DNA from: a virus
Strand: one strand, 5' to 3'
IMG/VR virus record: IMGVR_UViG_3300031951_000637
Coordinates: 1-34,927 of that record
DNA: 34,927 nt
Shown here: piece after piece, positions 1-34,927 of the stretch
Position numbering within the stretch: the first letter of the stretch is position 1
Layout: every line of letters begins with the position of its first letter
Notes under the pieces: generated by a model
Seen by the model: only the letters and a program-made list of their open reading frames with translations
Database searches by the model: none
What the model was told of the DNA's origin: nothing
Translations under genes and position numbers: made by a program

Positions 1-111
1 AAGACGGCGTGCGGCGGTCTGATATTGCTCGGCAGAAATGTCAAAATCATAGTCCGCAATGCCAATCTCGGTCATCGCGGCGTTAATGAACTGGCGGCGG
101 GTGTAGCCCAC
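1..111 (-). CDS. P22 gp4-like tail adaptor, N-terminus only
   Basis: Only the first 37 codons are present; the gene runs off the left edge. The start is a GTG directly after the TAA of the upstream gene. The peptide begins GYTRRQFINAAMTEIGIADY and continues with a segment ending EQYQTAARRL. This is the opening helix pattern of the packaged-DNA stabilisation gp4 family: TRRQ-INAAL-ELG followed by an acidic stretch and a second helix. In P22, gp4 binds under the portal after packaging and starts tail assembly. The position downstream of coat and upstream of where gp10 should lie fits. The fold cannot be confirmed from 37 residues. Confidence 0.75.
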   Translation of the reverse strand, partial: MGYTRRQFINAAMTEIGIADYDFDISAEQYQTAARRL

Positions 112-249
112 TTATTTGGCCTTCTTCTTGGCTTTGGCAGCCGATGAAAGCGCAATGGCAACTGCCTGCTTTTGCGGCTTGCCGGCCTTCATTTCCTTTC
201 GGATATTGGCCGATATGGTTTTCTTACCATAACCCTGCTTAAGCGGCAT
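112..249 (-). CDS. DUF6496 small basic protein
   Basis: This 45-residue, Lys/Ala-rich protein starts [20 protein letters not shown] and contains [14 protein letters not shown]. That is the near-invariant signature of the DUF6496 family, common beside phage head genes and of unknown function. It has no membrane segment and a strongly basic, lysine-rich C-terminus, so nucleic acid binding is plausible but only inferred. A GGAGG ribosome site lies about 5 bases before the ATG. Its stop codon abuts the GTG of the gp4-like gene, so the two are probably coupled. Confidence 0.85.
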
Positions 250-267
250 CTTGCCCTCCAGAGGTTA

Positions 268-294
268 GGGGCGGCGCACTTCCAACGCCGCCCC
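268..294 (-). other. Perfect 9-bp GC hairpin between two late genes
   Basis: On the minus strand the arms GGGGCGGCG and CGCCGCCCC enclose a 9-base loop, between the decoration-like gene (stop at 302) and the DUF6496 start. No U-run follows, so it is not a standard intrinsic terminator. It may slow polymerase, mark a processing point or protect the upstream mRNA 3' end. The pairing is seen; the role is inferred. Confidence 0.6.
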
Positions 295-301
295 CGCCGA
301 A

Positions 302-895
302 TTACGATACGCGATAGGTAACGAACGTTTCCGCAGCGGTCTTGCGGGTGACGTAGCTTGCGCTCGTCGCAGTCGCCACAACGGTTGCACCGATGATGGT
401 GTGACCGGAAGCAGCCGGAGCCAGGGTGAAGGCGTTAGCGCCCACCTTGATGATAGACCACCGGATCACGTCGCCAATGGCAAACGAGCCAGCCGCGTCC
501 ATCACAGCACCGGTCGGCAGCGTGCCAGTCACGGTTGCAGCCGCGCTGGTGAGAATGCCGCCAAGGATCATGGCAGCCGTCACGTCGCCGGTCACGTCGA
601 GCGCAGACGGGGCCGGCAGCGAAAGCGGCATGATGTCCACCACAGTCGCGGCAGTGCCAACGCTGTAGTAAAGCGGGCTATCACCGCCGCCGCTGATGTT
701 GATGGTTGCGCCGCTGGTGTAGACGCTGGAGGTGTAGGAGCCGCTGCCGTTGAACAGCGAGACTTCGGCACCATTCAGGTCGACCGGAGCGGTCACAAGC
801 GACACGCTGTAGGGAGCGGCGCTCCAAACGGCGAGGCGCGCATTGGCGGGAACGGTAACGCGAGCCGAACCGCCGAAGGGGAGAAGAATGGACAT
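302..895 (-). CDS. Putative head decoration / structural protein
   Basis: This 197-residue protein is rich in Ala, Thr, Val, Gly and Ser, with almost no Lys or Cys and no signal peptide or membrane segment. That composition fits an all-beta virion protein. The N-terminal ~90 residues look like a small beta-sandwich. The C-terminal ~90 residues (TAAMILGGILTSAAATVTGT, then GHTIIGATVV and a YRVS end) match a pattern I associate with conserved proteins encoded just after the coat gene in many phages. Its place between coat and gp4-like genes, bracketed by two hairpins, supports a head or decoration role. I do not recognise a named P22 counterpart. An AAGGA ribosome site precedes the ATG. Confidence 0.6.
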   Translation of the reverse strand: MSILLPFGGSARVTVPANARLAVWSAAPYSVSLVTAPVDLNGAEVSLFNGSGSYTSSVYTSGATINISGGGDSPLYYSVGTAATVVDIMPLSLPAPSALDVTGDVTAAMILGGILTSAAATVTGTLPTGAVMDAAGSFAIGDVIRWSIIKVGANAFTLAPAASGHTIIGATVVATATSASYVTRKTAAETFVTYRVS

Positions 896-918
896 GGTGT
901 AATCCTTTCGTGCAAGTT

Positions 919-943
919 GGGGGAAGGCAACGCGCCCTCCCCC
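919..943 (-). other. 10-bp hairpin after the coat gene
   Basis: The minus-strand RNA can pair GGGGGAGGGC with GCCTTCCCCC (one G-U pair) around a 5-base loop. It starts 10 bases past the coat stop codon and ends 23 bases before the next start. No U-tract follows. A partial attenuator or an RNA-stability element for the highly expressed coat message is plausible. It is seen as sequence only. Confidence 0.55.
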
Positions 944-952
944 ATGTTCGGC

Positions 953-2230
953 TTACGGGGTCTGCGAGAACAGCAGGATGCCCGCCATTTCGGTATTCAG
1001 CACGTTGGTGCCGTAGAGCGTGTCGAACGTGTAGCGGGTCTTAAACGTCGCGGTATCGAACCACTTCGTCATCACTAGTTCGATGCCCTGATCGGTCGTC
1101 GCGCGCATCACGGCAGCACCGGTGTTATCCGGCACAGCGTAACGGCCCGCAATCAGTTCGATGGCCGGCTTGTGCCAAAACACGTTTGCACCAGCGGTAT
1201 CGTAGTTCATCATGGTGATAGACGCATTGCTGGCGGTCGCCGTGGCAACGCAGTTCTGATACTGCAATTCCGCATCCGAACCACCCTGAGCCGTGATAAG
1301 CGGCGGGGTGATAACCAGCGTGTTGGCAGCGCCCACGGCAACCACGCGAACAGTCATCGGCTGGCCGGTGTCCTGCTTGGTGATGGCATGCACGCTGTTG
1401 ATGTTGGCGATCTGGAACGCGTCGCCGGCAGCAAAGTTGGCATTGCTGGAGACCGTGATGGTCTGAAAGCGGTTGTCAACGTTGTTGGTTTCGCCGGTCA
1501 CAGCGGTCGAGGTGGCGCGCGGCACGTAGTAGTTGAGCGCCGAAGCACGGGTATCAATCGTGCGGGCGGTGGCCACTGCGGTGCCGGTCAGGCGGAAGCC
1601 CACGTCCGACTTATACGCATCGAAGCCGGCAACCATGCCAATGCTGGCGCGGTCGTAGGCGGTCTGCGTCTTGCCGGTCTGAAGGTTCTGGCGGTTGGCC
1701 AGGTTGCCTGCCATGCCGTTATAATCGCGGCTGGTAAACACGATCTTGCGATCTTCCATCGGAACGCCGCGCTCGTTCATCGTCGCATCGCACAGCGCCA
1801 CGTCATCAAACGTGCCGGCTGCGGTCGTGCGGGTGACAACCAGACCGCCATACACAGCGGCAGTCTGATAAAGCGAGGTGTTCACGTCCGAGGCAAGACG
1901 CTGGGCAGCCGAAGCGCCAAGGCGATTTTCCTGCAACGCATCGCGCAGTTCCTTCGCATCAAGCGAGAACGTCACGTTCTTGGCAAAGCCAAGGGTGGAC
2001 GGCACGCTCAACTGCGTCATGTCACGCGAGGTCACAGGCGAACCCACAACGCGGTTCTGCGACGATGCGATGTAGGGCATCGGACGCCAGATCACGTCAT
2101 TGGTGCGCTCCATGGTAGCATCGCCAGGGCGATACACATTGACGAGCTTGGAAATAACCAGCGCGTCATCAAAGCCAGCGAGCACGTCCTCAAACGCGAC
2201 CACTTCTTCCTTTGAAAAGCCGTTCGGCAT
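953..2230 (-). CDS. Major capsid (coat) protein, P22 gp5 family
   Basis: At 425 residues this is close to the 430 of P22 gp5. It has the family layout: an early helix (AFEDVLAGFDDALVI), the MERTNDVIWRPMPYI segment, and a core containing SRDYNGMAGNLANR. The insertion-domain region NNVDNRFQTITVSS and the later KPAIELIAGRYAVPD block match the coat segments VDNRFATVTL and WADDAIRIVSQPIP remembered from P22. It assembles the T=7-type shell on the scaffold encoded just upstream. The ATG lies 16 bases past the scaffold stop, with AAGGAAC before it. The assignment rests on motif recall plus position. Confidence 0.9.
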   Translation of the reverse strand: MPNGFSKEEVVAFEDVLAGFDDALVISKLVNVYRPGDATMERTNDVIWRPMPYIASSQNRVVGSPVTSRDMTQLSVPSTLGFAKNVTFSLDAKELRDALQENRLGASAAQRLASDVNTSLYQTAAVYGGLVVTRTTAAGTFDDVALCDATMNERGVPMEDRKIVFTSRDYNGMAGNLANRQNLQTGKTQTAYDRASIGMVAGFDAYKSDVGFRLTGTAVATARTIDTRASALNYYVPRATSTAVTGETNNVDNRFQTITVSSNANFAAGDAFQIANINSVHAITKQDTGQPMTVRVVAVGAANTLVITPPLITAQGGSDAELQYQNCVATATASNASITMMNYDTAGANVFWHKPAIELIAGRYAVPDNTGAAVMRATTDQGIELVMTKWFDTATFKTRYTFDTLYGTNVLNTEMAGILLFSQTP

Positions 2231-2245
2231 TGTATTGTTCCTTCG

Positions 2246-3112
2246 TTACGATGCGGCGCGAAGCTGGCGGCGGTAGGCGACGACCTTTGTCATGTCGCCC
2301 GTCTTGAGTGCCTCAGCCCGCAACCGCTCAAGGGTTGCATCAGCCCCACCAATTGCGCCCGGTGATGTGCCGGTGATTGCGCCTTCAGGGGCAGGTTTAG
2401 CCGTCCGCTTCATCGTCTTGATCTCCGCTTCAATCTTGGCGGCCTTGAACGCGAACTGCGAAAGACTTGCGACGCTGGCCAATTCCTTGGCCTTTGCCGG
2501 GTTCTTTCCGAGAGCATATGTCAGGAGTGCCGCGTTATCAGCGCCGTCAACCAGAATGGCCCACTGCGTTTCGTTGAACATCTGCCGAACCACGTGCTCA
2601 ACATCGTCAACGTCCGCAGCGCCCAACTTGGCTTTGCTTGCCTCGTATGCCTGTAGCTTGGCTTGCCATGCTGCCTCTGCCTGCTCTTGCGCTTTGCGCT
2701 GCTGGGCTTCGGCTTCGTCATGGGCGCGCTTTGCATCAAACCACTGGGTAAGCTGGCGCTCGTATGCGTCGGCGTCATAGTCGCAGGCTTCGAGCGTGGG
2801 CTTTGCCGGTAAAGCAGTCTGTTGCGGCTGCTCTTTCTCGGCAAGGCGCTGCTCCAATTCCTTGGCGCGCTTTGACAATTCCCGATTTTGCTTACGGAGG
2901 TCTCGCACCCATGCAGGCGCGGCGGTGAATTCGTCTTGAGGCGGCGCTTCCTCACCGATGCTAACGACTAGCTCGCCTTCTGCCTCAACCGGCTGTTCAC
3001 CTTCTGCCTGTTCGTCCCCACCGGCAACAATCTCAGTGGACACTTCGGCTTCGGTTTCCAGCGCCTGTTCGGCTACTGCGGCGGCTTCGTCAACTTCTAC
3101 TGCCGTTGTCAT
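2246..3112 (-). CDS. Capsid scaffolding protein
   Basis: This 288-residue protein has a very acidic first ~65 residues and a long Glu/Gln/Ala/Lys coiled coil at roughly 70-155. The basic C-terminal tail ends with LKTGDMTKVVAYRRQLRAAS. An acidic front, coiled-coil centre and basic helix-turn-helix-like tail is the pattern of P22-type scaffolds, whose C-terminus binds coat. It sits between portal and coat, the standard position. It has no enzymatic motif. The internal overlapping frame 2521-2955 looks like a shadow. The start is preceded by GGGG. Confidence 0.85.
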   Translation of the reverse strand: MTTAVEVDEAAAVAEQALETEAEVSTEIVAGGDEQAEGEQPVEAEGELVVSIGEEAPPQDEFTAAPAWVRDLRKQNRELSKRAKELEQRLAEKEQPQQTALPAKPTLEACDYDADAYERQLTQWFDAKRAHDEAEAQQRKAQEQAEAAWQAKLQAYEASKAKLGAADVDDVEHVVRQMFNETQWAILVDGADNAALLTYALGKNPAKAKELASVASLSQFAFKAAKIEAEIKTMKRTAKPAPEGAITGTSPGAIGGADATLERLRAEALKTGDMTKVVAYRRQLRAAS

Positions 3113-3157
3113 GAATACCCCATTATCTCACCACTTGCAACGGGGTGGCGGTTCCCG

Positions 3158-5227
3158 TCATTGGCGCAAGCCAGCACCAATAGCCTGTGCAGCCTTAATG
3201 GCCGTATTCGCGCGGTCGTTATCAATCTTGGCCAGCGTGGCGATTGTCTCAGCCTCAGCCTTTTGCGTGTCAGCCATGGCGCGCTGCGTGTCAGCCTGGG
3301 CTTTCATTGCCAGCGCTTGCGCCTTCTCTGCCTCTGCCATCAGATACATCGCCTGCGGGTCTTGCTGCGGCGGGTTTTCTTCTGCCGCTTTCTTAGCAGC
3401 GGCGCGCTCTTCCTCGTTGGGCTGCAACACGCCAATTTGCACAAGCTGCTTGCGGTAAAACTCGCGCACGTCCGTAAGGCCCTCGCCTTCCATGTTCATC
3501 AGGGACAGCGCGGTAAGCACCTTCTGATCGGCGGGGTCAGCGGCAAGCTGCATCATGCTTGTCAGGGCGCGCACGGTCGCATCGCGGCGGCTGCTGCTGC
3601 TCGGGCCAACGTCCGTAACAACGTCAAGTTTGGCGCGGCTCAAATCATTAGCCTTCACCATCTTGCCGGTGCGTTCGTCAATCTTGGGCTTGAGCAACTG
3701 CACCGTGCTAACGTCGCCTTGCTCGCCCATGGACTTCATGGAGCGGCCTTCCTCAACGTAAACCTCACCGGCCATATCCAGCCAAATCTCGCCAGCGCGG
3801 CGCATGGTCTTGGCGAAATTGCTCATGTAGATAAACGCGCCCATATCAATGCGCGTCTGGATCATCTCAACAGCCTTGCCGGAGATGTTGCTTACCATCT
3901 TTTCGGCGGCGGGGTTGTTGCCCAGCAATTCCGCCATGTCCGTTTCGGTAAGCTGCAACAGCGCAGCCATGGCAGGCGGGACTTGCGGCGGCTTGGTGTA
4001 GGCTTGCGGGCCAACGGCAGCAATCGAGCCGTCCGCATTGGTCAGCGGTTGGGCAAGCAGATACGGATAATTCTCAAGGTTGTCGTTCGCCCAATATGTC
4101 TCAAGGCCGGCAACCTGTTCTGGCGCAAGAATGGGTTTTTCAACGGCAGACAGCGCGGCAATCTCTGTCAGCTTGGCGACCTGCATGTTCTTGAGGCGTT
4201 GCGCGTCCATGGCTGGCTGCGTCACGCCAATGCAGCGTTCCACGTTGTCGATGAACCAACGCTTGCCATACATCGGCACAATCGGGATGTGCTTGCCAGC
4301 GATGTAGCCGCAATCCTCAAGGATGCCGCCGCCGCTCATAATGTATTTATGGACGCGACGGCAGCGCTTTTTCCATTCCTTGGTGATTACCCCGCCAAGC
4401 GCCTGCGCCAGACGAATTTCGTCGTATTCGCCGCCTTCTTCCTCACCGGACAAGGCTTCCTCAACGTCCTCTGCCTCAAAGTCCTGCTCTGTGCCGTCCG
4501 GCATGGTGTAGCGCACCATTGCCACGCGTTCGTCCTCGACGCGGTAGTATTCGGCAACGTAAACAATCTTGGGAGCGCACCAGTCAAAGCCGGCGCTGGG
4601 TGACAGCTTGGGCCAGGTCGTCGGATCAACACCCCACTTGGCGCGGAACGCTTCGTGCGACATGCTGTAAACAACCCAGCACTCCTTGGCATCGCTCTTG
4701 TCATACCGCTTGGCGTCCAAGTCCCAATAGACGGACGTGTCAGCGTCATAGATTGGCTCAAACCGGATGCGCTGCTGCTCGTTCTCGTCGTCGTATTCAT
4801 CCTCAAGGCACGCGCGCAAACGGAACGCGCCAAAGCCGCCAGCGGTCGCTTCGTCAAAGCAGTTGTCAGCGGCTTCCTCGCCGCAGCTATCGGCCCAGTC
4901 AGCGCGGAACAGGCCATCGCACGTATCGGCAAGCTCATCAGACGGCGCACCGTCACGCGGCACGAAGTCCACGGTTACACGGTTGTTGCGATACTCGTTG
5001 TAAACGCGAATGAGCGCCTGAAGGATTTTGTTGATTTCAGGGCGCGGGCGGTTTTCAAACTGTTCACCCCAACGGCCCTCCCATTGCGCGCCGGGGATCG
5101 TGGCAAAACGGCGGGCGTCGCGGCATTGCTCGCGCACTTCCTGCACAGCGCCATACGTGCGATTGTAGGACGCAAGCGCCTGCTCAAAGATTGCGGCTTC
5201 GCGTTCGGCCTTGCTAGGTCGCGCCAT
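3158..5227 (-). CDS. Portal protein, P22 gp1-like
   Basis: At 689 residues it is slightly shorter than P22 gp1 (725). Features seen include the N-terminal helix with REQCRDARRFATIPGAQWEG, the conserved NKILQALIRVYNEYRNNRVTV, an acidic insertion around 245-275, and the GVTQPAMDAQRLKNMQVAKL segment. A long Ala/Gln/Lys helical tail (about 610-689) resembles the portal barrel helix. It forms the 12-fold ring through which DNA is packaged and ejected and to which gp4 binds. GAGGG precedes the ATG, and the neighbours terL and scaffold are as expected. Confidence 0.9.
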   Translation of the reverse strand: MARPSKAEREAAIFEQALASYNRTYGAVQEVREQCRDARRFATIPGAQWEGRWGEQFENRPRPEINKILQALIRVYNEYRNNRVTVDFVPRDGAPSDELADTCDGLFRADWADSCGEEAADNCFDEATAGGFGAFRLRACLEDEYDDENEQQRIRFEPIYDADTSVYWDLDAKRYDKSDAKECWVVYSMSHEAFRAKWGVDPTTWPKLSPSAGFDWCAPKIVYVAEYYRVEDERVAMVRYTMPDGTEQDFEAEDVEEALSGEEEGGEYDEIRLAQALGGVITKEWKKRCRRVHKYIMSGGGILEDCGYIAGKHIPIVPMYGKRWFIDNVERCIGVTQPAMDAQRLKNMQVAKLTEIAALSAVEKPILAPEQVAGLETYWANDNLENYPYLLAQPLTNADGSIAAVGPQAYTKPPQVPPAMAALLQLTETDMAELLGNNPAAEKMVSNISGKAVEMIQTRIDMGAFIYMSNFAKTMRRAGEIWLDMAGEVYVEEGRSMKSMGEQGDVSTVQLLKPKIDERTGKMVKANDLSRAKLDVVTDVGPSSSSRRDATVRALTSMMQLAADPADQKVLTALSLMNMEGEGLTDVREFYRKQLVQIGVLQPNEEERAAAKKAAEENPPQQDPQAMYLMAEAEKAQALAMKAQADTQRAMADTQKAEAETIATLAKIDNDRANTAIKAAQAIGAGLRQ

Positions 5228-5285
5228 GTTCCCTCATCGGCCATACTGTCATCACGACGTTTGGCAGCGGCACCTTACATTAACG

Positions 5286-5474
5286 CTATGCGCGGTGCAA
5301 GCTACGCGCGTAAAGCACTCCGCCAGCATAGCTAGGGCAGTTTATGCGGGCGTCATCAACGGCATTGGCAGCGCAATCACGCTGGCCCTGCTCGTGCGCG
5401 TCCAAGTCCAAACCCCAAGCGCGCTTGGCGGCTGCGCGCCATTGAGGTTCCTTCATTATGTCTGCGGCTGTCAT
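5286..5474 (-). CDS. Small hypothetical protein between terL and portal
   Basis: This 62-residue protein has mixed charge, two Cys (CAANAVDDARINC) and no membrane segment. I do not recognise a family. Its ATG overlaps the stop of the upstream 62-residue gene (ATGA), so it is probably translated by coupling. After its stop there are 58 bases before the portal start with nothing recognisable except the portal ribosome site. The WRAAAKRAWG-start and Ala/Asp-rich middle look like a folded soluble helix bundle. It is transcribed with the packaging genes; its function is unknown. Confidence 0.55.
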   Translation of the reverse strand: MTAADIMKEPQWRAAAKRAWGLDLDAHEQGQRDCAANAVDDARINCPSYAGGVLYARSLHRA

Positions 5475-5659
5475 AGGCCGAGATGTGCAACCATATCAGC
5501 GCCAACAGCGCGAGCTACGCGGTCAAGCCTTTTGCCGACGTGGCCGACGCTGTCATAAACGCGGATCGTTTTATCGACCTCATAGCGCACGCCGCGATAA
5601 ACAATGTCGTTTAAATCGGCTGCAATCGACATAATTTCACGCTTCAATTCATCGTCCAT
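5471..5659 (-). CDS. Small hypothetical protein downstream of terL
   Basis: This 62-residue protein is charged at the start (MDDELKREIMSIAADLND), then has YRGVRYEVDKTIRVYDSVG and a helical tail. A good GGGAG ribosome site precedes the ATG, and its end overlaps the next gene by ATGA. No named family is recognised and no membrane segment is seen. It lies 48 bases past the terL stop. Confidence 0.6.
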   Translation of the reverse strand: MDDELKREIMSIAADLNDIVYRGVRYEVDKTIRVYDSVGHVGKRLDRVARAVGADMVAHLGL

Positions 5660-5707
5660 ATGCTTTCTCCCTGCACGCCTTATGCCGCATTAAAGCCCGT
5701 TCTGCAA

Positions 5708-6937
5708 CTATCGCCGCCACGCATTTTGCACGGGCAGCGGCGTCACATTCATTGGCCGGCGTTCTGGCGCACGGCGCACGGCTTCCACGGCATAGCGCAG
5801 CGCGTCAATCACGTGGTTGTCTTCATCTTGCAGGATGGGCAGCACCTGGCCGGTGAGGTCGTCAACCTTGAAGCTATAGCTGCTCAATTCGTCAATCGTA
5901 TGGGTGCAGCGCGGATGAACCACGATGTCGTATGACTTCAGCCATTCGATGCCTTCTTTCAGGCTGCCCTTGCCTTTCACGGCTGGCATGATCTTGGGGA
6001 AGCCATGATTGCGTAAATGACTGATGGTCTCAGGCCGCGCGCTGTCTGCCACGATTGGCCAGCTTTCCGCTTCAGGCACAGTCAGGAACAGGCTTGGCGT
6101 GTTGATAATTTCGCAGCCCACCATGTAGGCTTCCCAGTCCACGTAGATTGTGCGCCCGATGATGTGACAGCGAACCAATACCGTTGGGTCAATTGCAAAG
6201 CCGAAGTCAGCGCCAAAGCGGTGAACAGCATCGGCAGGCGCTTCAAATTCTTCAATGCGCCAGTTCTTGAACACCCGCGCTTCGCTGTTAGCAACGTAAC
6301 CGCCAAGCCAGATGTGCTTGTATTTGTCAGGGTCGCGGCGCTGGTCGTATTCAAGCTCGGCTTGCAGCACAGCAGGAAACCACGGGTTATCGCGGTAATT
6401 GACCTCGCGCACCACGGCATCAGGCGGCGGCTGCTCACCACGTAACAGCACGTCAACGGGATCAGTCGGTTCATGCGGGTTCCACGTAAACCACAGCTCA
6501 CTATCGGGCTTGCGGATTGTCGGGCGCAGCAGGTCAAGCGAACGCTGCGATAGGCTTTGCGCTTCTTCCACCCATGCGCAATCCATGCCTTCAAGCGACT
6601 TGATGCTGTCGGCAGTGTGGTTCTGCATGCCCTGAAACAGGATTAACCCATCACCGCGACGGCTCTTGATAACGCTTTCCTGCACCTCGAAATAATCGGC
6701 AACGCCAAGCGCCTCGATCTTCATTTCCAGCAACCGCTTGACCGATTGCGCCAACGTCTTTTGCACTTCACGAACGCAGACAGTGCGGCGGCGTTGATCC
6801 ATCACATGCGCTTCGATGACCATTTCAGCAAAGCCGTGCGACTTGCCTGAACCACGTCCGCCAAACGCGCCTTTGTAGCGTGCTGGCGCGAGAAACGGCA
6901 CCATCCAGCGGGGGGTGTCAATCCTTAGCGTTGTCAC
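5708..6937 (-). CDS. terL: Terminase large subunit
   Basis: This is the DNA-packaging motor and headful nuclease. Counting from a GTG start the protein is 409 residues. Walker A is GGRGSGKS at 26-33. Walker B is around 118-125 (MDCAWVEE, catalytic Glu at 125). The nuclease acidic residues are in FGADFG (Asp244), VADSARPE (Asp298) and DEDNHVIDALRYA (Asp378). The order matches the PBSX/Sf6-type terminase families. The GTG at 6937 gives MTTLRIDTPRW, the usual N-terminus before the APARYKGA-FGGRGSGKS core, and overlaps the small subunit by 20 bases. A TTG three bases earlier is possible but less likely. It works with TerS and the portal. Confidence 0.93.
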   Translation of the reverse strand: MTTLRIDTPRWMVPFLAPARYKGAFGGRGSGKSHGFAEMVIEAHVMDQRRRTVCVREVQKTLAQSVKRLLEMKIEALGVADYFEVQESVIKSRRGDGLILFQGMQNHTADSIKSLEGMDCAWVEEAQSLSQRSLDLLRPTIRKPDSELWFTWNPHEPTDPVDVLLRGEQPPPDAVVREVNYRDNPWFPAVLQAELEYDQRRDPDKYKHIWLGGYVANSEARVFKNWRIEEFEAPADAVHRFGADFGFAIDPTVLVRCHIIGRTIYVDWEAYMVGCEIINTPSLFLTVPEAESWPIVADSARPETISHLRNHGFPKIMPAVKGKGSLKEGIEWLKSYDIVVHPRCTHTIDELSSYSFKVDDLTGQVLPILQDEDNHVIDALRYAVEAVRRAPERRPMNVTPLPVQNAWRR

Positions 6938-7367
6938 CAATCACCACGCGTTCGATGCGCTGCACAGCCACAGCAAGCGGGCTTTCAGCGTCGCCCTTAA
7001 TCGTGGTGCTGTCGCCGTAGCGTTTGGGGTCCCACTTGGCCAACAGCTTCAGGCGCGTCTCAACGCGCAACTTGCTGCGGCTAATCCATTCGCTGTTTGC
7101 GCCTTCGCTGCCGTCCTGCCGCTTTATCGTGTCGTGCGACGTTTCATCAGCAATGGCCAGCGCCTCAAGAGCGATTGCGTCAAAGCCAATCTCACGCGCG
7201 CGCGCGATGCGTGAAGAAAACTCCGCGTCCGCATCCATCCAATTATAAACCGCCCTTGCTGTCGGCATCCAATCATCACGGCAAATTTGCAGCAGCGGTT
7301 CGCCTTTGGTTAGGCGCTGTTCAATCTCGTCGCACAGTTCCGGCGTTTTGAGTGATGGCCTTCCCAT
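6918..7367 (-). CDS. terS: Terminase small subunit
   Basis: This 149-residue protein has an N-terminal helix-turn-helix typical of Sf6 gp1-like small terminases. GRPS-KTPEL--EI-QRL is followed by GEPLLQICRDDWMPTARAVY and NWMDADAEFSSRIARAREIG. A helical oligomerisation region with RSKLRVETRLKLLAKWDPKR follows, then GDSTTIKGD, all characteristic. It recognises the packaging site and hands DNA to TerL. The immediate overlap with terL and the TAATG junction with the preceding gene support coupled expression. The exact pac site cannot be seen. Confidence 0.9.
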   Translation of the reverse strand: MGRPSLKTPELCDEIEQRLTKGEPLLQICRDDWMPTARAVYNWMDADAEFSSRIARAREIGFDAIALEALAIADETSHDTIKRQDGSEGANSEWISRSKLRVETRLKLLAKWDPKRYGDSTTIKGDAESPLAVAVQRIERVVIGDNAKD

Positions 7368-7606
7368 TATGCCAATGCCTTTTGCAATTCGCCCCAGAAT
7401 GATACGCTAGGCGACACAAACGCGCGCACGTTCTTTGCTGTCACGGTCTGGCGCTGGCGATACCACATGCCGGTTTCCTCTGCCGCGCTGCCGCCTTCCC
7501 ACGTATCGACCTCATACGTAATCCAGCGCGTGCCGTCATCATGCTTGCCCTTGGCGATAACGGCAAAAGGACGGCGCGTTGGCGATGGGTTTTTGCCCCA
7601 TGTCAT
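7367..7606 (-). CDS. Hypothetical protein upstream of terS
   Basis: This 79-residue basic protein has aromatic-rich stretches (RWITYEVDTWEGG, GMWYRQRQTV) suggesting a small beta-fold. There are no Cys residues and no membrane segment. The ATG overlaps the preceding stop (ATGA), and its own stop overlaps the terS start (TAATG). No named family is recognised. It could be anything carried at the early/late boundary. Confidence 0.6.
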   Translation of the reverse strand: MTWGKNPSPTRRPFAVIAKGKHDDGTRWITYEVDTWEGGSAAEETGMWYRQRQTVTAKNVRAFVSPSVSFWGELQKALA

Positions 7607-7884
7607 GCGTCACCGTCTCCCATGCCTTCTGCCCACAGAGCAAATGCGTCTAGCTTGTCGTCGTTTACCGCGTCGCCGAACACACCCTGCGCAAATGCTT
7701 CTTCAAGCGTTGTAAAGCCTTCTGTGGAGCGCGGCTGGCGCTCGTTGCGTGTCAGCATGGTTTTGCGGTCAAGGCTGCCTTGCTGAAAACCGTAGTCGTA
7801 GTGTTCATACGAAATGTCATAGCGGTCTTGCATCCCAGCGCCAGCCAGCCCATCGCAATATCCGTCCTGAAAATCCATGTTCAT
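7603..7884 (-). CDS. Hypothetical acidic protein
   Basis: This protein of about 93 residues starts MNMDFQDGYCDGLAGAGMQD and then has DISYEHYDYGFQQGSLDRK, a Tyr/Asp/Gly-rich N-terminus. A helical acidic C-terminus follows. The repeated F-DGY-DG / YDYGFQQG pattern suggests two similar turns. GGGAG with 7-base spacing favours the ATG at 7884; an in-frame GTG two codons earlier overlaps the upstream stop and is the alternative. No family is recognised. Confidence 0.55.
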   Translation of the reverse strand: MNMDFQDGYCDGLAGAGMQDRYDISYEHYDYGFQQGSLDRKTMLTRNERQPRSTEGFTTLEEAFAQGVFGDAVNDDKLDAFALWAEGMGDGDA

Positions 7885-7886
7885 GC

Positions 7887-8120
7887 TCACTCTCCCTGCT
7901 TGCAGATTACCGCGTCACTGCGGTTTATGCAATGACTTGGGCGCCAGCCGGTAAGCAGCGCTTCTATGGCAACGCTGGCGGGGCCGCTAATCGGATAGGT
8001 TCCCTTTTCCCAATGACGGATGCTGCGCTTGCCGTCGCCTGCTAGGCGTAGGGTTGCGGCAAGTTCGGCTTGGGTCATGCCCAGCTTGTGGCGGGCGGCT
8101 TTGACGGCGGCGGGGGTCAT
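7887..8120 (-). CDS. XRE-type helix-turn-helix DNA-binding protein
   Basis: At 77 residues it is essentially one HTH domain. AVKAARHKLGMTQAELAATL contains the canonical LGMTQAELA turn, followed by KRSIRHWEKGTYPISGPASV, the recognition helix and stabilising helices of the Xre/Cro family. The C-terminal 25 residues (WRPSHCINRSDAVICKQGE) carry two Cys and are of unknown use. It is probably a transcriptional regulator of the operon just before the packaging genes. Which promoter it acts on cannot be seen. Confidence 0.75.
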   Translation of the reverse strand: MTPAAVKAARHKLGMTQAELAATLRLAGDGKRSIRHWEKGTYPISGPASVAIEALLTGWRPSHCINRSDAVICKQGE

Positions 8121-8341
8121 TGCCCAATTGCCTCAATCAGTTTGGACGCCAAGGCGGAGTAAGCGCGGGCGGTGCCGGGCGGCATGTAGTCCACGTCAAG
8201 CGCGTTGTGGATAGCATCGTCGCGCAACTCCTGCGCTTGCTCAAGGGTCAAGGTGTAAGTGCCTGCTTTGCCAATAAACTCATACATGTCGCGGGTCATG
8301 TATTCGTCGGCAATCGTGGCGCTGATGCGGACTTTAACCAT
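8117..8341 (-). CDS. Hypothetical protein, 74 aa
   Basis: It starts MVKVRISATIADEYMTRDMY, looks like a beta-strand plus helices, and has TLTLEQAQELRDDAIHNALD in the middle. AAGGG precedes the ATG. A short hairpin (GGGGC/GCCCC, 3-base loop, 8359-8371) lies 17 bases upstream of the start and might modulate initiation. The gene overlaps the XRE-type regulator by ATGA. No family is recognised. Confidence 0.6.
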   Translation of the reverse strand: MVKVRISATIADEYMTRDMYEFIGKAGTYTLTLEQAQELRDDAIHNALDVDYMPPGTARAYSALASKLIEAIGQ

Positions 8342-8447
8342 TGTTTTTCCCTTGCGGTGGGGCGCTGCCCCGTGTTGATAGGTAGTGTTTACCCCTCCGC
8401 ATGCCAGCCGTCAACAAGAAAATGCAGCCGCCGCAAATTATTTTCAC
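8334..8447 (-). CDS. Possible 37-aa ORF, doubtful
   Basis: A GTG overlapping the TGA of the loader-like gene (GTGA) opens a 37-codon frame with two Cys early (CGGC) and a basic end. It overlaps the next gene start by 8 bases and contains the 8359-8371 hairpin. The overlap geometry is what this genome normally uses, but the peptide has no recognisable features. It may be leader sequence for the following gene. It fills an otherwise empty gap of about 100 bases. Confidence 0.3.
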   Translation of the reverse strand: MKIICGGCIFLLTAGMRRGKHYLSTRGSAPPQGKNNG

Positions 8448-8947
8448 ACTGGCCACAGCCCGGACTTATGCCCCAGCCGATTGCGGAACATGCCATCACT
8501 TGTGCAAACGTGCGTCGGCACAATCGCGCCGTCATCCTCAACCTGCACCCGGCCAGCGTTGTAGCGGCCAACCGGAAACACGCGATACGTTGCGCCTTCG
8601 CGCATAAGCTGGCGGTTGCGCTCCTTGCACCGCTCCACATTCTCGCCGGGGTCGCCTATCGCCACATCACCCGGATTGATGAACTCGCCGTCGCTGTTAA
8701 CCGTCTGGCGGTCGTTCGGATTGACGCGCTGGCGTTCCTCCACAATCGCCGTAGCTGCCGTCAAAATCTCGCTGGCGTAGGGCAGGCCCTTGGCCGTCTG
8801 TGCTACCCGATCACAAGCCGCACGCAGCAGCGGAACGGCAAGATGGGCGGTGTCGCTGGCCAGGAAGTCAAGCCGTGCCTGATACTGCCGAGCGTCAACG
8901 TCCCGAGCCGCTGGGAAGCGCAACGACAGTTCCGCGATGCAAGCCAT
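8444..8947 (-). CDS. Replication-block protein, possible helicase loader
   Basis: Starting at ATG 8947 (GAGGGG six bases upstream) the protein is 167 residues. MACIAELSLRFPAARDVDA leads into a helical segment with LLRAACDRVAQTAKGLPYAS-EIL. A helical repeat ending in LP-ASEIL resembles small proteins that follow O-like initiators in other phages, so a lambda P / loader-like role is inferred, not shown. The C-terminal half is charged and has FPVGRYNAGRVQVEDDG. An earlier ATG at 9067 with GGAGA would add 40 residues (MAMDTWSDITGRA...) but would overlap the initiator gene by 173 bases instead of 53. Confidence 0.55.
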   Translation of the reverse strand: MACIAELSLRFPAARDVDARQYQARLDFLASDTAHLAVPLLRAACDRVAQTAKGLPYASEILTAATAIVEERQRVNPNDRQTVNSDGEFINPGDVAIGDPGENVERCKERNRQLMREGATYRVFPVGRYNAGRVQVEDDGAIVPTHVCTSDGMFRNRLGHKSGLWPV

Positions 8948-9740
8948 GTGGCCCCTCGTCGGCTTCAGCGGCTCGTCCGAGGTTGCGCTCAATCCAGTCG
9001 AGTGAGGCACTTGGCCGATATTGGCCACCGCCCGTCCCGTTATGTCGCTCCATGTGTCCATTGCCATTGCGTGTCTCCATTGGTTCGTCGTCGTAGCGGC
9101 CCTGATTAAGCCATGTTGTGGGGTGCGGAATGAACTGCGCATCTGGCGGCCATTGGTAGCGACCCAAGCCCTGCATGATGCGCTCCAGCGTTGCGCCGCG
9201 CTTCTTGGCAGCCGCAAACGCTTTAGCCGCCGCCTGCTTGCCTACCCGCTTAGGGTATGCCTGCCAAAACGCATCAAAATCATCAGCCGGCTTTGCACAC
9301 ACAACAGAGATAGCGTTAGCTATCTCCTTCTTCTCTGTCTCTGTCTCTGTCTCTGGTGCGTTCCGATGCGTTCCACTGCGTTCCGGCGCGTTCTGCTTGC
9401 GCTCTTTCCATGCAGCCTTACGCTGTGCAGCCGTGCTATCTTCCCGTTTTGGTTGACGTTTTTCCCAGCCGGTCAATTTGCCGTCTTGATCAACGACGCG
9501 GCCCTGCATCGCATCAAAAATGGCTTGCACGTCGCATTCGTCAACATCAAGCGCGGTCGCAATGTCCTCAGCGCACAGCCCTGAAAGCGTTCCGCGTTCC
9601 GCTGCGTTCCCGCTGGCGTTGCACATCATAAATGTGAAAACGGCAATCACGTTGCCGATGCTTTGACCGCTTTTGCGCGCAATCGTGCGCCACTTTGGGT
9701 CTGTCGGCATGTCGTGCCAAAGGCGAACCCAGTCCGTCAT
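8895..9740 (-). CDS. O-like replication initiator / replisome organiser
   Basis: This 281-residue protein has an N-terminal winged-helix-like region (MTDWVRLWHDMPTDPKWRTI, then LCAEDIATALDVDECDVQAI). A low-complexity hydrophilic linker follows (KRED---AAQRKAAWKERK and NAPETETETEK). The C-terminal motif is FDAFWQAYPKRVGKQAAAKA ... FIPHPTTWLNQGRY. The FW-AYPKR-GK ... PHP-TWLNQ signature marks phage replication proteins that bind the origin and recruit helicase. The linker DNA holds a cluster of GCGTTCC heptamers, as expected for an origin inside the initiator gene. The ATG overlaps the DnaA-like gene stop. It probably works with that protein and the loader-like protein downstream. Confidence 0.8.
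   Translation of the reverse strand: MTDWVRLWHDMPTDPKWRTIARKSGQSIGNVIAVFTFMMCNASGNAAERGTLSGLCAEDIATALDVDECDVQAIFDAMQGRVVDQDGKLTGWEKRQPKREDSTAAQRKAAWKERKQNAPERSGTHRNAPETETETEKKEIANAISVVCAKPADDFDAFWQAYPKRVGKQAAAKAFAAAKKRGATLERIMQGLGRYQWPPDAQFIPHPTTWLNQGRYDDEPMETRNGNGHMERHNGTGGGQYRPSASLDWIERNLGRAAEADEGPHGLHRGTVVALPSGSGR
9358..9610 (-). repeat. Iteron-like heptamer cluster in the initiator gene
   Basis: Six exact copies of GCGTTCC (plus-strand reading) occur at 9358, 9368, 9378, 9587, 9594 and 9604, and a one-mismatch copy (GCGTTCT) at 9388. The first group is four tandem 10-bp units, one per helical turn. A TCTCTG tandem run (9332-9356) abuts it. Coding constraint (NAPER, NAAER) explains some of this. 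The regular 10-bp phasing within an initiator gene suggests protein-binding iterons. Confidence 0.5.
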
Positions 9741-10069
9741 TCCGCCGCGCTCCGAAGCGCGTGAATGACGGTCGTGTGGTCACGGTTAAATAGCCGGCCA
9801 ATCTCTGCAAGGCTATCTTTCGGAAACTGCGCACGAATGGCTTTCATGGCCTGCCAGCGAGCGTGGACATATTCCTTGCGCCGGCATGGGCCAGTCAGAT
9901 CGGCAACGGTCATGCCGTGCTCAAACGCCACGCGGGCGATAATCTCTAACCGGCGCTGGCGGCCACCCTTTGGGTAATGATACGGTTGCTGCAACCGATA
10001 GCGCAAAAAAGATTGCTGCGGATATGCCGCAACTTGAAAACGAAACGAAGCCTGTGTATTGATAAACAT
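9737..10069 (-). CDS. DnaA domain IV-only DNA-binding protein
   Basis: This 110-residue protein has a C-terminal ~70 residues that is DnaA domain IV, the DnaA-box-binding HTH. LEIIARVAFEHGMTVADLTG, then RRKEYVHARWQAMKAIRAQF, then LAEIGRLFNRDHTTVIHALR, the family signature with RDHTTVIHA at 96-104. The AAA+ ATPase domain and domains I-II of bacterial DnaA are absent. The first ~35 residues are Gln/Tyr/Arg-rich and unmatched. It presumably binds DnaA-box-like sites at the phage or host origin without ATP control. AAGGAG with a 5-base gap precedes the ATG. It is coupled to the O-like gene by ATGA. Confidence 0.85.
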   Translation of the reverse strand: MFINTQASFRFQVAAYPQQSFLRYRLQQPYHYPKGGRQRRLEIIARVAFEHGMTVADLTGPCRRKEYVHARWQAMKAIRAQFPKDSLAEIGRLFNRDHTTVIHALRSAAE

Positions 10070-10168
10070 AGTCGCTCCTTATCAGCGATTACAATGCGCC
10101 GGCTCCCTTCGCCCGGGGGTCGGCGCAAATCCTTTTATGGCGCAAATTTAGGCGCTGTGCAATATGCC
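10070..10168 (-). promoter_or_regulatory. Structured intergenic region before the DnaA-like gene
   Basis: These 99 bases hold no convincing ORF. They contain a 7-bp perfect inverted repeat, TGCGCCG at 10095-10101 with CGGCGCA at 10121-10127, extended inside by mostly paired C/G tracts. Two copies of GGCGCAAAT lie at 10122-10130 and 10139-10147, spaced 17 bp. The ribosome site for the DnaA-like gene (AAGGAG) is at the left end. It could be an origin element, an operator or a transcriptional pause. Confidence 0.45.
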
Positions 10169-10522
10169 TCAGGCGCTGTCCACAACGTTGCCCACAATGA
10201 TTGTGACACGCCCACCGCGCACAGGCTCCCCATACACATACTCAGGCGCAAATCGCTTGTCGTTGATGCCCAGCGCGTCCGCTATGCCGTCCACATACGC
10301 CTTAACCAGATGCGGCATGTTCTGGCGGTCGATACGCCGTGATGGTGGGTTGAACGTTATGCGTAGGGGTATGTCCCCAATGGCAGGCAGCATGATGGGT
10401 GGCGCTGTCTTGATGGCCCAGCCGGCTGTTACGCGATGGCTGCGTGTGAGCTTGTGGCGTGCCATGTGGTGAATGCGGGCATTGGCTGACAGCCCAGCGT
10501 TTGGCCATGGAAGCGTTATCAC
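10169..10522 (-). CDS. RusA-like Holliday junction resolvase
   Basis: This 117-residue protein starts at a GTG that overlaps the upstream stop. The family core is RRIDRQNMPHLVKAYVDGIA followed by DALGINDKRF, giving Asp65, Asn68, Lys74, Asp78 and Asp88. A C-terminal strand (GRVTIIVG) follows. RusA enzymes are homodimeric, Mg-dependent resolvases that cut four-way junctions made in phage recombination and before packaging. The usual D-x-D-N motif reads D-R-Q-N here, so the second catalytic Asp of E. coli RusA is Gln. I believe related phage proteins share this variant, so activity is likely but not certain. The N-terminal WPNAGLSANARIHHM is also family-like. Confidence 0.8.
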   Translation of the reverse strand: MITLPWPNAGLSANARIHHMARHKLTRSHRVTAGWAIKTAPPIMLPAIGDIPLRITFNPPSRRIDRQNMPHLVKAYVDGIADALGINDKRFAPEYVYGEPVRGGRVTIIVGNVVDSA

Positions 10523-10707
10523 ACCGACACCTCTGGCAAGCCCAATTCGCGGCGAAAAGCGTTCAACCTAGCCATGCGCGCAGGACGTTCGCGTTTGTCT
10601 TTCTCACGGGCTTTTGCAGCGGCGATTTGTGCCAGTGCTACGGCAGCAGGATTGCGCTTGTCGGCGAGTTGGCGGCGGCGGAGTTTGAGGCGTTCGGCGT
10701 ATGTCAT
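10519..10707 (-). CDS. Small Arg/Lys-rich hypothetical protein
   Basis: This 62-residue, very basic, probably single long helix runs from MTYAERLKLRRRQLADK to ARMARLNAFRRELGLPEVSV. It may bind nucleic acid; this is inferred from charge only. ATGA overlaps join it to the gene before, and a GTGA overlap joins it to the RusA-like gene after. No family is recognised. Confidence 0.55.
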   Translation of the reverse strand: MTYAERLKLRRRQLADKRNPAAVALAQIAAAKAREKDKRERPARMARLNAFRRELGLPEVSV

Positions 10708-10850
10708 GGGGCTTCGCCATACAAAGCTGTTTCGGCTTCATTCATGAGCCGGCCTATCGTAATGGCAATATAAGGCACGCTATGCCCCATTCTTGCTAAA
10801 ATGTGAGCCTGCCAACGCCACGGCAATAGCGCGATAAAACAACCAATCAT
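10704..10850 (-). CDS. 48-aa coupled hypothetical protein
   Basis: This frame is short but has ATGA overlaps at both ends, exactly filling the gap between the HTH protein and the 62-aa basic protein. It begins MIGCFIALLPWRWQAHILAR (hydrophobic, one Cys), then GHSVPYIAITIGRLMNEAE. It may be amphipathic or weakly membrane-associated. The perfect junctions are the main evidence for translation. Confidence 0.5.
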   Translation of the reverse strand: MIGCFIALLPWRWQAHILARMGHSVPYIAITIGRLMNEAETALYGEAP

Positions 10851-11539
10851 GCCGCCACTCCCCAGCTATCAACGCGCCAGCCGCGCTTTTCGGCTTCGGC
10901 AACAATCTCATCAGCCGTCAACACGCCTGGCCGCATCTTGAAGATATAGCCGTCATATTGCGGGCCGCTTGAACCATGCGGAAACTTTGGATCGTAAATT
11001 CGGCGCGGGTAGCAAGGTGCATAGCCTTGCAAAAACCGTGCGGCCAAATCAGCGGTCGTCTTGGGCATGGCCTGTTCGGTGCCAACGGTTGCACGGCTGG
11101 GCGTGTAGTTGTAGCGCGGCCCACGTGCTGCTGGCTTGCGCTTTTCCACAATGCGGGGATGGCGTTCGGCTTTTAGCTTGTTGGCTGCCGCGCCTTTCAA
11201 CTGCCCTTCGCGCTGGCGGTCGTAACCGTTGTTCACGGCCATGGCGTAAATCTTGGGCTGCTCCTTGGCCAGCCGCTCCCGCAACGTGCTGCGCTTCCAG
11301 CCAATGGCTTCGGCAATCTCGCTTACGCACATCGTCTTGGCCAGTTCTGCAACGTTGTCGGGCAGTTCACGGCGCTTGCGGGTTTGCGATACGTTGCTTT
11401 CCAGCATCCAGCGATGCAGAGTGCGTTCGCCGCAGCGGTAATGCTCTTTGAGTGCAAGCCACGTCATGGTGGCGGCGACTTCCACAAAGTCAGCCGGCAA
11501 TGGCCTACGTCGCGGGCTTGGTTGTCCTAGTGCTGGCAT
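10847..11539 (-). CDS. Helix-turn-helix regulatory protein
   Basis: This 230-residue protein is counted from ATG 11539, chosen for GGGAG seven bases upstream. A TTG further up is weaker. Two HTH-like segments are visible: MTWLALKEHYRCGERTLHRW (about 25-44) and VSEIAEAIGWKRSTLRERLA (about 75-95). A basic linker with KRKPAARGPRYNY and a C-terminal block containing YAPCYPRRIYDPKF and ADEIVAEAEKRGW follow. It is likely a DNA-binding regulator or replication accessory protein of the early leftward operon. I do not recognise a named family for the whole protein. Confidence 0.6.
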   Translation of the reverse strand: MPALGQPSPRRRPLPADFVEVAATMTWLALKEHYRCGERTLHRWMLESNVSQTRKRRELPDNVAELAKTMCVSEIAEAIGWKRSTLRERLAKEQPKIYAMAVNNGYDRQREGQLKGAAANKLKAERHPRIVEKRKPAARGPRYNYTPSRATVGTEQAMPKTTADLAARFLQGYAPCYPRRIYDPKFPHGSSGPQYDGYIFKMRPGVLTADEIVAEAEKRGWRVDSWGVAA

Positions 11540-11628
11540 GTCATTCTCCCTGTGCCATCTCCCCACAACTGCGCTTGGCACGAGGCGCAATTGCGTAACG
11601 GCATACTGGCCGGGAGCTCCAGCGTCAT
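11527..11628 (-). CDS. Possible 33-aa Cys-containing ORF
   Basis: The ATG has GAAGG five bases upstream. The frame ends 13 bases into the next gene. The peptide MTLELPASMPLRNCASCQAQ has a Cys-x2-Cys pair and one later Cys, suggestive of a small zinc-binding protein. It lies in the otherwise gene-free interval 11540-11684 between the repressor-like gene and the HTH gene. Evidence is modest. Confidence 0.35.
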   Translation of the reverse strand: MTLELPASMPLRNCASCQAQLWGDGTGRMTCQH

Positions 11629-11684
11629 AACGCCTTCAACGCTCAACCGGCCAGACCGGCGACGGCGGGAGAACCGTGCCGATA

Positions 11685-11882
11685 CTATAGGGTCGCCAGC
11701 GCCTGCGATAAAGCAACCGCCGTCTTAATCGTTGCTCGCGTGCCATCCTTGCGCAGACGTTCAATCTGATCGCGTGATACGCCTGATGCATTGGCAAGCT
11801 GAAATATCTTCACGCCACGCGCGTTCATGGCGTTGGTCAGCCATTGCGGATTGCTAAAGTCTGGCATGATTTGCGTTGTCAT
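11685..11882 (-). CDS. Small Cro/CI-like repressor candidate
   Basis: This 65-residue protein is one HTH domain: WLTNAMNARGVKIFQLANAS, then GVSRDQIERLRKDGTRATIK and TAVALSQALATL. This is the lambda repressor/Cro fold without an oligomerisation or self-cleavage domain. It is the first gene of the leftward operon and diverges from the rightward operon, the typical switch position. A sigma70-type promoter is placed so that transcription would start at the A of the ATG, giving a leaderless mRNA. It probably binds the octamers between the two operons. It cannot be told from sequence whether it is a lysogeny repressor or a Cro-type switch. Confidence 0.75.
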   Translation of the reverse strand: MTTQIMPDFSNPQWLTNAMNARGVKIFQLANASGVSRDQIERLRKDGTRATIKTAVALSQALATL

Positions 11883-11888
11883 GCGCCC

Positions 11889-11918
11889 TTATAACCGGCA
11901 AGCGTGCGGCATAGTCAA
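11889..11918 (-). promoter_or_regulatory. Leftward promoter, predicted leaderless start
   Basis: On the minus strand, TTGACT (11918-11913) and TTATAA (11894-11889) are separated by 18 bp, close to sigma70 consensus. Six bases separate the -10 box from the ATG at 11882, so the +1 falls on the start codon. No Shine-Dalgarno fits. One octamer copy lies directly between the two boxes. Confidence 0.7.
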
Positions 11919-11977
11919 GCGGATTTTTTGCGGCATATGTGAAAAAGGCGCTTGCATATACCGCGCGGCTGCGGCAT
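11905..11977. promoter_or_regulatory. Three TGCGGCAT octamers, candidate operators
   Basis: Direct copies start at 11905, 11929 and 11970. The first sits inside the leftward promoter spacer, the second just upstream of its -35, and the third nearer the rightward genes. The rightward promoter is not clear: TTGCAT (11952) and an AT-rich GAATAG (11978) are possible but poorly spaced. Binding by the 65-aa HTH protein is inferred. Confidence 0.5.
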
Positions 11978-12029
11978 GAATAGTGGGCGGTGTGAGTGCA
12001 AGGGCCATCCGCACATAGGGAGAAAGACA

Positions 12030-12272
12030 ATGCAGATTTATACCGGAAAGACAGGCAGAGGTGCCTTCTTTGTTGGCGCTGACAACGCAAGCATTATTGT
12101 GGACATTGATGGCTATGGCGAAGCGACGTTTCCGAACGCTCAGCTTGCCGCAGATCATTGCCGCCATGTGATGTTTGTTTGCGGCGATGCGCCGATGGCA
12201 GACGGCAAGATGCCTTATTTTGGCGCGGCCAATGCCCTTGAAGCAATTCTTGAAACTGGGGAGGCGGAATGA
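12030..12272 (+). CDS. First gene of rightward operon, hypothetical
   Basis: This 80-residue protein starts MQIYTGKTGRGAFFVGADNA and looks like a small alpha/beta fold with AEAI-type helices at the end. The start is fixed by GGGAGAAAGACA directly before the ATG; nearly the same leader precedes the gene at 14646. The stop overlaps the next ATG. It has one His/Cys patch (ADHCRHVMFVCG). No family is recognised. As the first early gene it could be regulatory or anti-host; this is speculation. Confidence 0.65.
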   Translation: MQIYTGKTGRGAFFVGADNASIIVDIDGYGEATFPNAQLAADHCRHVMFVCGDAPMADGKMPYFGAANALEAILETGEAE

Positions 12273-12649
12273 TGATCGACGATTACGCACACGCCGCCAG
12301 ATTGCAGGCCGCATACGAGCGCGCCAACGCTGGCAATGATGAAGGCCCGCGCACGCCACGTTTTGACGTGTCGGAACGTGCCCGCGCTGGCGCTGCCTTG
12401 TTGGCGCTGCTGGGTCACTACGCCTACAGCGAAGCCGCTTCCCACCTGAATGACGAAGTTGCCAATCAGGTTTGCGTTGATGGCAATGCATTTGAATGGC
12501 ACGTGTCGGCTGATGCGTTTGAAGGCTTGCTGAGCGATTATGTAGGCAATCCGCAAGCCGCTATCACGTATCTGCAAACGCTGCTGGCACCGTCACAGCC
12601 GGTCAATCTGCTGGGCAAGCGCGCTGGCGATGTGATGGTGTCGCTGTGA
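12269..12649 (+). CDS. Hypothetical protein, 126 aa
   Basis: A soluble, mainly helical acidic protein: MMIDDYAHAARLQAAYERAN, then LGHYAYSEAASHLNDEVANQ, and FEGLLSDYVGNPQAAITYLQ. It is coupled to the previous gene by an ATGATGA overlap and to the next by GTGA. No motif is recognised. Confidence 0.6.
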   Translation: MMIDDYAHAARLQAAYERANAGNDEGPRTPRFDVSERARAGAALLALLGHYAYSEAASHLNDEVANQVCVDGNAFEWHVSADAFEGLLSDYVGNPQAAITYLQTLLAPSQPVNLLGKRAGDVMVSL

Positions 12650-12786
12650 GCGCCGATATGATTAGCATGTTTTGCGCTGGGTTTTCGCTTGGCGCAACTC
12701 TTGCCTGCATTGTGGCCGGCAGGCCGGCTTTAGCCGCAGGTAACGCTGCATTTTGCGTGCTCAACTTGTGGATGGCGCTGTCATGA
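12646..12786 (+). CDS. 46-aa membrane microprotein
   Basis: The GTG start overlaps the preceding TGA, and the TGA overlaps the next ATG. The peptide MSADMISMFCAGFSLGATLA continues through CIVAGRPALAAG and NAAFCVLNLWMALS: two hydrophobic stretches separated by one Arg, so probably two membrane helices. An internal ATG at 12658 is the alternative start. The function is unknown. Confidence 0.55.
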   Translation: MSADMISMFCAGFSLGATLACIVAGRPALAAGNAAFCVLNLWMALS

Positions 12787-13022
12787 GCCGCTACATCGTC
12801 ACCGACGCAACCTGGCGCGAGCCGTTCACCCGCCCGCGCGGTTGGCAGGTCGTGTTCAGTCAGCAGGAGCGCGACAGCCGCGCCGCGCTGATCGACCCGC
12901 GCCCTGAGCCGGGTTTCTGGCCCACGTCGCGCGCCGCCATCGCCTGCCATCCGCGTTTCTGGCGCGTGGCTGTCACCCTCACCGCTGGCATCGTGCTGGC
13001 GCAGATTGGGAGCATGATCTGA
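12783..13022 (+). CDS. Hypothetical protein with C-terminal membrane helix
   Basis: This 79-residue protein has a basic soluble front (MSRYIVTDATWREPFTRPRG) and a C-terminal hydrophobic segment VAVTLTAGIVLAQIGSMI long enough to span a membrane, making it a possible tail-anchored protein. Start and stop both overlap neighbours (ATGA and TGATG). No family is recognised. Confidence 0.55.
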   Translation: MSRYIVTDATWREPFTRPRGWQVVFSQQERDSRAALIDPRPEPGFWPTSRAAIACHPRFWRVAVTLTAGIVLAQIGSMI

Positions 13023-13360
13023 TGAGCGAGTTGCCGCTTAACGACGATTGGCAGCGCCTTGCCGGCATCGTTCGCAAGATGCAGGCCATGTCAGAGGCGC
13101 ACTATGCCTTGAAGCATTGGGTGCCGTGGAAGGCCGCGCCGCTGAGCCAGTTTGGCGAAGATTGGCCGGTTGGCACGATCATCACCACCGGCAGCGACGA
13201 AAAAGACGATTGGTGTGTCTGCACCGATAACGTCCGCGCGTCTCAGTGCAACGGCGCGACTTCGCGCGAAGATGCTGAAGCCATTGCCGCTATGCACAAC
13301 GCCTGGCCAGAACTGTGCAACGCATTGAACGCCGTTCTGGCGGCGCGAGGTGTGGCATGA
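13022..13360 (+). CDS. Hypothetical protein, 112 aa
   Basis: A soluble protein starting MSELPLNDDWQRLAGIVRKM, with EDWPVGTIITTGSDEKDDWC and a helical end EDAEAIAAMHNAWPELCNAL. The ending resembles small phage proteins of the type AIA-LHNA-P-LL, seen in many early operons without known role. It is coupled at both ends by overlaps. Confidence 0.6.
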   Translation: MSELPLNDDWQRLAGIVRKMQAMSEAHYALKHWVPWKAAPLSQFGEDWPVGTIITTGSDEKDDWCVCTDNVRASQCNGATSREDAEAIAAMHNAWPELCNALNAVLAARGVA

Positions 13361-13530
13361 CCTTCACCCTATCCGCCCTTATCGCCGCAAACGCCGCGCT
13401 TGTTGACCGCCCGCCTGCCACCACGTTCACCGCAGTTGCGCGCTATGTCTGGCGGCGCTGCACATCGTTCACCGTCCGTCATGGCCGTGCTTTTGTGGTT
13501 GCTGTGCGGGCTTATCGGAGTGCGCTGTGA
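13357..13530 (+). CDS. 57-aa hypothetical protein
   Basis: MTFTLSALIAANAALVDRPP is followed by an Arg-rich hydrophobic end (RHGRAFVVAVRAYRSAL). It may be a small membrane-associated peptide. Overlaps of 4 bases with the gene before and 1-4 bases with the gene after are the main support. Confidence 0.5.
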   Translation: MTFTLSALIAANAALVDRPPATTFTAVARYVWRRCTSFTVRHGRAFVVAVRAYRSAL

Positions 13531-13712
13531 TGAGCGACTTTCATTTGCAATCGCCTGTGCCGCAAATGACCTTGCGCGATTGGTTTGCTGGGCAGGCGTT
13601 GGCGACGCTCGCAGACTGCCCGACGCCTGATCTTGTCGAGAACGCCGCTGTCATGGCCTACGCTCTTGCCGATGCCATGCTTGCCGAACGCACCAAGGGA
13701 GAAACCAAATGA
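13530..13712 (+). CDS. 60-aa conserved-type phage protein
   Basis: This small protein contains MTLRDWFAGQALATLA, a signature I have seen in many small phage proteins of unknown function, followed by an acidic helical tail (AYALADAMLAERTKGETK). The ATG at 13530 overlaps the previous TGA; a GTG one codon earlier is an alternative. It is soluble with no Zn or catalytic motif. Confidence 0.65.
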   Translation: MSDFHLQSPVPQMTLRDWFAGQALATLADCPTPDLVENAAVMAYALADAMLAERTKGETK

Positions 13713-13966
13713 CACACCCCCTCTACGCAGCCATAGACGCTGCTATTGCACAACACGGCTGGCCAGATGACGCCAAGCACATCGGCATCAACTGCCCCGC
13801 GCTGGAACCACATCGCTTTTCCGTCACGCTTGGCAAGTTTGGTGATCCGGCCAATTCGTTCATGGGCGTGTCTGATACGCTGGCCAATGCTGCTGCCATG
13901 GCGCATGAACAGCAGAGCATGAAGCCGCTGCGGTTTACGCCGGTTGTGGTGGGAGGTGTGGCATGA
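13709..13966 (+). CDS. 85-aa hypothetical protein
   Basis: MTHPLYAAIDAAIAQHGWPD, then CPALEPHRFSVTLGKFGDPA and a helical stretch DTLANAAAMAHEQQ. Probably a small alpha/beta protein with no family I recognise. A GGGAG site precedes the ATG. It is coupled to the ERF gene by an ATGA overlap, so it is likely co-produced with the recombination protein. Confidence 0.55.
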   Translation: MTHPLYAAIDAAIAQHGWPDDAKHIGINCPALEPHRFSVTLGKFGDPANSFMGVSDTLANAAAMAHEQQSMKPLRFTPVVVGGVA

Positions 13967-14634
13967 CGGCAAGCAATCCACGCGCTGCGCTGTTTGCGGC
14001 AATGGCTAAGGCGTTCCCTGAGATCGAGGGCGCTACGAAAGACAGCAACAACCCGCATTTTAAGAGCAAGTATGCTGACCTTGGCGCGGTTGTCGATGCC
14101 ATCAAGCCGGCGCTTGTGAAGCATCAGCTTTGGTTCCGGCAAGCGTTCCATGACGCACAAGGCGGCGTCGCTGTGGAAACGCTGATCTGTCACGCCAGCG
14201 GCGAGGAAGTCTCGTGTGGCGTGCTGTTTGTGCCTGCCAGCAAGCAGGATGCCCAAGGCTACGGCAGCGCCATCACCTATGCTCGCCGCTACAGCCTGCA
14301 AACGGCGTTTGGCGTTGCGCCAGAGGATGACGATGGCGACGCGGCGTCAAAGCCAAAGCCGCAAGCCAAACCCGCTGCTGATGAGCCTGGCGGTGCTGAA
14401 GATGAAGCCGCCAAGTGGAAAGCGTGGGCAACTGACCGTTGGAAGGAACTTGCCGCAATGGAAGGCGAAGGCGACCCGGCCAAGCTCAACCTCTGGCGGC
14501 AGTCTAACGCCACCGCGCTGCACCGGCTGCATCTGCACAATCAGGACATGCACGAAAAGCTGATGGGCAAGTTCGATGATGTTTACGCGCTGATTGGCGG
14601 CGGCAATCACCAAACGCCAATTTCGGCAGGTTAA
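13963..14634 (+). CDS. erf: ERF-family single-strand annealing protein
   Basis: This 223-residue protein shows the ERF signature clearly: MAKAFPEIEGATKDSNNPHF then KSKYADLGAVVDAIKPALVK, LWFRQAFHDAQGGVAVETLI, and QGYGSAITYARRYSLQTAFG followed by APEDDDGD. ERF proteins (P22 Erf type) form rings, anneal complementary strands and help circularise terminally redundant phage DNA. The C-terminal ~80 residues are a Lys/Pro/Ala-rich linker and a helical region. An SSB-like partner candidate follows at once, and a RusA-type resolvase and NinB are elsewhere in the window, so the phage carries its own recombination set. Confidence 0.92.
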   Translation: MTASNPRAALFAAMAKAFPEIEGATKDSNNPHFKSKYADLGAVVDAIKPALVKHQLWFRQAFHDAQGGVAVETLICHASGEEVSCGVLFVPASKQDAQGYGSAITYARRYSLQTAFGVAPEDDDGDAASKPKPQAKPAADEPGGAEDEAAKWKAWATDRWKELAAMEGEGDPAKLNLWRQSNATALHRLHLHNQDMHEKLMGKFDDVYALIGGGNHQTPISAG

Positions 14635-14645
14635 GGAGAAAGACA

Positions 14646-14963
14646 ATGGCAACACGTAAAGACATGATGACGCCGCGCCCCGGTTCAAACGGCAAGACAT
14701 TTTGGCATCGCATCGGCACCGCATGGGAAGGCGACGGCGGCAAGATCAGCCTTGTGTTTGACAGCCTGCCGCTGCCAACGATGAACGACAAGGGCCAGCT
14801 TGAAACGCGGGTGCTGCTGATGGAGCCGCGCGATAATGCAGCGCCGCAGCGTGGCAATGGTGGCAGCCCGCGACGTGCGCCGCTTGATGACCTTGATGAT
14901 GAGGTTCCGCCTTTCGTTACCATGCTTGGCCGTGAGCCGGGCGCAAGTAAGTGGGTGATTTAA
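14646..14963 (+). CDS. Possible SSB-like partner of ERF
   Basis: This 105-residue protein has a beta-rich, basic N-terminal half (MATRKDMMTPRPGSNGKTFW, then GGKISLVFDSLPLP and ETRVLLMEPRD). A Gly/Arg linker and an acidic patch LDDLDDEVPPF near the C-terminus follow. The acidic patch resembles the DDDIPF tip of single-strand binding proteins but is followed by 13 more residues (VTMLGREPGASKW). Immediate position after ERF and its own strong AGGAGAAAGACA site support a DNA-metabolism role. The SSB identity is an inference. Confidence 0.5.
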   Translation: MATRKDMMTPRPGSNGKTFWHRIGTAWEGDGGKISLVFDSLPLPTMNDKGQLETRVLLMEPRDNAAPQRGNGGSPRRAPLDDLDDEVPPFVTMLGREPGASKWVI

Positions 14964-15097
14964 TGAAAACGCCGCATGTCATTAGCTTGGTGCTAGGCAT
15001 CTTGTGCCTTGCGATTGCGTGGAATGAAAAAAGCGTAGGCTTGCGGCGTTTTACCTTTATTGTGGCGCTGTTTAATGTCTTGGTGGCATTTGCCTGA
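14963..15097 (+). CDS. 44-aa two-helix membrane protein
   Basis: TAATG and TGATG junctions on both sides. MKTPHVISLVLGILCLAIAW is followed by a short charged turn NEKSVGLRR and FTFIVALFNVLVAFA, i.e. a two-pass membrane hairpin. The function is unknown; holin-like activity or inner-membrane modulation of the host are possible. Confidence 0.6.
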   Translation: MKTPHVISLVLGILCLAIAWNEKSVGLRRFTFIVALFNVLVAFA

Positions 15098-15477
15098 TGC
15101 CCCTCGCTCGTCGCCATAAAAACAGCGGACGCCAGAATGACGGCAAACGCTTTCCGGCGCATTTGCAATTCGTGCGCGGCTTTTGCTGCCTAATTGAAGG
15201 CAAAGCCGGCCACGTATGCAACGGCAAGGTGCAAGCGATGCACGTCGATTACGCTGGCGGCAAGGGCGTGGGGCTTAAGGTGCCGGATTACTACACCGTG
15301 CCGGGCTGTGCAGAGGCACACCGCGAACAGACGGACGTGCTGGGCTGGGCAAGATTTGAGGCAAAGTATGGCGTTGACGCGCTACAGCTTGCCAAAGACC
15401 TTGCCCGCCAGTCGCCGTCATTGCAGCGGGCTGCGCGTGAGGCTGGGTATAGCATAGAGGGAGATGAACATGAGTGA
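15097..15477 (+). CDS. HNH/Ref-like nuclease candidate
   Basis: This 126-residue protein has a Cys/His pattern compatible with a zinc-supported HNH fold: CCLIEGKAGHVC (Cys30, Cys31, His39, Cys41), MHVDYAGGKGVGLKVPDYYT (His49, Asp51) and PGCAEAHREQTDVLGWARFE (Cys71, His75). This resembles the C-terminal domain of the P1 Ref / DUF968-type proteins, in which a H-x-(15-25)-C-x3-H block precedes a helix containing F-A-YG. Such proteins are found in phage recombination clusters. Catalysis is inferred. Confidence 0.6.
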   Translation: MPLARRHKNSGRQNDGKRFPAHLQFVRGFCCLIEGKAGHVCNGKVQAMHVDYAGGKGVGLKVPDYYTVPGCAEAHREQTDVLGWARFEAKYGVDALQLAKDLARQSPSLQRAAREAGYSIEGDEHE

Positions 15478-15670
15478 GCTTAAGCCATGCCCCTTTTGCG
15501 GGTGCGATGTGAAACTTGTTGAACGTGAAGGCCACGACCCTACGTTTGGCCGGCGCACATGGTATCACATTGAAGGAAAGCACACCGGTATTGGTGGCGC
15601 TTGCCCCGGCGAAGTCAGAGCGCGCGGCTCTGCTGAAACCGCTGTAAATGCGTGGAACGCTCGCGCGTGA
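15470..15670 (+). CDS. Lar-like zinc-ribbon protein
   Basis: At 66 residues, the N-terminal PCPFCGCDVKLVEREG and C-terminal GSAETAVNAWNARA are the hallmark of the Lar restriction-alleviation family, small phage zinc proteins. Lar of the Rac prophage modulates EcoKI-type restriction; for most relatives the role is unproved. ATG 15470 has GGGAG six bases upstream; an ATG two codons earlier overlaps the ribosome site. It overlaps the gene before by 8 bases and the NinB start by 4. Confidence 0.7.
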   Translation: MSELKPCPFCGCDVKLVEREGHDPTFGRRTWYHIEGKHTGIGGACPGEVRARGSAETAVNAWNARA

Positions 15671-16044
15671 CCTATCACGTTAGCCTTTCCAGCGACCGCA
15701 ACCGCGCGCGCGCTATCTCGCTTGTGCAGAAAGCGCCCGCCGATTGGATGGCCGTCATCAAGCCACGCAACCGCAGCGATGAACAAAACGCAAAGCTGTG
15801 GGCGATGCTGACCGATGTTGCCAAGGCGCGTCCTGGTGGCCGTGCTGCAACTCCAGACGTGTGGAAGGCGCTGTTTATGCAAGCGTGCGGGCATGAACAG
15901 GTGTTCGAGATGGGGCTAGACGGTCGCCCGTTTCCCATGGGCTTCCGCAGCAGCAAAATGACGGTTGGCGAGATGGCTGATCTCATCACGTTTATCACGC
16001 AATGGGGCGACGCTAACGGCGTTGTTTGGACAAGGGAGGATTGA
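15667..16044 (+). CDS. ninB: NinB-family recombination protein
   Basis: This 125-residue protein is read from a GTG overlapping the preceding stop. It has the NinB signature: VIKPRNRSDEQNAKLWAMLT, then WKALFMQACGHEQVFEMGLDG and RPFPMGFRSSKMTVGEMADL. Lambda NinB (Orf) acts in recombination mediator functions and replaces RecFOR in Red recombination. Its presence with ERF suggests a linked single-strand annealing pathway. The length fits the family (about 140). Confidence 0.85.
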   Translation: MTYHVSLSSDRNRARAISLVQKAPADWMAVIKPRNRSDEQNAKLWAMLTDVAKARPGGRAATPDVWKALFMQACGHEQVFEMGLDGRPFPMGFRSSKMTVGEMADLITFITQWGDANGVVWTRED

Positions 16045-16046
16045 AC

Positions 16047-16313
16047 ATGACGGCACTAAATCCAGATTTTGTGCATCGCGGCATCGCGCTGGTTAAAACT
16101 TGCGATGCCTGCCCAGAGCAATACGACGCTTACGATGGACGCGGCCACAAGGTGGGCTATCTTAGGCTACGTCATGGCTATTTCAGGGCCGAAGATTGTC
16201 GCGGCGATACTGTCTATGAGGCTAGACCGGAAGGCGATGGCGTGTTTGAGTGGGATGAGCGCGACGGCTTTTTGCGCGCTGCCATTGACGCAATCAAGGA
16301 AAGCAACGGCTGA
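16047..16313 (+). CDS. Hypothetical protein, 88 aa
   Basis: It starts MTALNPDFVHRGIALVKTCD and has a beta-rich middle (RGHKVGYLRLRHGYFRAEDC, then GDTVYEARPEGDGVFEWDER) ending in a helix (FLRAAIDAIKES). GGGAGG precedes the ATG. The pattern is familiar from phage early regions but has no named function that I can supply. Confidence 0.6.
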   Translation: MTALNPDFVHRGIALVKTCDACPEQYDAYDGRGHKVGYLRLRHGYFRAEDCRGDTVYEARPEGDGVFEWDERDGFLRAAIDAIKESNG

Positions 16314-16420
16314 TGCACAACGAACCACGCGACAATGCCAGCTTCATGCTGGGCTGGGCCATTCTGGCGCTGCTTGTGGGTGGGCCGGTGATGTTGTTTG
16401 TGATGATGGGAGGTTGGTGA
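16313..16420 (+). CDS. 35-aa single-pass membrane microprotein
   Basis: MHNEPRDNASFMLGWAILAL and LVGGPVMLFVMMGGW: one hydrophilic turn then a long hydrophobic helix. The ATG overlaps the previous stop and its TGA overlaps the next ATG, so it is embedded in the coupled chain. Confidence 0.6.
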   Translation: MHNEPRDNASFMLGWAILALLVGGPVMLFVMMGGW

Positions 16421-16653
16421 TGTGGAGAGATATTAGCACTGCGCCTGATAGCGGCGAACCGTTTCAGGCATGGGTAAAACGCGACAACACTCCAGATGGC
16501 AAGGGGTGGTGGGAGCCTGATTGTCGCATCAACGAAGATGGCGCATTTGAAATACATGGCCGTATTGATTACGATGAAGATGGCTATGCGGTTTACGGCC
16601 ATCTGACTGCAACGCACTGGATGCCGTGGCCAGAGCCGCCGTCCAATGGCTGA
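16420..16653 (+). CDS. DUF551-type small protein
   Basis: At 77 residues, the start MWRDISTAPDSGEPFQAWVK and the end THWMPWPEPPSNG form the W--IS-AP-DG ... THW-P-PEPP frame of DUF551 proteins, commonly found in phage early operons and of unknown function. A GGGAGG site and an ATGA-type overlap precede it. Confidence 0.7.
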   Translation: MWRDISTAPDSGEPFQAWVKRDNTPDGKGWWEPDCRINEDGAFEIHGRIDYDEDGYAVYGHLTATHWMPWPEPPSNG

Positions 16654-16996
16654 TGATTACGACACGTTTGCCAATGCCGAGCTTGCGCTGTGGCCTGGCG
16701 TATCATGGGAACGCGGGCAAACGACACGCCATCGCGTGCTGATGCTATCCTACGATGGCAAGAGCAGACGTGTGGTCTACCCCATGTCGCCAAGCGATAA
16801 CAGCGGCCCACGCAATCATGCGCAGGATATACGACACACATTATGGGGCATGGGTGCGCAGCGGGTGAAGCCGGCCAAGGCGATCAGACGCAAGGAACGC
16901 AACCGCCAGCCGCGTGATGTGGTGGCGCAGCCGGTGGCGGATGATGGGCGAAAAAGTTTGGCGGATGCGCTTTCAGGCTTGACCGTGCCGCTTTGA
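16646..16996 (+). CDS. Hypothetical protein, 116 aa
   Basis: A basic protein starting MADDYDTFANAELALWPGVS. A beta-strand region (RHRVLMLSYDGKSRRVVYPM) is followed by a basic linker (KAIRRKERNRQPRD). Its front resembles small phage DNA- or RNA-binding proteins but no family is named. The start lies 8 bases inside the previous gene. Confidence 0.55.
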   Translation: MADDYDTFANAELALWPGVSWERGQTTRHRVLMLSYDGKSRRVVYPMSPSDNSGPRNHAQDIRHTLWGMGAQRVKPAKAIRRKERNRQPRDVVAQPVADDGRKSLADALSGLTVPL

Positions 16997-17031
16997 TGCG
17001 GTTTACTGCGTGCGTCATTGGGAGAAACGAC

Positions 17032-17628
17032 ATGGCCAACAACACAGCAGACGCCATCCGTGCAGCGCATGCAAGCGATATGGATTTACCGAACATGACG
17101 ACCACTTGGCTCACGCCAGAAACCGCTATCGGCTGCACGCTGCCGTGCGGGGCGAAGGTGGTGCGGGCGCGGCGTTACAAGGACGGCGACATTGCTGTAA
17201 CGTTTGACAGCCCGCCTATTTCTGACACGGGGCTTCAAACACACCTCTGCGGATGGTGGTATTTCAGAGCAGACGGAACCGGCGATTGCTTTCCGCCCCT
17301 CATCCCCGCCGCACCCACCCCGCAGCCCATCAACGTGGTGCGCGAACGTGTCCGCGATAGCGAAGTGCAGCATCCCATCACCCACGCTGCCATCCTCGCA
17401 GCCGTTGAGCGCCTTCCTGAGCATCTGGACGGCCCGGCAGCGATTGCCGAACACCTGTGCAAGGAACTGGGCGTGGAGGTGCCGGTGAAGCGTCCGCCGT
17501 GGGAGGCGGCTTATACCGAATGGGCGCGGCGGCCAGATGCTTGCGTGAAGCTTGATCTAGTATGGCAAGCCTCATGGGCAGCGTGCGAGGCGCATCACGG
17601 CATTATGGGACAGGAGCAACAGCCATGA
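17032..17628 (+). CDS. Hypothetical protein, 198 aa
   Basis: Start at 17032 is chosen for GGGAGAAACGAC directly upstream; a TTG at 16993 overlaps the previous stop and is weaker. The N-terminal half has a beta-rich piece (GCTLPCGAKVVRARRYKDGD, then HLCGWWYFRADGTGDCFPPL) with several Cys that may bind zinc. A Pro-rich linker leads to a helical C-terminal half with AILAAVERLPEHLDGPAAIA and YTEWARRPDACVKLDLVWQA. No family is recognised. Confidence 0.6.
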   Translation: MANNTADAIRAAHASDMDLPNMTTTWLTPETAIGCTLPCGAKVVRARRYKDGDIAVTFDSPPISDTGLQTHLCGWWYFRADGTGDCFPPLIPAAPTPQPINVVRERVRDSEVQHPITHAAILAAVERLPEHLDGPAAIAEHLCKELGVEVPVKRPPWEAAYTEWARRPDACVKLDLVWQASWAACEAHHGIMGQEQQP

Positions 17629-17906
17629 CAACGCCTGATGAAGCGATGCTGTGGGCGCGGGAAACGGCAGCGCCACATCACGGCCACAACCGCACGATGG
17701 ATCGCGCAGAAGCCTACCGCGCCGGCCATGCTGCACGTGACGCAGAGGTGGCCGCCAATGCCGAAAGGGTGGCGGTGCTGGCGGCAGAGAACGCGCGGTT
17801 GCGGGCGCTGCTGAAAGAGGCGCTGCCGTTCATCGGCTATCAGATGCACGTGCCGGAATTGCTGGCCAAGGTCGCAGACGCCGTTAACGAGAGTGACGCA
17901 TCATGA
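17625..17906 (+). CDS. Coiled-coil hypothetical protein
   Basis: This 93-residue protein is coupled by ATGA at both ends. A His-rich start (ETAAPHHGHNRTMDRAEAYR) is followed by an Ala/Glu/Arg-rich coiled coil (AERVAVLAAENARLRALLKE). The heptad pattern suggests self-association. The function is unknown. Confidence 0.6.
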   Translation: MTTPDEAMLWARETAAPHHGHNRTMDRAEAYRAGHAARDAEVAANAERVAVLAAENARLRALLKEALPFIGYQMHVPELLAKVADAVNESDAS

Positions 17907-18139
17907 ACGCGCAAGAGATTGCTGCCAAGTTGACTGAAAAGCAGTGGGAGGCGTTGACCATAATGCCCGACCCGCCGTTTGGACTGGCTTATCCCCATAT
18001 CAACGGGCAGGTTCGCGTCAATCTTTTCCGGTTAGGTTTGCTGGAATATCAGCCGACTGAACGCGACGCATTGCCCAAAATGTGCCTCACCCCGCTCGGC
18101 CTCGCAGTCCGCCAGATCATCCAGGAGCAAACCAAATGA
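17903..18139 (+). CDS. Hypothetical protein, possible winged-helix
   Basis: This 78-residue protein starts MNAQEIAAKLTEKQWEALTI, then LRLGLLEY and LTPLGLAVRQIIQEQTK. The pattern of helix, helix, then L-L-TPLG-AVRQ resembles small winged-helix proteins of phages and MarR-like scaffolds. That is a weak resemblance only. Confidence 0.55.
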   Translation: MNAQEIAAKLTEKQWEALTIMPDPPFGLAYPHINGQVRVNLFRLGLLEYQPTERDALPKMCLTPLGLAVRQIIQEQTK

Positions 18140-18429
18140 CTGACATGCGCGAGAAAGTGGCGCGGGCAATGCGCCTCGCCGATATGGAACACCGTGGATG
18201 GGACATGGCGGAAGCGGAGGCTATCGTAGCGGCTGACAAGCCAACGCTTGCTGAATTGCGCCACGCACAAGCCGCCATCACTGCACTCTGGCCGCTGGCG
18301 ATGGAGGAGGCGGCGAAGGTGGCAGAAGCTGCGATGCGGGTTCACGCAATGGATGTTGTGCTAGGGCGCGGCATGACTGATGCCGGCAATCCAGCCGCCG
18401 CCATCCGCAACAGAAAGGTCCCGCTATGA
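18136..18429 (+). CDS. Ala-rich helical hypothetical protein
   Basis: This 97-residue protein begins MTDMREKVARAMRLADMEHR. The opening MREKVARAM is familiar from small phage helical proteins. The rest is Ala/Glu-rich helix. ATGA overlaps join it to the neighbours. Confidence 0.55.
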   Translation: MTDMREKVARAMRLADMEHRGWDMAEAEAIVAADKPTLAELRHAQAAITALWPLAMEEAAKVAEAAMRVHAMDVVLGRGMTDAGNPAAAIRNRKVPL

Positions 18430-18992
18430 ACGCCCCCGATCCCGAACGCATTTGGCTTCAAGCCGCCGTTGATGCTGACCCGCATGAAGGTCGGCAATGG
18501 TGCCAAGACAAGGTTTGGCCCGACAACGATGAGGACAGCGAGCCGGTCAAATATGTCCGTGCTGACTTGTTCGCCGCACTCACTGCCGAACGTGATGCGG
18601 CGGTGGCAGAGGTTGCGCGCCTGACACGCTATGTCGCCGCCAACGAGGCCATGTGGAAAGCAGACCACAAGATTGCACAAGACGCCATCGCAGCCGGCGC
18701 ACATTTGCAGAAAGATAGTCAAGATTTGCAGAAAGCCGGCGCACACAATCCGCCGATCATCACCGGCCAGTCTATGCACTCATTCACATGGGAGCCGCAG
18801 CCGTCTCCAAAGTCAGAGACGCTCATAGACACCGGCAACGGCCCGTTCCCTATCAACGGCGGCCCGTTTGACGCATCACAGCCGGTCATCCTGTTCGGCA
18901 ATGAAGGCTTCCAAGGCAACCGCCACGAACGCCGCGCATGGTTGGCAAAGATGCGAAAAGCTAATCGCGCGGCCACGCCGCCACAAGAGTAA
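18426..18992 (+). CDS. Hypothetical protein with coiled coil and internal repeat
   Basis: This 188-residue protein starts MNAPDPERIWLQAAVDADPH and has a coiled coil around residues 50-80 (AALTAERDAAVAEVARLTRY). It then has a palindrome-like peptide AGAHLQK-DSQ-DLQKAGAH at about 89-107, encoded by two interleaved 12-bp DNA repeats. The C-terminal half is Pro/Gly/Asn-rich and ends in a basic helix. Its last codons contain the left copy of the 22-bp direct repeat. No family is recognised. Confidence 0.6.
   Translation: MNAPDPERIWLQAAVDADPHEGRQWCQDKVWPDNDEDSEPVKYVRADLFAALTAERDAAVAEVARLTRYVAANEAMWKADHKIAQDAIAAGAHLQKDSQDLQKAGAHNPPIITGQSMHSFTWEPQPSPKSETLIDTGNGPFPINGGPFDASQPVILFGNEGFQGNRHERRAWLAKMRKANRAATPPQE
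18692..18745 (+). repeat. Two interleaved 12-bp direct repeats
   Basis: AGCCGGCGCACA occurs at 18692-18703 and 18734-18745; ATTTGCAGAAAG at 18703-18714 and 18724-18735. Both lie in the 188-aa gene and encode the mirrored peptide AGAHLQK / LQKAGAH. Confidence 0.7.
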
Positions 18993-19027
18993 CATGCACG
19001 TCCACCACGCGTATCACAGACGCGCCG

Positions 19028-19111
19028 ATGAGCCTGGACGGGCCGATGTTCATGGTGCGCGACGAATGGGGCGCTGTGCGGTTGGTGCCAGAGTTTACGG
19101 GAGAAATGTGA
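19028..19111 (+). CDS. 27-aa mini-ORF between the repeats
   Basis: MSLDGPMFMVRDEWGAVRLV ends PEFTGEM. It looks more protein-like than the competing frame starting at 18994, which is His/Arg/Gly-rich. No good ribosome site is seen and the open frame extends upstream to 18965 without a standard start. It may be the remnant of a longer gene. Its TGA overlaps the ATG of the next mini-gene. Confidence 0.35.
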   Translation: MSLDGPMFMVRDEWGAVRLVPEFTGEM

Positions 19112-19200
19112 TGGGGCCGTTCGACTATCCGCGCCCGGTTCTGTGGTTCGGCTTGGGCTTTTGCACGGCAGCCGTGCTAATCGCGTGGCACCTATCCTAA
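19111..19200 (+). CDS. 29-aa membrane microprotein, last of operon
   Basis: MGPFDYPRPVLWFGLGFCTA and AVLIAWHLS: one hydrophobic helix. GGGAG seven bases upstream of the ATG and a TGATG junction support translation. Its TAA overlaps, on the opposite strand, the Rz1 stop codon. Confidence 0.5.
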   Translation: MGPFDYPRPVLWFGLGFCTAAVLIAWHLS

Positions 19201-19454
19201 CGCGGCCACGCCGCCACAAGAGCCGCCCGCTTCGCCTCGCACAACGCCAGCGCAACCTCGCTTTGAATAACCCAGGCTGCCAGCGCCTTATCCGTAGCAG
19301 GCAGCGGCAGCATTGGAGCCGGTGCGCACTCAACGGTCGCTTGTGCTGGCGGCGGCGGATTGTCGGACAGTCGCGCGGGCTTCTTCAAGAGACCGCACGA
19401 GGTCAGCATCAAAGCAGTCGCGCACAGGGCGGTCACGCCAATGGGTTTCGACAC
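19197..19454 (-). CDS. Rz1-like outer-membrane spanin lipoprotein
   Basis: This 85-residue protein has a signal peptide MSKPIGVTALCATALMLTSC whose end LTSC is a lipobox with Cys20 as the acylation site. A Pro-rich segment (NPPPPAQATVECAP, PAPMLPLPATD) and a helix follow. It starts inside the Rz-like gene in another frame, the classical nested Rz/Rz1 pattern. It joins the inner-membrane spanin to disrupt the outer membrane at lysis. Its 3' end contains the right copy of the 22-bp repeat. Confidence 0.88.
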   Translation of the reverse strand: MSKPIGVTALCATALMLTSCGLLKKPARLSDNPPPPAQATVECAPAPMLPLPATDKALAAWVIQSEVALALCEAKRAALVAAWPR

Positions 19455-19683
19455 GCACGGTCTCCTTAACGCCTATTTTGGGGATGTGGTCGGACTTCTT
19501 GGCCAGCTTGTCGGCCTCCCACTGCCCGCGTTCGGTGCGCAGTTGCAGAAGCTCAGCGCGGGCGGCTTGCCATGTGGCGCGTTCCTCTTGAACGCCGCGT
19601 TCATGCGCCCAAAAATACGCACCCACGGCCAGCAGCACGCCGCCGGCGTATGGTGCAAGACGGATTGCCCAAAGCGGTATCAT
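19330..19683 (-). CDS. Rz-like inner-membrane spanin
   Basis: This 117-residue protein has an N-terminal membrane anchor (LAPYAGGVLLAVGAYFWA), then a coiled-coil periplasmic part rich in Glu/Arg/Gln (RGVQEERATWQAARAELLQL). The C-terminus RVETHWRDRPVRDCF contains a Cys. It overlaps the Rz1-like gene by 125 bases. The nested pair places these genes at the end of the lysis cassette. The ribosome site is a weak GGAA. Confidence 0.85.
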   Translation of the reverse strand: MIPLWAIRLAPYAGGVLLAVGAYFWAHERGVQEERATWQAARAELLQLRTERGQWEADKLAKKSDHIPKIGVKETVRVETHWRDRPVRDCFDADLVRSLEEARATVRQSAAASTSDR

Positions 19684-19687
19684 GTGG

Positions 19688-19773
19688 GGAATTCCTTGCG
19701 GGCCCCTAATGCCCGTTTTTGAGGCAAAAGCTGCTGATTATCTAACAATATCAACGGAATTCGTGCAGGGCCC
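19688..19773. repeat. GGAATTC-N5-GGGCCC repeat pair
   Basis: GGAATTC, five variable bases, then GGGCCC occurs at 19688-19705 and 19756-19773 in the 94-bp gap between the beta-helix gene and the Rz-like gene. There is no ORF in this gap. It may be a protein-binding pair or the result of a small duplication. Confidence 0.5.
19699..19720 (+). terminator. Rightward intrinsic terminator candidate
   Basis: CGGGC, a 7-base loop, GCCCG, then TTTTT on the plus strand. It lies about 500 bp past the end of the rightward operon, in the gap upstream of the Rz-like start. Rightward transcripts would therefore be antisense through Rz/Rz1 before stopping. The stem is short, so it may be weak. Confidence 0.5.
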
Positions 19774-19777
19774 TTTT

Positions 19778-20752
19778 TCATGGCTGCACCGTATTGCCAA
19801 GCATATGCGACCGGCTGTCGAACTGGCTGCCCACCTTGCCTGCAATCGGAATATCGCCCCACCAATAGACGCGCGGGGGCAGCGTTACCTTGCCATTGTA
19901 GCGCACGTTGCGCGCCTGCGTGTTGCCGCGCGAGGCTTCAAAGCCCTTCAGCGAGCCGCCCAGATCACCAAAGAACGCGCCGGGATAGCTGCTCAGCACA
20001 TTGTCGGTGGCCACGCTGTCACGCAGCAGCCCGCCTGTGATGGTGTGCGAGAAGATCACCGCCGCATAGTTGCCGTGGAAGTGCAGCCGGATGCCGCTGC
20101 CCGGTTCGGTCTTAGGGTCGCTCGACAAGATGCCCTGCATCATGCCAACCATCTTGTTGTTGACAATCCAGCCGTCCGATTGGGTGGGCTTGTCCTTCAG
20201 GCTCCACAACTGGATGCCATCAGGGTGCGCGCTGCCAACGCGCGTTGACCAAAAGAAGTCATTGCCGGCGATGATGAAGCGATGGCTGCCGACCATGTTG
20301 ATGCCGTCGCTGGTGGCTTTGCGGAACGTATTGCGGGCAAACAGCGCGTCCGTCACCTCATAGCCCATCAGGCCGGTGCGATGCCCCTCGAAATAGCTGT
20401 CGCGCACGGTCACGCGCACGCCGTTCCTGATCTGCACGCCGCCACGATTGCCGCCCGGCCCGGCATAGAAGCGCGCGTTGGCGATGCTGAAGTCCGTCAC
20501 GCCGGACGCCTGAATGGCATAGGTAACGCTGGTGTCCTTGGCCGGCGTGCCATAGGTGCCGCCGATGATGGTCAGCCCGTGGCTGTTCAAGACGGTGATG
20601 CCATCGGCAAAGGTTGCGCCAACTGCGGTCAGCGTGACGCCTGTTGAGCGCGCGGGAAGGTTGCGGATAAGCACGCGGTCAGGGCAAACTATGTTGCCGG
20701 TCGTGACGCTGCCGGTGAGAAGCGCGGCGGCGATGGCGGCGCAGGCAATCAT
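19778..20752 (-). CDS. Right-handed beta-helix protein in the lysis cassette
   Basis: This 324-residue protein has a hydrophobic N-terminus MIACAAIAAALLTGSVTTGN like an uncharged signal peptide. Repeating strands follow (GLTIIGGTYG, DFSIANARFY, VTVRDSYFEGHRTGLMGYEV, FIIAGNDFFW, HPDGIQLW, GIRLHFHGNYAAVIF). This is the parallel beta-helix pattern of pectate-lyase-type polysaccharide-binding or cleaving proteins. It overlaps the preceding small membrane gene by ATGA and is followed by Rz/Rz1, so it is co-expressed with lysis genes. It may act on cell-surface polysaccharide as a soluble or secreted depolymerase, or be a virion tail component. Catalytic residues are not identifiable. Confidence 0.75.
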   Translation of the reverse strand: MIACAAIAAALLTGSVTTGNIVCPDRVLIRNLPARSTGVTLTAVGATFADGITVLNSHGLTIIGGTYGTPAKDTSVTYAIQASGVTDFSIANARFYAGPGGNRGGVQIRNGVRVTVRDSYFEGHRTGLMGYEVTDALFARNTFRKATSDGINMVGSHRFIIAGNDFFWSTRVGSAHPDGIQLWSLKDKPTQSDGWIVNNKMVGMMQGILSSDPKTEPGSGIRLHFHGNYAAVIFSHTITGGLLRDSVATDNVLSSYPGAFFGDLGGSLKGFEASRGNTQARNVRYNGKVTLPPRVYWWGDIPIAGKVGSQFDSRSHMLGNTVQP

Positions 20753-20991
20753 GGCGTTGGCCCTTTATCCGCTTCGTTCTTTGCGCGGTCTTTTGCTGCC
20801 GTGCCAAACCCCGACGCCAGCAAGATAGCGCCAAACCCGCCACCGTAATTCAGCGGGTCAAACGTCTTGTTGTGGAACAGGTGAAAGCCGGAATAAACGA
20901 TATACGACGCCACCGCAGCAAGAGACAGCACGCGGCTAATCTCATATTCCATGTTGGAAGTGCCGGTGAGAATGTCGCGGAAAAATGCCAT
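20749..20991 (-). CDS. Small membrane protein, holin-like candidate
   Basis: This 80-residue protein starts MAFFRDILTGTSNMEYEISR, has hydrophobic LSLAAVASYIVYSGFHLF, a short linker, and GGGFGAILLASGFGTAAKDR with a charged tail. Two membrane segments and a charged C-terminus are typical of small phage holin-like proteins in such cassettes. The ATG overlaps the endolysin TAA (TAATG). The family is familiar but function is inferred from position. Confidence 0.6.
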   Translation of the reverse strand: MAFFRDILTGTSNMEYEISRVLSLAAVASYIVYSGFHLFHNKTFDPLNYGGGFGAILLASGFGTAAKDRAKNEADKGPTP

Positions 20992-21392
20992 TACGGATAA
21001 CTCGCCCACGGCAACTGCCAATGCGGCCCGTCCTTGAACGTGCGCCAATCGCCGCCCCATTCAAGCGCCACGCCTTCCGCAGCCGCAGCGGCCTTGATAA
21101 TCTTGGCCAGCCGATGCGTAAGCGGCCAATCAAACATTTCGGTTGTCTCAATCACGCCGTCACGGTCAAGGTCAAGCAGCGGCGCAAGGTCAACCGCGTG
21201 GCCGGTAAGGTGACGGCTGCGCATCGTCTTGCTGGCCTTTGCTGCCACAAGCTGCTTTTGACGGGCAAGCGTTCGCACGCCTTCTAGCACGGTGAACGGC
21301 AAATCGGTGTCCGCAGCGGCGCGGCGCACCACGCGCACCAAGTCAGGATGCACCCCTTGCAGGCGCGTTTCATCGCGGGCGGATAGTTTCAT
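20991..21392 (-). CDS. Endolysin, M15 peptidase with EF-hand loop
   Basis: This 133-residue protein is a peptidoglycan L-Ala-D-Glu / D-Ala-D-Ala-type peptidase of the M15C/VanY group. Zinc ligands are His61 and Asp68 in SRHLTGHAVD and His124 in DGPHWQLPW. Between them lies DLDRDGVIETTE (74-85), a complete 12-residue EF-hand calcium loop (Asp at 1, 3, 5, Gly at 6, Ile at 8, Glu at 12). T5 endolysin of the same family is calcium-activated. No signal peptide is seen, so it needs a holin. It is coupled to neighbours by overlaps, and its ATG overlaps the 26-aa gene stop. Confidence 0.9.
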   Translation of the reverse strand: MKLSARDETRLQGVHPDLVRVVRRAAADTDLPFTVLEGVRTLARQKQLVAAKASKTMRSRHLTGHAVDLAPLLDLDRDGVIETTEMFDWPLTHRLAKIIKAAAAAEGVALEWGGDWRTFKDGPHWQLPWASYP

Positions 21393-21469
21393 GATTTACC
21401 CCTTGTGATTAGCCAAGTCGCCAAGCATGCCACGCCCATGGAGAATAGGACGCTAGCAGCAAACGTCAT
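21389..21469 (-). CDS. 26-aa membrane microprotein before endolysin
   Basis: MTFAASVLFSMGVACLATWL ends ITRGKS: a single hydrophobic helix with a short basic tail. Its ATG overlaps the TGA of the upstream gene and its TGA overlaps the endolysin ATG, giving an exact fit. It could be a holin component or antiholin. Confidence 0.55.
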   Translation of the reverse strand: MTFAASVLFSMGVACLATWLITRGKS

Positions 21470-21681
21470 TGGCTTACACCTTGGCGCATACCTTCGCCGT
21501 CGCAGTTGAGCTTGCGGCAGATGGCGGTTAGCAGCGCCTTGCTTTCCGAGCGGTGTTCCTCAAGTTTGGCGAGCCGGCTTTCATGTGCCGTCCACCCTGC
21601 ACCAATACCAAACACTGACACTATAAGGATAGCGGCGCTGGTAAGGCTGATGTTCTGCTTGTCAATCGGCGGCATCTGCAT
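21466..21681 (-). CDS. Membrane-anchored coiled-coil protein
   Basis: This 71-residue protein has an N-terminal hydrophobic helix (LTSAAILIVSVFGIGAGWTA) and a charged helical C-terminus (HESRLAKLEEHRSESKALLT) with two Cys (ICRKLNCDG). Its shape resembles small phage lysis-associated membrane proteins. Coupled overlaps on both sides put it in the lysis cassette. A pinholin or antiholin role is inferred only. Confidence 0.55.
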   Translation of the reverse strand: MQMPPIDKQNISLTSAAILIVSVFGIGAGWTAHESRLAKLEEHRSESKALLTAICRKLNCDGEGMRQGVSQ

Positions 21682-22154
21682 CAGTCTGCCCCCGTTTCAA
21701 GGCGCGGCCCGATGCCCGCCACAGCCAAGCCATTATTGCTGCCACTATCGCGCCGACCGCGTATTTTGCGTCCGTCTCCATTAATCGCTCCCAGCAAAAG
21801 GAAAGCGATTTGAAGGCCCCCGCCGACCGTCAACATCGTTAGATAGCCCCAGGTGTCCACTGATCCGGACGCCCAATGCGCATAATGCAGCCCCAACTGC
21901 ACAAAATAGACGCGCGCCAGAATGGCCGGCGTGCGCCCCGTTGGTTGCCACAGCAGCACAATTGCGCTGGCCACGTCAAAAAACATGAACCACGCAACCG
22001 GGGCAACGTCATCAGCCGCTATCACAGATAGATTGCAAGCAATGAAATTGGCCGCCAACACTAACGCGCTACGCAACAACAACGGGCAGCCGTGCCGGAC
22101 TGCAAGTAGGCTCCCGACCAAAAGGCCTATCGCAAAAACCGTCTGCACGAACAC
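21681..22154 (-). CDS. Four-helix membrane protein, unknown function
   Basis: Starting at GTG 22154, one base past the previous stop, the protein is 157 residues. Hydrophobic segments are TVFAIGLLVGSLLAV, LVLAANFIACNLSVIA, APVAWFMFFDVASAIVLLW and YLTMLTVGGGLQIAFLLLGA. The tail is basic and Gly-rich. ATGs further upstream (22220, 22262) would overlap the previous gene and have no ribosome site. It may help lysis or alter the host membrane; no family is recognised. Confidence 0.6.
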   Translation of the reverse strand: MFVQTVFAIGLLVGSLLAVRHGCPLLLRSALVLAANFIACNLSVIAADDVAPVAWFMFFDVASAIVLLWQPTGRTPAILARVYFVQLGLHYAHWASGSVDTWGYLTMLTVGGGLQIAFLLLGAINGDGRKIRGRRDSGSNNGLAVAGIGPRLETGAD

Positions 22155-22155
22155 G

Positions 22156-22368
22156 TTACGGCAATTCTTTGGGAGTGCCGCCAGAGAGAGGCCCAACTTC
22201 AATACCGAGCGTTTCGGCATGTTCGCACGCGGCGTCATGCAGCGTCTTGTGATGCCGTGCAATGGCCAGCATTACCGGCTTGCACACGTCATGCGCCTTG
22301 GCCAGTGTTTCTAGATTGTGCAGCGAAGCGGCAATGCGCTCGGCTGTGTCTTGTTCCCACTTCGCCAC
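22156..22368 (-). CDS. 70-aa helical hypothetical protein
   Basis: MAKWEQDTAERIAASLHNLE, then KAHDVCKPVMLAIARHHKTLHDA: soluble, helical, with several His. GAGACGAC precedes the ATG. It lies between the PKD-like protein and the four-helix membrane protein. No family is recognised. Confidence 0.6.
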   Translation of the reverse strand: MAKWEQDTAERIAASLHNLETLAKAHDVCKPVMLAIARHHKTLHDAACEHAETLGIEVGPLSGGTPKELP

Positions 22369-22379
22369 GTGTCGTCTCC

Positions 22380-22757
22380 TTACAGCCCAAAGTTGTCATA
22401 GGAATACACTGCACCCGGCGATGCATCAACCGCCAGCGCGCTATCTGTCACAGTGCAAATCAGCGTGCCTTGCGCAAAGCCGCCAAAGGCAACGCCCGTC
22501 ACAAGCGGCGTGCATGTCGGGTTAGTCGTGCTGCCAAAGAAACCAAATGAACCGCCGCTGGTGCCTGTCCACGACCACGCATAAGTGTAAGGCGGGGTGC
22601 CGCCGGATGCCGTGCAAGTGTTGTCGTTGAACGTCCAGCCGGAGTTATTGAAGTCGGACGCAACCTCGCCCTCTTGCGTGACGGCAACAAGCTCAACGCT
22701 GCCACCGCCTCCGGTGCCGCCGTAGCTATTGCCAACCGCTGCAAGGATGCCCGTCAC
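22380..22757 (-). CDS. PKD/Ig-like beta-sandwich protein
   Basis: Read from GTG 22757, which overlaps the tail-fibre stop (GTGA), the protein is 125 residues. A Gly-rich start leads into SGGTPPYTYAWSWTGTSGGS, the GGTPPYTY-W turn of PKD-like domains. Cys residues lie at TCTAS, TCTPL and LICTV. PKD/Ig-like domains in phages commonly bind cell-surface sugars. Its place immediately behind the head-binding fibre protein suggests a fibre-associated accessory. The earlier ATG at 22811 lies inside the fibre gene and is unlikely. Confidence 0.65.
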   Translation of the reverse strand: MTGILAAVGNSYGGTGGGGSVELVAVTQEGEVASDFNNSGWTFNDNTCTASGGTPPYTYAWSWTGTSGGSFGFFGSTTNPTCTPLVTGVAFGGFAQGTLICTVTDSALAVDASPGAVYSYDNFGL

Positions 22758-23575
22758 GTCACCTGGCCTGCAATATACCACACGGTTGCCGTGCGCTTCT
22801 TGATGACGCAATCACCATACACAGCGAGCGTGCGAGTGCCGGTGTTTGTGGTGCCAGACTGCCGCAGCGTGTCGGACGTAATGCTGATGGTAATCGTGGC
22901 GTTGGTGCTGTTGCTGATCTCAATCGCCGTGCCAATCGGAAACGCAATGCTTGCGTTAGCCGGAATAGTGATGTTGCCGCTGGTGTAAACGGTCTTGCCT
23001 GCGTCGCTCAATTGCAGCGTGCCGCCCGTTGAAACAACCACAGGCAGCCCGCGAAAGCCAATCGAATTGGCCGCCGCCGTGCCGGTTTCGACAATGGCCA
23101 CGTCTTGCTCTAGCGACGTAATGTCAGTGTTTGCGCCTGATGCCGCTGCGGTGATGGCAGAACGCGCGGTGGCGGCGTTCGATACGGTCAAGGTCAGCGT
23201 GCCAGCGCCCGTGATGGGGCCGCCGGTAAACGCAAAGCCGGTCGTGCCACCGCTTGCTGCAACGCTCGTTACGCTGCCTGCTGCGTTAAGGCTGGGCGCG
23301 CTGAACACCAAGACGCCTTGCGCATCCTTGACGGTCACAGATGCAGCCGTGCCAGCCGTGTAGAGCCGCGACGGCGCACCCGCGTAAACCGGATAACCCG
23401 CATTGACCGTGGCGGGATTAGGCGCTGGCAGGGTCAAGGCGTCATCGTAATAGATGGCTACCGGATTGGTGACGGGATCAAGATTGGCCACGCCAACGTA
23501 AATCAGGCCGCCGTCGATTGGTTCGCCGTCAAGTCCGGTGAATACGGAAAACGGTGGGGTGATGGGTAGGCTCAT
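22754..23575 (-). CDS. Tail fibre/tailspike with P22-type head-binding domain
   Basis: This 273-residue protein has an N-terminal ~100 residues with the P22 tailspike head-binding pattern: TPPFSVFTGLDGEPIDGGLI, then DPVTNPVAIYYDDALTLPA, NAGYPVYAG and VTVKDAQGVLVFSAPS. The next region has tail-fibre strands (SVTSVAASGGTTGFAFTGGP), and the C-terminus is beta-rich. No endorhamnosidase-like beta-helix follows, so it is an adaptor or short fibre. It probably docks on the tail machine and recruits receptor-binding parts. The ATG overlaps the large ejection protein stop (ATGA). Confidence 0.82.
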   Translation of the reverse strand: MSLPITPPFSVFTGLDGEPIDGGLIYVGVANLDPVTNPVAIYYDDALTLPAPNPATVNAGYPVYAGAPSRLYTAGTAASVTVKDAQGVLVFSAPSLNAAGSVTSVAASGGTTGFAFTGGPITGAGTLTLTVSNAATARSAITAAASGANTDITSLEQDVAIVETGTAAANSIGFRGLPVVVSTGGTLQLSDAGKTVYTSGNITIPANASIAFPIGTAIEISNSTNATITISITSDTLRQSGTTNTGTRTLAVYGDCVIKKRTATVWYIAGQVT

Positions 23576-26500
23576 TGCGGTTGCTCCCTGTCCGTTTGAA
23601 CAATAGCCGGCTGCGCTCCAATAGCATAGGCCCGCATACGAGCGCCAACAGCATCAAGACGGCGCGGCGTAGGCTTGCGCAACAAGTCAGCCGCCAACGC
23701 TGGATCAAGCATAGCCTGCACCGTCAAATCGCGCACAGCAGACGCGCGGCCAAGAACCGCCGCAGTTGCATCTAGCACCGTATTCATTGCGCCCAGCTTA
23801 GACGCACCGATACCTTGCAACACCACGCTGGCAAGACGGCCCCAAGTTTCGGCGTTGCGCACGCTGTCACTTCCCGGCGCGCGATTGTTTGTAGCCGCCG
23901 CCTGCACTCGCTTAGCTTGCATACGGAGATTGAGCAGCGCAGAACGCTGTTCACGCGACAAAAGGTTAGTGCCCTCTGTTTTGCTCAGCACATTGACAAG
24001 CGCCTTTTCCAATTCGGCATTGCGCACCAATTGCACGCCGTTTGCGTCAAATCCGCCCGCAGACGCCTCTTCAATGTAATTGCCAATAGCCCGACGCAGC
24101 CCCGCCGCCGCTTCACGGTTAGGCCGAACCTGGCCAACCAGACGGCGAAAATCACGCGCGCCATCTTTTTTGCGCAACAGCGTAGAAACAGCCTGCACGG
24201 CATCGCCGGCTTCAGCAACTTGCCGCAACGGCGACGACATGAATTGCTCGTTCAAGGCCGCGACTTGGCGAACCGCGTCAACATCAGAACGCGCGGCAGG
24301 ATATGCGCGCAGCGTGTCTTGATATTTTGTCAGCACGCCTTCAATGCGCTGCGGATTGTTACCAGCCGCCTCAAGCTCGCGCCGCAGTTGGCCGCGCGCA
24401 ATGCCTTCTGCCTCATCAGCCCCTATTGCGCCTTGCAAACGTTGCGCAGCACCGGCACCCGTCGCCCCAGCCGGCACAAGCGTGCCCGGAACTCGCGCCT
24501 CATCTAAGCGCGGATTGCCAAAGTTATCCGTTGCCAGCGCTCGCCCAACTTCATTGTTGCGGAACGTTGTAGCGTATTCCCGATAACCTTGGCGCGCTCG
24601 CCGCATTGCCTTCATACGAGCCGGCCCAGCTTGCGCAGACAAAAAGCCTTCAGCCGCATTAGCCGCAGACTTTGCCAGCCCAGCGGAAATGTTATCACTG
24701 CCTTTAAGCCTGCCCGATTGACGGCGAAGGTCACTGATAATCCGCTCAACTTGGCGCGTTTCCAAAACGTCAGCCTTAACCAGTTGCCCAATCAAACTTG
24801 CCACGCCACTTTGCGGCGGCAAACCTGCCGGGAAATAATCGCGCATAATGTCCAAAAGCGACGACTGAAACGGTGACAACACCCGCACGCGATCAGCATC
24901 ATCGGCACGCTGTTGCAAATATTCCACATCGTTTTGCGTAACCGGACGCGGCGGCAAGCTGTTAACATCACGGTAAAGCGCGTCCCAATCGTCGGCGTTC
25001 ATGCGCTCAATATCTAGGCCGCGCTCATCAAGCATCTGCCGCACATAATCTTGGTTTTGCTGGCGCGCTTGCGTTTCAGCACGCGCCACTTGCGCGTCAA
25101 CATTCATTGCGCGCCGGCCTGTGCCGCCACGGCCCGCCGCCCCCAAATCCGCCAGCAGCGTATCTAGAAAATCGTTTGCGCCAAACGTATCAGGCGCATT
25201 GGCAGGCGCAGCAGGGATAAGCCCGCGCTCCCGCGCCGTTTGAATTGTCTTGTCCAATTCAGCGCGCGGGCTTGCGTTGTTACGGAAAAGCCCCGGCAAC
25301 TGTTGCGGCCCATACCCCATGCGGATCAAATCACGGCCAAGCGGGCTTTGCGGGTTTACGCCTTCGGAACGCAACAGCCCCAACAGCGACCCACCTTGCG
25401 CCCGCATTGCAGCAGCATCAGCATCAGGCACACGATCAGCCAGTGTTTCGCGCACTCCTTGCGCAAATCGGCCCACGTCGTTTTGCGACGGCATAGACAC
25501 AGCCGGCAAATCAAATTCCACCGGCCCGACTTGCACAATCTCTTCACCGCCAGGAATATCATACAATGCAGACGCACGCGCCTTAGCGGCACGCTCAGCT
25601 TCACCAAGCACGGCCCGCGCTTGCGTCCCCGCAACCTCTGGCGGCTCCAATGCGCCAACCGCTGCACGTTGCGCACCAATCATGCGCGCATTGCTTGCAG
25701 CCGTTTGCGCTGCCAATGCCGGCAGTTGCGTAACGTCGCCAGCGCCAAGCGCGCGATTAGCCGCCAACTGCCGCTGTTGCGCATTGCTTGCCAGCCTGTC
25801 CGAAATTTGCGCGCCGGATTGCACGCCAGACTGCAACGAGCGCGTTAGGCCAGACAGCCCAATATCGCCCGCAACCTCTGCCGTTGTTGGCATAACACCA
25901 GCCGGATTAGGCCCGGTCAATGCCACCTCAATGCGCTGCGCCACATCGGCAGGATTGTTAAGCGTGCTTTCCTGCAGCAGACGCGCCGCCGCTTCTTCCA
26001 CATAACCACGGCCAAGGCGACGGAATGACGTGCCCAGCGCCTGCAATGCCGCCTCACCCGCAACCGGCGTCACAATGCCCGCCAGCACAGAAGCAACAAT
26101 TTGCGCGGCAGGATCGCCACCAACTTCCGCAACCATCTGCCCAGCAGCGCCCGCAGCGCCCGCCCCAACCAACTGCGCCGTAGGTTGCGCAGCCAGCGCC
26201 GCCCCGACACCTTGCGTCACAGTTGGCACGGCAGCCGCGCCTTGCGCCAACATGCGGCCAAGCCCCATGCCGCCCGCCGCGCCACCCGCTGCCGTTGCTG
26301 TTGATTGAATAATGCGCTCAGCCGCCGTTTTGGCTTCAGGAACCCCAATAGACGCAAACAAGTTTTCCATTGCCTCCGTTGGCGTGGAAAATTCAGTGCC
26401 AAGCAAACGGTTGACGCCTGTGACAATCGGATCAAAAATCAACGGCGCAAGCGTAGCCGTAGCAGCGCCCGCAAGAGCGCCTGGAGGCCCAGCCACCATG

Positions 26501-26808
26501 CCGCCAAGCCCAGCGCCGGCCAATGCAGGTGCAAGACCGCGCGTAGTCGCGCCGAACACGCCCCCAGCCGTTGTTTCGTCTTCAGCAAATTCGCTAGGAG
26601 GCACGTCAACCGTTTGCACGGGTTGCACAGCGCCGCCAAATTGCGATGCAAGCGCAGAATAATCGACCTCTTCAGCAGGCTTAGGACGCGGAATGTTGAC
26701 ACGCAGCACCGGACGCCCAGCCGCATCCGTTCCCATACCGCCAGCATCATTGGCCGGCTGCACAGTGCCGCCAAACTCTTTGGCCAAGGCTTCGTAATTC
26801 GTTGCCAT
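23572..26808 (-). CDS. Large ejection / internal virion protein (gp16-type position)
   Basis: This 1078-residue, Ala/Arg/Gln-rich, mainly helical protein is larger than P22 gp16 (609). A repeated motif, YEALAKEFGGTVQP and YSALASQFGGAVQP, opens the protein (about residues 5-18 and 49-62). Gly/Ala-rich hydrophobic segments follow (ALAGAGLGGMVAGPPGALAG), compatible with membrane insertion during DNA delivery. Long charged helices fill the rest. It lies last in the ejection cluster, as P22 gp16 does. No lysozyme or transglycosylase motif was recognised. Confidence 0.75.
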   Translation of the reverse strand: MATNYEALAKEFGGTVQPANDAGGMGTDAAGRPVLRVNIPRPKPAEEVDYSALASQFGGAVQPVQTVDVPPSEFAEDETTAGGVFGATTRGLAPALAGAGLGGMVAGPPGALAGAATATLAPLIFDPIVTGVNRLLGTEFSTPTEAMENLFASIGVPEAKTAAERIIQSTATAAGGAAGGMGLGRMLAQGAAAVPTVTQGVGAALAAQPTAQLVGAGAAGAAGQMVAEVGGDPAAQIVASVLAGIVTPVAGEAALQALGTSFRRLGRGYVEEAAARLLQESTLNNPADVAQRIEVALTGPNPAGVMPTTAEVAGDIGLSGLTRSLQSGVQSGAQISDRLASNAQQRQLAANRALGAGDVTQLPALAAQTAASNARMIGAQRAAVGALEPPEVAGTQARAVLGEAERAAKARASALYDIPGGEEIVQVGPVEFDLPAVSMPSQNDVGRFAQGVRETLADRVPDADAAAMRAQGGSLLGLLRSEGVNPQSPLGRDLIRMGYGPQQLPGLFRNNASPRAELDKTIQTARERGLIPAAPANAPDTFGANDFLDTLLADLGAAGRGGTGRRAMNVDAQVARAETQARQQNQDYVRQMLDERGLDIERMNADDWDALYRDVNSLPPRPVTQNDVEYLQQRADDADRVRVLSPFQSSLLDIMRDYFPAGLPPQSGVASLIGQLVKADVLETRQVERIISDLRRQSGRLKGSDNISAGLAKSAANAAEGFLSAQAGPARMKAMRRARQGYREYATTFRNNEVGRALATDNFGNPRLDEARVPGTLVPAGATGAGAAQRLQGAIGADEAEGIARGQLRRELEAAGNNPQRIEGVLTKYQDTLRAYPAARSDVDAVRQVAALNEQFMSSPLRQVAEAGDAVQAVSTLLRKKDGARDFRRLVGQVRPNREAAAGLRRAIGNYIEEASAGGFDANGVQLVRNAELEKALVNVLSKTEGTNLLSREQRSALLNLRMQAKRVQAAATNNRAPGSDSVRNAETWGRLASVVLQGIGASKLGAMNTVLDATAAVLGRASAVRDLTVQAMLDPALAADLLRKPTPRRLDAVGARMRAYAIGAQPAIVQTDREQPQ

Positions 26809-27560
26809 TACCGAATGCCAGCCTTACGCTTGAACATCTCTGCCGCCGTCTTGTTAGGGAATGTTGCAATCGAGCCGTTGGGCAACGTAACAGTTACACC
26901 CGCGCCCGGCAGCGTCACGCCTGCAACACGCGCAAGGCGGTTTTTCACTTCCTGCCACGCAGCCAATCGCGCGTTAGCCGGCGTATCAGGATCGGCCAAA
27001 TTGCCCACGCGCTCTTTTAAAAACGCAACGTCAGCATTGGACACGCCAGCGCCAAGGCTCCCGCCCGTAAGCTGCAATGTCATATCACTGACAATGGTTT
27101 TAAGCCGTGAAATGTTTTGCATCCCCGGCGTTGCTTCGCCGGCAATGTCGCCATAGCGGTTGGCAAAAAACGCTTCTACTGCGCCGCTTGTCGAACCTTT
27201 GATAAGATCAGCAACAGGATCGGCCCCGGTTGTCGGGTCAACACCAGCCGCTTGCAACAGATTAAACGCGGCGTTCTTGGGTGGCGTCTTGTTGCCACTG
27301 CCGATAGCTTCAATTTTGCCAGCAGCGTTAATCTGATAAGTTTGGCTAGGCTGCAATCCTGCCTCAGAAACCTCTTGCGGCGTCATTGTTCGCCACGTCG
27401 ATTGCGCGGCTGCGCGCTCTTCACCGCGCAACGCAATTCCTAACCGCGCTTCCTCAGCAGGCGACACGGGCGCAGCTTGCGCGCCAATCAGCGGGCGCAA
27501 CCGCGCCGCCGCAACCGGCTTCACATCGGCGCGGAATTGCGCGTAGGGGTTTTCTGCCAT
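26808..27560 (-). CDS. Ejection-cluster protein, 250 aa
   Basis: It starts MAENPYAQFRADVKPVAAAR. The middle is Ala/Gly/Thr-rich, and the C-terminal end (VTVTLPNGSIATFPNKTAAE, MFKRKAGIR) looks like a small beta-hairpin motif also found in phage internal proteins. The gene ends in a TAATG overlap with the large ejection gene. The role is inferred from position among ejection genes. Confidence 0.65.
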   Translation of the reverse strand: MAENPYAQFRADVKPVAAARLRPLIGAQAAPVSPAEEARLGIALRGEERAAAQSTWRTMTPQEVSEAGLQPSQTYQINAAGKIEAIGSGNKTPPKNAAFNLLQAAGVDPTTGADPVADLIKGSTSGAVEAFFANRYGDIAGEATPGMQNISRLKTIVSDMTLQLTGGSLGAGVSNADVAFLKERVGNLADPDTPANARLAAWQEVKNRLARVAGVTLPGAGVTVTLPNGSIATFPNKTAAEMFKRKAGIR

Positions 27561-27562
27561 TG

Positions 27563-28405
27563 TCAGCCGCCCAAAATTCGCGCCGCACTGCCAGCGCCAT
27601 ACTCTTCATCAAATGCAGCGCGGGTAGCCGGATTAGCACGGAGAAAACGAATAGCGCGCTCAGGGATTGACGGAGCTACGTCGCCACCCGCTGCGGCTTC
27701 CACATCTTTGCGCAAAAACAGCCCGACGCCCGGCACAGAAATGAATGGGTCTTTGTCGCGCTTAGCCTTGAGCGCCGCCGTAAATTCAGGCGAGCCAGGT
27801 TGCAGACCTTCCGCAATCAATTCCTTGATGAACGGCGTATCGCCCTGACTGCCTAGCCCCGCAGCCTCGCCAAACTTCTTAAACTTGTCGGGATCGTTCG
27901 CCGCAAGCAACATGCCAAGCGTGGTCTTAGCTTGTTCGGGGTTGGCTTCCATGCGCGTTGCAGCGTCACGCAGCGCCTTGGCCATTACCGGATTAACGCG
28001 TTCAAATGCGTCGGCGCTTTGCTCAAGGGAACGCTTTGCGCCCATGGCATCGCCGGTTGTCGCAAGCGCAAACGCGCGCTGGCCAGCATCAAAAGCGGCA
28101 TTTTTCGTGCTGTCGTCAAACGTCTTGTATTGGCCGGTGAACAATTCGGCGGCCTTTGCCCCACCTTTTTCCAGCACGCGCCGCTGTGCGGCTACATAGG
28201 CAAGCGGGTCGTTGCTGCCCATCACGCCTTGCAGTTCGGTGTTCACAAGGCCCAATATCTGCTGTTGCGCCTGCTTTTCGGCTATTGCCGCTTCCATTTT
28301 GGCGCGTTCGGTTTGCGCTGCAAGGATAGCGTTACCGCCCTGAAGGCCAGCCGCAAACGCCTCGTCTGGACGTTGAACGTTAAGGCTGTAATCGAACGGC
28401 CCCAT
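27563..28405 (-). CDS. Ejection-cluster protein, 280 aa
   Basis: It starts MGPFDYSLNVQRPDEAFAAG, then a long helical region (AKMEAAIAEKQAQQQILGLV) with Ala/Glu/Gln repeats and a C-terminal tail ending GAGSAARILGG. High Ala content, helicity and absence of Cys are typical of P22 gp20-like proteins. It is probably injected with the DNA into the periplasm. No enzyme motif is present. Confidence 0.7.
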   Translation of the reverse strand: MGPFDYSLNVQRPDEAFAAGLQGGNAILAAQTERAKMEAAIAEKQAQQQILGLVNTELQGVMGSNDPLAYVAAQRRVLEKGGAKAAELFTGQYKTFDDSTKNAAFDAGQRAFALATTGDAMGAKRSLEQSADAFERVNPVMAKALRDAATRMEANPEQAKTTLGMLLAANDPDKFKKFGEAAGLGSQGDTPFIKELIAEGLQPGSPEFTAALKAKRDKDPFISVPGVGLFLRKDVEAAAGGDVAPSIPERAIRFLRANPATRAAFDEEYGAGSAARILGG

Positions 28406-29049
28406 TAGAACTTGCCGCCTGCGCCAAGGAACGTGCCAAGCAGATTGGCCGGCATGTTGAACATATTCGCCTGCGCACGACCGACGCCCAGCGCCGTGCC
28501 TGCTTGCGCTGCGCCGATATTGCCAAATTGCTGACTGATTTGATTGGCCGTGTTAATGCCCGCGTTTCCGACGCCTGCCGCAGCGTTCTGCCCAACGCTG
28601 GCAATCCCACCAAGCCGGCCATACTGCTGCTCAATGAATTGGTTGAGCAAAGCTGGTCGAAACTGGCCAAGCGCACCTTGCACGTTGCCGCCACGAAGGC
28701 CGCCTGTCGCGCTGGCATTCTGCAAAATGGCGTTTTCGCCTTGCTGCAACAGCCCTTGGAATAGCGGGCTTTGCTCTTGCTGCTGGAACGCCTGCATCTG
28801 GTTCTGTTCTGTGCCAAGCCCGGCCAAGTCCATAAGCCCCTGCAATGCAGGAATGCCAGCCTCAGAATACGGCGCAAGCAACTGGCGCATCTGTTCACGC
28901 GCGGCGCGCTGTTCTTCAATGGCCATGCCGGCGGCGTTTTCTTGCGCCTGCCCCGCCTGCCGTGCAGCGCGTGACTGCGCACCGCTTGAAAGCGCGCTGC
29001 CGCCGATAACAAGCCCAGCCGTCAAAAGGCCGCCAGTAGGATCAGGCAT
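28405..29049 (-). CDS. DNA transfer (ejection) protein, gp7/gp20 class
   Basis: This 214-residue protein has a hydrophobic Gly/Ser start (TAGLVIGGSALSSGAQSRAA), then AIEEQRAAREQMRQLLAPYS. It then has the strongly conserved QQGENAILQNASATGGLRGG, followed by RPALLNQFIEQQYGRLGGIA. This GENAILQNASATGGLRGGN motif is a hallmark of phage DNA-transfer proteins of the P22-like ejection complex. It overlaps the upstream gene by 8 bases. Confidence 0.85.
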   Translation of the reverse strand: MPDPTGGLLTAGLVIGGSALSSGAQSRAARQAGQAQENAAGMAIEEQRAAREQMRQLLAPYSEAGIPALQGLMDLAGLGTEQNQMQAFQQQEQSPLFQGLLQQGENAILQNASATGGLRGGNVQGALGQFRPALLNQFIEQQYGRLGGIASVGQNAAAGVGNAGINTANQISQQFGNIGAAQAGTALGVGRAQANMFNMPANLLGTFLGAGGKF

Positions 29050-29500
29050 TGTTCATTTCCAGCATGTAGTTTTCATATGTTTCGCCGTAGAGCGCCATGA
29101 CAGACTGCCCAATCTCCAGCGCCGTCTGCGTGCCGTGTTCAATCTGCACACACAACATCACCATGTCGTAATAGCCAGCGCGCCAGACAAACGCGACGGG
29201 GCCATGCTCCTTTGCCCGCTCGGCATCGTCGCTGGCTTTCCACTTGGCATATTGCAGCGCCATAACCGGCAAAAGCGTCATGCTGTTGCGCTGAAAGAAC
29301 GGATGGCCAGGCATAGCGCAAAGCAGGTTCCAGCCGGCCTCAATCGCCGTTTCGCGCGGCACGTGGTCATCATCAACCACGTCATCAATGAACTGCATGG
29401 ACTGCCAAAGCAGCATCAGCCATTCAACGCAATCTGCCGACAATCCCAGCTTATCGGTGAGGTTGCGGCGAAGCCAAAATTCAGGGGGAGCGTCGTTCAT
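29042..29500 (-). CDS. Conserved phage protein before ejection genes
   Basis: This 152-residue protein is rich in Trp/Met and acidic residues: MNDAPPEFWLRRNLTDKLGL, then CVEWLMLLWQSMQFIDDVVD, FVWRAGYYDMVMLCVQIEHG and LYGETYENYMLEM. I recognise this as a recurrent phage gene in ejection or head modules, but no function is assigned. It may be a chaperone or internal component. Its 5' region forms the tRNA-like fold at 29488-29542; the ribosome site AGGA lies in a loop and the ATG in a paired stem. Confidence 0.65.
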   Translation of the reverse strand: MNDAPPEFWLRRNLTDKLGLSADCVEWLMLLWQSMQFIDDVVDDDHVPRETAIEAGWNLLCAMPGHPFFQRNSMTLLPVMALQYAKWKASDDAERAKEHGPVAFVWRAGYYDMVMLCVQIEHGTQTALEIGQSVMALYGETYENYMLEMNNA

Positions 29501-29542
29501 GGTGTCCTGCCATGGGCGGTCTACCGGCTGACCTAGACGCTC
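29488..29542 (-). other. Cloverleaf-like RNA fold over the start codon
   Basis: The minus strand reads GAGCGTC (29542-29536), TA, then GGTC-AGCCGGTA-GACC, then GCC, CATGG-CAGGACA-CCATG, AAC, GACGCTC (29494-29488). This gives a perfect 7-bp closing stem, a D-arm with the tRNA consensus loop AGCCGGTA preceded by TA, and a 5-bp stem with a 7-base loop in place of an anticodon arm. There is no T-arm. The loop contains the Shine-Dalgarno AGGA and the start ATG is in the 3' stem strand. It may be a translational control element or a tRNA relic. T33 is A, so it is not a functional tRNA. Confidence 0.55.
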
Positions 29543-29572
29543 GGTGCAGCAACTATACGCGAGACGGAAAGA

Positions 29573-29905
29573 CTATGCAATAACCCGTCCGCTGGCGTAA
29601 AGCACAAGCGAACTGCCAGCCGCAGCCTGCGCCCAAATGCTTGCGCTTGTTTCCAGCACATGCCCGTTCATCTCTGCCACGATGAATGTTTCGTTCGGCG
29701 CAATCAGGCGCTGCGATACAATCCGATTGTCATTGCCCGCTGTGCCAGCAACGGGAACCACCCACAGCGTTAGCGCAACCGCGCCGCTGCCAACGTTCGT
29801 TGCGGTGAACTTGTCCACGATCACGCGCGATTGTGCGGCGTATTCGTTCGTTGCCGTGGTGCTGGCAAACTTGGGCTGAATTAGTGCGGCGGGGGTGACG
29901 GCCAT
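29573..29905 (-). CDS. Small beta-rich virion protein
   Basis: This 110-residue protein has no Cys: MAVTPAALIQPKFASTTATN, then VIVDKFTATNVGSGAVALTL, and NETFIVAEMNGHVLETSASI. The IVDKFTATN-G motif with a beta-sandwich-like ending (SLVLYASGRVIA) matches many small phage proteins near tail genes. It is probably a structural or adaptor protein. AGGA precedes the ATG. The following 72-base gap holds the cloverleaf-like element. Confidence 0.65.
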   Translation of the reverse strand: MAVTPAALIQPKFASTTATNEYAAQSRVIVDKFTATNVGSGAVALTLWVVPVAGTAGNDNRIVSQRLIAPNETFIVAEMNGHVLETSASIWAQAAAGSSLVLYASGRVIA

Positions 29906-29914
29906 AGCGTGTCC

Positions 29915-30805
29915 TTACGTCAACCGCAGACGGATTGCAGGGGGGAGCGCGTTGGTAGGCGTGCAAGCCGGCGCGGATGCAGGCAAACCACCCGCAAAGG
30001 CAGACGTGCCGCGCTGCACCAAGAATTGTGCAGTTGCGCCCGCCGCTGGCGCACCGAACGAATACGCGCCGGCAATGGCAGCCGCGCGGTATGTCGGGTT
30101 GCTGCTGCTGTGGGTGACAAGCCAATACAATTCGCCCGCCGCTAAAGTGCGCGAGGCGATTGTGTCTGCTAGGTAGCCTGTGCCGGCGCTTGACAGGGCA
30201 ACGGTGCCAACAAGCAACGAGCCAGGAGCCGCGCTGCCGTTGTCTGCATAGATGCCCAACCGGAACGTTGATGCTGCAACGCCGACCGTCACTTCGATAG
30301 CGAGTTGGTTAACCGTAAGGTCGTGGGCAGGAATGAACGGAACGGCCTCAAAGCGGTCTGCTACCGTCGCTGCCACGCTAAGCGGGGTGCCGTTGATGAC
30401 GGGCAGCACAAACGCGCCGGAGCCATAGGTGGCAGCGCCATGAATACCGCCCTTGACCGTGCCGTTCGTCTGGAAAAACCCGCTGCCTTCGCTGTATTGA
30501 ATTTGCCCACCAGCGCCAAGGAACGTGCTGTAAAGCTCAAAGTTTGCCGTGCCGTTGTAATGGATCACCGTTACCGTTGAGCCGACGGCGCCACGGTTGC
30601 GGATAAACAGCGTTTTGAGGTTGCGGAAACCGGACGATGGGCCATCCAAAACATCTGTTGTGGTTGCCGTGCTGATGGCCGTGTTGTTTTGTCCAAGCGT
30701 TACCGTGCCGGTCACAAGGTCAGCATAGGACGCGTGAACGTCAATCGTTGCCGCCGCGCCGGTCGTCACCCTGATACGGTGAGTTGAGGCTGTCAGGTTT
30801 AGCAT
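29915..30805 (-). CDS. Virion/fibre-associated beta protein, 296 aa
   Basis: Start at 30805 gives MLNLTASTHRIRVTTGAAAT; the earlier in-frame ATG lies inside the preceding gene and lacks a ribosome site. It has a long beta-rich body with a jelly-roll-like second half (VNQLAIEVTVGVAASTFRLG, then GIYADNGSAAPGSLLVGTVA and GELYWLVTHSSSNPTYRAAA), a pattern I associate with carbohydrate-binding modules of tail fibres. It follows the fibre-type gene after gp10. Exact family unknown. Confidence 0.65.
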   Translation of the reverse strand: MLNLTASTHRIRVTTGAAATIDVHASYADLVTGTVTLGQNNTAISTATTTDVLDGPSSGFRNLKTLFIRNRGAVGSTVTVIHYNGTANFELYSTFLGAGGQIQYSEGSGFFQTNGTVKGGIHGAATYGSGAFVLPVINGTPLSVAATVADRFEAVPFIPAHDLTVNQLAIEVTVGVAASTFRLGIYADNGSAAPGSLLVGTVALSSAGTGYLADTIASRTLAAGELYWLVTHSSSNPTYRAAAIAGAYSFGAPAAGATAQFLVQRGTSAFAGGLPASAPACTPTNALPPAIRLRLT

Positions 30806-30806
30806 G

Positions 30807-31802
30807 TCAAACCGCCCATGAAATTGCTTCGGAGCCGGCGCTACCCGTTGCCCATGCAACATCATAATCTGTATTGCTGGATTTTACCAATGCTTGGCCG
30901 GTCGTGCCGCCCGTAGGAACGCCCCCGCGCGATGCGGCAAGGTTGCCGCTGGTTTGCGTCGCAAGGTCAACGCCTGACAGCGTGCCGCCCAGCGTAACGG
31001 TGCCAGTTGTCGTGATCGGGCCGCCCGTAAGCGTAATGCCGTTGACCGTGCCTGCCGTGGCAACGCTCGTGACGCCGCCACCCCCACCGCCCCCACCGCT
31101 ACCGCAGCAGGGGTTAACCCAGATTGCGCCGTCCGTTGTTCCTACGGCCACCACAACGCCAATCGGAACAACCTCAGTCGGCGCAGTCGTCGTCAATGCG
31201 CCAGGCGTCACGCCGTCTGCAAAGAGAATATCCCCCAGCGCAAAAGCAGACGTGTCCACCCGCTGCACCGTGCCAAACGCCGTTGCGTAGCCTTGCTGTC
31301 CGTTGGCCAAGTCCTGAGACAACAGCCCAACAACCGTGTAAGGCTCTTGCACGCCGTCTGCCGTGAACAATTCCACATCAAGCGCGTTGGTGATGGCTCC
31401 CACCACCCGCACCACCTGTCCCCGCGTCATGGCCGCGCCGCTTGTGTTGACAACGCACGCCAGCTTGTCAAAGCCGATACGCAGCAAAACCCCACTATCG
31501 CCAACGCCAAGCCCTAGCGTGTCGGCGATAGGCTCCCAGCCCATGCGGCCACGGATCGGCACGTAGGGCGCAAAGCGTGACCAATCTATGGTGGAAAGCG
31601 CCGGCCCGTCCGTATCAGGCGCACCCAACGGCGCATAGGCCGCAAGCTCGGCAAGCTGGGCAATGACCGTGTTCGTCGTTTCGCTGACTTCGCCAACCGT
31701 AAACAGCCGTTCAAACGCGCGGATTGCCTCAAAGTCGTTGTCAACAATCTTTGCGATTTGCTGCCGTGTCAGGCCAAGTTTGCGTGGCGGGTTGCTGGCC
31801 AT
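30807..31802 (-). CDS. Tail fibre-like protein, 331 aa
   Basis: The helical start MASNPPRKLGLTRQQIAKIV and a globular central part are followed by a run of glycines (about 235-242). A fibre strand block (TSVATAGTVNGITLTGGPIT, TTGTVTLGGTLSG) and the common fibre end GGTTGQALVKSSNTDYDVAW come next. A similar TSVA...GGPIT block occurs in the 22754-23575 fibre gene. It occupies the position of P22 gene 26 (needle) after gp10, but the sequence is not needle-like. It is coupled by a TGATG overlap. Confidence 0.75.
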   Translation of the reverse strand: MASNPPRKLGLTRQQIAKIVDNDFEAIRAFERLFTVGEVSETTNTVIAQLAELAAYAPLGAPDTDGPALSTIDWSRFAPYVPIRGRMGWEPIADTLGLGVGDSGVLLRIGFDKLACVVNTSGAAMTRGQVVRVVGAITNALDVELFTADGVQEPYTVVGLLSQDLANGQQGYATAFGTVQRVDTSAFALGDILFADGVTPGALTTTAPTEVVPIGVVVAVGTTDGAIWVNPCCGSGGGGGGGGVTSVATAGTVNGITLTGGPITTTGTVTLGGTLSGVDLATQTSGNLAASRGGVPTGGTTGQALVKSSNTDYDVAWATGSAGSEAISWAV

Positions 31803-33220
31803 CAGTAAGCCAACGGCTCTAGCGCCGCCTCCAATCGGGCAATGACGATATGAGCATCGGACGTGCCTTGGAAGCGTTGGATGCGCCAGTTACGCATGGT
31901 TCCCTGCCGCCACCAGCACAGACGCTTCACGCGCTGCCCAAAGCCGCCCACGCCAAGATAACGCGGCTGTGACCACGTAACGCCGTCAATCGTGTAGCTG
32001 GTGCTGATGGTGGGCGACAAGCCAAAGGCAACGCTGCCGGTCAACGGCACAAGTTCCAGCGCCGACACGATTGCGCCTTTGCCTTCGTTGTAGATGATGC
32101 TTGTGCCAAACTCCCAACGCACCTTTTCACCCCAATGCGTGCCAATGTCCCGCACAAGCCGGCCCAGCTTCGTGCTAGTTGGGTCTGCAACGCGCCAGCT
32201 ATCGTAGCACCACAGCATGTCCCGCGCTTTGTATTGCGCAAAGCCGTCAATGGCCGTGGTCAGCACGTGCCAAGCCGGCAGTTGCAGTTCTTTGCTTGCC
32301 GCGCCATCATAGACGAGTGTCCGGTCGGGGAGGTGCACGTAAAGCAACTCATGGCTGCGGTCGTTACGCGCTTCTAGGATGACGGCGGCAAGTTCGGTTT
32401 CGCTGTAGCCCAACAGCAGGTCGTCTATTTCTTGCGTGCTGATTTTAACGTCTTGGCCATTTTCACCCAAGAACACGCCCGGAGGTTGGTTGCGGCCACT
32501 GCCCACAAACGCGACGGTTTCCATGTAAACACAGCACGCATCGCGGCCAACGGTTCCTTTCTGGATTTGAGCGCCTTCATTGCGCTGGAACGGGAACAAA
32601 TCACCGCCTACGTTGTCAAACACTTCAATTGTGAAGCGGTTGAGCGCATAGACTTCGTTGCGCAGTTTCACCAACGCCAGCACAGGGTCAGGGTCAGCTT
32701 CGGCACTGCCATATTTGAGTGGGTTAACCTGCGTCGGGTCGGTCAATTCGGTGACAACCAGAAACTCCCCGTCCGTTGTCATGAAATAGCCGTCAATCCA
32801 GATCACGTCATTGACGTTGAGCAAGTCAGGGTCGGTCACTTGGGTTAGCGCGCCGTTCCAATAATAGAGCCGGTCGCCGCTGTTGATAGCCAGCCGGTCA
32901 AAGCTATAGTCAAACGCACATTGACCGCCCGTGCCAACGTCGCCAAGTTCGGTAACGGTGCCGTCTGCTGCTACGGTGCAAAGCTTTGTTCCCAGCACGC
33001 GATATTCGATGCCGTTCCACACGATGCCGCCACGGGGCAGGCCAAGGCCAACGCTAGGGCCTGTGGGCGTGTCATGCTGCACAATGCCATCACCGGGCCG
33101 CAGATAGCCTTGGTTAATCCCAGTATCGCGCGGCGTTGGCACCCAGTTGACGGGATAGCTAACCCGAAAATCAGGCGAGATTGAAGCAAAGATGCCGCTG
33201 ATGATCGGGATTTGGGCCAT
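31802..33220 (-). CDS. Tail hub / packaged-DNA stabilisation protein, P22 gp10 family
   Basis: It has 472 residues, the same as P22 gp10. The N-terminal MAQIPIISGIFASISPDFRV and SYPVNWVPTPRDTGINQGYL, the middle DGYFMTTDGEFLVVTELTDP, FGTSIIYN and C-terminal RVKRLCWWRQGTMRNWRIQR follow the gp10 layout of a beta-propeller-like body. It closes the tail after gp4 and carries the tailspike and needle. The ATG overlaps the upstream stop (TAATG). Position agrees with P22 order 4-10. Confidence 0.9.
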   Translation of the reverse strand: MAQIPIISGIFASISPDFRVSYPVNWVPTPRDTGINQGYLRPGDGIVQHDTPTGPSVGLGLPRGGIVWNGIEYRVLGTKLCTVAADGTVTELGDVGTGGQCAFDYSFDRLAINSGDRLYYWNGALTQVTDPDLLNVNDVIWIDGYFMTTDGEFLVVTELTDPTQVNPLKYGSAEADPDPVLALVKLRNEVYALNRFTIEVFDNVGGDLFPFQRNEGAQIQKGTVGRDACCVYMETVAFVGSGRNQPPGVFLGENGQDVKISTQEIDDLLLGYSETELAAVILEARNDRSHELLYVHLPDRTLVYDGAASKELQLPAWHVLTTAIDGFAQYKARDMLWCYDSWRVADPTSTKLGRLVRDIGTHWGEKVRWEFGTSIIYNEGKGAIVSALELVPLTGSVAFGLSPTISTSYTIDGVTWSQPRYLGVGGFGQRVKRLCWWRQGTMRNWRIQRFQGTSDAHIVIARLEAALEPLAY

Positions 33221-34927
33221 TAGCTAGCCGTAATCGTAACGGTCTTTTCCTTCAAGACGGTTACGTTGTCAGAAGCCATCATGCGAATGGTCACGTTGCG
33301 GGTGCCGGTGAACTTCTCCATTGTCACCAGTTTGGCAACGGGCGTGCCGCTTGTCACCGCAAGGCCGCTACCTGTTGAGCTAGTGCTGGTGCCCTGCAAG
33401 GGGTTGCCCGCATCGTCGCCGGTCACGTTGATGCTGCCACGATACGTCATGTTATCGCGTGGCACGCGATACAGCAATGGGCGCGCATCGGTTTCACCGC
33501 CAGCCGCCCCGCCCGTTTCTTCCCAATAGTAGGGGTATGCCCAGCCGTAATCAAACTTGAGGTTGCCTAGCGCGCGTGCGGCCTCCCATGCCGTGCCGCC
33601 ATCAGAAGGCGTCAAGACAGCGCGGGTGTTGTTGGCCTCAAACGTCGCCGTGAACGTAACAGCCGGAACATAAGTTGGGTCAGGCGCAGGGTCTCCGGCA
33701 ATGTCGTCACCACGGAACCACGTCACACCATTGTTGAGCGATACCCAAAAGTCACGCGAGGTAAGAGGTTCGCCATCAAGCGCCCGCACCTGCCGGCCAA
33801 GTTCGATGTTCATGGTGGCGCACGAATTATCCGTCCATGCGCTGATTACACGTGGGCCATGCGCCTTGATGGTCGGGTCAAACGACCATGCCAGCGCCCA
33901 TGCAATGCTGTAGCCTAGCCGGCTTTGGCCTTCGCGGTCTTGGTCGCCGGGCTGCACATCGCCTGGCGGGTTGATCGTGCCGTCTGCCGCACGCCATGCG
34001 CTATGGCCAACGTCTCCGGTCATCAGCGTGTCATTCCAGCACGGCGCACGAAGCGCAACACCGCCCGGCAATGCGTTAATCTCGTTCACGTATTCAACGT
34101 GTTCTTCACGCTTCGTCGGATTGCCGCTGTCATCCACCGGGTCGCGGGCAGTGCGCCACATTGGCGGGATAATCCACGGGGCAGACGGCGTGTTGCTAAA
34201 CCGCGCCACGGTTTCATCGTAATAAAGTTCGCGGCTACCCACGCCAGATGCCACGCCAGAAAGCCCCGGCGTCCATGCAAGAATATGGCGCATGATGCGA
34301 CGGCCACAATAGCGCGCGTAATACTCCATAACACCGCTAAGATTGCCGCTTACGTTGTCGGGCAGCACGCCCGCCGCGCCCATAAACTTCCACGAAGCGT
34401 TTCCGGTCGTGACGGTCGTATTGTTGGCCCAATCCGCTTGATCGGTGCCGCCAATGGCAATGTTGACGATGCGCAACGGGTGGCGCGGGTTAAGCGCGTT
34501 CCATGCGTTGAGCATAGCGACAGAGCCTTGCCCGCAATTGTTGCGCCCCGTGCCCGGCGTGATGCCTTGGTCTAGATTAATTTCCTGAATGACAGGCTGG
34601 GCATAGGTTGCAGCCGTGCCGCCGCGCGCGTTGTTCATCACAACAAACGTGCCGCGCGCCGTAGCGTCCACAGTCAAACCGATGGCGTTTGTGCCCAGCG
34701 GGGCCAGCGTGTCGCCGTCGCCCGACGTTACCTGCGCCATGCTGGATTGGCCGTGCATCGCAATGTCAGTGCCAACCACCCAGCCACCGCAACGGGCAAT
34801 GCGTGCTGTGTCAGCCTTGTCGCGCACTTCCAGAATGTAAGGGCCGCCAACGGTAGGGTTTTCGTCAAACGACCAGTTACCACCCGATACAGTGGCAATG
34901 TCTGCCCAGTCCAAACCCGGCACCACA
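33220..34927 (-). CDS. SGNH-hydrolase-like tail protein, 5' end cut
   Basis: The open frame runs off the right edge, so the true start is missing; at least 568 residues are seen. Numbering from the first visible GTG, MHGQSSMAQ (Ser61) fits SGNH block I (as GQSNM in sialate O-acetylesterases), VNIAIGGTD (Gly around 157) fits a later block, and TGDVGHSAW supplies Asp303-x-x-His306, the DxxH of the catalytic site. This is an esterase-type fold, probably removing acyl groups from host surface sugars. The C-terminal ~150 residues are beta-rich. It lies where P22 has nothing between gp4 and gp10. Confidence 0.7.
   Translation of the reverse strand, partial: VVPGLDWADIATVSGGNWSFDENPTVGGPYILEVRDKADTARIARCGGWVVGTDIAMHGQSSMAQVTSGDGDTLAPLGTNAIGLTVDATARGTFVVMNNARGGTAATYAQPVIQEINLDQGITPGTGRNNCGQGSVAMLNAWNALNPRHPLRIVNIAIGGTDQADWANNTTVTTGNASWKFMGAAGVLPDNVSGNLSGVMEYYARYCGRRIMRHILAWTPGLSGVASGVGSRELYYDETVARFSNTPSAPWIIPPMWRTARDPVDDSGNPTKREEHVEYVNEINALPGGVALRAPCWNDTLMTGDVGHSAWRAADGTINPPGDVQPGDQDREGQSRLGYSIAWALAWSFDPTIKAHGPRVISAWTDNSCATMNIELGRQVRALDGEPLTSRDFWVSLNNGVTWFRGDDIAGDPAPDPTYVPAVTFTATFEANNTRAVLTPSDGGTAWEAARALGNLKFDYGWAYPYYWEETGGAAGGETDARPLLYRVPRDNMTYRGSINVTGDDAGNPLQGTSTSSTGSGLAVTSGTPVAKLVTMEKFTGTRNVTIRMMASDNVTVLKEKTVTITAS

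Follow-up and report, generated by a model that had tools for sequence, protein, structure and literature searches.

The closest analogue of the element reported here is the gene 32 operator of T4, T2 and RB69, a pseudoknot bound by gp32 and placed about 67 nt ahead of the start codon, with an unstructured A+U-rich stretch following it (PMC3014915). A 2010 review noted that T4 gene 32 was possibly the sole viral pseudoknot used in translational autoregulation (PMC3014915). Well-characterised phage mRNA pseudoknot operators are few. A small pseudoknot combined with Shine-Dalgarno (SD) pairing also occurs in preQ1 riboswitches (PMC11625349). In the late operon of the P22-like phages ST64T and APSE-2, genes 26, 14 and 7 follow gene 10, and the genes abut or overlap there, leaving no room for a promoter or a leader.

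We analyzed an IMG/VR virus record of 34.9 kb (the whole stretch is called the window), whose minus strand carries a late region like that of P22. The gene order around the site is that of the P22-like late operon, with gp10 upstream and gp7 and other ejection genes downstream. In many relatives the place of gene 14 is taken by a DUF2824/GNAT-type gene, as in that operon. The upstream stop codon (29573) and the ATG (29500-29498) of a 152-aa gene are separated by 72 nt, the gap given in the preliminary description, and a putative promoter overlaps the upstream stop codon. The features are listed in Table 1.

Table 1. Features of the putative leader and its neighbors in the window
Feature	Position	Strand	Evidence or remark
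Head closure Hc3/gp10	31802-33220	-	three more genes between gp10 and the 152-aa gene
Predicted promoter, sigma-70-type: TTGCAT (29580-29575), N17, TATAGT (29557-29552)	29552-29580	-	exact pattern match
Pseudoknot 5' strand ACCG, A29545 = predicted +1	29542-29545	-	pairs with 29526-29523; covaries among relatives
Pseudoknot 3' strand CGGT, within P2 loop	29523-29526	-	covariation
P1 5' strand GAGCGTC (closing stem); first G shared with pseudoknot	29536-29542	-	MFE
P1 3' strand GACGCTC, codons 3-5 of the 152-aa gene	29488-29494	-	MFE and clade comparison
P2 hairpin GGTC-AGCCGGTA-GACC (the earlier 'D-arm')	29518-29533	-	covariation, 27 diverse rows
P3 hairpin CATGG-CAGGACA-CCATG; AGGA in loop, start codon in 3' strand	29498-29514	-	MFE
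Opening gene of the operon (152 aa, phrog_21390), occupying the place of P22 gene 14	29042-29500	-	
gp7-type DNA ejection protein, 214 aa	28405-29049	-	phrog_598, Pfam P22_gp7

Like the gene 32 operator, the element is a pseudoknot in a phage mRNA leader upstream of the ribosome-binding site, and it is lost or absent in some related phages. Unlike the gene 32 operator, it starts at the predicted +1, with about 20-45 nt to the start codon; SD pairing comes after it, and the genes downstream are ejection genes. As in an operator of the gene 32 type, a pseudoknot lies in the leader of a phage mRNA close to the ribosome-binding site; this is a likeness, not a homology as far as tested. Compared with preQ1 riboswitches, the element has another topology and other conserved letters, its genes are not queuosine-related, and it has no Rfam match.

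The minus-strand segment 29542-29488 reads GAGCGTC TA GGTC AGCCGGTA GACC GCC CATGG CAGGACA CCATG AAC GACGCTC. It folds into a 7-bp closing stem, TA, a 4-bp stem with loop AGCCGGTA and a 5-bp stem with a 7-nt loop. This structure, drawn in the preliminary description from the letters, is both the minimum free energy (MFE) and the centroid structure of RNAfold; its sequence and coordinates were correct, and we found AGGA in the 7-nt loop and the ATG in the third stem as it had stated. The shuffling check it had suggested gave an MFE of -20.2 kcal/mol against -14.2 ± 2.6 kcal/mol for shuffles (z -2.34), and 5 of 200 shuffles folded equally well or better. By itself, therefore, the fold in the window is only mildly unusual, modestly better than chance. 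The decisive evidence is comparative: relatives keep the stems with other letters.

The predicted promoter, TTGCAT-N17-TATAGT, lies directly upstream of the fold and ends 6 nt before A29545. The pattern was chosen post hoc; it is matched exactly, and no match is expected by chance in shuffles. As it agrees with the consensus at 8 of 12 positions and a stricter scan did not report it, our confidence in it comes from conservation in the family. There the -10 box usually sits 6 nt before RYYGAG, a constant discriminator, and a -35 box with 5-6 of 6 matches precedes 93 of 182 distinct leaders, compared with about 5 in shuffles. The transcript is accordingly predicted to start at A29545, the R of RYYGAG. 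Neither the promoter (29580-29552) nor the pseudoknot (29545-29542/29526-29523) had been noticed in the preliminary description.

No homologue of the 152-aa protein was confirmed in IMG/VR, so the conserved neighbors were used instead, and relatives were located by a 472-aa gp10 homologue and by gp7. An exact search with the window's own hairpin returned two unrelated matches only (L082, L083), and blastn of the leader against isolate phages gave nothing relevant. A generic descriptor without synteny matched 41 loci, compared with about 42 matches in shuffles; because it was too noisy, the later tests relied on synteny, stricter patterns or a mismatch control. The gp10-anchored loci carry the leader at the same place. 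The two closest (L002, L003) keep GAGCGTC and the loop AGCCGGTR, and they also keep an SD hairpin across the start codon, though its stem letters differ; the next gene of L002 resembles a GNAT acetyltransferase by sequence. In more distant loci a -10 box is followed, usually after 6 nt, by RYYGAG; a hairpin whose stem has mostly 3-5 bp and whose loop reads NNCCRRYR comes mostly 3-8 nt further on, and an SD follows it.

The predicted first four bases of the transcript, ACCG (29545-29542), are complementary to CGGU (29526-29523) in the P2 loop, which makes the supposed D-loop one half of a pseudoknot. In the family this loop has 8 nt, NNCCRRYR, and its CRRY is the pairing partner of the 5' end of the same RNA. 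The strand pairs found in relatives are GCUG/CAGC, ACUG/CAGU, ACCG/CGGU, ACAG/CUGU, GUUG/CAAC and GUCG/CGAC.

Across the IMG/VR collection, we compared structure-only patterns with matched strands against a control with one mismatched pair. The GCTG/CAGC pattern matched at least 120 loci, and 117 of 120 adjoin gp10/gp7 genes among the matches listed. The doubly changed pattern ACTG/CAGT matched 116 loci, 109 of them syntenic. When one pair was broken (ACTG/CAGC), 13 loci were matched and none was syntenic. The window's own pattern, ACCG/CGGT with a looser SD, matched at least 120 loci, with 27 flagged as syntenic among the matches listed; one of these (L439) looks spurious and another (L342) is the same contig as L002.

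A second test was anchored on protein. Eighty loci from a gp7 alignment were scanned for GAG, a hairpin and loop CC, a filter that left the pseudoknot unrequired; it implies the G-C pair and leaves three pairs free. All four positions were paired in 52 of 53 candidates, including ACAG/CTGT and GCCG/CGGC, with three of the 52 being a doubtful GATG/CGTC. Relaxed filters add about nine loci. The GATG/CGTC match (L477, L488, L523) lacks a promoter and was set aside as what looks like one repeated coincidence. In L488 and L523 the true element follows about 90 nt downstream of this match, which is probably a coincidence within related sequence. The pattern and protein-anchored sets share some contigs and many loci are closely related, so that these counts overstate the number of independent events.

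Over 27 diverse rows, the pseudoknot is paired in 100% and P2 in 90%, and in each helix three of the four pairs have changed on both sides. The covariation score was 0.54, compared with 0.19 ± 0.03, and controls with slid partners failed. RNAalifold's own prediction on this alignment is the four pseudoknot pairs. P2 contains G-U pairs in 29 of 182 distinct leaders, which points to pairing at the RNA level. Conserved helices with compensatory changes ahead of a gene, the mark of a structured cis-acting leader RNA, are thus present. Homologues lacking conserved pairing had been named in advance as evidence against the fold; the opposite was found, with pairing conserved and letters changed.

Downstream of this core the SD or the start codon is usually paired, in varying ways. 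In 123 of 165 distinct sequences, the GG of the SD can pair with a CC as part of a helix of at least 3 bp, compared with 54.7 ± 5.3 for shuffled linkers; these helices are short, most of them having 3 bp, and part of the family has none. Close relatives of the window, and some other loci, have in place of this helix P3 over the start codon, which recurs with other letters in L002, L003 and L004.

The 5' strand of P1 comes right after the pseudoknot strand, and its 3' strand lies at or past the start codon. In the ACCG/ACAG clade, to which the window belongs, P1 pairing scored 15.8, compared with 14.2 ± 0.5 for swapped partners (1 of 200 swaps equal), and in the ACTG clade 14.3, compared with 12.0 ± 0.6 (0 of 200). 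In one pair of loci (L474/L535), a synonymous AAC/AAT codon change is matched by G/A in the P1 5' strand. As a family-wide feature P1 was rejected: in the GCTG clade, the largest, which is without P1, 27 of 200 swaps were equally good. Since P1 has support in these two clades only, the closing stem is a clade-level addition, and the core consists of P2 and the pseudoknot. Taken together, the comparisons support the predicted promoter, the pseudoknot, P2, SD or start-codon pairing and, in the window's clade, P1.

Judged by sequence, the element is present in hundreds of environmental contigs of short-tailed, P22-gp10/gp7-type phages, just before the ejection-protein genes. It is present in a complete uncultured genome (MW202867). 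It was not found at this place in PfAn1, VSN-002, AH02 and Vibrio 1.275.O with the descriptor, nor in ST64T and APSE-2 by gene spacing. Two records with the element (L142, IMGVR_UViG_2521172642_000006; L155, 2599185185_000001) seem from their numbers to derive from isolate genomes, which means that there may be prophages or culturable hosts carrying the element. One contig of 60.7 kb (IMGVR_UViG_3300036985_000346) carries two copies about 25 kb apart (L098, 24777-30496; L249, 50265-60673) with different pseudoknot letters, GCTG and ACTG; perhaps two phage genomes have been joined there, or the contig is chimeric.

The constant gene 3' of the element is the gp7-type ejection protein gene. The operon's first gene is swappable: besides phrog_21390 it may be of DUF2824/GNAT type, cupin-like, a 2OG-Fe(II) oxygenase or a related hydroxylase, and in some relatives it is gp7. 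The ejection genes downstream are constant. The exchange site was seen in L014, L096, L142, L365, L479 and L215, with aspartyl/asparaginyl hydroxylase and SET/cupin-like genes among the variants. At four loci upstream of a gp7-type gene (L496, L499, L526, L540), the promoter is kept, with a GACAAT or GAGACAAT box, but the element has been lost, leaving a short leader that has an SD. Three others (L487, L490, L511) appear to be without both promoter and element. These natural losses indicate that the element is modulatory, not essential, and separable from the promoter.

We consider it rather likely that the element acts in cis as a leader RNA, transcribed from an internal promoter, and controls translation of the ejection operon in P22-gp10/gp7-type podoviruses; it probably controls the amount of ejection proteins made. 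Transcription would begin at the internal promoter at the head of the operon, with the RNA starting at RYYGAG. Its first four bases would pair with the P2 loop (NNC-CRRY-R), locking the 5' end in a pseudoknot. Just downstream, the CC anti-SD would pair with the SD, whereas in the window's clade the start codon would instead be paired in P3 and early codons in P1. The leader may then set a low or conditional rate of translation initiation for the operon, could be opened or closed by some protein, metabolite or folding-kinetic step, and would act separately from the long late transcript. Autoregulation by the ejection proteins is possible; the exchange of the first gene among relatives argues against such a role for that gene's protein. 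The preliminary description had suggested an RNA switch controlling a virion-associated gene. A conserved, covarying leader at the ribosome-binding site of the ejection operon bears out one part of this, and switching goes beyond that support.

The main rival is protection of the 5' end, because the pseudoknot begins at the predicted first nucleotide: it would hide the terminus from 5'-end-dependent decay and give a long-lived operon mRNA, with SD pairing incidental. The exact start of the strand at the predicted +1 behind a constant 6-nt discriminator and the lower conservation of P1 and P3 relative to the pseudoknot and P2 agree with this. However, it leaves the excess of anti-SD and start-codon pairing unexplained, and a plain hairpin would do, yet the pairing of loop and 5' end is strictly kept; we regard it as a serious but unlikely explanation. 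Under translational control, a special case would be a ligand-binding riboswitch with the pseudoknot as aptamer. The compact pseudoknot, the unpaired AG behind RYYG and unpaired C of the loop, both strictly kept, and the adjoining paired SD fit such a device, and this arrangement occurs in preQ1 riboswitches (PMC11625349). It is nevertheless doubtful, as the downstream genes are structural and without a metabolic theme, neither the window stretch nor ten relatives match an Rfam riboswitch, and a protein could serve phages equally well as effector.

The location at the promoter's start site would also suit a repressor-bound DNA operator with inverted repeats over +1 to +35. This is very improbable, since the repeats cross as in a pseudoknot, the spacers vary, G-U pairs are kept in P2 and in the pseudoknot of L019/L029, and the element has a single orientation relative to the SD and start codon. 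Hardly any credence is left for the initial proposal that a degenerate tRNA, or a mimic of one, was captured as an operator. In its favor, the loop AGCCGGTA does look like a D-loop, and the fold is closed by a 7-bp stem. However, ARAGORN found no tRNA gene in the window stretch, and Rfam 15 families gave no match to it up to E 10. Ten relatives had no Rfam match at gathering score; two stretches gave chance-level matches only, far under gathering. Relatives with loops TTCCAACA, ATCCTGTG and CGCCGGCA and without P1 are not tRNA-like; they lack an anticodon arm, a T-arm and an acceptor stem in tRNA register. What was called a near-ideal tRNA D-loop is one variant of the NNCCRRYR loop, constrained by pairing to the RNA's 5' end.

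The element represents a new RNA family among the cis-acting leader RNAs, a kind already known; no earlier description was found in the open-licence literature, which leaves most subscription journals outside. A wider reading, for which the case is nearly but not quite balanced, is a new class of phage regulatory RNA, a riboswitch or protein-sensed operator, whose aptamer would be a pseudoknot with the transcript's own first nucleotides and which would control ejection-protein synthesis in a large environmental branch related to P22. Because the element is short, widespread and rich in compensatory changes, it is directly testable, and its consensus can be used for annotating hundreds of viral contigs. 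The P22 virion contains about 12 gp7, 12 gp16 and 30 gp20 (PMC4992974); given such tens of copies, separate dosing of ejection proteins would be plausible. The element suggests that many environmental podoviruses uncouple their ejection proteins from the long late transcript by means of a dedicated promoter and a folded leader.
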